The translations under genes were made by a program, and so were the position numbers. Positions 1 to 64,000 of a DNA stretch of 64,000 nt are shown here, piece after piece (positions within the stretch are counted from its first letter, which is position 1; each line of letters opens with the position of its first letter). Source of the stretch: Vibrio gallicus (GTDB taxonomy: Bacteria; Pseudomonadota; Gammaproteobacteria; Enterobacterales; Vibrionaceae); contig NZ_AP024872.1 of NCBI RefSeq assembly GCF_024346875.1, forward strand, positions 620,001-684,000, read 5' to 3'. The notes beneath the pieces are model-generated. The model was given only the letters and a program-made list of their open reading frames with translations. It was not told where the DNA came from and searched no databases.

Positions 1-1
1 G

Positions 2-781
2 CGAGGGCATCGAAGCATCGACTTAACGCTGCAAGGCTCAGAGCTGTTTGCTGTACTTCAGCGCAACTACCAGAGCGTACAAACCTTAATCCAGTCTTGG
101 AAACCCAATCAGCAGCGGATCGTAATTAAGGCCGTGCTCAGTTATGCTACTCGCTCCTTGCTCCCAAAGATACAACAGCTGCAAGAGCGCTACCCCGAAC
201 ATGAAATCGTGGTGATCCCCACTATTGATGAAGACGAAGCGCTTAAATCCACAGACTATGACTTACTGATCCTTAACACTCGAGTTCCACACCAATACCA
301 GAAGCGCTCCGATGTGGTGTTTTTAAGAGATGAGTACATGGCGCCAGTATGCTCTCAAGAGCTGTATTCAAAAGAAGGAAACCTGCAATCTCTACTCACG
401 ATGCCACGATTGCACCCAACCCTTGATCATCATGACTGGAAAACCTGGTTGGCCAGTGTCGGACATAAAGACAGCGCAAAGATACGCAACACCACCTTCT
501 TTACTCTAGATTTGGCACTGAGCGCCTGTCTATCTGGTCAAGGAGTCACAGTAAGTGACCTGCTGTTGATCTTACCCGAACTGGAACACGGCTATTTAGT
601 TTGCCCTAGCAATGCACAAATCCAGCCTAGTGCATGGCAATATTTCTGCCATTGCCGAGGCAGTTCCGACATTGTTAAGGAGATCCATCAATGGATTCAA
701 AGAGAAACAGCAAAGGAATTGGAGACATTAGAGAAGCTAAGCAGAGAATTTGGCTGGAGCAGTGTTAACGCGCGAACATAG
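2..781 (+). CDS. LysR-family transcriptional regulator, 5' end outside the window
   Basis: The reading frame is open from base 2, so the gene starts upstream of the window. The first visible residues (RGHRSIDLTLQG) match the end of a LysR winged-helix DNA-binding domain. The rest is a substrate-binding domain of about 215 residues. The W-x2-W-L pattern near HDWKTWLASVG and the segment SACLSGQGVTVSD are typical of GcvA/AmpR-like LysR proteins. Such regulators bind T-N11-A operators and respond to a small effector, usually controlling a divergent neighbour, which here would lie outside the window. Nothing ties it to the CRISPR locus that follows. The stop is TAG at 779-781. The family call is firm; the specific regulon is unknown. 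Confidence 0.85.
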   Translation, partial: RGHRSIDLTLQGSELFAVLQRNYQSVQTLIQSWKPNQQRIVIKAVLSYATRSLLPKIQQLQERYPEHEIVVIPTIDEDEALKSTDYDLLILNTRVPHQYQKRSDVVFLRDEYMAPVCSQELYSKEGNLQSLLTMPRLHPTLDHHDWKTWLASVGHKDSAKIRNTTFFTLDLALSACLSGQGVTVSDLLLILPELEHGYLVCPSNAQIQPSAWQYFCHCRGSSDIVKEIHQWIQRETAKELETLEKLSREFGWSSVNART

Positions 782-811
782 GTAGCGAATTCCCAATGCG
801 CACAGCAAAAA

Positions 812-961
812 TTGAAATTACCAGTTGTACAACATAAAAGCCTACCCATTGCGCAAACTATACGAGTCTTTGTTGCGTTAGATCAGTTGGTTTCAGAGCC
901 GATAATCGGTAACATTAACAGTTATGGTTAAAGTCACTATACGTCAATTCCTTAGTTCTAG
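812..961 (+). pseudogene. Relic of the csy4 (cas6f) 3' end
   Basis: This stretch aligns with the last ~150 bases of the intact csy4 gene (about 11483-11632). Shared blocks include CAAACTAT, ATCTTTGT (as GTCTTTGT here), TTCAGAGCC versus TTCGGAGCC, ATCGGTAACATTAACAG versus ATCGGCGACGTTAACAG, and the stop context TTCTAGTCC. It is interrupted by stop codons and small changes and has no start, so it cannot encode Cas6f. It continues directly into a copy of the CRISPR leader, as csy4 does before array 2. The simplest reading is that the csy4-end/leader/array segment was duplicated and the coding part then decayed. Confidence 0.85.
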
Positions 962-1096
962 TCCGTAAACCCTTTTTTCAAAGCCATTGTAACTCTTTGA
1001 TTTTTAGTCATTATAAACAGGATAAGAAAAAAGGGTTTTTCTATAAAAATACCCATAAGTTCTTTAACAACAAGCAATTAGACGATATTATCTCCA
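962..1096 (+). promoter_or_regulatory. CRISPR leader of array 1
   Basis: AT-rich leader directly before the first repeat, nearly identical to the leader of array 2 (11633-11767). A perfect 13-base inverted repeat, AAACCCTTTTTTC at 967-979 and GAAAAAAGGGTTT at 1026-1038, is kept in both copies (12 bases in array 2) although the sequence between the arms has diverged. The following TTTTTCTATAAAAATACCC carries a plausible -10-like TATAAA element for array transcription. In type I-F systems the leader side receives new spacers, so array 1 should grow from this end. Confidence 0.8.
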
Positions 1097-2984
1097 CTTC
1101 ACTGCCGCACAGGCAGCTTAGAAAAAAGGAAGAACTGTGTCACGCAAATTACAAGACTTCACTGCCGCACAGGCAGCTTAGAAATGTTTTGGGTGCAAGC
1201 ATCTTGAAGTAAAGGACTTCACTGCCGCACAGGCAGCTTAGAAACATAAATGCCGCATGTTGGCATCATCAATCAGCTTCACTGCCGCACAGGCAGCTTA
1301 GAAAAATGCGGCGAACATAATCACGAATAGCAGAATCTTCACTGCCGCACAGGCAGCTTAGAAATCCTAGAAAATTGAAGTTAATCAACTTAGCAACTTC
1401 ACTGCCGCACAGGCAGCTTAGAAAACTATAGCAGGATCACAAACAGTAAAATCATACTTCACTGCCGCACAGGCAGCTTAGAAAAATAGAAGAGCCATCC
1501 ATAGCGGAAGTGTTACCTTCACTGCCGCACAGGCAGCTTAGAAACAAACGACGAGTAAAAGCATCATTATGATAACCTTCACTGCCGCACAGGCAGCTTA
1601 GAAAACTAAACCACTGAGTAGAACGACCAAGAAGAGCTTCACTGCCGCACAGGCAGCTTAGAAACGCATTTGGGTCAAAAGAACCTACATCAAAAGCTTC
1701 ACTGCCGCACAGGCAGCTTAGAAATAAGTGATGCTAGTCTGAAGGCTTCTTGTAAGCTTCACTGCCGCACAGGCAGCTTAGAAATCGAGGCGCGCATTAC
1801 TTAATGCGCTCGTATCCTTCACTGCCGCACAGGCAGCTTAGAAATCGCCGCTTCCGTACAAAAAGCAGCGACCAAACTTCACTGCCGCACAGGCAGCTTA
1901 GAAAATAATAAGCTGTGGCTTTTTCACTGATACTGGCTTCACTGCCGCACAGGCAGCTTAGAAAGTGAAAGCTGATGATCTCGTTGCGTGGGATGGCTTC
2001 ACTGCCGCACAGGCAGCTTAGAAAAATGGAAAGCGACCCAATAGAGCGACAGATAACTTCACTGCCGCACAGGCAGCTTAGAAAGCTCCGGTGGAAATGG
2101 CCGCAGGGCAAGCGGTCTTCACTGCCGCACAGGCAGCTTAGAAAAACCACGGTCGAGCGCACGACAATTACAGTGACTTCACTGCCGCACAGGCAGCTTA
2201 GAAAGCCGACTTTGAATGCGGGATGTAGGCCGGTGCCTTCACTGCCGCACAGGCAGCTTAGAAATAATTCACCTAGGTCAATGTATAACTTAACGCCTTC
2301 ACTGCCGCACAGGCAGCTTAGAAACAATGATAGACATTATCGCTGGTAATATCGCACTTCACTGCCGCACAGGCAGCTTAGAAAGTTGATGCGGGTACTG
2401 CGGGTACGTTTGCTGACTTCACTGCCGCACAGGCAGCTTAGAAAACCAGCTTCGATTGTCTCCACAGCAATGGCCACTTCACTGCCGCACAGGCAGCTTA
2501 GAAAACAATCACTTCGTCCTGTGCCGGCGCTGTCGCCTTCACTGCCGCACAGGCAGCTTAGAAATAAACCGGTCACGTCGGCATGTGGGATCGTGTCTTC
2601 ACTGCCGCACAGGCAGCTTAGAAAGCAGGTCCAATTGATCAGCGGCGCGAAAGTACCTTCACTGCCGCACAGGCAGCTTAGAAAAATGATTGATCAACAA
2701 GTCAATGCGGTGTCAGCTTCACTGCCGCACAGGCAGCTTAGAAAAATAAAATATCAGCATCCTCATTAGGATCTTTCTTCACTGCCGCACAGGCAGCTTA
2801 GAAAACGCGAACATCACTTCCCATCCGTGCCTGCTCCTTCACTGCCGCACAGGCAGCTTAGAAAGATAACGTTCACGAGCGGAAATTCGTATACCCCTTC
2901 ACTGCCGCACAGGCAGCTTAGAAATCAAGAAATTTCGGGTGTCGATGTCTCGGAGCCTTCACTGCCGCACAGGCAGCTTAAAAA
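1097..2984 (+). CRISPR. Type I-F CRISPR array 1: 32 repeats, 31 spacers
   Basis: A 28-base repeat begins at 1097 and recurs every 60 bases to 2957, leaving 31 spacers of exactly 32 bases. The repeat starts CTTCACTGCC, contains the Csy4 hairpin stem CTGCC/GGCAG with loop GCACA, and ends CTTAGAAA, the 8-base crRNA handle. Only the last repeat (2957-2984) shows a change, GAAA to AAAA at its end, which is normal decay at the leader-distal side. No two spacers in this array appeared identical. Repeats and spacers match the type I-F proteins encoded downstream. Short open frames running through the array are artefacts of the 60-base period. Confidence 0.98.
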
Positions 2985-3349
2985 CCTAAATACTGTCGTT
3001 CATTACTCATAAACCATCTTCACGGTCATTATTGTTGGTCATTTCTCATGTCTAGCGATCTGCTACAGAAATACACTTTTAATTTCCATTTCCAAAATTT
3101 GACCATGCATCACACCTTAACTCCCCCCTATTTTCTTCCTGAAAATCTAGTTATGATTTTTATTCAGTCATATAACGCGCCGCTAATTATTCACTTTTTC
3201 TAACCCATTAAGCAGATTTGAGATTGAAAAACAGGGCAGACTTAATAAAAACCACACAATAATTAAGGTATTATGGATGAATTGTGATACTCAGTTGTAT
3301 ATTTAGCATCTGACTATTAGTGACATAAAACATCCAGAGAAACACGAGC
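2985..3349. other. Non-coding gap between array 1 and cas1
   Basis: AT-rich sequence of 365 bases with no credible gene. It should carry the cas1-cas2-3 promoter, but I could not pick one convincing -35/-10 pair. No degenerate CRISPR repeat like the one in the cas2-3/csy1 gap was seen here. Confidence 0.6.
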
Positions 3350-4321
3350 ATGAAAGACTTTTCACCCAGTGATATGAAAACCATTTTGCACTCAAAACGT
3401 GCGAATTTGTATTATCTGCAACACTGCCGCGTGCTGGTGAATGGGGGGCGTGTCGAATATGTGACAGACCAAGGCAAAGAGAGCCTGTATTGGAATATCC
3501 CGATTGCTAACACAACCAGCATTTTATTGGGCACGGGCACGTCGGTAACGCAATCCGCGATGCGCGAGTTTGCGAAAGCAGGTGTCTTGGTTGGCTTTTG
3601 TGGCGGCGGTGGTACACCGCTCTTTTCTGGCAACGATGTTGAGGTTGATATCGCTTGGTTGACACCGCAATCGGAGTACCGTGCAACGGAATATCTACAA
3701 AAGTGGGTAAGTTTTTGGTTTGATGATGATAAACGTTTGGCCGCTGCAAAACAGTTTCAGCTAGTTCGGCTCGCCATGATAAAGAAGCATTGGCTATCTA
3801 CTAGCGTACAAAAAGAGTTCCCTGTAACTGAAGCTCAGTTAACCCCTGTCTTATCCCGCTTTGAATGTTTATTGTCTGATTGCAAAACCGCACAAGACGT
3901 CTTGTTGCTTGAAGCAACAACCACCAAAACCCTCTATAAACTCGCTTGCCAAGCGGTCGGCTATGGTGACTTTACTCGTTCAGAGCGTGGCAACAGTCTC
4001 GACACAGCAAATCAATTTCTCGATCACGGGAATTACTTAGCTTATGGATTAGGCGCAACGGCATGTTGGGTAATTGGCTTACCACACGGTTTAGCTATTT
4101 TACACGGGAAAACACGCCGAGGAGGCTTGGTGTTCGATGTCGCTGACATAGTGAAAGACGCACTGGTACTGCCACAAGCTTTTATCGCGGCAATGGCTGG
4201 GGATGATGAGCAGGAGTTTCGCCAACGCTGTCTCAACCAACTGCGCTCTGGTAATGCGTTAGATGTGATGATCGATACCTTGCAGTCTACGGCCGAAGAC
4301 TGCGCGGATATGACACAATGA
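3350..4321 (+). CDS. cas1: CRISPR-associated integrase Cas1 (type I-F)
   Basis: Cas1 forms the spacer integration complex with the Cas2 domain of the next gene and inserts new spacers at the leader. The 323-residue length fits type I-F Cas1. The expected metal-binding residues are present: Glu188 in LLLEAT, His252 in AILHGK, and Asp263/Asp266 in VFDVAD. The stop overlaps the next start as ATGA at 4318-4321, so cas1 and cas2-3 are translationally coupled. The start at ATG 3350 follows AGAGAAACACGAGC, a weak ribosome site. No sign of damage. Confidence 0.97.
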   Translation: MKDFSPSDMKTILHSKRANLYYLQHCRVLVNGGRVEYVTDQGKESLYWNIPIANTTSILLGTGTSVTQSAMREFAKAGVLVGFCGGGGTPLFSGNDVEVDIAWLTPQSEYRATEYLQKWVSFWFDDDKRLAAAKQFQLVRLAMIKKHWLSTSVQKEFPVTEAQLTPVLSRFECLLSDCKTAQDVLLLEATTTKTLYKLACQAVGYGDFTRSERGNSLDTANQFLDHGNYLAYGLGATACWVIGLPHGLAILHGKTRRGGLVFDVADIVKDALVLPQAFIAAMAGDDEQEFRQRCLNQLRSGNALDVMIDTLQSTAEDCADMTQ

Positions 4322-7300
4322 ATATTTTGCTTATCTCCGAATGCAGTAAACAAGCGTTAGTAGAAACTCGTCGAGTACTGGACCAATTTGGTGAGCGAAA
4401 GGGGCAACGTACATGGCAGACCCCAATCACTTACGAAGGCATGAAAACCTTACGCATGCTATTGAAAAAGCGTGCACGGAAAAATACCGCTGTGGCATGC
4501 TATCGAATCTACGGCAAAAACCACACCGAACTAATGTGGGTAGTGGGTAAACGCAGCAAGTTCAACCTAGAAGGCACAGTGCCTACAAATCGAACTCAAC
4601 GCAATATCCTTCGGGCAGGTGACGAAAGTAACATGCACAGCAATCAGGCTATTGCGCTAATGGCAGGTATTGCAGGGTTATTTCATGATTTTGGTAAAGC
4701 CAATGCCTTATTTCAGGAAAAGCTACGTGGTAAAGGTGAAGGGTTTGAACCATACCGCCACGAATGGATCTCCATGCAGCTTTTTATCACCTTCGTTGCA
4801 GAGCGCGATGATAAAACCTGGCTTCAAGCTTTATGCGATCTAAAAGCGGGTTGTGATCAGACCGTCTTGTCGAGCTATACGCTAACTAAGAGTGTGAAAT
4901 TTGCTGACATTGCCACTCACAGCCCACTTGCGGCGGCTATTGCATGGCTGATTGTGTCCCATCACCGTTTACCTCAACAGCAAGCGCCCAACGCACCCAA
5001 AGGAGATTTGAATAAGGCAGATACTTGGATAGACCAAGGTATCGGCGTGGAATGGAATGCCATTAACCATAAAAGTGGCAAATTTTCCGAAACAACAACC
5101 CAACAATGCAGTGAGTTCCCCTTTGGATTACCCATGCAAAGTCGCACTTGGCGAGCAAAAGCAACCGCTTTAGCAACACGCGCCTTACAACTCCCGAATT
5201 TAGCTGAATACGCTCGCCTTGAGTGTGCTTATCCAATGCATGTAGCCCGTATGGTACTCATGCTTTCCGATCACGCTTACTCATCCGATAACGCCCATGA
5301 GCATTGGCAAGACCGAGAATATAATGCCTACGCCAACACAGATAGAAAGACACGCCACCTCAAACAGAAACTGGATGAACACTGCGTTGGTGTCGCACAC
5401 AATGCCTACCTGCTTGCCAAAGTACTGCCAAGCCTGCGCAGTGCATTGCCCACGTTAATTCGCCATCCGATACTCAAAAAACGAGTGATTGACCCTAAAT
5501 TTCGTTGGCAAAATCGTGCGTATGAGGTGTTAGCCGGAGAGAAAAACCGTGCACAGGAACAAGGGTTATTTGCGGTACTCGCAAGCTCTACAGGTACAGG
5601 CAAAACCATTGCTGGTGCGAAGATGGCGTATGCGTTAGGCGATCAACATCAGGGTTGCCGCTTTAGTGTCGCGCTAGGTTTGCGCACTTTAACTTTGCAA
5701 ACAGGTGATGCCCTACAAGAGGCACTACACTTGGACGACGATGACATTGCTGTGACCATTGGCTCACAAGCGGTTAAAGATCTATATGAGCAAAACAAGC
5801 AAGGCGCTGACGAGAACAAAACGTCTGAACATACTTTTACAGGCAGTGAGTCGCAACAGATGTTTGACGAGGACTATGTCAAATACGACGGTGAGTTGGA
5901 TAACACCTATTTAAATCGTTGGCTTCAAGACAAAAGTCGCGCAAACCTGCACAAATTAATCAGTGCCCCCATTTCCGTAAGTACTATTGATCACCTTATC
6001 CCCGCGACTGAAGGTGTACGAGGCGGACGTCAAATTGGCCCTATGCTACGTCTAATGACCAGCGATTTGATCCTTGATGAACCGGATGATTTTGATGTGA
6101 CCGACCTGCCTGCATTGTGCCGCTTAGTGTATTGGGCTGGTTTGTTGGGATCGCGGGTAATCCTCTCTTCGGCTACATTGCCACCGGCATTGGTTAGTGA
6201 GTTGTTCGACGCCTACCAACATGGGCGTAAGCAATTCAATGCCGCCAACGCCCATCCTACAACGGACGCGGTGGTGACTGCATGGATTGATGAATTTTCT
6301 GCGATGAGCCATTTAGTTACCGATAAAAAGGACTTTGAGGCTAAGCACAACAACTTCATTGATGCTCGTGTTGACCAACTTGCTAAAGCAAGTGAACCTC
6401 TGCATCGAGGCGCGTTGGTTCAACTAAAAGAAGAAGACATTAACCCCGTCGATGCCTTTGCGACCGCAATATTGCAGCATGCTCAAGCTTTATCCCATCA
6501 ACATTGCACAGTAGAAGGGACAAAAACCTTCTCGGCGGGACTAGTGCGTATGGCCAATATCGAACCCATGCTTGCGGTTGCCAATCAATTGTTTACGCGC
6601 TCACCTGATCCCGATACCCGTATTCACTATTGTGTTTACCACAGCCAACAGCCTTTAGTGGTACGCTCAAGCATAGAAAACGCATTAGATAGCTTACTCA
6701 AACGCGATCCCAGCACCTCGATCATGGCGCACCCAACGGTGCAAGAAATGCTAGCAGACTACCCTGAAAAACATCATATATTCGTGGTGTTAGCAACGCC
6801 TGTTGCGGAAGTCGGGCGCGATCATGACTATGACTGGGCCATCGCAGAACCAAGTTCTACTCGCTCGATCATTCAATTATCAGGACGGGTGCAGCGACAT
6901 CGTCGCCTAGCCCCTTCTTTACCCAATATCCTAATTTTTAATAAAAATTTCAAAACTTGCCAAGGCGTGACACCCGCTTTTTGTCAGCCGGGATTCGAAT
7001 CCACTGAAGAGTACTGCGCAAAGCTTAGCGAGCCAAGTAATAAGAGGTCATGGCTGCTCTTACGAAGCCATGACCTCGCCGAACCATCATTGCTTGCACA
7101 GGATGCATTTGGTGTGATCAGCGCAGCGCCACGCGTTAAGCAGCCACAGCGACTAGTTAACCCAAGCACGAAAACAGCAGCAGGGTTTATTGAATTAGAA
7201 CACCTAGCGTTAAATCTCAACTTGCGTGATAAAGGCCGCGTGTGGTGGACGTCCTCTTACTCACATCTTTTTGGTGAAATTCAACGGCAAACTAAATTCC

Positions 7301-7629
7301 GTCAAAGTGCCCCAAGTGTTGAGTATGTGCTGGATGTAGACGTTCAAGGCACCGAGGTGAAGTTGTTGGTATGGGACGATCTCGGCAAACAACTGTTAGA
7401 TCAAGACAAGATCGAACTTGCCCCACCACTCTCGCTCGCCGAAGGAATCAATGCTTTCGGTCACGGAAATCTCACTGAACAAGTACAAAACTTGGCAGAA
7501 CAACGAGATATCGAATTTGAAGTGGCGCAACGTCGTTACAGCACAATTCAATTGCGCGACCTAGGTAACGGCAAAAAATGGCGTTATTCACCACTGTTGG
7601 GAGTATTTGAAGGAAAGATTGCAGGCTAG
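4318..7629 (+). CDS. cas3: Cas2-Cas3 fusion nuclease-helicase (type I-F)
   Basis: The fused protein is the type I-F hallmark. It serves in adaptation through its N-terminal Cas2-like domain (about residues 1-95) and in interference as the helicase-nuclease recruited by the Csy complex. An HD nuclease domain follows, with LFHDFGKA near residue 120. The helicase has Walker A STGTGKT near 425, a DEPD box near 586 in place of DEAH, LSSATLPP near 617, and QLSGRVQRHRR (motif VI) near 852. At 1103 residues it is the usual length. All key motifs look intact, so the system should be able to cut DNA. Confidence 0.97.
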   Translation: MNILLISECSKQALVETRRVLDQFGERKGQRTWQTPITYEGMKTLRMLLKKRARKNTAVACYRIYGKNHTELMWVVGKRSKFNLEGTVPTNRTQRNILRAGDESNMHSNQAIALMAGIAGLFHDFGKANALFQEKLRGKGEGFEPYRHEWISMQLFITFVAERDDKTWLQALCDLKAGCDQTVLSSYTLTKSVKFADIATHSPLAAAIAWLIVSHHRLPQQQAPNAPKGDLNKADTWIDQGIGVEWNAINHKSGKFSETTTQQCSEFPFGLPMQSRTWRAKATALATRALQLPNLAEYARLECAYPMHVARMVLMLSDHAYSSDNAHEHWQDREYNAYANTDRKTRHLKQKLDEHCVGVAHNAYLLAKVLPSLRSALPTLIRHPILKKRVIDPKFRWQNRAYEVLAGEKNRAQEQGLFAVLASSTGTGKTIAGAKMAYALGDQHQGCRFSVALGLRTLTLQTGDALQEALHLDDDDIAVTIGSQAVKDLYEQNKQGADENKTSEHTFTGSESQQMFDEDYVKYDGELDNTYLNRWLQDKSRANLHKLISAPISVSTIDHLIPATEGVRGGRQIGPMLRLMTSDLILDEPDDFDVTDLPALCRLVYWAGLLGSRVILSSATLPPALVSELFDAYQHGRKQFNAANAHPTTDAVVTAWIDEFSAMSHLVTDKKDFEAKHNNFIDARVDQLAKASEPLHRGALVQLKEEDINPVDAFATAILQHAQALSHQHCTVEGTKTFSAGLVRMANIEPMLAVANQLFTRSPDPDTRIHYCVYHSQQPLVVRSSIENALDSLLKRDPSTSIMAHPTVQEMLADYPEKHHIFVVLATPVAEVGRDHDYDWAIAEPSSTRSIIQLSGRVQRHRRLAPSLPNILIFNKNFKTCQGVTPAFCQPGFESTEEYCAKLSEPSNKRSWLLLRSHDLAEPSLLAQDAFGVISAAPRVKQPQRLVNPSTKTAAGFIELEHLALNLNLRDKGRVWWTSSYSHLFGEIQRQTKFRQSAPSVEYVLDVDVQGTEVKLLVWDDLGKQLLDQDKIELAPPLSLAEGINAFGHGNLTEQVQNLAEQRDIEFEVAQRRYSTIQLRDLGNGKKWRYSPLLGVFEGKIAG

Positions 7630-7644
7630 ATCTACCCAGCCTGC
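7621..7644. terminator. Hairpin overlapping the cas2-3 stop
   Basis: GCAGGCT (7621-7627) pairs with AGCCTGC (7638-7644) across a 10-base loop. No strong T-run follows on either strand, so it is at best a weak terminator for cas2-3 (plus) or for the crRNA-like RNA on the minus strand. Confidence 0.35.
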
Positions 7645-7714
7645 AACTACCTGTTCGGTAGTAAACTTAAACGTGTTTCAAGTATATTTCTTAGCTACTT
7701 GTTCAGTAGTTGGC
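7639..7714 (-). ncRNA. crRNA-like mini-array targeting the csy1 promoter (creR/creA-like)
   Basis: Read on the minus strand, a degenerate repeat (7714-7687), a 20-base spacer-like segment (7686-7667) and a second degenerate repeat (7666-7639) lie in the cas2-3/csy1 gap. The first matches 18 of 28 repeat bases. It keeps the hairpin through two paired substitutions (CTACT/AGTAG) and ends in the handle CTAAGAAA. The second matches 16 of 28, keeps the hairpin CTACC/GGTAG and has lost the handle, which is not needed at the 3' side. The spacer-like segment matches 16 of 20 bases at 7775-7794, next to GG at 7795-7796 (a CC PAM on the minus strand). Mismatches are at spacer positions 6, 10, 12 and 20; 6 and 12 are positions that type I complexes flip out. 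Csy4 could process it and Csy could bind without cleavage. Function is inferred. Confidence 0.82.
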
Positions 7715-7717
7715 TGA

Positions 7718-7746
7718 ATTTTAGAACAGAAGAAGGGAGTAAACAA
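7718..7746 (-). promoter_or_regulatory. Predicted promoter of the crRNA-like RNA
   Basis: On the minus strand a -35-like TTGTTT (7746-7741) is 17 bases from a -10-like TAAAAT (7723-7718). Initiation about seven bases further would start the transcript at the edge of the first degenerate repeat, as expected for a minimal mini-array. Confidence 0.6.
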
Positions 7747-7765
7747 GCGTACTACTTCTCTACTC

Positions 7766-7796
7766 TTGATTACTATAAACGTTTATCATGTATAGG
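7766..7796 (+). promoter_or_regulatory. Predicted csy operon promoter and self-target site
   Basis: A -35-like TTGATT (7766-7771) is 17 bases from TGTATA (7789-7794). The segment 7775-7794 is the 16/20 match to the mini-array spacer, with GG at 7795-7796 supplying the type I-F PAM on the minus strand. Bound Csy complex would cover the -10 region and most of the spacer, so occlusion of RNA polymerase is the expected outcome. The promoter is about 60 bases upstream of csy1, which has the strong ribosome site AGGAGG at 7846-7851. Confidence 0.65.
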
Positions 7797-7855
7797 TTGA
7801 ACTGGAATTTGCTTTTCTGTATATTGTTTACGACTTAACCAGTATAGGAGGTGGC

Positions 7856-9139
7856 ATGCCATCATTATTAACCGAGCGAATTGTTGCCTATATTGCCGAG
7901 CGCAAGGCAATAAAGCAGGAAGCGCTCGATAAAGAGATCAGTAAGGCGAGCGACGACAATACGTTACTTGCCCAGCTGTCTGAGAAACAAATCAAACTAA
8001 ATTCTGATTTTGACATTAGTGCATGGCTTGACGGTGCGGCAAAGCGGGCAGGACAAATCAGCATGGCGACTCACGCTGTGAAGTTCACTCACAGTGCGGC
8101 AAAAGGGAGCAATGTACTAGCGGAACAAATGGGCAGGGATGATCGCTACTTAGATACTTTTTGCTTGAGTCAACCTGCTGTTGATGCGGTAGGAAATGCA
8201 GCAGCGTTAGATGTGGCTCGCCTATTGCAATTGGTAGATAGTGACAACAAAACGTTATTGGAGTACCTAAAACAAGGTGATACAACACCACTTCGTACAC
8301 TGACCATTAATGAACAACAACTCACTAGTTGGCAGGAAGGCTTATCTGCTGCCTTGCAAGATAGCGCGCCAAGCAGCCATGCACTCAGCAAGCAAGTTTA
8401 TTTCCCTGTTGAAAGTGACCCTTCGGGCTATCACTTGTTAGCACCGATGTACTCATCTTCTTTGTCTCAAGCTGTCTACCAGAAAATTCAACATAGTCGT
8501 TTTAGTCAAGAGATGAAGGCGATACGTACTGCGCGTAGAGAAAAACAAGCGTCTGGTGAGGTATTGGTAGCCTACCCGAATGTCGCAGTGACGATAGCAG
8601 GTGGATCCAAACCGCAGAATATCTCGCAGCTTAACTCTGGCCGAGGCGGTTTAACCTACTTACTCGATGCCCGAGCACCCCAATGGAAAACGCAGCGACC
8701 AAAACTAAGCAACACCTCAGTGATTTTCGAGCAGTATGCGTTTAGAAGTGCAGTACGCCCAATGATCTATCGGCTTGCACTGTTCATTAAAAACAATTTA
8801 GACGAAAAAAGCACATTGGCTCACCGTGAAAAACTAACCCAAAAGGTCGATGAGATTGCAGAAGCAATGTTCAATGTTGCAGCACCTTGGCAGGCTCAAA
8901 CTACTGGCTGGAGTGACGCCCACCCACAGCTTTCAGTTTATGCAGCTCGATGGCTTGATCCGAACCACACTAAATGGCAGCAAGACAACCTCGACTGGCG
9001 TGAGCCATTGAGTGCCGAATTTGGTTTATGGCTAAAAGACAGCATTGTCAATGCGGCTAAACGTGAGTTTGTGCTGAGTGCAGGTGAGAGTGATGAATGG
9101 CGACAGCAATTTAAACAACTGCTTTGGGAGGTACGTTGA
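7856..9139 (+). CDS. csy1: Csy1 (Cas8f), large subunit of the type I-F surveillance complex
   Basis: Csy1 pairs with Csy2 at the 5' handle of the crRNA and helps recognise the PAM. The 427-residue length and first position of the csy1-csy2-csy3-csy4 order identify it; the sequence is otherwise variable across the family. The start ATG 7856 follows AGGAGG at a 4-base spacing. The stop TGA (9137-9139) overlaps the csy2 start. The 226 bases upstream contain the mini-array and the promoter it appears to target, so csy1 to csy4 probably have their own regulated promoter separate from cas1-cas2-3. Confidence 0.92.
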   Translation: MPSLLTERIVAYIAERKAIKQEALDKEISKASDDNTLLAQLSEKQIKLNSDFDISAWLDGAAKRAGQISMATHAVKFTHSAAKGSNVLAEQMGRDDRYLDTFCLSQPAVDAVGNAAALDVARLLQLVDSDNKTLLEYLKQGDTTPLRTLTINEQQLTSWQEGLSAALQDSAPSSHALSKQVYFPVESDPSGYHLLAPMYSSSLSQAVYQKIQHSRFSQEMKAIRTARREKQASGEVLVAYPNVAVTIAGGSKPQNISQLNSGRGGLTYLLDARAPQWKTQRPKLSNTSVIFEQYAFRSAVRPMIYRLALFIKNNLDEKSTLAHREKLTQKVDEIAEAMFNVAAPWQAQTTGWSDAHPQLSVYAARWLDPNHTKWQQDNLDWREPLSAEFGLWLKDSIVNAAKREFVLSAGESDEWRQQFKQLLWEVR

Positions 9140-10071
9140 TGGCTTATTTAGTACTCAAGCACATAGAGGTTGCCAATGCCAATGCCATTTCCGGCATGAC
9201 ATGGGGATTTCCTGCGGTTAGTCACTTTCTTGGTTTTACCCATGCACTATCGCGAAAAGCGCAACAGCGCGATTATCCACTCACTTTGCACGGTTGTGGC
9301 ATCGTTTGCCATCAACATCAAGTGCATTGCTACCGCGATACCCCCTACGACCCGTATGGCTTCGCGTTAACACGCAATCCATTAACCAAAGAGGGCAAAA
9401 CCGCACCGATTGTGGAAGAAGGTCGTATGCACCTTAGCGTGTCGTTGATCATTGAGTGCGAAGGGTTGAACACCGCATGCGAAGAAACCCAACAGGCACA
9501 ACTCGACGACATTAAGCAACTCGCACTACAACACAAACTGGCGGGTGGCATGATAACGGATATTTCAGATTGCTACCTGTTCGATGAAGCCAATCATAAA
9601 CGGGCATTACGCAAACTGTTACCGGGTTTTGTGCTGGCTGATGCAAGCCATTGCTTATCAGAGTTAAATGCGGGTGACCCAAATAACGCCCTGCAACATT
9701 GGCTTGATTTTTCTGCGCTAAAACACGCCTGCGAAGTAAGCCGAGATGATGAAGGTGAAGAAACAATTGATTGGCAACGTGTCACCAACCCCTTTGGTGG
9801 CTATCTTGTTCCTGTACAAATCGGCTATAAAAAAATCGCCCCCACCCTAGCACCTGGCGAAGTCGCAAACGTCAGGGATACACAATCCCCTGTCAGTTTT
9901 GTGGAGTCGGTTTACAGCGTAGCAGAATGGATTGGCAGTCCAAGCCGCATTGATAGCCTTACTGACATTATTTGGAAATACGACTACAACGACCCGTTTT
10001 ATGTTTGTCATACCGCAACGGTGGTAGAAGCAGAGCTTGTGTCTGATGACGACATCGAATTCGATTTTTAA
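9139..10071 (+). CDS. csy2: Csy2 (Cas5f), crRNA 5'-handle binding subunit
   Basis: Csy2 is the Cas5-type RAMP protein that caps the 5' handle of the crRNA with Csy1. I place the start at ATG 9139, which overlaps the csy1 stop and follows GGGAGGT at a good distance, giving 310 residues, a normal Csy2 length. An alternative start at 9124 adds five residues and is less likely. The N-terminal segment with [17 protein letters not shown] and the HGCGIVCH stretch are typical of the family. The C-terminus is acidic. Confidence 0.92.
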
Positions 10072-10088
10072 GATTAAGAGATACTATT

Positions 10089-11075
10089 ATGACTAAATTA
10101 ACTACACCTTCTGTATTAGCCTTTGAATCTAAGTTAGCTTGCTCAGATGCATTGATGTTCGCAGGCAATTGGAGTCAGCGTGATAACACTGATACATGGC
10201 AAGCCGTTCATGTGATTGAAAAATCAGTACGTGGTACCATCTCAAACCGTGTAAAAGGCGCTAAGGCGAGCAAAATTGATGCTGAAGTAGAAAAAGCAAA
10301 TCTTCAAACCGTAGACAATGCTGCATTACCGTTTGATGCCGACACACTCAAACTGCAATTCACTCTACGTGTGCTTGGTGATCTCTCCACTCCATCTACC
10401 TGTAACAATCCAGAATATCAAACCGCGCTAGCGACGGTTATCCAGCAATACGTTGAAGAGAATGGTTTTAAAGAGGTGGCTCATCGGTATGCCACTAACT
10501 TAGCTAACGGTCGTTTCTTGTGGCGTAACCGTGTTGGGGCAGAGTCTGTAGAAGTTCGTATTTCTTATGCGAAAAAGCAATGGATATTTGATGCTCATAC
10601 GCTCAGCTTTAAAAACTTCGGAGACAACAATCAAGATTTATCGGAAATTGCTTCGCTTATCGAGCAAGGGCTGAACGGTGAAAAGGCGACACTATTGAAA
10701 GTCGAAGCGTTTAGTCAACTAGGTGACGGACAAACTGTTTTCCCTTCCCAAGAGCTGGTAATGAATACGGGCAGTGGCAATAAAAGTAAATATCTTTATC
10801 AGCTAAATGGTCAAGCGGCGATGCACTCACAAAAAATCGGGAATGCACTGCGCACCATTGATACATGGTACCCACAAGCCGATGAGTTTGGCCCAATTGC
10901 TATCGAACCCTATGGCAGTGTGACCAACCGTGGTGTTGCCTACCGGAAACCAAAAGAGAAAACGGATTTTTATAACTTATTGGACAATTGGCTATTGAAA
11001 GAAAAAGCGCCGGCATCTGAGCAGCAACACTATGTGATGGCGATGCTGATCCGTGGTGGCGTTTTCGGAGAATAA
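10089..11075 (+). CDS. csy3: Csy3 (Cas7f), backbone subunit of the type I-F complex
   Basis: Csy3 forms the six-copy backbone that coats the crRNA spacer. The 328 residues fit the family. The early segment [17 protein letters not shown], the stretch NRVKGAK and the later [16 protein letters not shown] are typical of Cas7f. The stop TAA (11073-11075) overlaps the first base of the csy4 start, so the two are translationally coupled. It lies 17 bases after csy2. A 20-nt guide, as in the mini-array, would recruit fewer Csy3 copies than a normal 32-nt spacer. Confidence 0.95.
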
Positions 11076-11632
11076 TGATGGACTATTACCTCGATATTCA
11101 GGTGCAACCCGACCCCGAAGTGTCGGGAGCGGTGTTAATGAATAACCTATTTGCAAAGTTTCACCGTACTATGCCGCAAACCGTCCCCGGTGAAGTGGCT
11201 ATAAGCTTCCCGAAATACCAACAATCGTTAGGTGATATAATTCGCTTTCATGGCAGTGAAACTAGCCTAAACAAACTAATGGCTCAGCCTTGGTTGAAAG
11301 GGCTACGTGATTACACTGAGGTAACAGATATCCGCGCTGTACCTACAGATGTGAAGGGTTATCGGACTATGTATAGGGTTCAGAAAAAATCAGCGAACAA
11401 CCGAAGGAAGCGCTCGATAGCAAAAGGTTGGTTATCTGCTGAGGAAGCGTTACAGCGAATCCCTGATACCTCGCAACAAATCTTGAAATTGCCATTTTTG
11501 CAATTTAAGAGCCTATCTACTGGACAAACTATGCGCATCTTTGTCGCATTAGGCGAGTTGGCTTCGGAGCCAACCATCGGCGACGTTAACAGCTATGGTC
11601 TAAGCCGCACCGCGACAGTACCTTGGTTCTAG
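11075..11632 (+). CDS. csy4: Csy4 (Cas6f), crRNA-processing endoribonuclease
   Basis: Csy4 cuts the repeat RNA at the base of its hairpin and stays bound to the 3' stem-loop. The protein (185 residues) follows the P. aeruginosa Csy4 pattern: MDYYLDIQVQPDPE at the start, the catalytic His at residue 30 (29 from the second Met) in FAKFH, an arginine-rich helix in the middle (NNRRKRSIAK), and a C-terminus ending YGLS...VPWF. Its gene runs directly into the leader of array 2. A decayed copy of its last ~150 bases lies before array 1. Confidence 0.96.
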   Translation: MMDYYLDIQVQPDPEVSGAVLMNNLFAKFHRTMPQTVPGEVAISFPKYQQSLGDIIRFHGSETSLNKLMAQPWLKGLRDYTEVTDIRAVPTDVKGYRTMYRVQKKSANNRRKRSIAKGWLSAEEALQRIPDTSQQILKLPFLQFKSLSTGQTMRIFVALGELASEPTIGDVNSYGLSRTATVPWF

Positions 11633-11767
11633 TCCATGAACCCTTTTTTCAAGGCTGTTGTAACTCTTTGATTTTTAATCATTATGAACAGAGCCAGAAA
11701 AAAGGGTTTTTCTATAAAAATACCCATAAGTTCTTTAACAACAAGCTATTAGACGATATTATCTCCA
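11633..11767 (+). promoter_or_regulatory. CRISPR leader of array 2
   Basis: Leader between csy4 and the first repeat. It matches the array 1 leader almost base for base, including AACCCTTTTTTC (11639-11650) and its reverse complement (11697-11708). The inverted repeat may act as a transcript end for csy4, as a leader hairpin, or as a binding site for an integration factor; the sequence does not decide. Confidence 0.8.
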
Positions 11768-12504
11768 CTTCACTGCCGCACAGGCAGCTTAGAAAAACGC
11801 GTATGGGAAGTTTTGTACCCACACAAACTTCACTGCCGCACAGGCAGCTTAGAAAAAGCATATTCTGGGCGAGAATCGTCAGGGAGCCTTCACTGCCGCA
11901 CAGGCAGCTTAGAAAATCACTGTAATTTCGTGCGATAGCGTGACATCCTTCACTGCCGCACAGGCAGCTTAGAAAAGTTGCCACCACGAAGCGGCAGACG
12001 CTCGCCACTTCACTGCCGCACAGGCAGCTTAGAAAATAGAAGCTAAATGCCAAGAGCTTATTAAATACTTCACTGCCGCACAGGCAGCTTAGAAAAGAGA
12101 AAATATCTTCACCAGAAATCTTGACAGCTTCACTGCCGCACAGGCAGCTTAGAAAAATGGAAGTGGCGACAGGCTCAACAAATTCACCTTCACTGCCGCA
12201 CAGGCAGCTTAGAAAAGCATTACTACAACAGGGACAAAGATCTAATCCTTCACTGCCGCACAGGCAGCTTAGAAATAGTCTTACCTTTGCAGTAGCTAAA
12301 TCAAAAGCTTCACTGCCGCACAGGCAGCTTAGAAATTTAAAGCCAGCTGGCTGACGATAATTACGAACTTCACTGCCGCACAGGCAGCTTAGAAAAGCAT
12401 TACTACAACAGGGACAAAGATCTAATCCTTCACTGCCGCACAGGCAGCTTAGAAATAGTCTTACCTTTGCAGTAGCTAAATCAAAAGCTTCACTGCCGCA
12501 CAGG
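11768..12504 (+). CRISPR. Type I-F CRISPR array 2: 13 repeats, 12 spacers, distal end truncated
   Basis: Repeats identical to array 1 recur every 60 bases from 11768 to 12488, with 32-base spacers. Spacers 8 and 9 (after the repeats at 12188 and 12248) reappear exactly after the repeats at 12368 and 12428, with one other spacer between the copies. The 13th repeat stops after 17 bases (12488-12504), where the sequence becomes an integron attC half-site. The array has therefore been rearranged and cut at its distal end, while its leader end is intact. Confidence 0.97.
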
Positions 12505-12545
12505 GAAACCGCCAAACGTTATGAGTCCTTTTAAGCCGGTTATAC
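12505..12545 (-). repeat. Partial integron attC site (VCR-like), 5' half only
   Basis: On the minus strand, straight after the GNAT stop, TATAACCGGC is followed by TTAAAAGGACTCATAACG and TTTGGCGGTTTCC. This matches the first half of Vibrio cassette attC repeats, which run TATAACAAACGCC..., AGAGGGACT, CAACGCGTGGCGTTTCC. The site breaks off at the junction with the truncated CRISPR repeat, so the second half, including the crossover triplet, is missing and the site should not recombine. It marks the upstream gene as a former integron cassette. Confidence 0.72.
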
Positions 12546-12547
12546 TG

Positions 12548-13066
12548 TTACGTACAGTTGATCCAATATCGAGCCAAAGCGTTTGGGAAAACATTACCTA
12601 TTACGATTTTTTCAAACTCACCGCCGTTAGCTTCGATGACACCCCTCGATGCAAAATTATCTTCATTGGCGGTCAGTAGCGCTCGTTCGATACCAAGAGT
12701 TGCAGCCTTGGAAAGCGCCAATTTTAGCATTAATTTACCGTTACCCTTTCCACGATATGAGGGCGCAATATCGTAGCCAATATGCCCAGCCTCTAGAGAG
12801 AGGAAGTCATTGTCGATATTATGCCGAACCCGAATGACCCCAAGAATTGCTCTTGAACTATCTATCAACCAAAAATGACTACATGGCACATAACCCTCAC
12901 GTAGATTTATACCCGCGGCTTCGTCACTCAAACGCTGAACATATTTCGAAAAATCAGTTTTACCTTCAAGGTAGTACTCTGCATTTTCGACATCGTTTTG
13001 GGCAAAGTCCGCATAAAAATATTTAAAAGCGGATTTAAACTCTTGTGATGGTACAACTAATTCCAT
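12548..13066 (-). CDS. GNAT-family N-acetyltransferase, cassette gene
   Basis: Predicted acetyl-CoA-dependent acetyltransferase with the GNAT acetyl-CoA loop RGKGNGK and the preceding GHIGYDIAPSYR strand typical of RimJ/RimL-like members. I start it at ATG 13066 because AGAGGA sits seven bases upstream, giving 172 residues. A longer frame to 13147 would run through the cassette junction GGGCGTTATAC and is unlikely. An attC half-site follows the stop, and a GGGCGTTA end precedes the gene, so it looks like an integron cassette. The substrate is not predictable; cassette GNATs often modify antibiotics, toxins or proteins. Confidence 0.85.
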   Translation of the reverse strand: MELVVPSQEFKSAFKYFYADFAQNDVENAEYYLEGKTDFSKYVQRLSDEAAGINLREGYVPCSHFWLIDSSRAILGVIRVRHNIDNDFLSLEAGHIGYDIAPSYRGKGNGKLMLKLALSKAATLGIERALLTANEDNFASRGVIEANGGEFEKIVIGNVFPNALARYWINCT

Positions 13067-13169
13067 GTAATTATCCTCTGATAAGGTATAACGCCCTGCG
13101 AAAATACATGGCATAAAATTCACTTTCAAAATGAGAATATCGGGCATTTAAGCCCTTTTGATCAACTTA

Positions 13170-14174
13170 TTATTTTTCTGTAACCCACTGACTTTCTATA
13201 CTAAACGTATGATTATCAAAGTCTATCTCACCCAAAATACCTAATGGAGTCACTAGCATTGGATGAGTATGGCAACTATCAAAACCATACATTATTGGTA
13301 CAGTTTTGCCATTGAGAACTTCTAAAAGAACGTCCAGCGGACTACGACCTGTTCCCTTATCATCAAACAACTCGTGTTTACCCAAAACAATAGCACTAAC
13401 TTTATCAAAGACACCACAAGCAAACAGATGAGCAAAAGACCGCTCTACGGTTTCAATTCCCTTTAAAGAATCTTCAATAAGTAAAATATCACCATCTTGT
13501 ATCTCGGGCATATACGGACTGCCCCAAATACCCGCCATGGTATTTAGGTTACCACCAATAATACGACCACGGATCCTGCCTTTACCCCAAAATTTCCATT
13601 CATTCTGATACGTAGGTTTCGCACGGTCTTGAGTTTCCCAATCATGCTTAATGTCAGTCCACTCTCGAGGCATTGTATAGGAATAAAGAGCAGACTCTGA
13701 AGATAGAATTTCGAAGAAAGAGTTAAATGTTTCATCAACTAATGGAGAGAACTCACCAAACGAAGCAACTAATGCTGGGCCATAAAAAGTCACTAAACCC
13801 GTTTGAGCATAGATACCCATTAGTAACGCTGTCACGTCGGAATAGCCGACGATTATTTTCGGGTCTTTTCTTAACGCTTCATAGTCTATATAAGGCAGTA
13901 AAGCATTACTGTTGCTACCACCGATTGTAGACATAATACAGCGGACATCTGGGTCTCGAATAAGTTGATTAAGCTCTTCTGCTCGCTCTTGAATTGAGCC
14001 TGCACGGTAAGCATCCGATTTTCCTGTCAAAGAGCCTGCAACAAGCTCAAAGCCTTTAGCTTCAAGATATGATTTAGCACGATTAAAACGTTTTTGAGCA
14101 AATACTGTTGCTGGTGATGACGGTGAGAAAAAGCCAATTTTGTCGCCAACATTCAACGCTTTTGGGTATAACAC
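13170..14174 (-). CDS. Peptidase family S66, MccF/LD-carboxypeptidase-like
   Basis: Family S66 includes LdcA, which trims murein tetrapeptides, and MccF, which cleaves microcin C and gives self-immunity. This 334-residue protein looks closer to MccF: FSPSSPAT near residue 16, the nucleophile elbow GGSNSN with Ser89 as the likely nucleophile, IEDSLKGIE in the middle with the acidic charge-relay residue, and FDSCHTHPM near the C-terminus with the catalytic His. The start is GTG 14174 after GGAGG. It lies next to the cassette GNAT on the same strand and may itself be a cassette or transferred gene. A resistance role against peptide-nucleotide antibiotics is an inference. Confidence 0.85.
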   Translation of the reverse strand: MLYPKALNVGDKIGFFSPSSPATVFAQKRFNRAKSYLEAKGFELVAGSLTGKSDAYRAGSIQERAEELNQLIRDPDVRCIMSTIGGSNSNALLPYIDYEALRKDPKIIVGYSDVTALLMGIYAQTGLVTFYGPALVASFGEFSPLVDETFNSFFEILSSESALYSYTMPREWTDIKHDWETQDRAKPTYQNEWKFWGKGRIRGRIIGGNLNTMAGIWGSPYMPEIQDGDILLIEDSLKGIETVERSFAHLFACGVFDKVSAIVLGKHELFDDKGTGRSPLDVLLEVLNGKTVPIMYGFDSCHTHPMLVTPLGILGEIDFDNHTFSIESQWVTEK

Positions 14175-14652
14175 TTAATTCAATCCTCCATAATTTGATA
14201 AAACAAAAATAACGCCACGTTTAGGTATGATACACGCTTGCCACTCGGTAGGGCGAAGAGAATCCAGCAAGCTTTTGAGTCTCTCGACACGCTCGGGTTA
14301 GAGCCATCAGTATGCATTTGACCGCTTCACGATATTTTTGGTATTCCTTAGTTTTCATGTCCAAATTGTTGTTGGTAAAAAGCATTATTATCAGCAGTTT
14401 CTAAAGCAGCACTAATCTAGCTTAGTTGCGACGTATCTTGTTGCACTTGGTAGATTGATCGTTCGGATTCTTCGCACAATAAGCGGCTATATCAATCTTA
14501 TCGGAGTTGTTGTTGGGCTCTGCTTCAGACGTAGTCATTCCAAATGTAAGAGTTAGTGAAAGAATTAGTAGTTCTACCTATTTTTTCTAAATCATAGTTT
14601 GTGAAATTATAAATCGTTTTCCTCTATGAATGGATACCACTTAAAAGTAGTA
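14175..14652. other. Mostly non-coding gap with a small decayed frame
   Basis: No intact gene is visible. A cassette-like end (CGTGGCGTTATT on the minus strand) lies near 14205-14218, just upstream of the MccF-like gene. A short minus-strand frame is described separately. The end of the gap leads into the octanucleotide repeat. Confidence 0.5.
14422..14538 (-). pseudogene. Small secreted-protein-like fragment
   Basis: A 38-residue frame (MTTSEAEPNNN... KCNKIRRN) ends at 14422. In frame upstream it reads ELLILSLTLTFG, which looks like the core of a signal peptide, before a stop. With no start for the hydrophobic part, this is probably the remainder of a small exported protein with two cysteines. 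It may be chance; no family was recognised. Confidence 0.3.
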
Positions 14653-14801
14653 TCATTATTTCATTATTTCATTATTTCATTATTTCATTATTTCATTATT
14701 TCATTATTTCATTATTTCATTATTTCATTATTTCATTATTTCATTATTTCATTATTTCATTATTTCATTATTTCATTATTTCATTATTTCATTATTTCAT
14801 T
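14653..14801 (+). repeat. Octanucleotide tandem repeat, 18.6 copies of TCATTATT
   Basis: Eighteen perfect copies of TCATTATT run from 14653 to 14796, followed by TCATT. The tract ends 10 bases before the ATG of the YagU-like gene (14812) and is in frame with an upstream ATG at 14626. Long perfect octamer tracts change copy number by slipped-strand mispairing. Each step of eight bases shifts the frame of any translation from 14626 and changes promoter-to-gene spacing. Confidence 0.97.
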
Positions 14802-14811
14802 TAAAGAGTTC

Positions 14812-15348
14812 ATGATTAATATGTATTTTCTACACAAATCAACAGTAGAGTCTAGAAATATTAAATTAGCAATTTTATCAGGTTTATTTCTTGGTTTTCT
14901 TTCTACGTTTACAAAATGGGGCTATGGTCATCCGTTCCCACCTTTTGAAGTAGGTATGATTGCTCCACCAGTACAGATTGCTGTTAATTGGTTAGGCTTC
15001 GATAAGGTATTATATACATGGTTAGGGCACCCTCAAGTATCTGGTATGATAGTTCATGGCGCGTTAGCTATTGCTTTTGGTGTTTTCTACGTAGTTGCTG
15101 CTGAATATTTTCCCCGTATAACTTATGCAAAAGGTATAGGTTATGGTATGTTTATCTTCTTATTTTTTCACGGTTTTCAAGTTCCATTGTTTGGTTTTAC
15201 ACCATGGCTATGGGATATGAGCTGGAAAGCATCATTTAGTGAAATATTCAGCCACATACTTACTTATTACACTTTACATGAAATGATGTGTGCGATTCGT
15301 TATCGAGTAATGGGAGCCCCATTAGCTTCTCTTGCAACTTACCGATAA
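14812..15348 (+). CDS. YagU-like (DUF1440) inner-membrane protein
   Basis: The protein (178 residues from ATG 14812) has four hydrophobic segments and resembles E. coli YagU, an inner-membrane protein linked to acid stress survival. It shares FTKWG and PPFE near the start, AEYFPRI after the third segment, PLFGFTPWLWDMSW, and SEIFSHILTYY near the end. Initiation at 14626 would add 62 residues that are mostly the translated octamer repeat (FHYFIISL units). That is an unlikely membrane extension and lacks a ribosome site, so I prefer 14812, preceded by AAAGAG. The repeat immediately upstream suggests phase-variable expression. Confidence 0.75.
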   Translation: MINMYFLHKSTVESRNIKLAILSGLFLGFLSTFTKWGYGHPFPPFEVGMIAPPVQIAVNWLGFDKVLYTWLGHPQVSGMIVHGALAIAFGVFYVVAAEYFPRITYAKGIGYGMFIFLFFHGFQVPLFGFTPWLWDMSWKASFSEIFSHILTYYTLHEMMCAIRYRVMGAPLASLATYR

Positions 15349-15433
15349 TACATCGAAAATCTCTCTTACCGAAGGCATGACCCCAAGTTTAATATTTTCA
15401 CTCAATGACCATATCGAGAAAATACTTATCGAC
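15349..15433. other. Short intergenic stretch before an IS66 relic
   Basis: No gene or clear terminator seen. The sequence leads directly into the inverted-repeat-like end of a truncated IS66. Confidence 0.5.
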
Positions 15434-15617
15434 GGTAAGCGTCTAATTAAGCAGTGAGGCCTTATTCGGCCTCATCGATTTCCATGTTCCAAGGCATAAG
15501 ATCGGTCAGATCGTCTTGAGGAGATTGAGTCAGCAGCACTTTGAACAAGTGCGCGAAGTAATAATACGCGTTGATATTATTTGCCTGACACGTCATCACT
15601 AAGCTATATATCAGGTC
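15434..15617 (-). pseudogene. IS66 tnpC C-terminal relic
   Basis: The minus-strand frame matches the last ~50 residues of the intact IS66 TnpC at 16525, including SLVMTC, ANNIN, YYYF, HLFKVL and SPQDDLTDLMPW, ending IDEAE-stop. It is bounded at 15434 by GTAAGCGTCTAATTAAGCAG, a close variant of the intact element's outer end. The rest of the element is missing. This is a second, older IS66 insertion and a probable site for IS-mediated deletion. Confidence 0.85.
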
Positions 15618-15743
15618 AACAGAAATGTTGGCCTGTTTTGGTTATGTCGCAAAGTTTGATTGAGAGGATCGTGATATAGGCAAGCCTAAATCACGACTAA
15701 TCTCTTTCATTCTGCTGGTAATTTAGGTAAATAAACCCGTTGT
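15618..15743. other. Spacer between the IS66 relic and the aldolase fragment
   Basis: On the minus strand a short frame MKEISRDLGLPISRSSQSN follows the aldolase stop before hitting a stop codon. It may be the start of a lost downstream gene of the aldolase operon, cut by the IS66 relic. Not recognised. Confidence 0.3.
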
Positions 15744-16114
15744 TTACTTACCTTTCTTAGACAAAATATCGACGTTTATTTCAGACAGGTAAGAGACGTC
15801 CTTTCCCTCTAGCAACAGCGCTAAGCGAGCTGTTTCTTCCAACTCTTCAGCGTTGTCGACGGCATCGACTAGGTCTGTGCCTGTAACTACAGGGCCATGA
15901 TTCGCTAATAAGTAAGCCCTGTGCTGACTAGCTAGCGCCGCTAATTCAACGCCAATCTGGGGATCGCCTGGGTTGTAATAATCCACCACTGGCAACTTAC
16001 CAACTCTCATCACATAGTAAGGTGTGAACGCTTTAATAGCATTGGACTTATCTAAACCCTTCAAACACGACAACGCCGTTAGGTAGGTAGAGTGCAAGCG
16101 GTGTTTTTCAAGGC
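15744..16114 (-). pseudogene. OtnC-like class II aldolase, C-terminal fragment
   Basis: The frame encodes about 123 residues matching the C-terminal half of class II aldolases of the OtnC type (3-oxo-tetronate 4-phosphate decarboxylase). HSTYLTALSCL keeps the metal-binding His position. FTPYYVMRVGKLPVVDYYNPGDP and YLLANHGPVVTG are typical of the family, as is the acidic ending with EELEETARLALLLEG. The N-terminal half is gone: the frame runs into the end of the IS3-family element. OtnC works with OtnK and a dehydrogenase on D-threonate/D-erythronate type acids, none of which is present. It probably is what is left of a catabolic operon. Confidence 0.8.
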
Positions 16115-16137
16115 AGTTGTCATCATTTGCTTACTTA

Positions 16138-16497
16138 TTAAGCTGCTTCTCTTTCTGGATTTAAGTGAACGTCACCAACAGGTTCACAGTTTCTGATATC
16201 ACCTGGCCAGCGTTCAGGATTTAGCTCTTTTGCAGCGACTAATACCTCCGCTCGGCGCTTCAAGATCTCTTTATCTTTTCCATTGTGACGCTCTGAAGGC
16301 GTGACGTAATTCAGCTTACTGTGCTTGTGCTCGGTGTTGTACCAGCGTACAAAGGCTTCAATCCAACTTCGACTACTGTCGATTGTTTCAAAGCCCTTTG
16401 TTGGCCAGCTTGGCATGTACTTTACCGTGCGGAACAATGACTCAACATACGGGTTATCATCACTGACTCTTGGGCGACTATACGATGAAGTAATACC
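16138..16497 (-). pseudogene. IS3 orfB transposase, C-terminal part (split by IS66)
   Basis: These residues (ITSSYSRPRVSDDNPYVESLF... ) are the last third of the IS3-type DDE integrase: the segment before the catalytic Glu (NPYVESLFRTVKY) and the WYN and KLNYVTPSERH motifs. It joins exactly to the part at 18857 through the duplicated bases GTAATACC. The protein would be intact without the IS66. Confidence 0.9.
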
Positions 16498-16524
16498 GTA
16501 AGCGCGCAATTAAGCAGTAAGGCC

Positions 16525-18078
16525 TTATTCAGCCTCATCGATTTCCAGCGCCCACGGCATAAGATCGGTCAGATCATCTTGTGGCGATCGCATCGGCAGC
16601 ACTTTGAATAAGTGCACGAAGTAGTAATATGGATTGATGTTATTTGCACGACAAGTCATCACCAAGCTATACAAGTTAGCGCTCGCAGTCGCACCTTCAA
16701 CTGATGTTGAGAACATCCAATTTTTTCGACCCGTTGTAAACGGACGGATATCTCGCTCTGTCACATTGTTATCAATGCTTATGTCACCATCTTCTAGATA
16801 AGTGAGCAACTTCGGCCATTGGTTAATCGTATAATTTATGGCGAGGCCGATTTGACTTTTCGGCAGTACTTTTCCTTGGCTTTCCAGCAACCACTTATGG
16901 AACGTGCCTAAGATGGGTTTCGATTTTCGTTGTCGTAGATGTTGCCGCTCGACAGTGCTCAAGCCTTTAGCTTCCTGTTCAATACCATAAAGCTTTGCGA
17001 TAAAGCTGATGGCTTTCTCTATACGGCCCGATTTCTTCTTCGGTTGCGCTTTTTGTGCATCGGTAAATTTGCGTCTTACGTGTGCTAAGCACCCCGCTTG
17101 GCTAACATTATCGAGGCCGTTATAAGCTTGATAACCATCGGTGAGTAGGTAACCCGAGTAGCCACCAAGGAAGTCTTTAACACATTGCCCTGCACGACTT
17201 GGTTGATAGTCGTAAATGACCACAGGTTGTTTGGCGAACTCACCGCTACGATAAACCCACATATAAGATTTGCTTTGTGCTGAGCGCTCTTGCTCTCGCA
17301 ACACTTGAACGGTCGTTTCATCCGCGCAGATGAGTTTTTCATTCAGTAAATGAGCTTTCATTGCTTCAACGATAACGGTCACTTTACTGCCCAGTTGAAC
17401 ACACCAGTTTGCAAGCGTGCCTCGGCTTAACTCGATATCTGAGCGCTTTAAGATTTCAACCTGGCGATAAAGCGGCAAGGCGTCAACATATTTGGCCGTA
17501 ACTACCGCAGCGAATGCTTCAGGGCTGCCGATGCTTTTCGGGATCATGTTGGCAGGTCGAGGGGCGGTGACGATTTTGCTGCTGGTTTGTGTCTTTTCAC
17601 ACTGACGGCAGGCGTATTTCGTGCGCTCATGCCGCACGACGCTGACCTTCTGAGGGATGATTTTTAGCTCTTCCGAGACTTCAGTACCGCATGGATGTAG
17701 CGGTTCATTGCAGCATTCACAGTAAGGGGCATTGAGTGTGTGCTGATGAACTTCACGATCAAGCTCTACTGGTAATGGTTTTCGGCCTTTCTTGTGATGC
17801 TTTGGACTGGCTTTAGGTAAGGCATTTTGCTGCTCAGCTTCGTTAAACGTCCCTTTCGGGGCTTTTTCACTTTTAGCGGAGAAGCGCTTGGACTTACTTA
17901 AGTTAAGTTCCTCAAGAAGCAGCCGCATTTTATTCTCTAACTCAACCACTTCTTCTGATTGGGTATCAACTGTTTTTTTCAGTTCATAGTTCTCTTCCTG
18001 AAGCTTGAGTAGCATCGCTTTGAGTTGTTCTACATCATCAGGAAGTTCGGTCATTTTTTGGGGCTCGTCATCTGTCAT
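16525..18078 (-). CDS. tnpC: IS66 TnpC transposase
   Basis: The 517-residue DDE transposase of IS66 has an N-terminal coiled coil (about residues 10-65) and a leucine-rich helix LLLEELNLSKSKRFS near 70. A zinc-binding cysteine cluster follows (YCECCNEPLHPCG and YACRQCEKT). The catalytic domain contains ICADETTV, TDGYQAYN and NNVTERDIRPF, whose acidic residues form the active site. The stop is just inside the IS66 left end. Confidence 0.96.
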   Translation of the reverse strand: MTDDEPQKMTELPDDVEQLKAMLLKLQEENYELKKTVDTQSEEVVELENKMRLLLEELNLSKSKRFSAKSEKAPKGTFNEAEQQNALPKASPKHHKKGRKPLPVELDREVHQHTLNAPYCECCNEPLHPCGTEVSEELKIIPQKVSVVRHERTKYACRQCEKTQTSSKIVTAPRPANMIPKSIGSPEAFAAVVTAKYVDALPLYRQVEILKRSDIELSRGTLANWCVQLGSKVTVIVEAMKAHLLNEKLICADETTVQVLREQERSAQSKSYMWVYRSGEFAKQPVVIYDYQPSRAGQCVKDFLGGYSGYLLTDGYQAYNGLDNVSQAGCLAHVRRKFTDAQKAQPKKKSGRIEKAISFIAKLYGIEQEAKGLSTVERQHLRQRKSKPILGTFHKWLLESQGKVLPKSQIGLAINYTINQWPKLLTYLEDGDISIDNNVTERDIRPFTTGRKNWMFSTSVEGATASANLYSLVMTCRANNINPYYYFVHLFKVLPMRSPQDDLTDLMPWALEIDEAE

Positions 18079-18141
18079 TTCCCCTTAGTTTGACAGTGAA
18101 AAAGGATCGCTCAAGTCCAATGAGGTGATCAGTATCATCGC

Positions 18142-18504
18142 TCACACTTCTCGGCCATAAAGGGGCTGATGAGCCTTTGGGTTTTCAAGATTCAACCCAG
18201 ATAATAGCCAGTTAAGCTGTTGAGTAGATATGTGGATATGGCCCGCGGCTGTAGGCTTTGGCCACTTAAAGCGGCCTTTTTCGAGTCGGCGATAGTAGAG
18301 CCAAAAGCCGTTAGTGTCCCAAAAGAGAATTTTGATTTTATCTCGGCCACGATTACAAAAGATGAACCACGCACTGCTCAATGGATCCATTTCTAGCACA
18401 TCAGCGACAATGAGAGAGAGGCCGTCAATCGACTTTCTCATATCGGTAACCCCCGAGACGAGATAAACCGCGCCACTTGGGATCATTGCAGCGCCTTCAG
18501 CCAA
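18142..18504 (-). CDS. tnpB: IS66 accessory protein TnpB
   Basis: A 120-residue IS66 Orf2 protein required for transposition. Recognisable by VSGVTDMRKSIDGL near residue 17, FIFCNRGRDKIKILFWD in the middle and WLLSGLNL near the end. It overlaps the tnpA stop by 22 bases, a usual IS66 arrangement. Unrelated to the TnpB of IS200/IS605. Confidence 0.95.
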   Translation of the reverse strand: MAEGAAMIPSGAVYLVSGVTDMRKSIDGLSLIVADVLEMDPLSSAWFIFCNRGRDKIKILFWDTNGFWLYYRRLEKGRFKWPKPTAAGHIHISTQQLNWLLSGLNLENPKAHQPLYGREV

Positions 18505-18782
18505 GTTTGAATTTGAGAAAATGAAAGTGATGTCGGCAGCTCGGCGCGCACGCCATTAGGCAAATGTACAACGACCATTTCGCCACAAAAAGACGGTTGG
18601 CTATTAATGACCATTTGGTGCGCGACCTGTTCATTGTCAGTGTTCTTGAGCTTTTTTAGCCAATAGTGAAAAGTGGCGTAATTAATATCGTGCTTTTTAC
18701 AAAAGTCTGGAATAGAAAGTCCACCTTCTTGCTGCTTGGAGATGATGGCCGTCCAATGTTGGTGCTTTTCTGATTGAGTCAT
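18483..18782 (-). CDS. tnpA: IS66 accessory protein TnpA
   Basis: A 99-residue protein with an N-terminal helix-turn-helix (HWTAIISKQQEGGLSIPDFCKKH) and the YATFHYWLKKLK segment typical of IS66 Orf1. It is the first gene of the element and starts close to the right end. It probably binds the IS ends. Confidence 0.93.
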   Translation of the reverse strand: MTQSEKHQHWTAIISKQQEGGLSIPDFCKKHDINYATFHYWLKKLKNTDNEQVAHQMVINSQPSFCGEMVVVHLPNGVRAELPTSLSFSQIQTWLKALQ

Positions 18783-18856
18783 AGTTCCTCCATTTGTTTG
18801 GGAAACTATGACAAAGGCTTGCTGATATTAGAATGTGGGGTTAATTGCGCGCTTAC

Positions 18857-19494
18857 GTAATACCTAACTCTTCCATTTTTGCTTTGAACGTCAACGACTT
18901 CATCGGCGCACCATTATCTGAGTGAAGAACCAGAGCTTGATTGAAGCACTGCTCTCGCATCAACGTTCGTTGCAGAAGTTGTGACGCCAGCTCACCGCAT
19001 TCATGCTCATACACCTCATAACCCACGATTTTTCGACTGTAGATGTCCTCGATGACATACAGGTAATAGTGTTGGCCTCGAACTTTTGAAGGTAAGTAAG
19101 TGATATCCCATGTATAGACTTGGTTCGAATCTGTCGCTGTGTAACTTGTTGGCTTCGCTTGCTTCTGTCTACTCCTTTGACGACCTCGTTTGTGGAGTTG
19201 CCCCTGTGCACTCAGTACCCGATAGTAACTCGACTCAGAGCGGTTACACACCTCAATAATCGCATCACGCTCTTGCTGAGATAGCTTATTAGCAGGCTCA
19301 GGTCTGTTGCATTTCGGCCTTTTGTCAGCTTGAACTTCACTTTGCTGATACCAACGACGATATGTTCTCAAGTCAATTTGAACTTCATTGCAAGCAGGCT
19401 CTAAACGGCACCCGCCTTGCTTTGCCTTAAGGATAAGCTCCACTATGGTCTGCCTTTCATCGGTTGAGGTTAGTCGTCCTCTGGCTCTTCCCCG
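18857..19494 (-). pseudogene. IS3 orfB transposase, N-terminal part (split by IS66)
   Basis: It carries the HTH_21-like part (RTYRRWYQQ) and the first catalytic Asp of the rve integrase core (YTWDITYLP), then LVLHSDNGAP with the second Asp. The frame overlaps the end of orfA: RGRLTSTDERQ can be read in the -1 frame before the orfA stop, so orfA and orfB are normally joined by -1 frameshifting as in other IS3 members. The IS66 insertion ends this part after MEELGIT. Confidence 0.88.
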
Positions 19495-19970
19495 TAAAAG
19501 GCTCTCAGCTTTTTTCTTAGTACCAAGAGGGCGGCTGTTTCAGCGAGCGCTTTTTCTTTGAGTCGTAAATCTTTCTTCAACTCTTTGATTTCAAGTTTGT
19601 CAGCTTTAGCCTGCTTCTTTGCTTCAGCTTCCTGCTCTTTACTCGACTTAAACCCTTGCATACATTCGCTGCGCCAACTTTGGATTTGTTCAGGGAAAAG
19701 ACCTTTTTCACGACAATATTGGCTGAGTTCACTTTCGGTCATCGAGTAAGTCTCGGCAACAATGGCGAGTTTAGTTTGAGCAGACCACTGCTCTGATGAA
19801 GTGTTGCTATTTGGCACGGCGGCTCCTGAACGTCTGAGTTGCTGGCGCCAATGATACAGGGTCGCAGTGCTAATTCCTTCCTCTTCCGACACTTCTTTCA
19901 CTGACATCGAATAGGGAGGCAACAGCTTCTTCAATATAGCTTCTTTTCTTTCTACTGAGATACGAGACAC
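19470..19970 (-). CDS. IS3-family OrfA
   Basis: A 166-residue DNA-binding protein with two helix-turn-helix segments (VSEEEGISTATLYHWRQQLR near residue 25 and a second near 70-100) and a C-terminal leucine-zipper-like coiled coil (about residues 110-155) used for oligomerisation. The gene lies at the right end of the element and is open. Its partner orfB is broken, so the element is probably inactive on its own. Confidence 0.9.
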   Translation of the reverse strand: MSRISVERKEAILKKLLPPYSMSVKEVSEEEGISTATLYHWRQQLRRSGAAVPNSNTSSEQWSAQTKLAIVAETYSMTESELSQYCREKGLFPEQIQSWRSECMQGFKSSKEQEAEAKKQAKADKLEIKELKKDLRLKEKALAETAALLVLRKKLRAFYGEEPEDD

Positions 19971-20031
19971 AATTACTCTTTATCGCCCAAACTGGTTAAA
20001 TTTTAACAGTGACAACTACCCTGCCAGATAG

Positions 20032-20778
20032 GGCTTAACTGTTTCTACTTTCATAGACCTAGCTTACATTGAAAGACTATTGAATGCCGAAGTCCCCAAT
20101 AGCTTTTCAAAAGCTATTGATAAAAAAGCTAAGATCAAAAAAATGGGACTCAAGACTAGCGTAAAGTACGCTCTCGAGATCAACGCAAATCTGACCGACC
20201 GAATTCAGATACAAACGGTTAATGATGCTCTGTGTATTGTGCTTCCACTGGATATAAAAGTACGAGTAACTTGTTCGAAACTTGGGAATGTTCGAACCAC
20301 TCTTAGTTCAAGTTTATTGGTAAGCATTACTGCATCCCTTTCCGTCAGTGAAGAATGGGAACCCAATATTCAGACGGAGATTAAATACCAGTGGGCAAGT
20401 AAACCAGAGATCAAACTCTTTAATACAATCAAAGTCAGACTCACAAGTATCATTGAACCTGAAATTGGAAAAGCGCTGAAGTCTGTTCAACCTCGCGTTG
20501 AGAAACTCTTAGAAAAACTAGACCTAAAAAGTAAGCTAGAAAAAGTCTGGCTAGAAACGCATAAACCTAAACTGATAGTAGACAAACCGTCGACTTGGCT
20601 TGTAACACAACCTACAGCCTTCAAATTCTCCGGAATCAAATACAATAGTGAGTCACTAGAGTTAATAACTCAGATGGATTGTAGTCTGGCCATTTTCATA
20701 ACCGAAGATACACCAAAAACTCAAGTACCAATTGCTATTCCTAAGCTGAAACCTCTTACGTATAGCTTCTTAGAATAA
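20032..20778 (+). pseudogene. DUF4403-like protein, N-terminally truncated at the IS boundary
   Basis: The frame continues upstream of any start as TVSTFIDLAYIERLLNAEVP, which matches the region of DUF4403 proteins where the conserved Leu-Asn and Pro residues lie. It then stops in frame at 20029, next to the IS3 right end, so the original start was lost. The body has alternating beta-strand-like segments, a helix around residues 125-150 and a W-L-x-x-x-P motif (STWLVTQPTAF). At 232-249 residues it is about half the usual family length. DUF4403 proteins are uncharacterised. The family assignment is tentative. Confidence 0.5.
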
Positions 20779-20850
20779 TGATTATTCCAATTGAAATGTT
20801 TAATAAATGTACACTCCTTTGTCCGCAGCCTTTCCCTTTGAGCACAAATT

Positions 20851-21759
20851 ATGTCTTGGTTAAATAACACATTAAGTTTCACATCAAATGTCTTCACCTT
20901 CGGTGGTTCTAGTAAAGTCAAAACAGCCAAACAAGAATATGATTTAGTATTTGAACAGTATGACCCATTGTTTAAGAAAGCTGATGCCATAAAGAAGCAA
21001 ACTGAAAGTGTATTAAACCAAGTTGGCGTTAGGATTAAGTCAATCAACATCATCTTAAGTCAAGTTCAAACAACGCTTGATAGAGAGTGCAAGATTGAAA
21101 ACGGTTTTAGTACATCGACTCTTTCGAGCAGTATCAAAAGTATCCAGACCTTCAATACATCTTTTAATGCAGCTTCTACTGCTGGTTTTGGCGGTGTAGT
21201 TGGTGGCTCTACAGCTGTAGGAGCTTGGGCATTGGTTTCAACCGTTGGAAGTGCCTCTACAGGCGCTAGTATTGCTGGTTTGTCCGGTGTGGCTGCTTCA
21301 AATGCAACTTTAGCTTGGTTTGGTGGCGGTTCTTTAGCTGCAGGAGGTGCGGGTATGACAGGTGGAATGGCTGTGCTGGGCGGCATTGTAGCAGTTCCTA
21401 TGCTGTATTTTGCTTCGAGAGGCGCTTACAAGAAAGCGCAAAAGATCTCTGAAGAAGCAGAGAAGCTCGACGCGGAAATAGCCAAGCTAAAAGCCATGTT
21501 ACCAATAGCAAAATCAGAATTAGACAAAGCAAAGGAATGCGCGGCTTACATTGATGAAATATCGTCTAGGTATGAGATGGTGGCAGTACAGATTCTTAAT
21601 GACATTACTCAAATGGCATCATATAAATTCAAATGGTACAAAGTTCAAACTTGGTTTTCTGATAAATATGATCCCGAAGCTAAAGCTAAGCTCACAGAAG
21701 TACTAGCTTTGGAAACTGAGCAATATCTCTCTCTACTAAACCAAAACAAGCTCGTTTAG
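20851..21759 (+). CDS. Uncharacterised coiled-coil protein with a glycine-rich membrane segment
   Basis: No family was recognised. The 302 residues start with amphipathic helices (about 1-100). A long Gly/Ala-rich hydrophobic block follows (about 105-195) with GGVVGGSTAVGAW, ATLAWFGGGSLAAGGAG and GGMAVLGGIVAVP. A charged coiled coil comes next (about 200-235, KISEEAEKLDAEIAKLKAM). The arrangement resembles pore-forming or membrane-disrupting helical proteins, but this is only shape. It lies 72 bases after the DUF4403-like frame on the same strand and converges on the 194-residue membrane protein. Confidence 0.65.
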   Translation: MSWLNNTLSFTSNVFTFGGSSKVKTAKQEYDLVFEQYDPLFKKADAIKKQTESVLNQVGVRIKSINIILSQVQTTLDRECKIENGFSTSTLSSSIKSIQTFNTSFNAASTAGFGGVVGGSTAVGAWALVSTVGSASTGASIAGLSGVAASNATLAWFGGGSLAAGGAGMTGGMAVLGGIVAVPMLYFASRGAYKKAQKISEEAEKLDAEIAKLKAMLPIAKSELDKAKECAAYIDEISSRYEMVAVQILNDITQMASYKFKWYKVQTWFSDKYDPEAKAKLTEVLALETEQYLSLLNQNKLV

Positions 21760-21762
21760 GTC

Positions 21763-22347
21763 TCATTTAATCAATCCGGGTATAGCTTCGTAGCTGCTAC
21801 TAGCAAAGCTGGTAGCAGCACTATTAGTAACGTGATACAGCATAGGCTTGAACACCCCCCACTCAATCAAGTTATTAAGCGCAGCCAATAAAAACGCCAA
21901 TACCTCTCCAGTAACGCCGCCAACTTGTTTAGGAAAGAACACTTCTGCATTTTTATCAGGGTAGATCCCCATCCGCACTACCCACTCTCCTTTGTCGTTG
22001 ATATAGGTCGCATAGACATCATACATACCGGTATCTATCGTGGTGAACGCTGTAAGTGGTGTTCTGTGCAGGTATCTCTTGGCAGGGCCTTTGTTCTGCA
22101 CCTTCTCAACAAAACTTGGCTGGTTTAGTAGCTCTTCTCTGATGTCATTGTTGATGCTTTGAGTCAAATAATCCGTTGTAATGATCGAGTTAACTACCAT
22201 CTTGAAAGGTAACCATGTCAGGTAGATTGAGACACTAATTGCCAGAACTGCTGATATGAATAAAGATTTTTTCGTAACGTTCAAAAAGTGACCACCGATC
22301 ATTAACCTAGGGATATTTCTAAGAAAGTTGGGTGAAATTCGAGCCAT
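21763..22347 (-). CDS. Uncharacterised membrane protein
   Basis: The 194 residues include a clear transmembrane helix near residues 28-52 (LFISAVLAISVSIYLTWLPFKM) and a second hydrophobic stretch near 145-160 (VLAFLLAALNNLIEW). A polar domain of about 90 residues lies between them. No family was recognised. It converges with the glycine-rich protein gene, leaving three bases between stops. Its downstream position relative to the restriction operon may be chance; a 129-base gap separates it from the 146-residue gene. Confidence 0.6.
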   Translation of the reverse strand: MARISPNFLRNIPRLMIGGHFLNVTKKSLFISAVLAISVSIYLTWLPFKMVVNSIITTDYLTQSINNDIREELLNQPSFVEKVQNKGPAKRYLHRTPLTAFTTIDTGMYDVYATYINDKGEWVVRMGIYPDKNAEVFFPKQVGGVTGEVLAFLLAALNNLIEWGVFKPMLYHVTNSAATSFASSSYEAIPGLIK

Positions 22348-22476
22348 TGCACTTCAAGTTTATGCCTAAAGCTTTGAAGCGAAGTTATCTCAAGTTACTA
22401 GCACATTATCAAAGCGTGATAGGCAGCCCTAAAATTGTAGTTTTGGCATTAAGATTCATAGCAATTTTCATCGGCT

Positions 22477-22917
22477 TCAAAAAGCATCAATGATTTTTTG
22501 ACTACTGAAAACAGCTTCAGCTTGTTCTTGTTTCTTGAGTATGGACTCGAAATATTCAACCAGCTCTTCTTTTATAACTTCATCTGCGTCTTCCATTTCC
22601 TCGATAAAATAGCTGCTAAATGTAGACTCAATCAACTCTTCAGCTCTTTTTGTTCGTTGTTTAATATTCGAGAACCATTCATTTATGTGTCCTTCAACAG
22701 CTACTTTCTCATCCTCATCAGACATAGCTTTTTCCCAGTCATTAGAGTCCCAATTAAATAGCTCAAGCCCATCAACTAATTCACGATAATATGAATATTT
22801 ATGCTCATCTCCGATAACCGATTCAACAAAGCGAACCCGCTTAATCTCCAAATCGGTATCTTTATAAGTCGATGGATTTTCCGCGTAGTATTTCTCTAAC
22901 CAATCTGAATATTTCAT
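22477..22917 (-). CDS. Small acidic protein at the end of the restriction operon
   Basis: The 146 residues are strongly acidic and mostly helical, with many Glu/Asp and Lys and a repetitive helix near the C-terminus (EELVEYFESILKKQEQAEAVF). No domain was recognised. The gene starts 51 bases after the Res stop on the same strand, so it is probably the last gene of the operon. It could be an accessory, a nuclease inhibitor or unrelated. Confidence 0.6.
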   Translation of the reverse strand: MKYSDWLEKYYAENPSTYKDTDLEIKRVRFVESVIGDEHKYSYYRELVDGLELFNWDSNDWEKAMSDEDEKVAVEGHINEWFSNIKQRTKRAEELIESTFSSYFIEEMEDADEVIKEELVEYFESILKKQEQAEAVFSSQKIIDAF

Positions 22918-22968
22918 GATTACCTCAGTATCGAGGAAAGCAGCTCATAGCCGCCTTCCTCTTTGCGT

Positions 22969-25900
22969 TTATTTATCCAATTGGTTTGAAAAAGTATCAA
23001 ACGAGTCGGCTTTAACCAATCTTGCTGGATTATCTAAACTTGTCCCAGCACCATCTTTCGATAGTGCCTTAAAGTGCTCAATACCACAGTTGATTTTGGC
23101 TTGCTCTGCTGCTCTCAAATCATCAGAGAAGATGCTCGACTTAGTTTCCACCACAAAGTAAAGCTGATCACCAGTACCGTCATCTTTATCAATAAGAACT
23201 GCCCAGTCAGGGTTATAGCTACCTAATGGCGTATCTATTTTGAACCAGGCTGGAAGTTTAGAGTAGAGCTTCACTTCCGCGGCGCTCTCTAGTCTCTCTG
23301 CAAATTCAAATTCAGTGTTTGAGTCACAGATGATGTAGTCGTAAACAGACTTTTCAGCAGCCACCATGTTCTTCAGATAGCCTGTAAGCTCTTCTTCTTG
23401 AAATAGCTCTTGAGCGTAATATTCATCATCACCTATACGTTGATACGAAATTCCATCAACGATAGCTAAGCGCATTTGTTTGAGGATTACATCGGCACAT
23501 TGCTGAATAAACAACTGAGGGTTTTTCTTGAATGCTTCAAGTTTATCCCCTAGACCAAGTAATATTTGAACAATCGTAGCTCTGGTTAGATTGGTCTGAG
23601 ACTCTAGATAAGTCACGATATCAGGGAGTTTAAAGTTAACCTCAAACAACCCTCTTTTATCTTGGATTTTATTACCGTCAGCATCTCTATCCGAAGTTTG
23701 TAATCCAGACTCTAATACTTCGACTCGACGTTTTTTGGATTCATACTTAATATCAGCAACCACAACTGAGGCTCGAATCTCACTAATACATGTATCTACA
23801 AGCTTATCTACGCTGAAATTGACTCTATAAGTAGTTTTGTACTTAATGCGATCCCAAAGAGCCTTAAAATCGCTCCCAAGGACTACCTGTTTACCGTTAT
23901 CTTCACGAAGCGCTGCGGTTTTCTTCTCTTCGTGCCTCTTGATGCTCAATCCTTTAGACACTTTTTCTAGCGTCGCCAAGATTGAACCAGCATACTCCTT
24001 AACGCTTTCAGGTAAGCTCACTTTGTTTTCGGCTAAATCAATCTTCAAAGAATCTTGTATCTTCCCTTTCTTGTCGATGTAACCTTCATCGGTAAGATGT
24101 TGATAGATTTCTTCAGATTTTTTAGCACCAAGAAACTCTTTTGTATCATGCTCACCAGAGATGACGATATTGGCAAATTGATGCTTTTCAACAGCACCAA
24201 ATTTTATCCCTTCTTCTTGTTCTATCTCTTTTTGAAGCTCTTCAACGAACTGCTCATAGGATTCATTAGCCATAACAGTAAGCGTATTGACTTCAAACCC
24301 ATATGGAACGCGCTCTCCCGACTGATCGACTGCCAGACGTAATCCACGACCAATCTCCTGACGTTTTTTCATCACGGAGTTAGTTTCATTTAAGGTACAA
24401 ATTTGGAAGACGTTTGGGTTATCCCAACCTTCTTTCAATGCAGAGTGAGAGAAGATAAATCGAAGCTTTTCATCCATAGATAAAAGCTTTTCTTTGTCTT
24501 TCATTATCAAGTTATAGGCTGATTCATCAGCGGCTGTTTTACCGCCTTCACCTTTTGCTGAAAGTTTTGATTCAGCAAAAAGAGGGTTGCCCGATGCATC
24601 TTTTTTCTTATCTTGTGCAAAGTAGCCATTGTGAACTGAGCTTGCTAGTTCCTTTAGGGCAAGTTCATTTAACGTATGTTTACCAGCATCATTCTTGTCC
24701 CAAATTGACGGGTATAAAACACGATACTTTGGCTTTCTAAGCTGTTTGATAAACTCTTCTTCAAACCAAATAGAAAACTTGCCTTGCGTAGGTATTCCGT
24801 CAGTGGTGTACCCTCTGTAATTGGCTACTTTATCAATAAAGAACAAACTAAGAACTTTGATGCCTTTCTGGCTGATCACTTTTGAGTGATCCATAACATC
24901 AACGCCAGTGGTGATTTTTCTATAAAATTTCAGCTCTTTTTCGAGATGTTCTTCAACAGTTTTAGACACTTGTAATCGCTTATAAGTATCTTGGTCAACT
25001 TCACCAATAGCTTGTTTAAGCTCAATGATGTCATCTCGGCTGGTAAAATCGATATACTCATTACCTACTTCACAATAAATGTCATTGATCACGTAGCCTT
25101 CATACACCGAACGCCCACCAGACGCTTCAAACAAATCAAGACCGCTTCTAACGGTAATGGTTTTGCGAGACTGTATTTTACCAGCTTTAGTTTGCGCATC
25201 GATTTCGACCTTGGCCGTTATCGGTGATTTTTTATTATCGACACTTAATAACTTTATATAGGCTTGATTATGGTTGGCTTGCACTTCCAATGAAGCAACT
25301 TCAATCTGTTTAACCAGCTTACGCTCATACGCATCTATTGAATCGAGCTTATAGAGCATATTGAAGCTTTCGGTCAGTGTTGCAGAATAGCGGAACGTAC
25401 ATAGAGGATTTAAGCTCGCTATTGCTTTCTTACGATTCGTAGTAGACGCAACTGATTGAGGTTCATCAATTAAAACCACAGGATGGGTAGCTTGAATGAA
25501 ATCAATTGGCTTCATACCATTCAAGCGGTCATCTGTACGGTGTATTAAGTTTGCTTTTGTTTCTTTAGACGGGTCAGTAAAAGACTTACTAAAAGCGTCA
25601 ATGTTGATAACCATAATCTGGATATAATCATTTGTAGCAAAGTTTCTTACTTGCTCTCGCTTTGAAGAATCATAGACAAAGTAGTCATACTGAACGTTTT
25701 TATACTCTTTCCTGAAATGCTCTTCAGTGATTTGCAGAGATTTATATACACCTTCTTTGATCGCAACAGAAGGTACAACGATAATGAACTTAGTAAGGCC
25801 ATAGCGTTGGTTCAGCTCAAAAGCACTGCGCAAATATACATATGTTTTACCCGTACCTGTTTCCATCTCAACAGTAAAATCGAGACTAGGTAGAGCTTGC

Positions 25901-26157
25901 TTTGTTGTTTCAGTTTGCGGTAAACCATTAACCAGTTGGACATTTCGCGTATTTTCATACAACTCTTCAGGCAAAAGAGTCAGAGCATTGGCGACACCAA
26001 TACCATCATTTTTCTCAAACATGTCCGCTTGAACAGCATTCGACACAGAGAAATTAGATTGAAAGGTTTCTTGCCCCTCAAAAACGCCAACAACAGCATT
26101 AATCGCGTCTTTTTGATGGTCGAGATTTGGGTTAAATTTTATCTTCATTTCAGACAT
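22969..26157 (-). CDS. res: Type III restriction enzyme, Res subunit
   Basis: Res is the ATP-dependent translocase and nuclease of a type III system and works only with Mod. Walker A METGTGKT lies near residue 97, the box LIDEPQ near 225, and IFSHSALKEGWDNPNVFQIC followed by RQEIGRGLRL (motif VI) near 570-610. The C-terminal nuclease has NPDW ... FVVETKS, the PD-(D/E)XK pattern of type III Res proteins. I start it at ATG 26157 (1062 residues), preceded by GGGGGAAGTT; an upstream start at 26184 overlaps mod. No frameshift was seen. Confidence 0.94.
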   Translation of the reverse strand: MSEMKIKFNPNLDHQKDAINAVVGVFEGQETFQSNFSVSNAVQADMFEKNDGIGVANALTLLPEELYENTRNVQLVNGLPQTETTKQALPSLDFTVEMETGTGKTYVYLRSAFELNQRYGLTKFIIVVPSVAIKEGVYKSLQITEEHFRKEYKNVQYDYFVYDSSKREQVRNFATNDYIQIMVINIDAFSKSFTDPSKETKANLIHRTDDRLNGMKPIDFIQATHPVVLIDEPQSVASTTNRKKAIASLNPLCTFRYSATLTESFNMLYKLDSIDAYERKLVKQIEVASLEVQANHNQAYIKLLSVDNKKSPITAKVEIDAQTKAGKIQSRKTITVRSGLDLFEASGGRSVYEGYVINDIYCEVGNEYIDFTSRDDIIELKQAIGEVDQDTYKRLQVSKTVEEHLEKELKFYRKITTGVDVMDHSKVISQKGIKVLSLFFIDKVANYRGYTTDGIPTQGKFSIWFEEEFIKQLRKPKYRVLYPSIWDKNDAGKHTLNELALKELASSVHNGYFAQDKKKDASGNPLFAESKLSAKGEGGKTAADESAYNLIMKDKEKLLSMDEKLRFIFSHSALKEGWDNPNVFQICTLNETNSVMKKRQEIGRGLRLAVDQSGERVPYGFEVNTLTVMANESYEQFVEELQKEIEQEEGIKFGAVEKHQFANIVISGEHDTKEFLGAKKSEEIYQHLTDEGYIDKKGKIQDSLKIDLAENKVSLPESVKEYAGSILATLEKVSKGLSIKRHEEKKTAALREDNGKQVVLGSDFKALWDRIKYKTTYRVNFSVDKLVDTCISEIRASVVVADIKYESKKRRVEVLESGLQTSDRDADGNKIQDKRGLFEVNFKLPDIVTYLESQTNLTRATIVQILLGLGDKLEAFKKNPQLFIQQCADVILKQMRLAIVDGISYQRIGDDEYYAQELFQEEELTGYLKNMVAAEKSVYDYIICDSNTEFEFAERLESAAEVKLYSKLPAWFKIDTPLGSYNPDWAVLIDKDDGTGDQLYFVVETKSSIFSDDLRAAEQAKINCGIEHFKALSKDGAGTSLDNPARLVKADSFDTFSNQLDK

Positions 26158-26167
26158 AACTTCCCCC

Positions 26168-28153
26168 TTAAATGCTCTTAACATCGTCGATGCCAGCTTG
26201 CTTCAAGATTTGAATCGCATTGGTCTTAACGCGGTCATCGGCAAAGCCTTCATCTTTGAAAACGACTTGTGTAGTTTCTGGATCATACTCTTCTTTTAGC
26301 TTGGCGATACCTTCAACGGTGTCGGTTGTAATTTCATCATCTAAACAAACAAATAATGCACCTGCACCGACAACAAATACGGTCTTCCCATTAACGACTT
26401 CTGTTTCAACAGGTGTAGTTAGGTCATATCCATATTTTAGGAAAAGCTCATACAACACATCTTCGCTTGAACGATCAGCCTTGATTGATTTCTCAGCTTG
26501 TTGAAGAACAAGTTCTAGGTTTTCGAAATCAGCGTCCCAAGGGCGAATGTTAGTCTCGTCAAGTTTGAAATGTTTGAAACCTGCATATTGTTCGTTAATT
26601 AAACCACTTACTCTCTTCAATCTTTCTTTTGTAATTTCGCTTAATAGTAGTGGCTTGTTAATATCAGTTAGAAACTTAATCGCATTTTGGTTAACTTTCT
26701 TAGCCGAACCTGTGGAAGTTGCTAAAGCTTGATTCAAGCATTCAGGCAGTTGCACCAGTATAACTTTACAGCAGGAATCTTGTTCTTCATTTAGCTTCAT
26801 AGCTGCATGATAAGTACTGCCAGAACCCGCAAAAAAATCTAGTATTAGGTCATTGCCTTTTAAACCAAAAGCTTTAAAAAAATCTTTTAATAAAAGTTCA
26901 TCTTTTGGGTTTGTAAAAACTTTTAGTCCAAAAAGGTCTTCAAGTCTTCTAGACGCAGCTCTTCCATCAAGTACTCTTAAACTTGTCAAACTTTGGTATT
27001 CTGTATTTTTCAAGTAAGTCTTATTTTTAGGGACAGTTGTGTGGTCGTCACCAAAATGAACTAATCCATCGTTGATCCTTTGATCCATTGTTGACTGAGG
27101 ATATCTCCATCCACTACCTGGGGCTGCACATATCTTTTCCGTAACAGGATGTATTACATCGTAGACGTATTGACCGTGATTTGGCCCTGATATATCAGAT
27201 GGAAAATATATCCCTTGTTCATCAATCCAGCTATAGTGTTTATGACTTTTTGATGGGTGGTCTTTAGCTAAGTTGCGATAAAATTTTAACGCTTCTTCAT
27301 GTATTTGTTTCCAGTTGCTAGGATATTGCTTAGAGGCTTTTTCAAAAAAGTTATAAATTTCCGTTAAACCCTCTTTCCTCTCAATCCACTGACCACCATT
27401 TTGTGCTTTATTTTTTGCATAAACTAAAAAGTATTCATGCTGAATAGATACATAGTCCTGATCGTTTTTCGAGCTATTCTTCCAGATGATTTCGCCACAA
27501 AAATTTTCTTCACCGAAAATTTCATTAGTCAAACTTCTTAGGCTGTTGACTTCATTTTCATCAATAGACATGACTAAAACGCCATCATCAGTTAGAAGAT
27601 TTCTCGCAAGTTTAATTCTTGGATAAATCATATTTAGCCAAGAAGAATGGTATCTTCCCGAACTACTAGAATTAGTACTAATTTTATTACCCGAAGAGTC
27701 AACTTGACCTGAAACTTCAAGATAATTCTTGATGTTATCGTGAAAATTATCTTTATATACGAAGTCTTTACCCGTGTTGTATGGAGGATCGATGTAGATC
27801 ATCTTTACTTTTTTATGATATGACTTTTGAAGCAACTTAAGCACTTCAAGATTATCGCCCTCAATAAACAAGTTCTCAGTCGTATCCCAATTGATGCTTT
27901 CCTCTTTGCAAGGACGAAGCGTGCCAGTCGATGGCGTTTGAGCAATTTGTCGAGCTTTTGTTTTTCCATTCCAAGTAAAGTTGTATCGTTCTTCCGAATC
28001 GTCAATCTCTTCACCTAGCACAGCTTTCAGTGCTTCAAAGTCAATTTTCCCTTCAGAAAACACATCAGGAAAAAGTTGCTTTAACTGCTCGATATTTTGG
28101 CTTTCAATGTTAAGGCTTTTGGCTTCTGGGCTATTACCCGTGATTTTTTCCAT
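26168..28153 (-). CDS. mod: Type III DNA methyltransferase, Mod subunit
   Basis: Mod recognises an asymmetric site and methylates adenine on one strand. The catalytic DPPYNTGKDF lies near residue 120 and the AdoMet-binding FFAGSGST near 437. This order (catalytic motif first) is the beta class of amino-methyltransferases, as in EcoP1I and EcoP15I. The region between them (about 150-420) is the variable target recognition domain and is AT-rich. The length of 661 residues is typical. The recognition sequence cannot be read from the protein. It lies 93 bases after the DUF4391 gene and ends 10 bases before res. Confidence 0.95.
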   Translation of the reverse strand: MEKITGNSPEAKSLNIESQNIEQLKQLFPDVFSEGKIDFEALKAVLGEEIDDSEERYNFTWNGKTKARQIAQTPSTGTLRPCKEESINWDTTENLFIEGDNLEVLKLLQKSYHKKVKMIYIDPPYNTGKDFVYKDNFHDNIKNYLEVSGQVDSSGNKISTNSSSSGRYHSSWLNMIYPRIKLARNLLTDDGVLVMSIDENEVNSLRSLTNEIFGEENFCGEIIWKNSSKNDQDYVSIQHEYFLVYAKNKAQNGGQWIERKEGLTEIYNFFEKASKQYPSNWKQIHEEALKFYRNLAKDHPSKSHKHYSWIDEQGIYFPSDISGPNHGQYVYDVIHPVTEKICAAPGSGWRYPQSTMDQRINDGLVHFGDDHTTVPKNKTYLKNTEYQSLTSLRVLDGRAASRRLEDLFGLKVFTNPKDELLLKDFFKAFGLKGNDLILDFFAGSGSTYHAAMKLNEEQDSCCKVILVQLPECLNQALATSTGSAKKVNQNAIKFLTDINKPLLLSEITKERLKRVSGLINEQYAGFKHFKLDETNIRPWDADFENLELVLQQAEKSIKADRSSEDVLYELFLKYGYDLTTPVETEVVNGKTVFVVGAGALFVCLDDEITTDTVEGIAKLKEEYDPETTQVVFKDEGFADDRVKTNAIQILKQAGIDDVKSI

Positions 28154-28246
28154 TTATTATTTACCTATTAATTTTGTTGTAGAAGTCAGCAACTTCTGAC
28201 CAACTGTATTTAAAACCGTTTCTAATCAACTAACCAAGTCAACCTA

Positions 28247-29011
28247 CTAGGTCAACTGAGAGGTAATCGCTGAGATTGCTTGCTTTACTTTCCTTGCTTC
28301 AACATTGAGACGCATTTTAGTGTTCATTTGCGTCTCTTTTATTATTTTGTTTCTGATAGTTTGCAATTGCCCTTCTAACATGGCTAACTCTGTTATGAGT
28401 GGTGTTAAGTCCTTTTCATTAGAGTTGCCATACTTTCCCGTAGTCTTAGCCGCTTCAAGAAAATTCAGCTTTTGAATCAAGCCAGAATAGAAGTCATAAA
28501 GACTTAAGGTTGAACAATGGTCAAAGCGAAAATCAGAAAAAAAGTCTAGAACAAAAGTATCTGTTACTTCACTTCCTATCCACCCAGTATCGTACTGATG
28601 TTCGATAGTTAACTTGCTGTGGTCAACTTGATTTATTCGTTTGTCCGCCAAGCTAAGAGCGACACTATCTTCATACTCAACGACCAACATCGTTGGGTAA
28701 GGAATTTGATGATGCAGTAGCTTACAGAGTTGCTTCGTCTTGTTTGTACTCTTTACTATTACATGCAGTATCGCGATTTCTTTGTACTCATGTAAACCAT
28801 CTTCAAATACTGGAATATTCACAGTTTCTGGCTTCATGGTATATCGCCATACTAACGATTTAAGCACCTCTTTTATTAGTGGCTTGTCACCACTTGAAAG
28901 AGACGCGTTATCTGCAATGGTCTTCTTAGGTACTTTTACTCCCAGCTCTGTTGATTTGGGAAATGCGAAGTGGCTAAAAACTTGCTCTGCTTTGGTAGAT
29001 TCTATCTGCAC
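28247..29011 (-). CDS. DUF4391 domain protein
   Basis: The 254-residue protein matches DUF4391, seen mainly in restriction-modification and other defence operons. Recognisable stretches are FAFPKSTELGVKVPKK near residue 17, KSLVWRYTMKPETVNIP near 70, and HHQIPYPTMLVVEY near 100. A C-terminal helix-rich part (about 190-250) contains LITELAMLEGQLQTIRNKI. Its biochemical role is unknown. It sits 14 bases after the helicase gene and before mod, so it is co-transcribed with them. Confidence 0.85.
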   Translation of the reverse strand: MQIESTKAEQVFSHFAFPKSTELGVKVPKKTIADNASLSSGDKPLIKEVLKSLVWRYTMKPETVNIPVFEDGLHEYKEIAILHVIVKSTNKTKQLCKLLHHQIPYPTMLVVEYEDSVALSLADKRINQVDHSKLTIEHQYDTGWIGSEVTDTFVLDFFSDFRFDHCSTLSLYDFYSGLIQKLNFLEAAKTTGKYGNSNEKDLTPLITELAMLEGQLQTIRNKIIKETQMNTKMRLNVEARKVKQAISAITSQLT

Positions 29012-29025
29012 TATTCGATACCTAG

Positions 29026-32000
29026 TTACACGACAATCAAATAACTAATGACTTCAAAATCATTAATCTGTTGAGTTGAATTACCCGTTAACGTTGTTCC
29101 GCCAGGATTAAACAAACTTGCTGCGCCTTTTTCTTCACTCTTACCTGCAATGTCTTCCACTGCGATACTCAATAGGTGAAGGTATTCATCCATATTTTCA
29201 TAATTTCGGCTATCTCTTATAACCTGAGCATAAGCCGCAGGATCGGGCTCTGAACGGCCACTGGACAGTTTCTTTATGATATCGAGAATATGCTTTGCTT
29301 GCGTAAACGAGTACACCACGTCTTCATCTTCCGAAACATAGACTAAGTAATAAGGCGCAAGGGCATAACTATCATCAACTTGTACTGAACCCGCCTTGTC
29401 TTTCAGGCAAAAGATAACACCAGGCTCTAACTCATCAGACACCGCTGCCATCTCTACATCGTTGCTATCAATACGCACTGGTGCAAACAAACCCGTCGGC
29501 GCATTTTCTAGTACTTCCAAATGCTCCTTTAAGAACTCAGATAAATCCATTCTGAAGTCATTGAGAGTTAAATCAGTGATAGAAACGCCACCTGATATTT
29601 CTTCCAAATCAACGACTTGGCCTTGAAGCTGTTCCAATTGTTTGCGGCGATAGTCAAGGTCATTCATTTCTGCTGAATTTTGCTCAATCACGTTCTCTTC
29701 ACCCGTAGCTGAAATGTCGAGTAGTACCATTCTTCCACTCACTCGAGCTTCAAGGTTGATGTATTCATCTAACTCCATATTTGGCCAAAAGTTTACAAGT
29801 TGAATACGTTCATTTACCGAGCCTAAACGATCTATTCGACCAAAACGTTGTATTATTCGAACAGGGTTCCAGTGAATATCGTAGTTAACGAGGTAATCAC
29901 AATCCTGCAAGTTCTGGCCTTCGGAAATACAGTCTGTCGCAATTAAGATCTCAATTTCCTTTGAGAACTCAGGAAACACTTTCTCTCGCTCTTTAGAAAT
30001 AGGTGAAAAATGCGTGAGCATGCTATTTAAGTCAGCCTTTACTTTCTTTCCAGTTGGGTCAAGTAGCGTAGTCTCTGTTCTTTGACCTGTAATCAAAGCC
30101 GTATTGATATCAAACTCACGTAATGCCCAGCTTGAAAGATCTCTATACAAATACTCAGCTGTGTCTGCAAACGCGGAGAATATGATGACCTTTTTATTTT
30201 CACCATTTATAGGCTGAGCAATTTTTTCTTTAATTGCTTGTTTTAGCGCCTTTAGCTTTGCATCTCTTGGCAGGTCGACCTCACAAGATTCACGAACAAT
30301 TTCCCGCAAAAAAGCACAATCCGCATCAAGGTCTTGAGCATAGCGAATTAAGTCCATGTCTTGGATTCGAACTTTAGTTTTCTTTCCCACCATAAACGGA
30401 GCGAGTTCTGGGCTCTCTAACTCAAAGTCGTTGATATCCTCAATTGGTGGCGCCACAAACTCTTCGGTCATAGACGAAGTGATATTTGGGGCTATGTGCT
30501 GATTAAAGTGCTCAATCTGCCTTAGAATCGCTTCTACCTGCCCTAGTAGCTTCTCTGATGTTAGCTTGAACGAGAAAATGGAGCTTTCCATGCGCTTGAG
30601 TAGGTTTATACGCATTAAATGCACGAGACTTGCTTCACGGTCTACCTGCTTGAACGTTGAACCACCTTTTACCTTTTGGTCATAACGTCTCGCATATTCT
30701 TCTCGTTTGTCCACTCTCACATACTTCATTGGCGAATAGCATGCCAGAGTTAAGCGACGAATAGTGTCGTTTACATCTTTTAATGGTGGAAAAGTGTTCT
30801 GTAGGTCAATCTCTGACTTGATGTTTTTAGGTAGCAAGCGCGTAGGGAATTTACCCACATCCTCGGTACCATAGTATTTCTCTATATGTTTTCGGGAGCG
30901 CGCAATTGTGTAAATATCGAGTAGCTTAAAGTAATCGAAATTTATGGTATCCAAAAGCTCTTGAGAGGTTCGCTCATCCGTTGGTCGTTTAGACCAAGCG
31001 TTAAAGTGCTGCTGAGCGGTTCTTAATGTACCTTCAATACTGTTGATGCCATGCTCGTGTAACGCCGAATCGTTAGCCTCCGTAATAAACGCGACCTGAT
31101 TCTTCATATCATTCAAACGGTTGTTAACAGGTGTCGCAGAGAGCATTAACACTTTTGTCTTAACGCCCGCTTTTATTATGTCATCAAGCAATCTTTGGTA
31201 GCGGTTTTTGCCATCTTTTTTAGGATTGTTATTACGGAAGTTATGACTTTCATCGATGACAACGAGATCGTAATTACCCCAGTTAATAGTTTCGAGATTG
31301 ATAGCTCCTGAGTAACCTTTAAAACGACTCATGTCTGTGTGATTGAGTACGTCATAATTGAAGCGGTCATTGGCGAGCAGGTTACGTTTGTCGTTTTGAG
31401 TGTAAACGAGCCAGTTATCGCGAAGTTTTTTCGGACATAGAACGAGCACTTTGTCGTTACGCAGTTCGAAGTACTTAATCACGGCTAATGCTTCAAAGGT
31501 TTTACCCAAACCGACACTATCAGCGATGATACAGCCATTGTATTTGGAAAGTTTATCAATGGCACCAAGCACCCCATCCCTCTGAAATTTATATAATTTA
31601 TTCCAAACAATGGTGTCTTTAAAACCTGTTCGAGTATTGATGATATTTTCTTCTTGAAGCTCACCAATAAAGTCTTTGAATAAATTGTATAAGGTTACAA
31701 AATAGATAAAATTTGCTGGCTGGTCTTTTGTTAGCTGCTCTAACTGACTAAGCAATTCCTTTTTAGCATCTTTAACCTGACCTTTAGCGTTCCATACCAT
31801 ATTAAAATATGAAAGTAAGTCTTTCGATTGTGGCGAAGGAACGTTAGTAATCATGTCAAAAGATGCAGACTCCGAAAGCCCTAGGCCAGCACCATTAAAC
31901 TGTGCACCATCTATCGCCGTTACTTCTTTACCTTCACTAGCGATAATGTGACGCCCTACTGTGCCAGCTTGAGAGACCAATCGAACGTTTGCTTTTGATT

Positions 32001-32295
32001 CTATCCAGCCAGCAAATTCTCTCGCTATTGCCTTTTGATTTAGCTGATTTCTAAAGCGAGTCTCATGTCCCCCCCCAAGCAGTGAACCGAAAGGACTATT
32101 GACCTCATCGAGATTGCCAAAACCTTTAAACTGCGAGAAGAGTACTCTTACTGAATTTAAGCCCAATAGTTCTTCTTTTAGAGCATCGAATGCATAGATA
32201 GAAAACAAACCCGTCATGATAGATAGCTTATCATCTTCCTTTAGGCTCTCAGTGAGTACATCTGTAACTTTATTTGTAGTGTTATCAATTAACAT
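29026..32295 (-). CDS. SNF2-type helicase with a PLD-like N-terminal domain
   Basis: The 1089 residues begin with a segment resembling a phospholipase D-like nuclease domain (TGLFSIYAFDALKEEL and a later GRHIIASEG...FNGAGLGLSESASF). The HxK motif is not preserved, so nuclease activity is doubtful. The SNF2/RapA-type motor follows: DSVGLGKTFEAL (Walker A) near residue 260, VIDESHNFRN (DESH) near 347, LSATPVNNR near 386, and ATDCISEGQNLQ...QRFGRIDRLGS near 800-850. Such helicases translocate on double-stranded DNA. It heads the operon after the 78-residue gene and presumably acts with DUF4391, Mod and Res. Confidence 0.9.
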   Translation of the reverse strand: MLIDNTTNKVTDVLTESLKEDDKLSIMTGLFSIYAFDALKEELLGLNSVRVLFSQFKGFGNLDEVNSPFGSLLGGGHETRFRNQLNQKAIAREFAGWIESKANVRLVSQAGTVGRHIIASEGKEVTAIDGAQFNGAGLGLSESASFDMITNVPSPQSKDLLSYFNMVWNAKGQVKDAKKELLSQLEQLTKDQPANFIYFVTLYNLFKDFIGELQEENIINTRTGFKDTIVWNKLYKFQRDGVLGAIDKLSKYNGCIIADSVGLGKTFEALAVIKYFELRNDKVLVLCPKKLRDNWLVYTQNDKRNLLANDRFNYDVLNHTDMSRFKGYSGAINLETINWGNYDLVVIDESHNFRNNNPKKDGKNRYQRLLDDIIKAGVKTKVLMLSATPVNNRLNDMKNQVAFITEANDSALHEHGINSIEGTLRTAQQHFNAWSKRPTDERTSQELLDTINFDYFKLLDIYTIARSRKHIEKYYGTEDVGKFPTRLLPKNIKSEIDLQNTFPPLKDVNDTIRRLTLACYSPMKYVRVDKREEYARRYDQKVKGGSTFKQVDREASLVHLMRINLLKRMESSIFSFKLTSEKLLGQVEAILRQIEHFNQHIAPNITSSMTEEFVAPPIEDINDFELESPELAPFMVGKKTKVRIQDMDLIRYAQDLDADCAFLREIVRESCEVDLPRDAKLKALKQAIKEKIAQPINGENKKVIIFSAFADTAEYLYRDLSSWALREFDINTALITGQRTETTLLDPTGKKVKADLNSMLTHFSPISKEREKVFPEFSKEIEILIATDCISEGQNLQDCDYLVNYDIHWNPVRIIQRFGRIDRLGSVNERIQLVNFWPNMELDEYINLEARVSGRMVLLDISATGEENVIEQNSAEMNDLDYRRKQLEQLQGQVVDLEEISGGVSITDLTLNDFRMDLSEFLKEHLEVLENAPTGLFAPVRIDSNDVEMAAVSDELEPGVIFCLKDKAGSVQVDDSYALAPYYLVYVSEDEDVVYSFTQAKHILDIIKKLSSGRSEPDPAAYAQVIRDSRNYENMDEYLHLLSIAVEDIAGKSEEKGAASLFNPGGTTLTGNSTQQINDFEVISYLIVV

Positions 32296-32303
32296 ATTGT
32301 TCT

Positions 32304-32540
32304 CTAAAGCTTTGTGACGTCTAAACCAGCAGATTTGAGGCGAGAGGTAAGGTTTCGCATTTTACTAAATTCAGTGCCATAGCTCGGCTTTAGATTCAAT
32401 GTTTCGCAGAACTCTCTAGCAGTAATCGAAGGTAAATCATCTGCATACTTCAAGCATTGAATTTGCAGTTCAGCCATTCGCTGGTTGCGAGGAGCTTGCT
32501 CTAACGCCTCTTTTATCCTGAAGAAAATTTTATCATTCAT
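32304..32540 (-). CDS. Small HTH-like protein heading the restriction operon
   Basis: The 78 residues are helical and contain a pattern like a helix-turn-helix (SITAREFCETLNLKPSYGTEFSKMRNL). The gene is eight bases upstream of the helicase start, so it is the first gene of the operon. It may be a repressor or controller protein that restrains expression of the nuclease, or a structural accessory. No family was firmly recognised. Confidence 0.6.
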   Translation of the reverse strand: MNDKIFFRIKEALEQAPRNQRMAELQIQCLKYADDLPSITAREFCETLNLKPSYGTEFSKMRNLTSRLKSAGLDVTKL

Positions 32541-32744
32541 ACTAATTCATATTTGTTAGCTAATTTAGCAAATATAGCAAAACACCCAACAAGAAGGCTT
32601 GCTAATTGACGCCAACCACCTCTTGCATTGACAAACCTCTGACAATTCTTCTAGGAATGTTCATAAAGTAACCTAGAAATAAAACCTATATTCGACCAAT
32701 AACTCGCTAACAACTATGACTCCTCAGTATCTATACAACAAAGG
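32541..32744 (-). promoter_or_regulatory. Upstream region of the restriction operon
   Basis: AT-rich leader of the minus-strand operon. The short dyad TTAGCTAA, overlapping GCTAATTTAGC (about 32555-32570), lies just upstream of the first gene and could be an operator for the 78-residue protein. No other feature seen before the IS5 end. Confidence 0.4.
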
Positions 32745-33795
32745 GGCTTTGTTTCCTAAATCAGGGAACTAATGCTTAAAGCTACGATCAGATCATCTAA
32801 GTTCACTCACATACTTAGATCAATGCCAAAGCCTCGCTACAGAACAACTAACTGGAAACAATATAACCAAGCCCTAATCAATCGTGGTTCACTGACATTC
32901 TGGATTGATGAAGAAGCGATTCAACAGTGGAAGCAACTCAAGCAAGGTAAACGAGGTCGACCTCGATTGTTTAGTGACTTAGCCATTACGACCGCCCTCA
33001 TGGTTAAACGAGTATTTGCGATGCCGTTGAGAGCGTTACAAGGATTCATCGATTCTGTTTTCAAACTCGCTCAACTCCCGTTGTCATGTCCTCATTATTC
33101 ATGCATCAGTAAACGAGCCAAAACGGTTAATGTGTCATTCAAGACAAAGACCCAAGGCGCTATACAGCATTTAGCTATTGATGCAACAGGGCTGAAGGTC
33201 TACGGTGAAGGTGAGTGGAAAGTAAAAAAACATGGTACTGACGGGAAGCGTAGGGTTTGGCGTAAGCTCCATTTAGCAGTAGACACTGGCACTCATGAAA
33301 TCATTGCGGCTGAGTTAAGTTTATCGAATGTCACTGACGGTGAAGTTCTTCCTAATTTACTGAATCAAACTCGTCGTAGAATCAATGAGATATCTGGTGA
33401 TGGAGCTTACGACACAAGACAATGCTACGAAGCCATACGTATTAAACAAGCTGTTCCACTTATTCCACCGAGAGAAGGTGCTGCTTTTTGGGTGCGAGGT
33501 CACCCTCGTAATCTGGCGGTAGCTTGCCAGAAATTATACGGCTCAAATAAATATTAGAAAAAGAAGTACGGTTACCATAAACGGTCACTTTCAGAGACGG
33601 CCATGTTCCGTGTAAAGACACTATTTGGTGGGCGATTAAGTTTAAGAAACTATAATGCTCAGGTTGGTGAAACCTACGCCATGATTAAAGCGTTGAATAA
33701 GCTCACAGGGTTAGGTATGCCTAAAACGATAGAAATAGCCTAATAATCACCCATACTGGCCGTTTCTATCTGAGATCCAATTAGGAAACAAAGCC
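32745..33795 (+). mobile_element. IS5-family (IS903-like) insertion sequence, inactivated
   Basis: The outer ends are GGCTTTGTTTCCTAA at 32745 and its reverse complement ending at 33795. One transposase gene is inside, broken by a nonsense codon. The nine-base flanks (CAACAAAGG and TACTTGACG) do not match, so no target duplication is visible. The element also borders a truncated GntR gene, which suggests an IS-mediated deletion. Confidence 0.85.
32772..33743 (+). pseudogene. IS5-family transposase with an in-frame amber codon
   Basis: The frame reads from ATG 32772 to TAG 33555-33557 and continues in the same frame as KKKYGYHKRSLSETAMFRVK ... to TAA 33741-33743. Related IS903 transposases have Trp at this position, so the TAG is probably a TGG to TAG change. 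The DDE Asp residues lie in the first part (LAIDATGL and SGDGAYDT) and the catalytic Glu in the second (LSETAM), so the truncated product cannot work. Confidence 0.88.
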
Positions 33796-34013
33796 TACTT
33801 GACGCTCTAAAACGAGTTAACCGGTTAAGGCGTTTGATCGAATACAATGTCAACGGCAAGCGCCCTATTCCAAGAAAAGAATGCGAAGAGCACCTTCAAC
33901 TGATTAGCTTTATTGAAGAGGGAGACCTTGGAAAAGCGTCTCGTTTTCTTGAAAGTCACCTAGCGCGTACCGCAAAAGAGAAAGAAGAAATAGCGAAGAA
34001 TCTGTTTGGGTAG
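33796..34013 (+). pseudogene. GntR-family regulator (FCD domain), C-terminal fragment
   Basis: Directly after the IS5 end an open frame (about 72 residues) reads LLDALKRVNRLRRLIEYN ... EEHLQLISFIEEGDLGKASRFLESHL, ending in TAG. This is the last part of an FCD ligand-binding domain, with the conserved metal-binding His in EEH and the E-S-H near the end. The DNA-binding half is gone. FCD regulators usually control sugar-acid catabolism and are often divergent to the genes they control, which fits the aldolase fragment on the other side of the island. Confidence 0.82.
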
Positions 34014-34123
34014 GCTTACGACACTCGGGACATTCTGATTTTTGGATAACTTCCAATACTAAAAAGCATATGACCTGTCTACATATCGCAGGCCATTTTA
34101 CCGCCATTTGTCATTTCCCAGAA

Positions 34124-34152
34124 AAAAAGAGCCGCTTTTAGCGGCTCTTTTC
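34124..34152 (-). terminator. Terminator downstream of guaC
   Basis: AAAGAGCCGCT pairs with AGCGGCTCTTT, with T-rich tails on both strands. It can stop guaC (minus) and any read-through from the island (plus). Confidence 0.9.
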
Positions 34153-34180
34153 ATTTCGGTATTTCCGAGCTGTTCTCGAC

Positions 34181-35224
34181 TTACTCTTTACCGAACACGT
34201 TGTTCTCTTGCTCTTGTACGCGGATGAAGGTGGTACGCTTGGTCAGCTCTTTAAGCTTGGCTGCGCCTACGTAGGTGCAGGTTGAGCGTACACCGCCAAG
34301 GATGTCAGAGATGGTGTTATGAACGCTGCCGCGGAATGGTAATAACACGGTTTTTCCTTCGGCTGCACGGTATTTAGCTACTCCGCCTGAGTGCTTGTCC
34401 ATTGCGCTTTCTGAAGACATGCCGTAGAACTTCATGAACTTTTTGCCGTCTTGTTCGATTGCTTCACCGCCTGATTCTTCGTGGCCTGCTAGCATGCCAC
34501 CTAGCATAACGAAGTCTGCGCCGCCGCCGAATGCTTTTGATACATCCCCTGCACATGAACAGCCGCCGTCGCCGATGATTACGCCGCCTAGGCCGTGCGC
34601 AGCATCGCCGCACTCGATGATTGCTGATAGTTGTGGGTAGCCAACGCCGGTTTTAACGCGAGTTGTACATACAGAGCCTGGGCCAATGCCCACTTTCACG
34701 ATATCAGCGCCGGCTAGAATAAGCTCTTCACACATGTCACCTGTTACCACGTTACCTGCTGAGATAACCTTGGTTGGGAATTGTGCGCGCACCTTTTCTA
34801 CATACTCTACTAGGTGTTCTGAGTAGCCGTTAGCGATATCAACACAGATAAAGATCAGCTCTTCTGAAAGTGCCATGATCTGCTTGGTTTTTTCAAACTC
34901 TGCTTCTGATGTGCCGGTAGAAACAAACACATTATTTAGTGTTTTCGCATCTGCGTTTTGTACAAACTCAGCCCACTGCTCAACAGTGTAATGTTTGTGT
35001 ACCGCTGTCATTACGTCGTGCTCGGCAAGAGCTGCCGCCATTTCGAAGGTTGCTACTGAATCCATATTTGCAGCAATTACAGGGACACCAGACCATTGAC
35101 GACCGCTATGCTTGAATGTAAAATCGCGGGTTAAATTTACTTGAGAACGACTTTTTAGTGTTGAACGCTTCGGGCGAAACAGTACATCTTTAAAGCCTAA
35201 CTTAAGTTCTTGTTCGATACGCAT
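34181..35224 (-). CDS. guaC: GMP reductase
   Basis: GuaC converts GMP to IMP with NADPH and links guanine and adenine nucleotide pools. The 347-residue sequence has the family layout: AANMDSVAT near residue 52, SAGNVVTG near 156, and the catalytic Cys186 in [34 protein letters not shown] near 220 lines the phosphate site. The length is standard. The start follows AAGGAAATGCAACA. It is transcribed alone, between two terminators. Confidence 0.97.
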
Positions 35225-35312
35225 TGTTGCATTTCCTTACTTCAATAGATGATGTGCCTATTACAATGCAGGTCTTAGCTTTGGCAGAAGCGATGACCAT
35301 TCTACGGACACA

Positions 35313-35346
35313 AAAAAACCGGAGCGTTGGCAGACGCTCCGGTTTT
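35313..35346 (-). terminator. Terminator of nnrED
   Basis: AAAACCGGAGCG (35315-35326) pairs with CGCTCCGGTTTT (35335-35346). On the minus strand the stem is followed by a run of seven Ts. It separates the preceding gene from guaC. Confidence 0.92.
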
Positions 35347-35488
35347 CAGCATTATAGGTCGTAATATTTTAGTCGCAATAGATATTTGCGCTAACGCCCC
35401 TCACTTCCTGTGCACAAAAAATACAACCTAATATATATCAATATCTTATATTTTTATTGATTTTGCCTTTGATCTTATATTTGTGAAC

Positions 35489-36982
35489 TCACTCACTATG
35501 TGCATTTAGCAGGCTGCGCAGCTCATAAAGTAAATCACTGGCAACTATACCTATTTTGCCCGCTGTTTTGGCCGCGTTATCGGCCGCGGTGGAGTGTAAC
35601 CAAGCACCTAACATAGCCGCGTGCGTTATAGATAGCCCTTGGGCTATCAAAGCGCTTATCGCACCAGTTAATACATCCCCCATGCCACCACTTGCCATAC
35701 CAGAGTTTCCAGCGCAGATAACAGCTCGGTGCTTGCCGTCATAAACAATGGTTCCCGGCCCTTTTAGCACGACTACCGCCGCGTATTTTTCATACAAGCG
35801 TTCTGCCGCGTGGTATCTGTCTTGCTCTATCTCGGCAATTGATAGATTTAGTAGACGCGCCGCTTCGCCCGGATGAGGGGTAATGATTGCATTTGATAAG
35901 TCGGGTGCAGGGCTAATGTTTGCGATAAGGTTCAAGGCATCGGCATCAAATACACGCGCAATTTGCTTGAGTTCTAGCACCTCGCGCAATGCCTCTTTGC
36001 CCCACTCTTGCTGGCCTAGCCCAGGACCAATGGCTATCACATCACTGCGCGATAACTGCTGGCGTTGCTGCTTATCTAAGCCGTGTTGACTATATAGTTG
36101 CGCCATCACCTCTGGCTGACGGCATAAAAGCGCATTGATGGCATCTTGGCTTGTCAAAACACTCACCAAGCCCGCGCCACTTCTCACGCACCCTTGCGCT
36201 GATAATACTATCGCTCCGCAGTAACCCGTTGCACCGCCAACTAAGCTCACCCGGCCACTATCGCCTTTGTGGGAGCAATTATCCCTATGGGGCAGGATGT
36301 TCATCGCCTGTGCACGATCAAATATCTGGGCATAAGGTTTCTGGGCCTGCGTAAAGTAGTGATTTATATCGAGATCTGCTGTAAATAACGCCCCAACGAC
36401 TGAGCTTGCTTTACCTGTAACTAAGCCTGACTTTAGGCCGATAAACGACACCGTCGCATCGGCCTGCACGCAGTCGCCAATAATCGTGCCGTTATCAGCA
36501 TTAAGCCCAGAAGGAATATCTAGCGCCAGTACTTTGGCATCTGATGCGTTAACTTTAGCTATGACCTGCAACATATTGGCTCGTATGTTACCAACCAGTC
36601 CAGTACCTAACAGGCCATCTACGATAATGGCATGGGGTTGAGTAGGGAACGCTGAGGTGATTTCTCCTCCAATATCTAACCACGCCTGCTTAGCAATTAT
36701 CGAATCAGCAGTGGAGCTGTCACAAAAATCAGGCTGATACAATGTGACCTCATAGCCTTGCTGTTTTGCAAGCCTTGCTACCACAAAGCCATCACCACCA
36801 TTATTGCCTGAGCCGCAACATACCAATAGCTTGTGCTGCGGTAAACAGAGACTTTCAAGGCGCTCAAAGGCAGCCGCGCCAGCTCGCTCCATCAATTCAT
36901 ACATGGGAACACCCGCTCGCTGAGCGGCTTCCACTTCGCCGATTTTAACTTGTTGGGAAAGATAGAGACTGACCACTGACAT
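35489..36982 (-). CDS. nnrE/nnrD: Bifunctional NAD(P)H-hydrate repair enzyme
   Basis: The N-terminal half (about 1-215) is NAD(P)HX epimerase (YjeF_N) with CGSGNNGGDGFVVARL. The C-terminal half is the ADP-dependent NAD(P)HX dehydratase with GPGLGQQEWG, VLKGPGT and the catalytic loop NSGMASGGMGDVLTG. Together they repair hydrated NAD(P)H. I start at ATG 36982 (497 residues) because AGGAGTT precedes it and the sequence then begins like the family; an upstream start at 37048 would add 22 unrelated hydrophobic residues that overlap a terminator stem. In many Vibrio genomes tsaE follows, which is not the case here. Confidence 0.93.
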   Translation of the reverse strand: MSVVSLYLSQQVKIGEVEAAQRAGVPMYELMERAGAAAFERLESLCLPQHKLLVCCGSGNNGGDGFVVARLAKQQGYEVTLYQPDFCDSSTADSIIAKQAWLDIGGEITSAFPTQPHAIIVDGLLGTGLVGNIRANMLQVIAKVNASDAKVLALDIPSGLNADNGTIIGDCVQADATVSFIGLKSGLVTGKASSVVGALFTADLDINHYFTQAQKPYAQIFDRAQAMNILPHRDNCSHKGDSGRVSLVGGATGYCGAIVLSAQGCVRSGAGLVSVLTSQDAINALLCRQPEVMAQLYSQHGLDKQQRQQLSRSDVIAIGPGLGQQEWGKEALREVLELKQIARVFDADALNLIANISPAPDLSNAIITPHPGEAARLLNLSIAEIEQDRYHAAERLYEKYAAVVVLKGPGTIVYDGKHRAVICAGNSGMASGGMGDVLTGAISALIAQGLSITHAAMLGAWLHSTAADNAAKTAGKIGIVASDLLYELRSLLNAHSE

Positions 36983-37035
36983 AACTCCTAGTAACGTATC
37001 ATTCAAAGGATATATCAGTGGCGCCAAAACAAACA

Positions 37036-37063
37036 AAAAAGCATCCAAATATGGATGCTTTAA
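37036..37063 (-). terminator. Terminator after the small membrane protein
   Basis: AAAGCATCC (37038-37046) pairs with GGATGCTTT (37053-37061). On the minus strand a T-run follows. It ends the transcript of the gene at 37082 before nnrED. Confidence 0.85.
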
Positions 37064-37081
37064 TCAAGGTAGTGATGCGTA

Positions 37082-37438
37082 TTAAGCTTTGTTTAAGCCC
37101 AATCGGCGATTTGTCGCCCTATCTTTAAAGTAGAAATAGACATAGCTTACTGCCAGTGCAAAGAATAGATAAGAAAGAGAGAACACCAATGGAGAGGTGA
37201 TAATACCCGATTTAACCCCCATCATTGTTGCAATTACGGTTATCAAAAGCTTGGATAGCATCCCAACCAGAAGCATAAAGACCGCAAGTTGTGGCCAGCG
37301 TGACGAACGAAATGCAAACCAAAAACATGTCCCTACCGCTAAAGATGCAGTGCTCAGCCCGTAAAGGAAAGAGTTTAAATGTTCAGCTGAAGCTGCACCG
37401 GCAGAAACGGAAACCAATAAAAGCAAAAATATTTTCAT
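37082..37438 (-). CDS. Small inner-membrane protein, unknown function
   Basis: Starting at Met 37438 gives 118 residues with four hydrophobic helices, the first resembling a signal anchor (MKIFLLLLVSVSAGAAS). It ends in a basic tail RATNRRLGLNK. An upstream start at 37465 adds nine residues. No family was recognised. The gene is flanked by a terminator and divergent from the OFA transporter. Confidence 0.7.
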   Translation of the reverse strand: MKIFLLLLVSVSAGAASAEHLNSFLYGLSTASLAVGTCFWFAFRSSRWPQLAVFMLLVGMLSKLLITVIATMMGVKSGIITSPLVFSLSYLFFALAVSYVYFYFKDRATNRRLGLNKA

Positions 37439-37939
37439 TCCTAAAACCCCACTAAATGTTAGCAAAGCATCCCTTCATATTTGAAAACTAAGTTTTAAAA
37501 GTATTTTGAACGAATAAATGCGGTATGTGAAGCAGTTTATTGATTATTTTTTGCGCAGACATTCACGGAAGTGATTGTTTTACATGTTATTAACATCAAG
37601 GCTCTGGGCTAACCTCTGTTTTTAAATGCATTATTAACGATAATGCATATAAAGATACAAAAGCGAGCCTAAGGTGTTAAATAAATGTAACATTTGAATT
37701 TGTTAACTCGATCAATTTAGTATTGAATGACTTGATAGGTGGCCGTTTCAAAACAGTTACTTAGATCACTTTTTGGGTAAAACCAACCGCTACACCATTT
37801 ATGAAAACTTACTTACAAAAAATAGTAGAAATTAATTCCATTCATACAAAATTTAGGTAGAATCCGCGCCCTAGCCTGTTGTTATTTATTAATAATACAA
37901 ATTAATCCATCGAACCAACCCGAAAGCGCTGAGAACAGA
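37439..37939. other. Long intergenic region upstream of the OFA transporter
   Basis: No gene seen. It contains a perfect inverted repeat with nine-base arms (37626-37634 and 37640-37648), described as a finding, and AT-rich sequence that should contain both divergent promoters. Confidence 0.6.
37626..37648. promoter_or_regulatory. Perfect inverted repeat, probable operator
   Basis: ATGCATTAT (37626-37634) and ATAATGCAT (37640-37648) are exact reverse complements around TAACG. It lies about 290 bases upstream of the OFA transporter and 180 upstream of the small membrane protein start. The regulator is unknown. Confidence 0.45.
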
Positions 37940-39172
37940 ATGAAAAAGTTTAATAAAGCAATGCAAATCCTAGTCGCGGGATTCTGCATTAATCTATGTT
38001 TAGGCATTTTATATGCGTGGAGCATCTTCAATAAAGCACTGGTTACCGATCTTGGATGGAACCCTGCGGATGCCTCTCAACCGTATGCTATTGCCACTAT
38101 CACCTTCTCTATCGCTCTTCTAGTAGCTGGTATTTTACAAGACCGTATGGGGCCTCGTAATATCTTGATCCTCGGCGCAACCTTAACCGGCGTTGGAATG
38201 ATAGCATCAAGCTTTGCCACTACACCGGCGATGCTAAGTATCACATTTGGCTTTGTTGCCGGAGCGGGTATTGGCTTTGGATACGCGTGTTTATCACCCG
38301 CGGCAATGAAATGGTTTCACCCTTCTAAAAAGGGAATGGTTAATGGTTTGATTGCGGCAGGGTTTGGCCTTGCTGCGGTATATCTTGCCCCTCTTACCGC
38401 TGCGCTTATCAATAACTATGGTATTGATCAAAGCTTCCTTATTTTAGGTATTGGGGTACTTGTTATTGCCGTACCACTAGCGACCACAATCAACAACCCA
38501 CCAGCGGATTACGTCCCTGAAGCGCCTAAGGTAAAAGCAGGTGAAGCACCGGTAGCGGTTAAGGAAAGCAACGATATCTCATGGAAGGTGATGCTAAAAA
38601 CACCACAATTCTATTCGCTGTGGGTTATGTACGCATTTGCTTCTGCAACTGGCCTTATGATCATCGGTAACATCACCACTATCGCCAGTGTTCAAGCCAA
38701 TTTGCCGAATGCTGTCTATCTAGCCTCTATCTTGGCCGTCTTTAACTCAGGTGGTCGTATTGGCGCAGGTATATTATCTGACAAGATCGGTGGTCTACAG
38801 ACGTTGTTCATCGCATTTGCACTGCAAGGTGTGAATATGGTGTTATTTGCGACCTTCAAATCAGAAGCCACTCTGATTGTGGGCACTGCAATTGCCGCCG
38901 TAGGATACGGCACACTGCTAGCGGTATTCCCATCGATCACCGCTGAGTTCTATGGCCTTAAAAACTATGGCACCAACTATGGTGTACTTTACACCGCTTG
39001 GGGTATTGGTGGCGCAATCGGCGCAGCCGTTGTCGGTTTCTCAATGACCCATGGCGAAGGCTACAACCTAGCCTACACTATCTCTGCGGTTATGATGGGC
39101 GTGTGTGTAGTGTTAGCCCTTGTGACTCGTCCAATCAATGAGGAAAAATCAGCTCAGCTTGCCGCTGCTTGA
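37940..39172 (+). CDS. OFA-family MFS transporter (oxalate/formate antiporter-like)
   Basis: A 12-helix major facilitator of 410 residues. The family is seen from NLCLGILYAWSIFNKAL near the start, the loop DRMGPRNILILGA between helices 2 and 3, and ACLSPAAMKWFHPSKKGMVNGL in the middle, followed by the symmetrical GGRIGAGILSDKIGG in the second half. Members move organic anions such as oxalate, formate, pyruvate or lactate. The substrate here is not clear. It is a single gene with a terminator behind it. Confidence 0.88.
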   Translation: MKKFNKAMQILVAGFCINLCLGILYAWSIFNKALVTDLGWNPADASQPYAIATITFSIALLVAGILQDRMGPRNILILGATLTGVGMIASSFATTPAMLSITFGFVAGAGIGFGYACLSPAAMKWFHPSKKGMVNGLIAAGFGLAAVYLAPLTAALINNYGIDQSFLILGIGVLVIAVPLATTINNPPADYVPEAPKVKAGEAPVAVKESNDISWKVMLKTPQFYSLWVMYAFASATGLMIIGNITTIASVQANLPNAVYLASILAVFNSGGRIGAGILSDKIGGLQTLFIAFALQGVNMVLFATFKSEATLIVGTAIAAVGYGTLLAVFPSITAEFYGLKNYGTNYGVLYTAWGIGGAIGAAVVGFSMTHGEGYNLAYTISAVMMGVCVVLALVTRPINEEKSAQLAAA

Positions 39173-39190
39173 TTAACTCGATAGCTCCCT

Positions 39191-39220
39191 ACAGGCTCGC
39201 TTTGGCGGGCCTGTTTTGTT
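39191..39220 (+). terminator. Terminator after the OFA transporter
   Basis: ACAGGCTCGC pairs with GCGGGCCTGT across TTTG with one imperfect pair, followed by TTTTG on the plus strand. Confidence 0.8.
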
Positions 39221-39315
39221 TGGTTACAACTCTTTGTAAAACCTGCCTAGCTTTAGAAAGCGGATAATAGTTATGATTGGCGCATCATTATCCATCTCGG
39301 CGAGCTGTAGTGTTT

Positions 39316-40344
39316 ATGCACACCAATAATCAACGCATTCCAAGCTTAGAGCTGGGTCGCATCATCGCGATACTCGCTGTTATTACAATACATAGCCAAC
39401 TATTGGTTACGTATCCTCTATATAATGAAACACCTTGGCTTGGAGACTTCATCAATCAAGCTAGCCGTTTTGCCGTGCCCTATTTCTTCCTATTAACTGG
39501 ATATTTACTGCAACCTAAACTCACTCAAAACCCTATTGGCACCGCGCTGGGTTATATCAAACCCCTAACCTTAATTTGGCTAGTTTGGAGTGTTATTTAT
39601 CTGCCGATTCCGTTTAATTTAACGACAGTAATCACCCAAGGCTACGTAGCTGAACGCTCGCAATACTGGAATTTCCTAGCCCAAACACCAATTAACTCTC
39701 TACTAGAAGGCGGCTTGGTTCACCTATGGTACCTACCTGCACTTGTCGTTGGTGTGGGTATAATCGCGGTTGTCATTCGGTTAAATATTCAAGCAATGCT
39801 ACTGCCATTAGGCTTGATACTGTTTATATATGGGGTCTTAGCCGGCAGCTACTTTAATGCGACAGATATCCCATCGCCTTTTTACACAAGAAATGGGCCA
39901 TTCTTTAGCTTACTGATGATAAGTTTGGGGCTGGAAATCCGCCGCTTAAATATATCGATTAGCTCAAACCGTGCGCTATTAATGCTAGTTTTAGGCATGA
40001 CCATTCATTTTATTGAAGCTTACTACCTTCTCCATTGGAGCGTAGATTTCCGTATCCATGACTATCTATTTGGCACACCCATTTGGGCTTTAGGCTTTTT
40101 CATGTTGTTACTCGCTAACCCAAACTTGGGAGCTAATAAATACCTTCAACCTATCGCTAACCTGACGCTAGGGATCTACGTATCCCACCTTTTATTTGTC
40201 ATTTATCTATCTAATTTGGCAGGGTTTTTAGGGTTAGATATGTGGAAAAAAGATCTGTTGGTTTGGCTTGGAACAATCATAGCTTCCTTGCTATTTAGTT
40301 ATCTGGTTATGAAAAGCCCCGTGCGAAGAGCATTACTTAGATAA
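39316..40344 (+). CDS. Acyltransferase 3 family membrane protein
   Basis: An integral membrane acyltransferase with about ten hydrophobic helices. The conserved start is RIPSLELGRIIAILAVITIH with the catalytic-type His in helix 1, followed by FFLLTGYLL and GLVHLWYLPALV (HLWYL). These enzymes acetylate or acylate cell-surface sugars. Starting at ATG 39316 gives 342 residues; an upstream TTG at 39277 adds 13 that do not look family-like. It ends 12 bases into the convergent LysR gene. The acceptor is unknown, since no polysaccharide genes are nearby. Confidence 0.82.
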   Translation: MHTNNQRIPSLELGRIIAILAVITIHSQLLVTYPLYNETPWLGDFINQASRFAVPYFFLLTGYLLQPKLTQNPIGTALGYIKPLTLIWLVWSVIYLPIPFNLTTVITQGYVAERSQYWNFLAQTPINSLLEGGLVHLWYLPALVVGVGIIAVVIRLNIQAMLLPLGLILFIYGVLAGSYFNATDIPSPFYTRNGPFFSLLMISLGLEIRRLNISISSNRALLMLVLGMTIHFIEAYYLLHWSVDFRIHDYLFGTPIWALGFFMLLLANPNLGANKYLQPIANLTLGIYVSHLLFVIYLSNLAGFLGLDMWKKDLLVWLGTIIASLLFSYLVMKSPVRRALLR

Positions 40345-41238
40345 TGAGCGTGATTCAAACTCACGGTAGATAAACTCAATCAAGCTAGTTAAGCGTGCGG
40401 GTCGAAATCTATCTTTGTGGTAAATCATAGAAAAGCTGACACTCGGGATATGCCAATCTTGAAATACATTAATCAATCGCCCCTTAGTTATGGCTTGCTC
40501 GCAATACAGTTTAGGTACCCGCACAATTCCATTACCCTGTAACGCCCCATTAATTAGCGCCCTGCCATTTTTACACTGTAAATAGCCATTCACCACGGTT
40601 TCAATGCGCTCGCCAGTGTGATTTTCAACAAAGCTCCAGCGATTCACCGAGCCAATCAGACAGCGATGCGCGTCAAGCTGTCGAGGGTGCGTTGGTTGTG
40701 AGTATTGCTGCAAATATTCTGGGCTGGCTAAAGTCAGCATCTCGACATCAAATAGCTTTCGTGCAATAAACCCAGCATCTTCTAGCTCCCCCATTCTAAA
40801 CGCGATATCGAACTCATCACTGATCAAATCAACCCGATTACTACTAAAATCAAGATTGATGGATACCTGCGGGTGCTGCTTCATAAATTGGTTCACAATT
40901 GGCACTAAAATATCTTCACCGAGTACCCCACCTACGCAATTTATCGCCAGATGGCCGCGCAATTGCTGAGTATCTTCTATTGATATCATTAACGCTTGAT
41001 TGATATTCCCCAATGCTCCATGACAACGCTGATACAGGCCTCTGCCCTCAGGGGTCAGCTTTAGGCTACGTGTGGTTCTGACTAATAGGGTTACGCCGAG
41101 GTCTCTTTCCAATCGAGTGATTTGCCGAGAGACATGTGAGCGAGACACGCCTAACGCATCCGCGCAGCGGGTGAAGCTTTCTAGTTCAGCTACCAATACA
41201 AAAGAGCGCACATCACTCAGGTTCACCTTGTCTAACAT
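40333..41238 (-). CDS. LysR-family regulator
   Basis: The 301 residues have an N-terminal helix-turn-helix (LESFTRCADALGVSRSHVSRQITRLERDLGVTLLVRTTR) and a substrate-binding domain with a GELEDAGFIARKLFDVEML stretch, typical of the CrgA-type (aromatic/short-chain-dehydrogenase-associated) LysR group. It is divergent to the SDR gene at 41374 with 135 bases between, so it probably controls that gene and itself. Confidence 0.92.
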   Translation of the reverse strand: MLDKVNLSDVRSFVLVAELESFTRCADALGVSRSHVSRQITRLERDLGVTLLVRTTRSLKLTPEGRGLYQRCHGALGNINQALMISIEDTQQLRGHLAINCVGGVLGEDILVPIVNQFMKQHPQVSINLDFSSNRVDLISDEFDIAFRMGELEDAGFIARKLFDVEMLTLASPEYLQQYSQPTHPRQLDAHRCLIGSVNRWSFVENHTGERIETVVNGYLQCKNGRALINGALQGNGIVRVPKLYCEQAITKGRLINVFQDWHIPSVSFSMIYHKDRFRPARLTSLIEFIYREFESRSLSK

Positions 41239-41373
41239 TTGCTTGCTCCTAGCTCGCTACATTGTTGCAGTATAGCAACAGTTATTTGAGTAAAGGGATA
41301 TATATCAACAAAGCACGCCAGTCTAGAATGCAGCCATTGAAACAAGCCCCTACCCACATGCGGAGAATATCAA

Positions 41374-42093
41374 ATGAAAAAGCTCGTAGTTATCACAGGC
41401 GCAAGTTCAGGCATAGGTAAAGCCATTGCACTTCGTTTAAGCCAGCAAGGCCACCCACTGCTTTTATTGGCGCGTCGCGTGGAGCGTCTTGAACAAATGA
41501 ACCTACCCAACACTGTGTGCGCTAAGGTCGATGTCACTGATATCAGCTCATTTGAATCTGCAATTCAAGACGCGCAGGCACAGTATGGTCGTGCTGAAGT
41601 ATTGATTAACAATGCAGGTAATATGTTGCTAGGTCAGATAGACACCCAAGATCCGCAACAATGGAAGCGTATGTTTGACGTGAACGTGCTCGGCCTTCTA
41701 AACGGCATGCACGCCGTTCTTGCGCCAATGAAGCAAAACAATAGTGGTACTATCGTTAACATCAGCTCAATTGCAGGCAAGAAAACCTTTCCTAATCACG
41801 CTGCGTATTGCGGCACCAAATTTGCGGTGCACGCCATCTCTGAAAATGTGCGAGAAGAAGTAGCAGAGCACAATGTGCGCGTTACAACTATCGCACCGGG
41901 TGCGGTTGAAACTGAGCTGTTATCACATACAACCTCAGATGAGATAAAGAAGGGATATGACGATTGGAAGCAAGATATGGGTGGCGTACTCGCCGCCGAT
42001 GATGTCGCTCGCGCAGTAGAGTTTGCTATCTCACAGCCGCAGAATGTGTGTATCCGAGAAATTGCTTTAGCACCTACTAAGCAGCAACCATAA
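41374..42093 (+). CDS. Short-chain dehydrogenase/reductase
   Basis: A 239-residue classical SDR with the nucleotide motif TGASSGIG at residues 8-15, NNAG near 80, and the catalytic Ser-Tyr-Lys in NISSIAG and AAYCGTKFAV. ARRVERL after the second strand suggests NADP. Clade resembles YdfG-like serine/3-hydroxy acid dehydrogenases, but the substrate cannot be assigned. It is divergent to a LysR regulator and followed by a bidirectional terminator. Confidence 0.9.
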   Translation: MKKLVVITGASSGIGKAIALRLSQQGHPLLLLARRVERLEQMNLPNTVCAKVDVTDISSFESAIQDAQAQYGRAEVLINNAGNMLLGQIDTQDPQQWKRMFDVNVLGLLNGMHAVLAPMKQNNSGTIVNISSIAGKKTFPNHAAYCGTKFAVHAISENVREEVAEHNVRVTTIAPGAVETELLSHTTSDEIKKGYDDWKQDMGGVLAADDVARAVEFAISQPQNVCIREIALAPTKQQP

Positions 42094-42143
42094 GCGCCGT
42101 TGCTCAAACAAAACTAAACTAAACAAAACTAAACAGTTTAAAC

Positions 42144-42172
42144 AATAAGGGCGACCTTAAGTCGCCCTTATT
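42144..42172. terminator. Bidirectional terminator between SDR and NYN genes
   Basis: AATAAGGGCGAC pairs exactly with GTCGCCCTTATT around CTTAA. It serves both convergent genes. A short reiterated CTAAACAAAA motif lies just before it (42108-42133). Confidence 0.9.
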
Positions 42173-42174
42173 CA

Positions 42175-42654
42175 TTACAGCAGTAGGTTACTTTCTATTG
42201 AATAGTGACTCGATGCCGCCTCAATCAACGAATTGGCAGTTAATGACTTCACTGAAAAGACCTCAAACTGTTTGCCATAGCCTTCTATAACCCGTGAAGC
42301 TAATACATCAAAGTCGCCATCTCCGGAAACCAGCACTACCTTGTCGATATCATCACGCATCGCTGTTTCAATGATATCTATCGTGATTCCTACATCCCAA
42401 TCCCCTTTTGCGCTGCCATCAGAGCGTTGAGTAAAGGGCTTTAGCTTTACGTAAAACCCAATTCCTCGCAGGATATGATGAAACTGACGCTGTTTAGGGT
42501 TGCTACTTGCAATCGCATACGCGTTGGCAACAGTTATATCACCCTGCTGTGACACTGTGCGCCAGAAAGCATTGTAATCAAAGTGCTTACCAAAGGCATC
42601 GCGAGTGGTGTAATAAACATTTTGCACATCAACAAATACGGCAACATTGGGCAT
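42175..42654 (-). CDS. NYN-domain (LabA-like) protein
   Basis: A 159-residue PIN-like NYN protein: N-terminal VFVDVQNVYY with the first acidic residue, WDVGITIDIIETA in the middle and VVLVSGDGDFDVLASRV near residue 108 with the acidic cluster. These folds are probable ribonucleases; the substrate is unknown. It lies nine bases after the aldolase-like gene and is likely co-transcribed. Confidence 0.9.
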   Translation of the reverse strand: MPNVAVFVDVQNVYYTTRDAFGKHFDYNAFWRTVSQQGDITVANAYAIASSNPKQRQFHHILRGIGFYVKLKPFTQRSDGSAKGDWDVGITIDIIETAMRDDIDKVVLVSGDGDFDVLASRVIEGYGKQFEVFSVKSLTANSLIEAASSHYSIESNLLL

Positions 42655-42663
42655 GAAAGTTCC

Positions 42664-43737
42664 TTAAGCGTAAGATTCAAAAACGCTAAACACTTGCTTA
42701 AGTTGTTCATCGTCGAGATTAAGTAGGTTATCACCTATATACCATTCGATATGGGATTGATTCGGGTGATACGAAACCTGAGGATTACCTATCCAAATGC
42801 CCTTCTCGGTGGCGAGATACTTCTGCACCTCAAACGCCTTTTGTTGATTGAATGGCAAGATCAAGTGCAGCATATTAGCTTGTGGTGAGCTTGGATTTGC
42901 CGCCAGCTTTGGAAACGCCTTTAACAACTCGTAAACCTGTTTGGTTCGCTCAAAGAGCGCAGGCATTACTGCCAATCTTTGGTCAAATTGCATTGCCGCA
43001 GATACCACATATGGGGTTCGATGATAGATATCACCGCCTTGACGCTTCATCCACATCGCAGCAAGGTCGATGAATTGCTTCGAGCCTAACAAGATTGCGC
43101 CACCAAGGCCACCAACGCCCTTATACAGTGAGACATAGGCGCTACCAAAGCCGTTGCAGATCTCAGAATACTCTTTTTGATAATACGCCGCGGTTTCCCA
43201 TAAGCGCGCACCATCAAGGTGAAGATGGATATCTTGCTCAGCGCAGTATTGTTTAATCTTATCGAGCTCTTCCCAACTCGGTAATTGGCCACCGATTTCT
43301 CGCATTGGAAGCTCATACAGTGCGGCTGCGATTTCATCAGGCCACGCCTGTAAATCTTCAACCTTCCACGGCTGGTAGGCATTGCCCAGGGGTAATACAT
43401 TAAAACGCTGCTGCAATTGATAGCCTTGACGTTCACGCAGATAGACATGGCTTGAGGAATGCATTGCGACTAAAGGGTTTCGCTTTTGTCGTGCAACAAG
43501 TTGTAATGCAGTGGTCTGAGTCATAGTCCCAGTCATCACAAACAAGCCGGCTTCATAATCTAAAAGGTCGGCCACCTTTTGCTCTAGGTCTTGCACGACT
43601 TGTCCTTCGCCATACACATCATAGGCTACCTGATTTTGCTCACACCACTTTGCCATCTCAGCAAAGTGCTCTGCTGGCGTTTGGTCTTTGTTACCCGGGA
43701 TAACAAACTCACATTGCTGTCTTAATTTATTGCTCAT
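42664..43737 (-). CDS. Threonine aldolase-like PLP enzyme (beta-eliminating lyase family)
   Basis: The 357 residues follow the fold-type I layout of low-specificity threonine aldolases. HLHLDGARLWE near residue 170 holds the Asp and Arg that bind PLP and phosphate, and SLYKGVGGLGGAILLG near 205 contains the Schiff-base Lys. The catalytic-type stretch GTMTQTTAL lies near 70. It probably cleaves a beta-hydroxy amino acid to glycine and an aldehyde, but lyase relatives exist. It is upstream of the NYN gene on the same strand. Confidence 0.85.
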   Translation of the reverse strand: MSNKLRQQCEFVIPGNKDQTPAEHFAEMAKWCEQNQVAYDVYGEGQVVQDLEQKVADLLDYEAGLFVMTGTMTQTTALQLVARQKRNPLVAMHSSSHVYLRERQGYQLQQRFNVLPLGNAYQPWKVEDLQAWPDEIAAALYELPMREIGGQLPSWEELDKIKQYCAEQDIHLHLDGARLWETAAYYQKEYSEICNGFGSAYVSLYKGVGGLGGAILLGSKQFIDLAAMWMKRQGGDIYHRTPYVVSAAMQFDQRLAVMPALFERTKQVYELLKAFPKLAANPSSPQANMLHLILPFNQQKAFEVQKYLATEKGIWIGNPQVSYHPNQSHIEWYIGDNLLNLDDEQLKQVFSVFESYA

Positions 43738-43874
43738 TGCGCTTTCCTTGACCTAGAGATTCCATCAAACTACATCGCCTTTTTACTTTAGTAAATAGAT
43801 GTCACTATTCAAAAACCTAGTTAAGCTTACTTTGTTATTAAAGTAACCGAAATTCATCAATCTGAGGTTAATAA

Positions 43875-44291
43875 ATGCCCCATTCAATCCAACAAAGCAT
43901 AGGCAACATAGCGCTAGTTGTGGAAGACTACGATGACGCCATCGCATTTTATACTCAAAAGCTGTCGTTTTCACTGGTTGAAGATACAGATTTAGGTGGC
44001 GGTAAACGCTGGGTTCAGGTCTCCCCGCCCAACTCAAATGGCACCAACCTGTTGCTTGCTCAAGCAAGCAATGCCCAACAGAAACAAGCCGTTGGCAATC
44101 AAAGCGGCGGACGGGTTTTCTTATTTTTACAGACCAATGATTTTTGGCGAGACTATCATTCTATGTTAGAAAATGGGGTGATTTTCCATGAACAGCCACG
44201 CACCGAAGAATATGGCATTGTGGCAGTATTTGAAGATTTGTGCGGCAATAAGTGGGATTTGCTACAACTCAGTAGCTCAGCAAATTCATAA
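43875..44291 (+). CDS. VOC-family (glyoxalase/bleomycin resistance) protein
   Basis: A 138-residue vicinal-oxygen-chelate domain: IGNIALVVEDYDDAIAFYTQKLSF at the start, VQVSPPNSNGTNLLLA in the middle and VAVFEDLCGNKWDLLQ at the end, where FEDLCGNKWDL carries the metal-binding Glu pattern. The function could be a dioxygenase, an isomerase or drug binding; not decidable. It converges on the dms operon. Confidence 0.88.
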   Translation: MPHSIQQSIGNIALVVEDYDDAIAFYTQKLSFSLVEDTDLGGGKRWVQVSPPNSNGTNLLLAQASNAQQKQAVGNQSGGRVFLFLQTNDFWRDYHSMLENGVIFHEQPRTEEYGIVAVFEDLCGNKWDLLQLSSSANS

Positions 44292-44301
44292 TAGTGCTCA
44301 A

Positions 44302-44775
44302 TTACCGCAAAGCAAAACTTATCATACTGGTATAACAACTTTGCGCACATTGCCCGCAACCGATACATTTATCGGCATTGATATTCGGTTTAAGATCATC
44401 GTGCCATTGCAATGCACCAAAATCACAACTCTCTTCACAATTAGCGCAATAGCCATACAGGTTGTCACAGCTGTTAGAAATAGTGGCAATCAATCCTGTT
44501 CTAGGTGAAGAATTGGCGAGAGCGAGGGTGTGGCAAGCAGATTGACACTTGCCACACAAGTCACAGGCAGAATAGCTGATATCTAAAGTTGCAACGCCAT
44601 TGACCAATTCAATAATTTGGCTTGGACAAGCGCTGACACAATCTCCACAACCGTCACATAAACGTGCAAACATCGACTCTTCTAACGCATAAGGTGGCCT
44701 AGGAGCTTTCGGTACTGTCTTTTGTGGTTGTGGAACTGGGCTACCACCAAAGGTAAACATTTTTCGCTTACCCAT
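44302..44775 (-). CDS. NapF-like ferredoxin in the dms operon
   Basis: Four Cys clusters are visible: CDGCGDCVSACP, CDLCGKCQSAC, CANCEESC and CIGCGQCAQSC, giving up to four 4Fe-4S clusters as in NapF-type ferredoxins. The likely start is MGKRKMF at 44775 (157 residues). A longer frame to 44868 overlaps dmsD and adds an unrelated N-terminus. NapF-like proteins assist maturation of molybdoenzymes, so here it probably helps DmsA. Last gene of the operon. Confidence 0.85.
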   Translation of the reverse strand: MGKRKMFTFGGSPVPQPQKTVPKAPRPPYALEESMFARLCDGCGDCVSACPSQIIELVNGVATLDISYSACDLCGKCQSACHTLALANSSPRTGLIATISNSCDNLYGYCANCEESCDFGALQWHDDLKPNINADKCIGCGQCAQSCYTSMISFALR

Positions 44776-44809
44776 ATCTATCTGCTCAAGATCTGACACG
44801 TAACTAAAC

Positions 44810-45391
44810 CTACTTGTTCGTACTAACGATCTGGTACTGCTGGCAAAGTGTTTGCAACAAAACGTCACTTAGATCTGACAACAGCAAATATGGCTTCATC
44901 TTTGCTTCAATTTTAAAGCGTTGATTAAAGTTGTTAAACCAAGTCATTAGATGCACCTCTAGTAACTCAGTTGCTAGTTCATCTTGCTGCGACTCGATCA
45001 ACATGCCAAGTACCATCAGCATTAAGCCCACCTGATCTTCTGGCTCTTTTTGCTGTGACTGCAACTCAAATCCGCAACGAGTTAAAAAATCACGATAATT
45101 GATGGTCGATGTACCAAAAACAACTTGCTCCTTATCCAGATAGACTGAGCCCCACGGTGCTGCTGGCATCTCACCAATGCCTGAGAATAGACGGTCATGT
45201 TCTAGCTGAAGTTCTTGTTCATTAGCCGTGGTAAAGCTCTCAAGCATTACATTAAGCTGAGGAAGCGAGGTATCTACACTGCTTAGCAATTCACTCAAGT
45301 TTGCCGCTGCGTAGTCCTTCGGCGGATAGTAAAACAACGCACCGAATAGCTTAGCCAATACGCTAAGATCGCCGTTATCTAATTGATTCAT
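44810..45391 (-). CDS. dmsD: DmsD/TorD-family chaperone
   Basis: A 193-residue all-helical protein of the TorD/DmsD family that binds the Tat signal of the molybdoenzyme and holds it for cofactor insertion. Typical motifs are LFGALFYYPP near residue 15, DRLFSGIGEMPAAPWGSVYLD near 65 and EPEDQVGLMLMVLGML near 110. It follows dmsC with a hairpin in between and precedes the ferredoxin gene. Together they are maturation genes for the upstream reductase. Confidence 0.9.
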   Translation of the reverse strand: MNQLDNGDLSVLAKLFGALFYYPPKDYAAANLSELLSSVDTSLPQLNVMLESFTTANEQELQLEHDRLFSGIGEMPAAPWGSVYLDKEQVVFGTSTINYRDFLTRCGFELQSQQKEPEDQVGLMLMVLGMLIESQQDELATELLEVHLMTWFNNFNQRFKIEAKMKPYLLLSDLSDVLLQTLCQQYQIVSTNK

Positions 45392-45424
45392 ATATACATT
45401 ACCTTAAAGCGGCAAATATCAAAA

Positions 45425-45453
45425 AATAGAGTGGGAAATAACCCCACTCTATT
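45425..45453 (-). terminator. Hairpin between dmsC and dmsD
   Basis: AATAGAGTGGG (45425-45435) pairs with CCCACTCTATT (45443-45453). It may partly terminate or stabilise dmsABC mRNA, lowering expression of dmsD and the ferredoxin. Confidence 0.65.
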
Positions 45454-45468
45454 ATTACCCGTCAACCG

Positions 45469-46314
45469 TTAGTATAAACCAGCGGTAAAGTGCATACCGT
45501 AAAACACATTACGCCCTGCAAGTTCAGCCACCAGTAGTACCACCAAGGTAATACACATCAGCAGTGAACGAGAAGACTTGCCCTCAATCACAAACGCTGA
45601 CACTAACCACAATAGCAACGCCAGCGCCATCAATAGGACATGCACAGTAACATAGCCAGATAGCACGGCTATCTGAGTCATTCCATGATGGATCGCAGTA
45701 TCGATGTTACCAAACAGCATCACTTGCAATGATTCACTTGCAAGATGGAGCGATAAGAACGCAATCCCTATTACGGCTAGCGTTTTTAGGACACACTCTT
45801 GTCCAAGACCAAATACTTGGACAAGAGTTGCTGCAAATAATAAACCTAGGGTCGCTACTGTAAACCAAAACTGGATCACGGTGTTGCTGGTAAACCATGC
45901 TGGTACAGTTGGGATAAGATAAACCTTCGCCATAGCGAACATAAATACCACACCCACCACAATCGAAAGCAGACTAAGTCCTTTTTGAACTACTCTGCCA
46001 CCGATGTTCAATAGCGCACTCAACCACGCCAAGCCTGCAATAGCTAGAAAGCTTGAACCCGTTAAGATCTCATTGGAAAGAGCCGACGGACCTACACGAT
46101 TAAATGCGTTGAACGCTCGTAATGGTGAGCCTAGGTGAGTCGTCGAACACATAAATCCAATCGCCATAACCGCAAGCACTAGAAAGCGAGCAATATGCAG
46201 ATTACGAGTTGCGGGTTGGTTATTATTTAGCTGCTGAAGACTTAGTACAATCTGCGCACCTACTGCTGTTTGCGCCAGTACCGTAAACCCAACTAAAGGT
46301 AATTCATAGATCAT
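45469..46314 (-). CDS. dmsC: DMSO reductase membrane anchor
   Basis: A polytopic protein of 281 residues with eight hydrophobic helices. Family signs are the N-terminal MIYELPLVGFTVLAQTAVG, TTHLGSPLRAFNAF near residue 62, the region STTHLGSP typical of menaquinol-binding DmsC, and NEILTGSSF. It passes electrons from menaquinol to DmsB. The start overlaps the dmsB stop by one base. Confidence 0.93.
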   Translation of the reverse strand: MIYELPLVGFTVLAQTAVGAQIVLSLQQLNNNQPATRNLHIARFLVLAVMAIGFMCSTTHLGSPLRAFNAFNRVGPSALSNEILTGSSFLAIAGLAWLSALLNIGGRVVQKGLSLLSIVVGVVFMFAMAKVYLIPTVPAWFTSNTVIQFWFTVATLGLLFAATLVQVFGLGQECVLKTLAVIGIAFLSLHLASESLQVMLFGNIDTAIHHGMTQIAVLSGYVTVHVLLMALALLLWLVSAFVIEGKSSRSLLMCITLVVLLVAELAGRNVFYGMHFTAGLY

Positions 46315-46943
46315 TACTTAACCTCCCTTGGGTTTTGTAGAAAGCCGCTCTGATCGTTAGTTGGCTTACCATTTGGATTCAGCTTCACAATAAGGTTAGG
46401 ATGGGTTAATGCTGAAGAAGGAAGCGGTGCTACATCAGCATTGGTGCCGTACTTCTCACGCAATTCATCTATTGGGCCAAACTCAATCGCACGCAGTGGA
46501 CAGCTATCCACACATACAGGATTAAGGCCTTCACCAACACGCTCAAAACAGCCGTCACACTTGGTCATATGACCTTTTTCTTCGCTGTATTGCGGCGCAC
46601 CATACGGGCACGCCAAATGACAAGATTTACAGCCAATGCAAACCGACTCATCAACAACCACAAGGCCATCTTCTTTACGTTTATGCATCGCACCTGATGG
46701 GCAAACTTTAGTACAAGCTGGTTGGCTGCAATGGTTGCAAGAGATTGATAAGTAGTAAGCAAATACATTCTGACGATAAGCGCCATCTTGCTCAGACCAG
46801 TTACCACCTACATATTCGTATACGCGACGGAAATTACGATCAATACCTAGATCTTTGTTGTCTTTGCATGACATCTGGCAGGTTTTACAGCCAGTACATT
46901 TACTTGAATCGATGAAAAAACCGTACTGTTTTTCAGGAGTCAT
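46314..46943 (-). CDS. dmsB: DMSO reductase iron-sulfur subunit
   Basis: A 209-residue protein with four 4Fe-4S clusters, seen as CTGCKTCQMSC, CNHCSQPACTKVCP, CIGCKSCHLACPYG and CDGCFERVGEG...CVDSCP. YGFFIDSSKCTGC at the start and PYGAPQYSEEKGHMTKCDGC are family-typical. It relays electrons between DmsC and DmsA at the membrane. Overlaps its neighbours by one base on each side, so all three are coupled. Confidence 0.95.
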   Translation of the reverse strand: MTPEKQYGFFIDSSKCTGCKTCQMSCKDNKDLGIDRNFRRVYEYVGGNWSEQDGAYRQNVFAYYLSISCNHCSQPACTKVCPSGAMHKRKEDGLVVVDESVCIGCKSCHLACPYGAPQYSEEKGHMTKCDGCFERVGEGLNPVCVDSCPLRAIEFGPIDELREKYGTNADVAPLPSSALTHPNLIVKLNPNGKPTNDQSGFLQNPREVK

Positions 46944-49390
46944 TATTTCGCCCCCATTTTCTTAATTAGAGTCACTTCCACAAGGTTAGTGTGGCTTGGA
47001 TTGGATTTTGCAAGTGGGCTTGGACGCTGAGTGGTCAATACATTAATTGAGCCCGCTTGGTCGACACCTTTCTTATTCGGTGAATACCATGCCCCCTCTC
47101 CGAGACCTGTCATTCCTGGCATAATGCGTGGCGTCACTTTTACGCGCACATTCAACTCACCATGTTTACTACGCACATTCGCAAGGTCGCCATTTTCAAG
47201 GCCACGCTTTTGCGCATCCATAGGGTTGATCCACAACTCTTGTGGTGCAGCGGCTTTTAAAACATCAACGTTGGCATAGGTTGAGTGCGCACGAGCCTTG
47301 TAGTGGAAGCCTGTTAACTGTAAAGGAAACTCCTTACGCTCCTCTGAATCCCAACCATTAAAGGTCGAGTGGTACTCTGGCAGAGCAGTAACGTGCTCAT
47401 CTTCATCCAGTTCCCAAGTCTGAGCGATATGGGCAAGACGCTCAGAGTAGATCTCGATTTTACCTGATGGTGATGCTAGTGGATTCGCCACAGGATCGCG
47501 ACGGAACTCTTCAAATGCTACGTGCGGACGATCAAATTGCTTCTTATAGATGCCTTGGACACGCATATCTTTATAGCTAGGAAGGTTTGGATCTTGGTTG
47601 CTCTGCTGAGTCAGTGCATACAGATGCTGTAACCACTGCTCTTGGGTACGCCCTTCGGTAAACTCATCCAAAACGCCCATTCGCTTGGCAACGCCAGACA
47701 TGATGTCGTAGATTGGTTTACATTCAAAGCGAGGCTCAATTGCTTGGCTAGCAAAGATGAAGTACGGCATTGATGCCGCAGCACCATCCATACAGAAATC
47801 AGATTGTTCAGACATGGTGCAATCTGGTAGAACGATATCTGCATACTTAGCTGATGCCGTCATGTGGTTATCAATCACCACAATCATCTCACACGCTTTT
47901 TCATCTTGTAGGATTTCGTGAGTACGGTTGATATCGGAGTGCTGGTTAATAATACAGTTTCCTGCATAGTTCCAAATAAACTTGATGTTAGTATCAAGCT
48001 TGTTCACACCCTGAATGCCATCGGTTAGATCGGTCATTTCCGTGCCACGCACAATAGCATCAGTCCATAAGAACATCGGAATAGATGCCTTAATTGGGTT
48101 GCTCAGTGTCGGGAAACGAACAAATGGGTAACTGTGATTCCCTTCACGGGCGCCAGTACCACCGCCTTGCAGACCAACTTGACCACGTAACAGCGACAGC
48201 ATCATGATTGCCTTACACGCCTGTTCACCGTTAGCGGAACGCTGTATACCCCAACCTTGGTTGATGTAGATGCGTTTAGCATCACCAATTTCACGCGCAA
48301 GCTTGATTATCACATCAGCAGGAATACCTGTAATTGGCTGTGCCCATTGCGGAGTTTTGGCTACACCATCAGGTCCTGAGCCTAAGATATAATCCTTGTA
48401 GCTGCCGTTGTTAGGTGCGCTGCTTGGTAGGGTTTTGCTGTCGTAACCGACGCAGTACTTATCGAGGAAAGGTTGGTCAACCTTATCTTCAGTAATCAAT
48501 ACGTGTGCAAGCGCGGCAACTAATGCTGCATCGGTACCATGTTTAATTGGCACCCACTGATCTTCACGACCTGCCGCAGTATCAGTATAACGAGGGTCAA
48601 TACAGATAGTACGGGTATGATTGATGTTTTTACCATCAACATAGCTATGAACTTGGCCACCACCCGACATGCGTGTTTCAGCGGGGTTATTACCAAACAT
48701 CAAACACAGATCAGCATTTTGAATATCATCAATAGAGTTGTTATCAACCCATTGACCATAAAAGTATTTCGACATCCATTCGATGTTTGCAGCGGAGTAA
48801 TCTCCATAGTGATTCAGATAACCACCACATAGATTCATCATACGTGCAATTAGAGTCTTGCCAGGCGCCCAGCTTTTGGTCACTGTCCCGCCAAGGGTAC
48901 CAGTGCCATAGTTTAGGTAAACAGCTTCATTGCCGTGCTCTTTGATGATGCGTTGTAAGTTATCGCCAATCGCATCAAAGGCTTCATCCCAAGTGATACG
49001 CTTAAATTTACCTTCACCACGCTTACCAACACGCTTTAGTGGGTACTTTAGACGATCAGGGGAATAGACACGGCGACGCATTGAGCGACCGCGTAAACAT
49101 GCGCGAACCTGATGGTAGTCATTAAATTTGTCATCACCGGTATTATCGGTTTCAACCCAAGTTATCTCACCATCAACTACATGCATACGTAATGGACAAC
49201 GAGAGCCACAGTTTACAGTACATGCTGACCACACAATTTTTTCATCTGGTTTTGCTGGTGTCTCTTTTGCCACTGCTTTAGTTGAGAATGGCAATGATAA
49301 AGCGTTGCCTGCAAGTGCCAAAGCCCCCAGCGCAGTCCCCCCTTTTAACGCATCGCGCCGACTGATCGTAAATTTACCATCTGAACTCAT
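46943..49390 (-). CDS. dmsA: DMSO reductase catalytic subunit, Tat-exported
   Basis: An 815-residue molybdopterin enzyme, the normal size. The Tat signal is SRRDALKG near residue 10 with a hydrophobic stretch to about 40. A 4Fe-4S ligand segment follows (CTVNCGSRCPLRM near 57). Later YLNYGTGTLGG, IDPRYTDTA and INQGWGIQRSANGEQ are typical of DmsA and not of NapA or FdhF. It reduces DMSO or TMAO in the periplasm. It starts the operon; oxygen control by FNR is expected from the family, but I did not find a clear FNR site. Confidence 0.94.
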   Translation of the reverse strand: MSSDGKFTISRRDALKGGTALGALALAGNALSLPFSTKAVAKETPAKPDEKIVWSACTVNCGSRCPLRMHVVDGEITWVETDNTGDDKFNDYHQVRACLRGRSMRRRVYSPDRLKYPLKRVGKRGEGKFKRITWDEAFDAIGDNLQRIIKEHGNEAVYLNYGTGTLGGTVTKSWAPGKTLIARMMNLCGGYLNHYGDYSAANIEWMSKYFYGQWVDNNSIDDIQNADLCLMFGNNPAETRMSGGGQVHSYVDGKNINHTRTICIDPRYTDTAAGREDQWVPIKHGTDAALVAALAHVLITEDKVDQPFLDKYCVGYDSKTLPSSAPNNGSYKDYILGSGPDGVAKTPQWAQPITGIPADVIIKLAREIGDAKRIYINQGWGIQRSANGEQACKAIMMLSLLRGQVGLQGGGTGAREGNHSYPFVRFPTLSNPIKASIPMFLWTDAIVRGTEMTDLTDGIQGVNKLDTNIKFIWNYAGNCIINQHSDINRTHEILQDEKACEMIVVIDNHMTASAKYADIVLPDCTMSEQSDFCMDGAAASMPYFIFASQAIEPRFECKPIYDIMSGVAKRMGVLDEFTEGRTQEQWLQHLYALTQQSNQDPNLPSYKDMRVQGIYKKQFDRPHVAFEEFRRDPVANPLASPSGKIEIYSERLAHIAQTWELDEDEHVTALPEYHSTFNGWDSEERKEFPLQLTGFHYKARAHSTYANVDVLKAAAPQELWINPMDAQKRGLENGDLANVRSKHGELNVRVKVTPRIMPGMTGLGEGAWYSPNKKGVDQAGSINVLTTQRPSPLAKSNPSHTNLVEVTLIKKMGAK

Positions 49391-49919
49391 GGTTGTTCCC
49401 TAGCTTATATTGTCTAAAGTGAGTTTTTACAAACCTTCTGCAATCAATAGCGGAATCACAATCGATGATTCCTAAAACAAAAAATGGCAAAAGAAGGTTG
49501 TTAAAGAATTAATGCTCCACAAAAATGTGGTTGATTAATCACGGCAAAATATAACCGTGATTAACCTCACACAAACTAAGGTTAATGGTCATTGCCATGT
49601 CATGAAATTGTTAGAACGTGATGCAACCTAACTTTCCAATCAATATAAGTGGTTGTTTTTAATACACTCCATGTAACTGATTCTTAGTCCCAACGATTAT
49701 AACTCCAACAGGTGGCCTCTGGTTTGTTCGATTAATCCAGGTTCTCTATCTGAATTCACCAATGCACCTGTATTAATTCATGCCTTTTACATGGCTTAAG
49801 GGTTCTTCGCTTCAATTATTTCAATTATTACAAAAGTAATTTGCTATAACCGCTGTTTTTAACAAATTGGTTTTCATGAATAATGCGCCCAACGAAACGA
49901 ACAACACGAGAACTTAATT
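49391..49919. other. Divergent intergenic region between dmsA and an MFS gene
   Basis: No gene seen in 529 bases. It contains the 10-base inverted repeat at 49535-49564 described separately. A promoter for dmsA and one for the MFS gene should both be here. Confidence 0.6.
49535..49564. promoter_or_regulatory. Inverted repeat upstream of dmsA
   Basis: TTAATCACGG (49535-49544) and CCGTGATTAA (49555-49564) are exact reverse complements separated by ten bases, so the centres lie two helical turns apart. The spacing fits an operator or a hairpin. It lies 145 bases upstream of dmsA. Confidence 0.45.
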
Positions 49920-51107
49920 ATGCCTTTAGCACTGTTCGCGCTTACCTTAAGCGCATTTGCAATTGGAACAACCGAATTTGTTATTGTCGGATTGATCCCA
50001 ACCATGGCAGCAGACTTAAATGTTTCACTGCCTTCAGCTGGGCTACTGGTTAGCCTCTATGCCCTTGGCGTTGCCGTAGGCGCTCCGGTACTTACTGCTC
50101 TAACCGGCCACTGGAAACGTAAAACTGTACTGCTTTCTGTGATGGGCCTGTTTGTATTAGGCAATGTATTAGCATGGCAAGCACCAAGCTATGAAACGCT
50201 AATTATTGCGCGCATTTTGACTGGCCTTGCCCATGGCGTTTTCTTTAGTATTGGTGCCACCATCGCCACCAGCTTGGTAGCCAAGGAAAAAGAAGCCAGT
50301 GCCATAGCAATCATGTTCACCGGACTTACCGTAGCTTTAGTGACAGGTGTACCTCTAGGAACTTACGTTGGGCAAACTTTTGGTTGGCAGACCACGTTCT
50401 TGATAGTAGCTATCCTTGGCGTTATCGCATTGATTGGCAGCTTCTTCTTAATACCAAGTAACCTAAAACAGCCTCCTGTTGCCAAGCTAAGTGAACAAGT
50501 TAAAGTATTAGCTGAACCGCGCCTACTACTTGTGTTTGCAATTACTGCTCTAGGTTATGGTGGTACGTTTACCGCCTTTACTTTCCTAGCTCCAATCTTG
50601 CAACAAATTACCGGTTTTGCAGACAGCGCAATTGGTATCATCATGCTTGTATATGGCGCGTCAGTTGCAGTTGGTAATATCTGGGGTGGCAAACTAGCCG
50701 ATAAAAAAGGCCCGGTTAATGCGTTAACTATTATCTTTATTGGCCTTGCCGCTACGCTATTGGTATTCAACGTGGCTGCGTTCAACCCTATCACGGCTGT
50801 ACTAACAATCTTGGTTTGGGGTGCCTTTGCCTTTGGTAATGTTCCTGGTCTTCAAGTTTATGTGGTAAACCTTGCTGAGAAACACGTTCCTAATTCAGTC
50901 AACGTAGCCTCTGGTATGAATATCGCTGCTTTCAACGTCGGTATTGCATTAGGTTCTTGGGGTGGCGGTGCTATCGTAGCCAATCCTGAGATGGGATTAA
51001 TGGATACCCCTTGGGTGGGAGCCGTTGTGGTAATCATCGCTCTTGGTCTAACCCGCTGGAGCGGATACCTTGACAACCGCGTGACTCAAACGAAATCACT
51101 GGCATAA
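49920..51107 (+). CDS. MFS exporter (DHA1, AraJ/YdhP-like)
   Basis: A 395-residue 12-helix transporter with FAIGTTEFVIVGLIPTMAADL at the first helix, the DHA1 motif GHWKRKTVLL, RILTGLAHGVFFSIGATIA, and GVPLGTYVGQTFGWQTTF, the drug-exporter motif C region. It probably exports purines, sugars or drugs. It is followed by a terminator, so it is monocistronic. Confidence 0.88.
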   Translation: MPLALFALTLSAFAIGTTEFVIVGLIPTMAADLNVSLPSAGLLVSLYALGVAVGAPVLTALTGHWKRKTVLLSVMGLFVLGNVLAWQAPSYETLIIARILTGLAHGVFFSIGATIATSLVAKEKEASAIAIMFTGLTVALVTGVPLGTYVGQTFGWQTTFLIVAILGVIALIGSFFLIPSNLKQPPVAKLSEQVKVLAEPRLLLVFAITALGYGGTFTAFTFLAPILQQITGFADSAIGIIMLVYGASVAVGNIWGGKLADKKGPVNALTIIFIGLAATLLVFNVAAFNPITAVLTILVWGAFAFGNVPGLQVYVVNLAEKHVPNSVNVASGMNIAAFNVGIALGSWGGGAIVANPEMGLMDTPWVGAVVVIIALGLTRWSGYLDNRVTQTKSLA

Positions 51108-51114
51108 TACCAGC

Positions 51115-51146
51115 CTAAAACCGCCCATCATTGATGGGCGGTTTTG
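51115..51146 (+). terminator. Terminator after the MFS gene
   Basis: AAAACCGCCCATCA pairs with TTGATGGGCGGTTTT and is followed by T-rich sequence on the plus strand. Confidence 0.92.
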
Positions 51147-51208
51147 TTGTATTCCACTGTTTCTATTGTCACCTATACTGATGGTCACTATACAATCGAC
51201 GCATAATA

Positions 51209-52393
51209 ATGAATAAAACCCAAACCAACTGCTTTATCTGCGTATTTTCACTTACCCTTGTTTTAGGGTTTGCAGTGGATATTATGGTTCCTTCACTGCC
51301 AGCGATCACCCGTCATTTTGGTGAAAATGCCCATTCTGGGAGCCTTATCGTATCGTCATATTTAATGGCTTACGCTATGACTCAGATTGTTTCTGGATAT
51401 ATTTCCGATGTCGTTGGCCGCAAATGGCTGTGTTGTACCAGTGCGTTATTGTTTAGCATTAGCCTTTTTTTGTGTGCCTATGTCACAAGCTTAAACCAGC
51501 TGATTGTATTGCGTGTTGTACAGGGGATCTGTGCCGGATTTTTTGGGGTTATTGCTAGAGCAATCTTAGCGGATGTATTTGAAGGCGACGAACTAAGTAA
51601 ACACTTCGCCAGTATGGGTTTGGTATGGGCTATGGGGCCTATCATCGCGCCTTTTATTGGTGGATATCTGCAAACATGGTTTGGGTGGCAGGCGGTTTTC
51701 TTTGCCTTGGCAGGGTTAAGTGGCGTTATCGCAATCTGGATTACACTGTTTTTATCTGAAACAGTGCGCAATAAAATTCACTTTAATATGAGCTCTTTAG
51801 TCGACGCTTACTCATATGTATTGACCAAAGATCAGTTTATTAAACTTTGTATAGGCGCAGGAATGACCTATGCCATCATTGCATCGTTTAACGTATTCGC
51901 TACTTATATTTTTCAAGATGGCTTTAATAAAAGTGCGGATTTCTATGGCCATGTCAGTCTATTCATGGGGCTATGTTGGTTTACAGGGCAGATGTTTTAT
52001 CGCTGGCTTTTAAACCGCAAACTGTGGACCAAGCAGTGGCTCTATCGAGTCTATATTGCAGGGATTGGCAGTGGTATCGTACTTGCGATTTTTTATATTA
52101 CTATCGGTGCACAGATCTGGATGTTCATCCTATTTCCCGCTATCTGCTTCTTTTGTGCATCAATTACCTATATTCATACCTTTGTGTATGCCTTTTCCAT
52201 TGTTTCAACAAAGGCTGGTACGGCTAGCTCACTGGTAGGCTCAATCTCTGCATTTGTTGCAGGCGTCACCCCCGCTTTAACTGCTAAGCTGCAACTGCCT
52301 CCCACTCAGATATTAATTGCATCGATAGCCTTATTGTTTATTGGCAACCTGATACTCAATCTTCATTCATTTAAACAGCGCTACCCTGACTAA
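51209..52393 (+). CDS. MFS exporter, Bcr/CflA-like
   Basis: A second DHA1 exporter (394 residues) of the Bcr/CflA type. The signature is VDIMVPSLPAITRHFG near residue 20, SGYISDVVGRKWL near 60 and RVVQGICAGFFGVIARAILAD near 100. Such proteins export bicyclomycin, sulfonamides or chloramphenicol, or amino acids. It is probably transcribed on its own. GC content is lower than the preceding MFS gene, but codon use is not clearly foreign. Confidence 0.88.
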   Translation: MNKTQTNCFICVFSLTLVLGFAVDIMVPSLPAITRHFGENAHSGSLIVSSYLMAYAMTQIVSGYISDVVGRKWLCCTSALLFSISLFLCAYVTSLNQLIVLRVVQGICAGFFGVIARAILADVFEGDELSKHFASMGLVWAMGPIIAPFIGGYLQTWFGWQAVFFALAGLSGVIAIWITLFLSETVRNKIHFNMSSLVDAYSYVLTKDQFIKLCIGAGMTYAIIASFNVFATYIFQDGFNKSADFYGHVSLFMGLCWFTGQMFYRWLLNRKLWTKQWLYRVYIAGIGSGIVLAIFYITIGAQIWMFILFPAICFFCASITYIHTFVYAFSIVSTKAGTASSLVGSISAFVAGVTPALTAKLQLPPTQILIASIALLFIGNLILNLHSFKQRYPD

Positions 52394-52423
52394 AGTGACA
52401 TGCTATTGATTATTGTGTAACCT

Positions 52424-52726
52424 GTGCCACCTATGACAAAGAAGCCTGATAGAACGACCGCAATGCGTAATATCATTGCCCAAGCCAAACAACAATTCCC
52501 ACTATACGAGGAAGAAACCTTTGTATGTGGAGATGGCACCAATTGTGTCGGTTGCCCTAAAAAGCTGATGGAATTGGTAGACACTGAGCTCAGCTATTGG
52601 GAAAGCTATCTCGATAGAGGACACACACCAAATTTTGATGATATCCGACGCTTTGGCAAACTGTGTACCAATGTCAAACGTGGGCTTGGGCGCAATGGTA
52701 TTGTCTACCAAGCCCCTGCAACATAA
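52424..52726 (+). CDS. Conserved small protein of Vibrio type
   Basis: A 100-residue protein with the Cys cluster CGDGTNCVGCPKKL, which could bind iron or zinc, and a helix with W-x2-YLDRG. It starts 31 bases after the MFS stop and may be in one transcript with it. No known domain was recognised. Confidence 0.65.
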   Translation: MPPMTKKPDRTTAMRNIIAQAKQQFPLYEEETFVCGDGTNCVGCPKKLMELVDTELSYWESYLDRGHTPNFDDIRRFGKLCTNVKRGLGRNGIVYQAPAT

Positions 52727-52874
52727 GTCTTAATATAATCAATCATATACAAAAATATTATGATGATGTGACCCTATACAACGTAAAGTGAGACATAACA
52801 TTGCGCTATTAGAGCTGTTGAATAAACCACAGCGATGCTACCTTTATCGCAGTTAAATTGTAGGAGCACTCACA

Positions 52875-53000
52875 ATGAAATCTTGGTTGAGATTTATTCC
52901 TTTAATCTTATTGGTTACTTACGTTATTACTTACGATGTAGTCGATCAGATGAACCATATGCCACAAAGCCAACAAACTGCACAGGTTGCTGGTAAATAG
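52875..53000 (+). CDS. Small membrane peptide, 41 residues
   Basis: ATG 52875 follows AGGAG with good spacing. The 41 residues begin MKSWLRFIPLILLVTYVITY, a single transmembrane helix, followed by a polar tail rich in Gln and Met. A terminator follows immediately at 53008, so it is a separate transcription unit. Function unknown. Confidence 0.7.
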   Translation: MKSWLRFIPLILLVTYVITYDVVDQMNHMPQSQQTAQVAGK

Positions 53001-53007
53001 CAGATTT

Positions 53008-53040
53008 TAAAAAGCCGAAGACATTGTCTTCGGCTTTTTC
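53008..53040. terminator. Terminator after the small peptide gene
   Basis: AAAAGCCGAAGAC pairs with GTCTTCGGCTTTTT around ATT. It serves the small peptide gene and, on the other strand, proV. Confidence 0.9.
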
Positions 53041-53088
53041 CTTTTTATAGCCTAATTTTTACCTTCTATACCTAAATAGCAATTAACC

Positions 53089-54288
53089 CTAAGGCGTTGT
53101 TTCTTTCTCTTTTTCAGAGAAGATATCCGCGACCTTCTCCCTCTCTAGCGCCCCTTCTAATTCACCATCTTCATTGATTACTGGTAAAGAGTAATCAGAT
53201 GAGATCGAATCAGTAAGTACGGTTTCAATTGCGTCATCAGAAGATACCGTCGGAACCTCCTCATACAAACATGGCTCAATAGACTCAAACTCATCACCAT
53301 CAGCGGCTTCTTGTAAGGTCTCTTCAGTCAATACGCCTTGGTAGACATCATCGGTAACGTGATAGCCGTACTCAGAGTTAGATCTGCGCATCTGTTTAAG
53401 TGCTTCGTCGATGGTGTTCGTGGTAATACGTAAAGCAGGTTTTTGCATCACGGTTTCTACCGTAAGCGCTCTAGCTCTATTTACGTCTTTAACAAATGCT
53501 TCCACATAATCCGTTGCCGGATTTAGCAAGATATCGTCAGGTGTCCCCTGCTGTACCAGCTCACCATCTTTTAGGATCGCAATCTTGTCTCCAATCCTAA
53601 GCGCTTCATCGAGATCATGGGTAATAAACACGATTGTCTTATGCAGCTTATCCTGAAGCTCGATTAACTGATCTTGCATCTCGCTTCGAATCAAAGGATC
53701 TAACGCCGAGAAAGCCTCGTCCATCAGTAAGATTTCAGCATCGGTACACAATGCCCGTGCCAAACCGACGCGTTGCTGCTGACCACCAGATAATTGAGAT
53801 GGATATTGGTCGCGATAGCCTTGCAGTCCAACTGTCTCAAGCCATTCACTGGCTTTTGCTAGGCGTTGTGACTTTTCTATCCCTTGCACCTCAAGGCCAT
53901 AGCCAACATTGTCAATCACCTTGCGATGGGGGAATAAACCAAAGCGCTGAAATACCATCGACATTTTATGGCGTCGAAATGCTTCTAGATCTTTAGCTGA
54001 AAATGACATCACATCTTCACCCTGCACATCTATACGCCCCGCCGTTGGGTCTATCAAGCGGTTAAAGTGGCGAATCAAGGTCGACTTTCCTGAACCCGAG
54101 AGGCCCATGATGACGAAGATTTCACCTTGCCCTATCTCTAGGTTAATATCCTTAAGGCCTACGGTGTGGCCGGTTTTAGCCAGCACATCATCTTTCGTTG
54201 CCCCTTGTTTAACCATCGGCAAAATAGATTCTGGTTTAGGTCCAAAGATCTTGTATAGGCCTTCAATTTTTATCAGTGTTTTAGTCAT
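53089..54288 (-). CDS. proV: Glycine betaine/proline ABC transporter ATPase
   Basis: ProV powers osmolyte uptake. Walker A GLSGSGKST lies at residues 62-70, the signature LSGGQ at 166-170 and Walker B LLMDEAFSAL near 187. Two CBS domains (about 275-395) sense ionic strength. The length of 399 is standard. The start overlaps the proW stop by eight bases, indicating coupling. Confidence 0.96.
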   Translation of the reverse strand: MTKTLIKIEGLYKIFGPKPESILPMVKQGATKDDVLAKTGHTVGLKDINLEIGQGEIFVIMGLSGSGKSTLIRHFNRLIDPTAGRIDVQGEDVMSFSAKDLEAFRRHKMSMVFQRFGLFPHRKVIDNVGYGLEVQGIEKSQRLAKASEWLETVGLQGYRDQYPSQLSGGQQQRVGLARALCTDAEILLMDEAFSALDPLIRSEMQDQLIELQDKLHKTIVFITHDLDEALRIGDKIAILKDGELVQQGTPDDILLNPATDYVEAFVKDVNRARALTVETVMQKPALRITTNTIDEALKQMRRSNSEYGYHVTDDVYQGVLTEETLQEAADGDEFESIEPCLYEEVPTVSSDDAIETVLTDSISSDYSLPVINEDGELEGALEREKVADIFSEKEKETTP

Positions 54289-55201
54289 GCTTTAGATCTC
54301 CCAAGTGCGCTTGAGTTCTCTTCGCATAGGCTTGCGAGGCTCGGTCAATTAAAATGGCTAATGCTACAATGGCGAATCCATTGAGAAGGCCCAAGGTAAA
54401 GTATTGATTGGTAATAGATTTCAATACCGGCTGTCCCAATCCCTTAACCCCAATCATAGAGGCAATAACGACCATAGATAACGCCATCATTACGGTTTGG
54501 TTGATACCCGCCATGATAGTTGGCATAGCTAGGGGTAATTGCACTCCAAATAGACGTTGCTTCGCGCTAGCACCAAAGGCGGTTGCCGCTTCCATAACTT
54601 CTCGATCCACCAGGCGAATGCCTAGATTGGTGAGTCGAATCACTGGCGGAATAGCGTATATCACCACCGCAATTAAGCCTGGGATCTTGCCAATGCCAAG
54701 CAACATAACCACAGGGATCAAGTAGACAAAGGCCGGCATGGTTTGCATCACATCTAAGATAGGCGTAACCACGCTTTGGATACGATTAGAGCGCGCCATC
54801 GCAATGCCTATCGGAATCCCAAGCACAATGGCTAATAAGGTACACACTGTAATAATACTCAGGGTACGCATGGTATCTTCCCACATGCCAAAATACCCAA
54901 TTAGCAATAATGCTACCACGCCTGCAACTGTGAGTTTAATCGAGCGACTCGCTACGTAAACCAGCGCAGTAATAACAATAAGAACAATCCACCACGGTGT
55001 GGCGAGTAACAATCTTTCGAACCAAACTAAAAATGAAAGAAGGGGATCAAAAAGGGATTCTATTAGGTCGCCATACTCGCGAGAAAACTCTTTATAGGCA
55101 CCATCTAGGGTTTTACGAATATCGCGCAAAGAGCTGCGGTCCATCTCAGGAAACTCGGTTAACCAACTACTACCGGACATCATTAATTCCTTTAACGACA
55201 A
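54281..55201 (-). CDS. proW: Glycine betaine/proline ABC permease
   Basis: A permease of 306 residues with about seven membrane segments and the EAA loop EAATAFGASAKQRLFGVQLP near residue 205, which contacts ProV. The N-terminal soluble segment (SWLTEFPEMDRSSLRDIRKTL) is typical of ProW. It lies between proV and proX. Confidence 0.95.
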   Translation of the reverse strand: MSLKELMMSGSSWLTEFPEMDRSSLRDIRKTLDGAYKEFSREYGDLIESLFDPLLSFLVWFERLLLATPWWIVLIVITALVYVASRSIKLTVAGVVALLLIGYFGMWEDTMRTLSIITVCTLLAIVLGIPIGIAMARSNRIQSVVTPILDVMQTMPAFVYLIPVVMLLGIGKIPGLIAVVIYAIPPVIRLTNLGIRLVDREVMEAATAFGASAKQRLFGVQLPLAMPTIMAGINQTVMMALSMVVIASMIGVKGLGQPVLKSITNQYFTLGLLNGFAIVALAILIDRASQAYAKRTQAHLGDLKHD

Positions 55202-55256
55202 TGGGTAACCTAAGGTTACCCATATATTTATTAGGCCTATTGGCCCTTAAGATAGA

Positions 55257-56246
55257 TTAAAGCTTAGCTGCAACTTTTTTCGCGACATCCGCAGGAACCC
55301 ATTGCTTCCAAATTTCTGGAGAGGTTTCAAAGAAGTGGTACATAGCATCTTCAGAATCAGCTTGCTCGTCTTCCATCCAAGCCAATAGCTTATTCATATC
55401 TGAGTTTTTAAAGCCTCGCTTGCCGAGGTATTCCATGGCAGCAGGATTATCATTTGAGAAGCTGGTCACAACAACAGTGTTAACTGGTGATGGTGGATAC
55501 ATGGTTACTTTCGGATTTTCACATGAATCTTGAGTGGTACAATTTAGGAACTCTTCCTCGTTCACGCCACTTCCAAAATCTACCTTAACCATTTCATACT
55601 TACCAAGAACCGCAGTAGGAGCCCAGTAGTAACCGAACCAACCTTGCTTGCGCTCATAAGCTTTGGCAATAGAGCCTGAAAGCCCTGCGCTTGAGCCTGG
55701 ATCAATAAGTTCAAAGCCGGCTTCTTTAAGATTCAGAGCCTCAAATAAGTTACCACCAGAGATCTGGCATCCCCAGCCTGCTGGACAGCCATAGAATCCA
55801 GCGGCATCAGAAACCTCTGGGTGGTCAAATAATTTAGCGTGTTTCTTCACGCCTTCAATAGTCTTAAGTTCAGGATACTGTTTAACCATATAGGCAGGAA
55901 CCCAAAAGCCTTCTTCACCACCATCAACGAGTGCTTTGCCGGCGTAAGCAAGGCGTCCTTCTTTCACGCCCTCATCAACCGCTTCTTTTACTGAGTTAGT
56001 CCACAGTTCAGGTGCGATATCTGGCTGGCCTTTTTCAATCATTGAGGTAGCCGTTGGCATAGTGTCGCCAGGGATAAGCTCAGCGTCACATCCATAGCCA
56101 TGTTCGAGAATAAAGCGATCTACATTGGCAATAACACTGGCAGAGTTCCAGTTCATATCCGCAATAGTTACCGTGCCACATTCGTTTGCAGAAACCTGAG
56201 CAGAAAAAGCCGTAACTAGCGTCAATGACGCGAATTTCCATTTCAT
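55257..56246 (-). CDS. proX: Periplasmic glycine betaine-binding protein
   Basis: An OpuAC-type binding protein of 329 residues with a signal peptide cleaved near VSANE (residue 21). The segments MNWNSASV and PAGWGCQISG hold aromatic residues that form the betaine cage. It is transcribed first; proW and proV follow. Osmotic induction is expected from the family. Confidence 0.95.
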   Translation of the reverse strand: MKWKFASLTLVTAFSAQVSANECGTVTIADMNWNSASVIANVDRFILEHGYGCDAELIPGDTMPTATSMIEKGQPDIAPELWTNSVKEAVDEGVKEGRLAYAGKALVDGGEEGFWVPAYMVKQYPELKTIEGVKKHAKLFDHPEVSDAAGFYGCPAGWGCQISGGNLFEALNLKEAGFELIDPGSSAGLSGSIAKAYERKQGWFGYYWAPTAVLGKYEMVKVDFGSGVNEEEFLNCTTQDSCENPKVTMYPPSPVNTVVVTSFSNDNPAAMEYLGKRGFKNSDMNKLLAWMEDEQADSEDAMYHFFETSPEIWKQWVPADVAKKVAAKL

Positions 56247-56629
56247 GATATGTCCTTGTTATACATTCACAATCTAGCAATCAATGCGCCAAAATGCGGT
56301 CGTGTTCAAAACACGACCTCGGGAGACCAGATAGTCCCCCTGCGCACAATCAACCGATTGCATAACGACAATTATTCGATTTATTTATGAATAAATCAAA
56401 TTAGATTCAATTAGTTAGACATAGATCACGATTATAAGCCAAGTTACTACGCCAAACGTGATGCGGATGAATAACCGCATTATTAATCTAGATTGTGGTA
56501 ACGGGGAATGTTCTACAAACCACATACGCTAAATTTTCGTAACTAAAGTCGCTAGGCTTTGCTGATATGCTCCCCTTGTAAATGATGAGTGTGATAACAT
56601 TAATTAACTTTCATTATCGGTAAATCACT
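56247..56629. other. Divergent intergenic region between proX and yajD
   Basis: No gene seen in 383 bases. It contains a hairpin at 56298-56318 in the proX leader and AT-rich sequence toward yajD. Confidence 0.55.
56298..56318 (-). promoter_or_regulatory. Hairpin in the proX leader
   Basis: GGTCGTGTT (56298-56306) pairs perfectly with AACACGACC (56310-56318) across a three-base loop, about 52 bases upstream of proX. No T-run follows, so it is not a terminator. A post-transcriptional or transcriptional regulatory role is possible. Confidence 0.45.
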
Positions 56630-56974
56630 ATGTCATCAGACTACAACGGATCAAGTTCAGCATATGCGCGCTTGGAAAAGGGATATAGAGATAAAGCCCT
56701 AAAGCTTTATCCTTGGGTTTGTGGAAAATGCGCAAGAGAGTTTGTTTATTCAAACCTTCGCGAACTTACTGTACACCATATTGACCATGACCATACCAAT
56801 AACCCAGAAGACGGCAGTAACTGGGAATTACTATGTTTATATTGCCATGATCATGAGCATTCAAAGTATGTTGATCATGAACGCTATGGTGTTGAAGCCA
56901 CCGCGAGAGCTGATGATCACCAGTCAGCGACTCACAATCCATTTGCTGACCTTGCAAAAATGATGAAAAAATAA
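56630..56974 (+). CDS. yajD: HNH nuclease-like protein YajD
   Basis: A 114-residue HNH protein with zinc-binding CGKC near residue 31, HHIDHDHTNNPEDGSNWELLCLYCHDHEH at 48-76 and a following RYG motif. It belongs to the YajD family, common in enterobacteria and vibrios. The biological role is not established. Single gene followed by a bidirectional terminator. Confidence 0.92.
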   Translation: MSSDYNGSSSAYARLEKGYRDKALKLYPWVCGKCAREFVYSNLRELTVHHIDHDHTNNPEDGSNWELLCLYCHDHEHSKYVDHERYGVEATARADDHQSATHNPFADLAKMMKK

Positions 56975-57149
56975 CGAGTAACTGAACATTTAATTGCTGT
57001 ACATATATTAATGACATGTGACGCAACTGTTGATAATTAAGCCTATAAAATATGGGATCTCATTATTCAATATAAATGTATTAACAATACATGTTACACC
57101 TTATTATATTTAGGCTTATCGAAGAACCTCGTCAGTTGGGATAAGCAAC

Positions 57150-57182
57150 TAAAAAGGCGATCATTACGATCGCCTTTTTAAC
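57150..57182. terminator. Bidirectional terminator after yajD
   Basis: AAAAAGGCGATC pairs with GATCGCCTTTTT across ATTAC, with A/T tails on both strands, serving yajD and the convergent small genes. Confidence 0.92.
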
Positions 57183-57192
57183 TTATATAGGT

Positions 57193-57486
57193 CTAAATAA
57201 ATTCTAGCTCTGCAGCAGGTACTCGATTTTGACTGGTTTGTGAATGCAGTTTAAATTGAATCCCCACATTATACACATCCGCCCTAATTGCTTCTTCAGC
57301 ATATAGAAACGCCCGTACCTCGTCTCGCATCAGAATCATAGGTTGGCTGCAGTTGTATTCTCTATACTTGAAAATTACCTTTATTTTCCCCGCCCCGATA
57401 TCTGTGACACTAAATGTAAGACCAAACGCAGGATCAAACATATTTTCTAATGCAGTTTCTAGCATCGTTACTCTGGCAATTGGCAC
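57193..57486 (-). CDS. Small protein, paralogue of the next gene
   Basis: The 97 residues share a pattern with the upstream gene: LTF or LKF, then AG-x-x-KV, a Cys before QS or QP, a V-x-x-FL, and a later AD. The start is GTG 57486, overlapping the upstream stop as TAGTG, so translation is coupled. No family was recognised. Confidence 0.6.
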   Translation of the reverse strand: MPIARVTMLETALENMFDPAFGLTFSVTDIGAGKIKVIFKYREYNCSQPMILMRDEVRAFLYAEEAIRADVYNVGIQFKLHSQTSQNRVPAAELEFI

Positions 57487-57779
57487 TATGCAGTCCCTCC
57501 TGCAAGTCCCATAGGCCAGTCACCCTCTTCAATTTGGGCCTCAAAATGCAGACAAAAATCAATTAATTTATCCGCTGTTTTAGGGTCTTCAAACAGTAGA
57601 AAAATTACATCTGAGCGAGATAAAATTAGAGGGGTACTTTGTGCGCACCAACCTTCATAAATGACGACTTTAAGGCTTCCTGCACTATGTTGTTCAACCT
57701 GAAACTTAAGATCTGGGTTGTGTTTAAGTATATTTCGTAGCTTCCTTTCTACTAACGTTTTACGGTTAATAGTTTTCAT
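57486..57779 (-). CDS. Small protein, paralogue of the preceding gene
   Basis: Also 97 residues with the same spacing of AG-x-x-KV, C-A-Q-S-x-P-L-I-L and V-I-F-L-L. It starts with ATG (MKTINRKTLVERKLRN). The pair probably arose by tandem duplication. Function unknown; neither looks like a known toxin-antitoxin pair, although the overlap is typical of one. Confidence 0.6.
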   Translation of the reverse strand: MKTINRKTLVERKLRNILKHNPDLKFQVEQHSAGSLKVVIYEGWCAQSTPLILSRSDVIFLLFEDPKTADKLIDFCLHFEAQIEEGDWPMGLAGGTA

Positions 57780-57982
57780 AATAAGCCTCTATTAGGGAGA
57801 CCCATTATACAAATGAAATCATAGTTACCAAATTTAAGCATCAAACAATGTGAGTTAGTTAAAAGAAATATCGCCTACATTTAGGTTACTAATTAGTTAA
57901 TATGCAAACAATTGATAGCGTGAATACTCATAAAATATCATTAATAAGAGAAATTATAGTTGATATAACTACCGCACATAAA

Positions 57983-58012
57983 AATAATGCCCGACTTACG
58001 TCGAGCATTATT
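57983..58012 (-). terminator. Terminator after ttrA
   Basis: AATAATGC (57983-57990) with CGA pairs with TCG and GCATTATT (58005-58012). One internal C/A mismatch. It lies just after the ttrA stop. Confidence 0.75.
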
Positions 58013-58036
58013 CATTCTATATAAAGTACTGTGAAA

Positions 58037-61015
58037 TTAAGCTTTTACGATACGAGCCTTAGTATCATAAAACACAGTAGAACCACCTACTTTGTCCATT
58101 AATCCCATATTTTCAACATCAGGGTCGGTACGCATAATTGGGTTTAAGTTGAAGCCAGCTTTACGCTGTTTACTGCCTTTAACCAGCTTGTTATCAACTA
58201 AGTAATCAGATGCGCCGTAGCCATTGTGACCAAAACCTACAATAAAGCTGATTGCATTTTCAGCAATACCTTCACGCAGCTTCACTTCTGCCTTACGCTT
58301 ACCGTTAACGCTCTCAATCCAGATCATGTCACCCGATTTTAGGCCTTTTGCTTCACCAGTACGCTTATTGATTTCAGCGTAGTTAGTTGGCGTAATTTGA
58401 CGAATCGAGCTGGCACCAGAGAGACGAGAGTGACTCTGAAGTGCTGACTTGCGAGTCAAGATAGTCATATCAAAGCCTTTATCTAGCTCTGAGATTGGCT
58501 TATCAAGCGCAGTGACAGAAGGCGCATTATGTGCCTGTCCTTTAAAGCGTTTGCCCGTCATACTATCAAAAGTTTGCGCAACTTTCTCTGAATATAGAGA
58601 GATGCAGCCATTGAATTGATGGGTCAATTGATCGCCTTTACGACGCGTATCAGCTGAGTCAAACAGACCACCACGACTAATGGCAAACAACACGTCCAGC
58701 CACTCGTTCGCCTTCAAGGTATCTTTGTGTTTACTGTAGAAAGTATCTAGCCCAGTAATACGCAACTCTTCATCTGTTACTTCCGGCACAGAACCAAAGT
58801 TATGCGCTAGGTTGGCGATACCTTTGATGTAGTAATCCGACATTGTATTTAGCGGCCACAATTTACCAAAGCTATCTGGGATCGCTTTTTCACCAAAGCC
58901 AGGCATTTGCAGTTCAATTGCCACATCAATCAAGAACTGCTCGTAGCTCATATGGAAGCCTTTAGCGGTTTTGGCTGTCGTTGGCTCAATCACAGGAGTA
59001 CGTACTGCAGTACCTTTAACCATGGTTGCTTCCATCATTGGATGGTGAACAAACTGCTCAAGATAAGTCAGATCAGGAATGATGTAGTCAGCATATGCTG
59101 AGCTATCACCCACTACGATATCTGATGCAAGTAGCAATGGTACTTGTTTTGGATCAGAAATCTTAGCGATGATCTCATCACGGCCCGTCGCTGGCGTTGA
59201 GTATAACGGCGTACACATGTGCCACATTAGAATGTCAGCTTTGTATGGGTAGCCTTCAATCAACGATGGAATGATCTCACTAAACACATCTTTGGTAATT
59301 GGGAACCATGGACGTGGTGCTGGGTAAGGGTTCTGCCCTGCTGCCACTTTACGCTTAAACTCGCTTGAGTCTTCGTAAGCCATTTTCTCACGTGAGATAT
59401 GTAAGCCTTGTGGCTTAGAGGCTAGGCCTGGAATATCAGTTAAGTTGTATGCGCCGCTATTGTAGTCATAACCACCGCCACCAACAGACAAACCACCAGT
59501 CCAGTTCATGTTACCCATCATTACGTTGATCTGGTTAATCAAGAAGCCAGTGTAATAACCATTCGGGTGCTGTGCGATACCACGGTAGAATTCTACAGCA
59601 GATTTACGACCTGCTTTAGCAATGCCTTTGGCTAGCCATTCTAATTTTTCAACAGGAACGCCAGACATCTCACTGTATTGAGCCATGGTTTGGCTAAATA
59701 CAGAGTCACGCAGCATGCTAAATGAAGTCACCATTTGCTTGCCGTGTAACTCGCCCTTAAATTCGATATTTGCGCTATCAACGGTATCAAACGGAACAAT
59801 ATTACCGTGCTGATCAGCAACGAGGAATTTATCGCCGTGCTTCGCAAACTTACCGCTTTCCACTTCAATAAGGTATGAAGCGTTGCTATAAGAAAGCTCA
59901 CCATTGCGCTTAGCTGCGTCAAACGTTGGATGAGATAGGTAGCTCTGGTTGTGGCTTTGTGTTTCGAGAAGGCTACGCAGAATCGCCGCTGCAATTGCAC
60001 CATCACTACCCACGTTTGGACAGATCCAATGAGTGTTTGGAGAAGTCTGTACGGTACGCGGCAATACAGGATCGACAACCGTGATCTGTGCGCCTTTTAC
60101 GCGCGCTTCAGCGCTGTATTTGCCCATGGTCTGCATTGGGAAGTTGGCTTCACCCGGCGCAGTACCAAAGAACACCATAAATTCTGACTCAGTAATGTCT
60201 GCTTTCGCATTACTCTTACCAGCATAAACCTCAGCGGTTGCAATATGGTGAGAAAGCTCACAAATGTTAGTGTGTTCGAAGTTATTGACCGTACCAAATG
60301 AGTTACAAAAACGTGTTTGGAAGTCTTTACGACTTTTAACAATACGTCCCGCTTGCAGTACAAACTGGTTGCTCTTAAAGCCATACTCTGGGTTTTTTGG
60401 GTCAATTAGCGTATCGCGACCAGCATAAAGCGCTTTAAAACCACGAACATCTAAACCATGATTCTGTTCATCGGTGGTATCGTCAAAGATCTTACCGCCG
60501 TGTACGGTTTCTGCGATCAACTGTTCCCAAGAGATCGTTTTCCACTTACCTTCACCACGTTTACCAGCACGCTTTAGTGGCTGATGAATACGGTATTCAT
60601 CATAAACGGTTTCGATACCAGCATTACCACGCGCACATACTGTACCAACAGCGGCTGCTGTTGCACTGATTGGCGTCTCAATATTGGTGTATTCAATTAA
60701 GGTATTTGGGTGATATGGGTTACCAATAATGCGCTCAATCTTGTCGCTTTTATTGTTCACTTTTACACGCAGGCCACATTCTGAATGGCACTGCAAACAA
60801 GTGGTATGCTTAACACAATAGTCTGGTGCAATCTCATGCTGACCAAGATTATTTAAACGCCACTCTACGTTATCTGAATTGCCGTAGGTTTTGTAGTTAA
60901 CTGGAATACCATTTTTACTCATAGTAACCGCACGCGCGAAGATACCAGAGTACGCCGCACCGCCAGTAACAATACCAACGCCTGCCGCACCTTTTAGAAA
61001 TTTACGTCTATCCAT
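58037..61015 (-). CDS. ttrA: Molybdopterin oxidoreductase catalytic subunit, tetrathionate-reductase type (TtrA-like)
   Basis: The 992-residue Tat-exported enzyme begins DRRKFLKGAAGVG. A 4Fe-4S site follows (CLQCHSECGLRV near residue 73), then the molybdopterin domains. The size is near the ~1020 residues of TtrA and well above PhsA/PsrA (~750). The B-C-A gene order is the ttrBCA order. It most likely reduces tetrathionate to thiosulfate in the periplasm. A related sulfur or arsenic oxyanion reductase is the alternative. No ttrRS two-component system is in the window. Confidence 0.75.
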   Translation of the reverse strand: MDRRKFLKGAAGVGIVTGGAAYSGIFARAVTMSKNGIPVNYKTYGNSDNVEWRLNNLGQHEIAPDYCVKHTTCLQCHSECGLRVKVNNKSDKIERIIGNPYHPNTLIEYTNIETPISATAAAVGTVCARGNAGIETVYDEYRIHQPLKRAGKRGEGKWKTISWEQLIAETVHGGKIFDDTTDEQNHGLDVRGFKALYAGRDTLIDPKNPEYGFKSNQFVLQAGRIVKSRKDFQTRFCNSFGTVNNFEHTNICELSHHIATAEVYAGKSNAKADITESEFMVFFGTAPGEANFPMQTMGKYSAEARVKGAQITVVDPVLPRTVQTSPNTHWICPNVGSDGAIAAAILRSLLETQSHNQSYLSHPTFDAAKRNGELSYSNASYLIEVESGKFAKHGDKFLVADQHGNIVPFDTVDSANIEFKGELHGKQMVTSFSMLRDSVFSQTMAQYSEMSGVPVEKLEWLAKGIAKAGRKSAVEFYRGIAQHPNGYYTGFLINQINVMMGNMNWTGGLSVGGGGYDYNSGAYNLTDIPGLASKPQGLHISREKMAYEDSSEFKRKVAAGQNPYPAPRPWFPITKDVFSEIIPSLIEGYPYKADILMWHMCTPLYSTPATGRDEIIAKISDPKQVPLLLASDIVVGDSSAYADYIIPDLTYLEQFVHHPMMEATMVKGTAVRTPVIEPTTAKTAKGFHMSYEQFLIDVAIELQMPGFGEKAIPDSFGKLWPLNTMSDYYIKGIANLAHNFGSVPEVTDEELRITGLDTFYSKHKDTLKANEWLDVLFAISRGGLFDSADTRRKGDQLTHQFNGCISLYSEKVAQTFDSMTGKRFKGQAHNAPSVTALDKPISELDKGFDMTILTRKSALQSHSRLSGASSIRQITPTNYAEINKRTGEAKGLKSGDMIWIESVNGKRKAEVKLREGIAENAISFIVGFGHNGYGASDYLVDNKLVKGSKQRKAGFNLNPIMRTDPDVENMGLMDKVGGSTVFYDTKARIVKA

Positions 61016-61018
61016 CTC

Positions 61019-61984
61019 TTAGTCCTCGAATCTTTGCAGTGTTGCAGGAACAATTAGTAGTAACGCGGCAAATAGACCACCGCTTAGCAATAGTGAAGCG
61101 CCTGTGAAAAATAACTCATGCAGATCAGGAACAAATATTGATAAACCACCACCACTACGGCTCACACCTTCACCGCCAACTAATAGGCAGTAACGTACTG
61201 AATAAGCAGCGATTGCTGAGAAAACAAAGGCTAATATGGTGCTGCGTTTCGTATTGCGAACTGTTAGCAGAGCTAACGCAACAATAAAGCCAGCCACAAC
61301 GCTTAATTCAAGGCCAGAGAAATGAGTCGCTAGCAGCATAGAAGATAGATGAACTTCAGTGCCCGCAAAGTGACTTGCCCACCAGCTTGCAAGTAGCACC
61401 ATCGCTAAGCTGGTTAGCAATAGTGTGCGTAGAACATTGTTACGCGTTGCATCTGCATTGAAATCAAGGCAGTTGTATAACACAGCCCCTGCACTCACGC
61501 CGGTCAATGAAGTCAAGATAACCGTTAAAGGCGAGTTCCACAGAGCAACACCATGTTCGTTCATCATCCAAATACCTGAATAAGCAGGCAAGAACAGACC
61601 AAGAATCACAATTGCAGCGCGCAGAGGGTTATATAGCTTCTCGACAACGGCGCTATAAGGAGCAAATACCGTTAAGAGTAATAACCCCATAAAAGTAGGG
61701 ATCGCAGGCACACCATATTTGATGATTGAGCCATTCCAGTTTTCCCAACCAGAGGTCAAGCCATAGATCAAACGGCCTTGCTGCTGTACTTCAGCTAATA
61801 CATTGAAGGTTGCACACAACGCCAAAGCGATGGCAACCAACTGTGGTAGGCTATTTTTAGTCGGTTTCTGGTTGCAGATAGCCCAAGTTACGCCTAAACC
61901 GCCCGCAAGCCCTGCTAGCAGTGAATAGTTTACAAATAGAAGTCCAAATGGCATCTGATTTGAGACATTGATGATATTAATCAT
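61019..61984 (-). CDS. ttrC: NrfD-family membrane anchor, TtrC-like
   Basis: A membrane protein with about nine hydrophobic segments that oxidises quinol and passes electrons to the iron-sulfur subunit. I start it at ATG 61984 (MINIINVSNQMPFG), where ATGATTAA overlaps the ttrB stop, giving 321 residues. An upstream start at 62017 adds 11 residues. It ends three bases before ttrA. Confidence 0.82.
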   Translation of the reverse strand: MINIINVSNQMPFGLLFVNYSLLAGLAGGLGVTWAICNQKPTKNSLPQLVAIALALCATFNVLAEVQQQGRLIYGLTSGWENWNGSIIKYGVPAIPTFMGLLLLTVFAPYSAVVEKLYNPLRAAIVILGLFLPAYSGIWMMNEHGVALWNSPLTVILTSLTGVSAGAVLYNCLDFNADATRNNVLRTLLLTSLAMVLLASWWASHFAGTEVHLSSMLLATHFSGLELSVVAGFIVALALLTVRNTKRSTILAFVFSAIAAYSVRYCLLVGGEGVSRSGGGLSIFVPDLHELFFTGASLLLSGGLFAALLLIVPATLQRFED

Positions 61985-62756
61985 TTTGAACTCCCTTAAA
62001 GCCAAGCTCGAGGTCATCGCTGCTATTTTCTAGGTCTAGTAGCCATGTATTAGGTGCAACTTCACCGTCAGCAATTTCAGAATGGGTTAAGTCAATATAA
62101 AACACACTTGGTTTGGTGCCAGCACTTGGTTTTAATACGGATACATCATGTTCAGCAATTAGTTTGCTTACATTGCTTTGAGGGTCGTTAAGGTCACCGA
62201 ATACACGCGCGCCACCTACACAGGTCTCAGCACATGCTGGTAATAGACCTTCTTCTAAGCGGTGTGCACAGAAAGTACATTTATCAGCGATTTTGGTTTC
62301 AGAGTTAATAAAGCGTGCGCCATAAGGGCAAGCCGTAACACAAGAGCCACAACCCCAGCATTTATCTGAATCTACCAGTACAATGCCATCTTCACGCTTA
62401 AAGGTAGCGCCAGTTGGACATACTGATAAACAGCTTGGGTGTTCACAATGGTTGCAAAGTCTTGGCACAAACGAACGTTTGGTTTCAGGATAGGTTTTAA
62501 CCTCAACATCGCTAACCCAGGTTCTAAATTGACCAACAGGGGCATTGTTTTCAAACTTACATGCCACGGTACAGGCTTGACAGCCAACACAGCGTCTAAG
62601 GTCTACTACCATTCCCCAGCGCTTACTTGAATCCACTGACTTAACATCTTTGCTAAGCTTTGGAGTAGAAGCGAGTGCCGACACGGCAACGGTTGTTGCT
62701 GCTGTCGCAAAAGACCCTCTTAAGATCTGTCGCCGCGTTAATTTTTTTTCAGTCAT
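61977..62756 (-). CDS. ttrB: Ferredoxin-like iron-sulfur subunit, TtrB-like
   Basis: The 259 residues begin with a Tat-like signal (TRRQILRGSF) and contain four 4Fe-4S sets: CVGCQACTVAC, CNHCEHPSCLSVCP, CWGCGSCVTACPYG and CTFCAHRLEEGLLPACAETC. It transfers electrons between TtrC and TtrA. First gene of the minus-strand operon. Confidence 0.88.
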   Translation of the reverse strand: MTEKKLTRRQILRGSFATAATTVAVSALASTPKLSKDVKSVDSSKRWGMVVDLRRCVGCQACTVACKFENNAPVGQFRTWVSDVEVKTYPETKRSFVPRLCNHCEHPSCLSVCPTGATFKREDGIVLVDSDKCWGCGSCVTACPYGARFINSETKIADKCTFCAHRLEEGLLPACAETCVGGARVFGDLNDPQSNVSKLIAEHDVSVLKPSAGTKPSVFYIDLTHSEIADGEVAPNTWLLDLENSSDDLELGFKGVQND

Positions 62757-63265
62757 GTTCTGTTCCTGAGACTTTGATCACTGAAAAGTAATTTAACCTC
62801 ATTCTGTTTTTATTCAATGATCTAAAACGGTAATCGTCGAAATACGATTGAGAAATAAGATTCCACGTTACTTCACCCAACTTCAACTACGTAAATCACA
62901 ACCAAAACCATAAATAAGCGACAAAAGACACATATTGTCGCTTATTCACAGTAGGGTGATAACTATAGAAAGGAGAGCGCCATATTAGGATTAAATAAAG
63001 TGTTTCAAACCTTTGTAGTACGCTCCTTTTTATCAAACCAATCATGGCGAAGGATAAACTACATGCACAACAAAGCAGATATTAAAGCGAGGAGGATTCC
63101 CTTTATCCCTTCTCCCTTGCCTGTAATATTTTGATACAAATCACTGCTATTTCGATTATACTGCCCGCCATCTGTAACTTGTTTAACCTACATTTGCCAT
63201 GCCAGTTCAACTGCCTATATGCAATCTATGACTAGGTTAAAATTAAACACTTAAAGGAAAAGAAA
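62757..63265. other. Divergent intergenic region between ttrB and an APC permease
   Basis: No gene seen in 509 bases. It contains a 12-base inverted repeat at 62913-62946 and a smaller one near 62832-62849. Promoters for both divergent genes must lie here. Confidence 0.6.
62913..62946. promoter_or_regulatory. Long inverted repeat upstream of ttrB
   Basis: AATAAGCGACAA (62913-62924) and TTGTCGCTTATT (62935-62946) are exact reverse complements around ten bases. It could be an operator for a ttr regulator or a hairpin. It lies about 157 bases upstream of ttrB. Confidence 0.45.
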
Positions 63266-64000
63266 GTGGAAGAAAAACTACAGCCTAAATACGGGTTGGG
63301 CACAGCCGTTTCTTTAGTCGTCGGTATCGTAGTCGGCATTGGTATCTTTTTTAAAGCGGGTCCAGTTCTTCAAGCAACTGGCGGCAATGGCACATATGCT
63401 ATCGCAGCTTGGATATTGGCGGCACTGCTAACCACCATCGCCGGTGTTGTTATCTCTGAAATAGCATCAATGGGGTCAAAAACTGGCGGTCTGATGTCTT
63501 TTTCAGAAACGGCTTGGGGTGAGCGCTTTGGCTTTTTTGTAGGATGGGTACAAACGGTACTTTATATCCCGCTTATCCTTTCCGTTATCCTATATTACTC
63601 TGCCGTTTTTACCTGCGCATTCTTACAAATAGACACGACCTTACCAGTCCTTGCTGGTTTATGTGCGCTGTATTTTGTGGTTTTTGCCGCAGCAAACTTG
63701 CTAGCAGAATCATTAGGTGGCTTCCTGCAACGTGCAGCAACCATTATTAAGCTGATCCCGCTACTGGGTATCGCGATCTTTGGCTTACTATATAAAGGTG
63801 ATGGCGTTACAGCCTCCGCTCAAGCCGTTGAGTCAGTCACTCATGTTGGCTTTGGCGCTGCAATTGCTGCTGCACTTATCCCTGTATTATTTGCATTTGA
63901 TGGTTGGATCTACGTAACAACTATCGCCCATGAAATTAAAAAGCCACAACGCAACCTACCACTGGCTATGGTAGGTGGACTGGCTATCATCGGTGTGGTG
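63266..64000 (+). CDS. APC-family amino acid permease, 3' end outside the window
   Basis: The frame is open from GTG 63266 to the window end (245 residues). The start follows AAAGGAAA at a normal distance. LGTAVSLVVGIVVGIGIFFKAG is the conserved first helix of APC permeases with the GIGIF substrate-binding loop, and ALIPVLFAFDGWIYVTTIAHEIKKP is the later conserved segment (helix 6). A basic amino acid or similar is expected. The substrate is not decidable from half the protein. Confidence 0.88.
   Translation, partial: MEEKLQPKYGLGTAVSLVVGIVVGIGIFFKAGPVLQATGGNGTYAIAAWILAALLTTIAGVVISEIASMGSKTGGLMSFSETAWGERFGFFVGWVQTVLYIPLILSVILYYSAVFTCAFLQIDTTLPVLAGLCALYFVVFAAANLLAESLGGFLQRAATIIKLIPLLGIAIFGLLYKGDGVTASAQAVESVTHVGFGAAIAAALIPVLFAFDGWIYVTTIAHEIKKPQRNLPLAMVGGLAIIGVV

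Follow-up and report, generated by a model that had tools for sequence, protein, structure and literature searches.

The gap between cas2-3 and csy1 in the type I-F locus of Vibrio gallicus carries, on the strand opposite the cas genes, a mini-array that is very likely a working cas-regulating element of the CreR type, in which a crRNA-like RNA would guide the Csy complex to repress csy1-4. Judged from its sequence, the guide of this mini-array probably enables the Csy complex to turn down its own production. If true, the supply of this type I-F immune complex is metered by the complex itself, through an RNA guide. The stretch of DNA under analysis, hereafter the window, comprises 64,000 nucleotides (contig NZ_AP024872.1, forward-strand positions 620,001 to 684,000), and the type I-F system that it holds is complete, with cas1, cas2-3 and csy1-csy4 all above the NCBIfam cut-offs. 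The gap itself measures 226 nt, from the end of cas2-3 (7629) to the start of csy1 (7856). The features of the locus are collected in Table 1.

Table 1. Features of the mini-array and of the type I-F locus around it, in positions of the window.
Feature	Position	Strand	Basis
CRISPR array 1	1097..2984	+	RF01317
cas1 and cas2-3	3350..7629	+	TIGR03637, TIGR02562 above cut-off
Terminator-like hairpin 3' of the mini-array	7618..7647	-	predicted; shuffles average 0.3
psiR2, degenerate repeat without handle, hairpin CTACC-GAACA-GGTAG	7639..7666	-	16/28; hairpin predicted
Guide, 20 nt, TATACTTGAAACACGTTTAA	7667..7686	-	16/20 against target; 0/20,000 permutations
psiR1, degenerate repeat, hairpin CTACT-GAACA-AGTAG	7687..7714	-	18/28 against array repeat; hairpin predicted
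8-nt handle of psiR1, CTAAGAAA	7694-7687	-	sequence
Mini-array promoter (weak), TTGTTT-N17-TAAAAT	7718..7746	-	8/12; -10 lies 14 nt 5' of the psiR1 stem
Target (protospacer), TATACATGATAAACGTTTAT	7775..7794 (7794-7775 as read)	-	16/20 match to guide
CC PAM (GG on the plus strand)	7795..7796	-	CC in 44/49 loci with no PAM demanded
csy1 promoter (putative), TTGAAC-N17-TATATT	7797..7825	+	sole promoter-like site in 7560-7900; shuffles average 0.7
Shine-Dalgarno (SD) sequence of csy1, AGGAGG	7846..7851	+	sequence
csy1 (cas8f), first gene of the presumed regulated operon	7856..9139	+	TIGR02564, 304 bits
csy2, csy3, csy4	9124..11632	+	TIGR02565, TIGR02566, TIGR02563 above cut-off
CRISPR array 2	11768..12455	+	RF01317

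The surroundings of the locus show some further particularities. The leader is duplicated, the 300 nt preceding each array (803-1102 and 11474-11773) being 81% identical, and array 2 holds one pair of adjacent spacers twice, as seen in a translated ORF that spans it. At 14653-14796, the 8-mer TCATTATT is repeated perfectly about 18 times close to the start of a 240-aa ORF (14626-15348); as the unit is not divisible by three, it could switch the frame of this ORF. A cluster of minus-strand ORFs at 16138-19970 looks by eye like putative insertion-sequence genes.

The mini-array is built from two degenerate repeats enclosing a short guide within the cas locus, as in CreR elements. A reading of this DNA made from the sequence alone had described a minus-strand pair of degenerate repeats around a 20-nt segment, hairpins preserved by paired substitutions, and a handle in the upstream copy only, all of which is confirmed. 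Relative to the stem of the array repeat (CTGCC/GGCAG), psiR1 has two double changes (CTACT/AGTAG) and psiR2 has one (CTACC/GGTAG), and a hairpin of 5 bp is predicted in each. The handle is kept in psiR1 only, where it differs from the CTTAGAAA of the arrays. Folded together with its terminator, the mini-array reaches a z of -4.7, with none of 200 shuffles equally stable, and without the terminator a z of -2.4 (3/200). Identity to the array repeat was dropped as stand-alone evidence, because 16/28 is reached at 30 places outside the arrays in the window, psiR1 and psiR2 included; a fragment at the end of array 2 even attains 20/28, above both. With repeat identity thus unremarkable, the case rests on hairpin, handle, guide and PAM jointly. 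A CRISPR array would have near-identical repeats and 32-nt spacers, whereas the repeats here match at 18/28 and 16/28 and enclose a 20-nt guide, against a 60-nt spacing in the arrays.

The pairing of the guide with its target beside the CC PAM, also claimed at the outset, exceeds chance. No permuted guide out of 20,000 reached 16/20 beside a CC in the gap, and 1 of 5,000 did so with the PAM rule removed. A search of the whole genome (3.5 Mb) for CC plus 17 guide positions (6, 12 and 18 omitted), with up to 3 mismatches, found the guide itself, the target (2 mismatches) and one more site, G000:C2:134133 (3 mismatches). The sequence-only reading had placed mismatches at the flipped-out positions 6 and 12; both are present, but the guide is also mismatched at 10 and 20. 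These four positions are among those that a mutation scan of the Acinetobacter CreA guide, in the excerpted text of PMC10097628, gives as unpaired (6) or dispensable (10, 12 and 20).

The principle of this pairing was followed across type I-F csy1 loci from several sources. A csy1 match was present in 21 of 196 genomes of the same genus, in 60 of 394 of the order (30 plus 20 more loci taken) and in 34 of 369 of the class (30 loci taken). GTDB representatives contributed 80 loci, kept from at least 538 relatives among the matches listed, and the remainder came from 6 viral contigs and from 6 of 19 plasmid and phage records. The Csy1 profile oriented 193 loci, and dropping a second copy of the window (L072) left 192, a sample of convenience rather than a random one, in which near-duplicates remain (189 different Csy1 rows) and csy1 starts were set by script and not checked individually. 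The scan looked for a 5-bp hairpin with a handle, followed by a guide whose CC-flanked match lies in the 1 kb preceding csy1, and scored 17 positions, ignoring 6, 12 and 18. The score therefore does not favour low matching at these three positions, but it inflates matching at the others. In view of the near-duplicates, per-position results were drawn from non-redundant sets of 50 and 49 loci; the 50 have guides differing at more than 4 positions and a score of at least 13/17. A second selection, independent of the scan score, asked for two hairpins and the handle, and sought an unweighted, PAM-free target over all 20 positions.

At a score of at least 13 on the better strand, the element is found in 59 of the 192 loci of this convenience sample with its near-duplicates, and 63 reach at least 12; a score of at least 14/17 is attained by 41 on the strand opposite csy1 and by 10 on the csy1 strand. 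None of the 192 reached 13 in any control, whether reversed sequence, three dinucleotide shuffles or a stretch inside csy1. The published CreTA locus of Acinetobacter sp. LoGeW2-3 (L196) was also recovered. In three loci (L012, L030 and L045) the element is visible at scores of 11, 11 and 12 and was counted as absent, and four others (L099, L183, L198 and L201, with 13, 12, 12 and 12 in a looser scan) look false by eye and are outside the 59.

The backbone of type I complexes flips out every sixth base, and the six-base rhythm of matching in the 50 loci is what this predicts. The guide matches in 50, 49, 50, 50 and 49 loci at positions 1-5 and in 16 at position 6; in 48, 45, 48, 46 and 47 at positions 7-11 and in 12 at position 12; and in 48, 42, 40, 42 and 45 at positions 13-17, followed by 20, 32 and 24 at positions 18, 19 and 20. 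Matching is thus 80-100% at positions 1-17 other than 6 and 12. Guides differ between loci, and each of the 50 has its best match in its own locus, ahead of all 49 others; handle, PAM and pairing are kept all the same, so that what is seen to be conserved is pairing as a principle. The second selection gave the same profile: in its 49 non-redundant loci, CC precedes the target in 44, positions 6, 12 and 18 match in 20, 14 and 19, and the other positions up to 17 in 37-49. That relatives retaining the degenerate repeats would lack the pairing had been named beforehand as the refuting outcome; instead, 60 of the 63 loci with two hairpins have a match of at least 13/20 in the corresponding region. 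This comparison strongly supports the proposal that a crRNA-like guide directs the Csy complex to its own operon.

That the mini-array is a functionless relic, two dying repeats around an old self-targeting spacer, is accordingly very improbable, the least likely of the readings considered. The unremarkable repeat identity in the window would fit such decay, as would the absence of the element from close relatives (see below), but change elsewhere has spared handle, PAM, seed pairing and hairpins, here and in the 50 non-redundant loci, and no control reaches the cut-off. As a separate observation, the distances from the handle to the second hairpin in the 50 mini-arrays peak near 25, 31 and 35-36. 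These peaks hint at steps of perhaps 5-6 nt, the footprint of one Csy3: in the 46 of the 50 loci whose second hairpin could be measured, a 6-nt period gives R 0.36 (Rayleigh p ~0.002), and 5.5 nt (R 0.55) and 5 nt (0.42) fit better among the nine periods tried.

The position of the target relative to the csy1 promoter had to be corrected. Overlap of the target with a predicted -10 of the csy promoter, as first proposed, is rejected, because the sole promoter-like site begins right after the PAM, at 7797, and 7775-7794 is not covered by any promoter with support. On the plus strand the PAM reads GG and directly abuts the -35 of that site; the partial, PAM-flanked guide match lies at this putative cas promoter, as in CreR elements. 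From the presumed start, a leader of ~25 nt containing the SD sequence leads to csy1. Since the promoter itself is one consensus match, with 0.7 expected from shuffles, the weight rests on the geometry in relatives, which is directly visible: among 38 loci with a minus-strand target, 20 have TTGA starting at an offset of 2-4 nt from the first base of GG, and no other single offset up to 39 occurs in more than one locus. Where the target is on the plus strand (12 loci), this geometry is absent, the protospacer there lying between CC and the gene.

This geometry also bears on whether the bound complex acts instead as a road-block, stopping read-through from cas1/cas2-3 and serving as an insulator that uncouples Cascade from Cas2-3. 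The target does sit between the two gene blocks, and gaps of at least 150 nt occur in 52 of 56 loci with the element against 34 of 124 without it (180 loci, the 12 of 192 that lack a cas2-3 end being omitted). The location of the PAM at the -35 in 20 of 38 loci nevertheless favours the local promoter, and the road-block, although compatible with a local effect, is improbable as the explanation in its place.

The promoter of the mini-array falls below the threshold of the scan that yielded the csy1 site. Across the 50 loci, the best -10 starts 13-15 nt ahead of the psiR1 stem in 31, compared with a mean of 3.8 and a maximum of 9 in 200 rounds of shuffling. A -10 so placed means that the RNA would start at the hairpin. 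We infer the following course of transcription, processing, binding and repression. The RNA would begin just 5' of psiR1, on the strand opposite the cas genes, and Csy4 would cut after each of the two hairpins. A mature crRNA-like RNA of ~48 nt (7694-7647) is expected from such cutting, consisting of 8 nt of handle, the 20-nt guide and 20 nt of psiR2 with its hairpin, rather than the ~60-nt species anticipated by the sequence-only reading. Csy1-4 would assemble on this RNA and bind the target, with the PAM-reading end of the complex meeting the -35 of the putative csy1 promoter. This would block RNA polymerase, and the complex would limit its own synthesis. Because the pairing is short and mismatched, Cas2-3 would not be recruited to cut. 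The block would be lifted by an abundance of array crRNAs or by anti-CRISPRs disabling the complex; such sensing of crRNA supply and relief by anti-CRISPRs may hold here by analogy with the CreR systems covered in the excerpts of two reviews (PMC12737573, PMC13131331).

The same gap can house something different. In Acinetobacter, according to the excerpted text of PMC10097628, the cas3-csy1 gap hosts an experimentally studied toxin-antitoxin pair (CreTA) guarded by the Csy complex, and the likeness to the window extends to the divergent orientation, two degenerate repeats, a 20-nt guide, the CC PAM and the mismatch at position 6. Position and architecture alone thus cannot separate a regulator from an antitoxin. 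Under this reading the mini-array would be a creA antitoxin guide, and the target promoter would drive a small toxin, creT, that halts or kills the cell once the Csy complex is lost. A divergent creA-like mini-array in the gap is indeed present, and a 16-codon ORF (ATG at 7789) overlaps the end of the target, but this ORF starts upstream of the promoter and lacks an SD sequence. The creT of Acinetobacter is an RNA toxin with an SD-led mini-ORF of 33 bp, in the same excerpts (PMC10097628), whereas the 59 nt between PAM and csy1 in the window, with their ~25-nt leader after the presumed start, were found to contain no SD-led ORF. On these grounds the locus is read as CreR-like and CreTA is disfavoured and unlikely here; as regards ORFs there is no toxin gene under the target promoter, though an RNA toxin with no ORF could lie there.

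Among the 59 loci with the element, the distance from PAM to csy1 is 57-66 nt in 10 (the window included, two of them near-identical), 74-88 nt in 3, 111-336 nt in 37 and 526-914 nt in 9. The 13 loci at up to 88 nt hold a single SD-led frame, a TTG frame of 9 codons in L109, while several of the long-distance loci have an SD-led ORF of at least 40 codons between PAM and csy1. An ORF of 48-59 aa lies between target promoter and csy1 in L031/L167/L172, L122, L123, L125, L124, L128 and L162, and the same kind recurs in L166, L176, L178, L182 and L189, in loci mostly from Enterobacterales. The products share a basic start, one hydrophobic stretch, a conserved P and a C-terminal F-S-I-x-S/T-I-like motif, and are candidates for a family of small membrane proteins whose expression the Csy complex would keep low. 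In L044, L051, L053, L056 and L057, where the mini-array is on the csy1 strand, an ORF of 106-107 aa occupies the same place, and L012, of the same genus as the window and with a visible mini-array, has one of 53 aa. Five of these cargo ORFs (three of 48-59 aa, one of 106-107 aa and that of L012) had no Pfam match up to E = 1.

The distribution of the element points to rapid turnover. In the five nearest Csy1 relatives (L010, L011, L110, L111 and L112, of 55-75% identity; L010 and L111 may be one genome), the gap is 29-35 nt long and the entire element is absent, not merely the pairing, so that the guide/target pair of the window has no close comparison. On a Csy1 tree (FastTree, 192 rows, with long-branch warnings), a minimum of 43 changes is needed to account for presence of the element, and well-supported branches force 35 of these; shuffled labels need 50.6 on average, and 4 in 500 were as low as the observed 43. 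The element is thus gained or lost quickly and clusters weakly. Loci of the short class are not clustered on the tree (12 changes versus a shuffled mean of 12.7). Most simply, the element in the window is a gain in its own lineage, with loss in the sisters possible. The gap DNA had no match in plasmids, and in a search of 227 genomes of the genus it matched, besides the window, G045 and G180, in neither case over the element: both matches cover the start of csy1, and that of G180 also the end of cas2-3. A tentative and rather speculative generalization is that the cas2-3/csy1 gap is an exchangeable control slot, in which a mini-array and promoter, with the PAM locked on the -35, are repeatedly gained and lost. 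The slot would carry either csy1 alone (CreR) or a guarded cargo gene, guide lengths would vary in Csy3 steps of ~6 nt, and CreR and CreTA would be two states of one element.

Among known systems, Racr (RNA anti-CRISPR) shares the mimicry of type I-F repeats and is processed by Cas6f, but its repeats are solitary and viral, and its product lacks the 5' handle and spoils assembly, as stated in the excerpts of PMC10651486. The element in the window, by contrast, has two repeats with a paired guide, keeps its handle and a PAM-flanked target, and sits in a complete cas locus on a chromosomal contig. The closest counterpart is CreR, a group of crRNA-like RNAs through which Cascade or Cas12a represses the promoters of its own cas genes, and which are sensitive to crRNA abundance and to anti-CRISPRs (PMC12737573, PMC13131331, in part). 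There as here, a mini-CRISPR partly matching a cas promoter turns the effector against its own genes, in our case as a prediction, and pairing is retained in relatives though guide sequences change. The types named in the excerpted texts are I-B, I-E and V-A (PMC12737573, PMC13131331, PMC12948488), whereas the window has a type I-F example in the cas2-3/csy1 gap. In the titles and abstracts of the literature searched, no CreR in a Vibrio type I-F locus is described, which is no claim that it is unpublished. Work by Shmakov and colleagues from 2023 reportedly covers standalone-repeat mini-arrays whose guides partly match the promoters of cas genes, cas8 above all, and is said to have tested a type I-F1 mini-array experimentally for its action as a regulatory guide. 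If so, the locus in the window is one more case of a described class, and the idea first proposed for it is right without being new. To that class the present analysis contributes a revised placement of the promoter, arguments against a toxin here and a pairing rule resolved by position over 50 loci, together with rules by which such RNAs can be sought: the presence of a handle, freedom from pairing at every sixth base, a CC adjoining the -35, and a -10 some 13-15 nt ahead of the first hairpin. CreR as a class has already been published, and the window holds a further, well-supported example of it.
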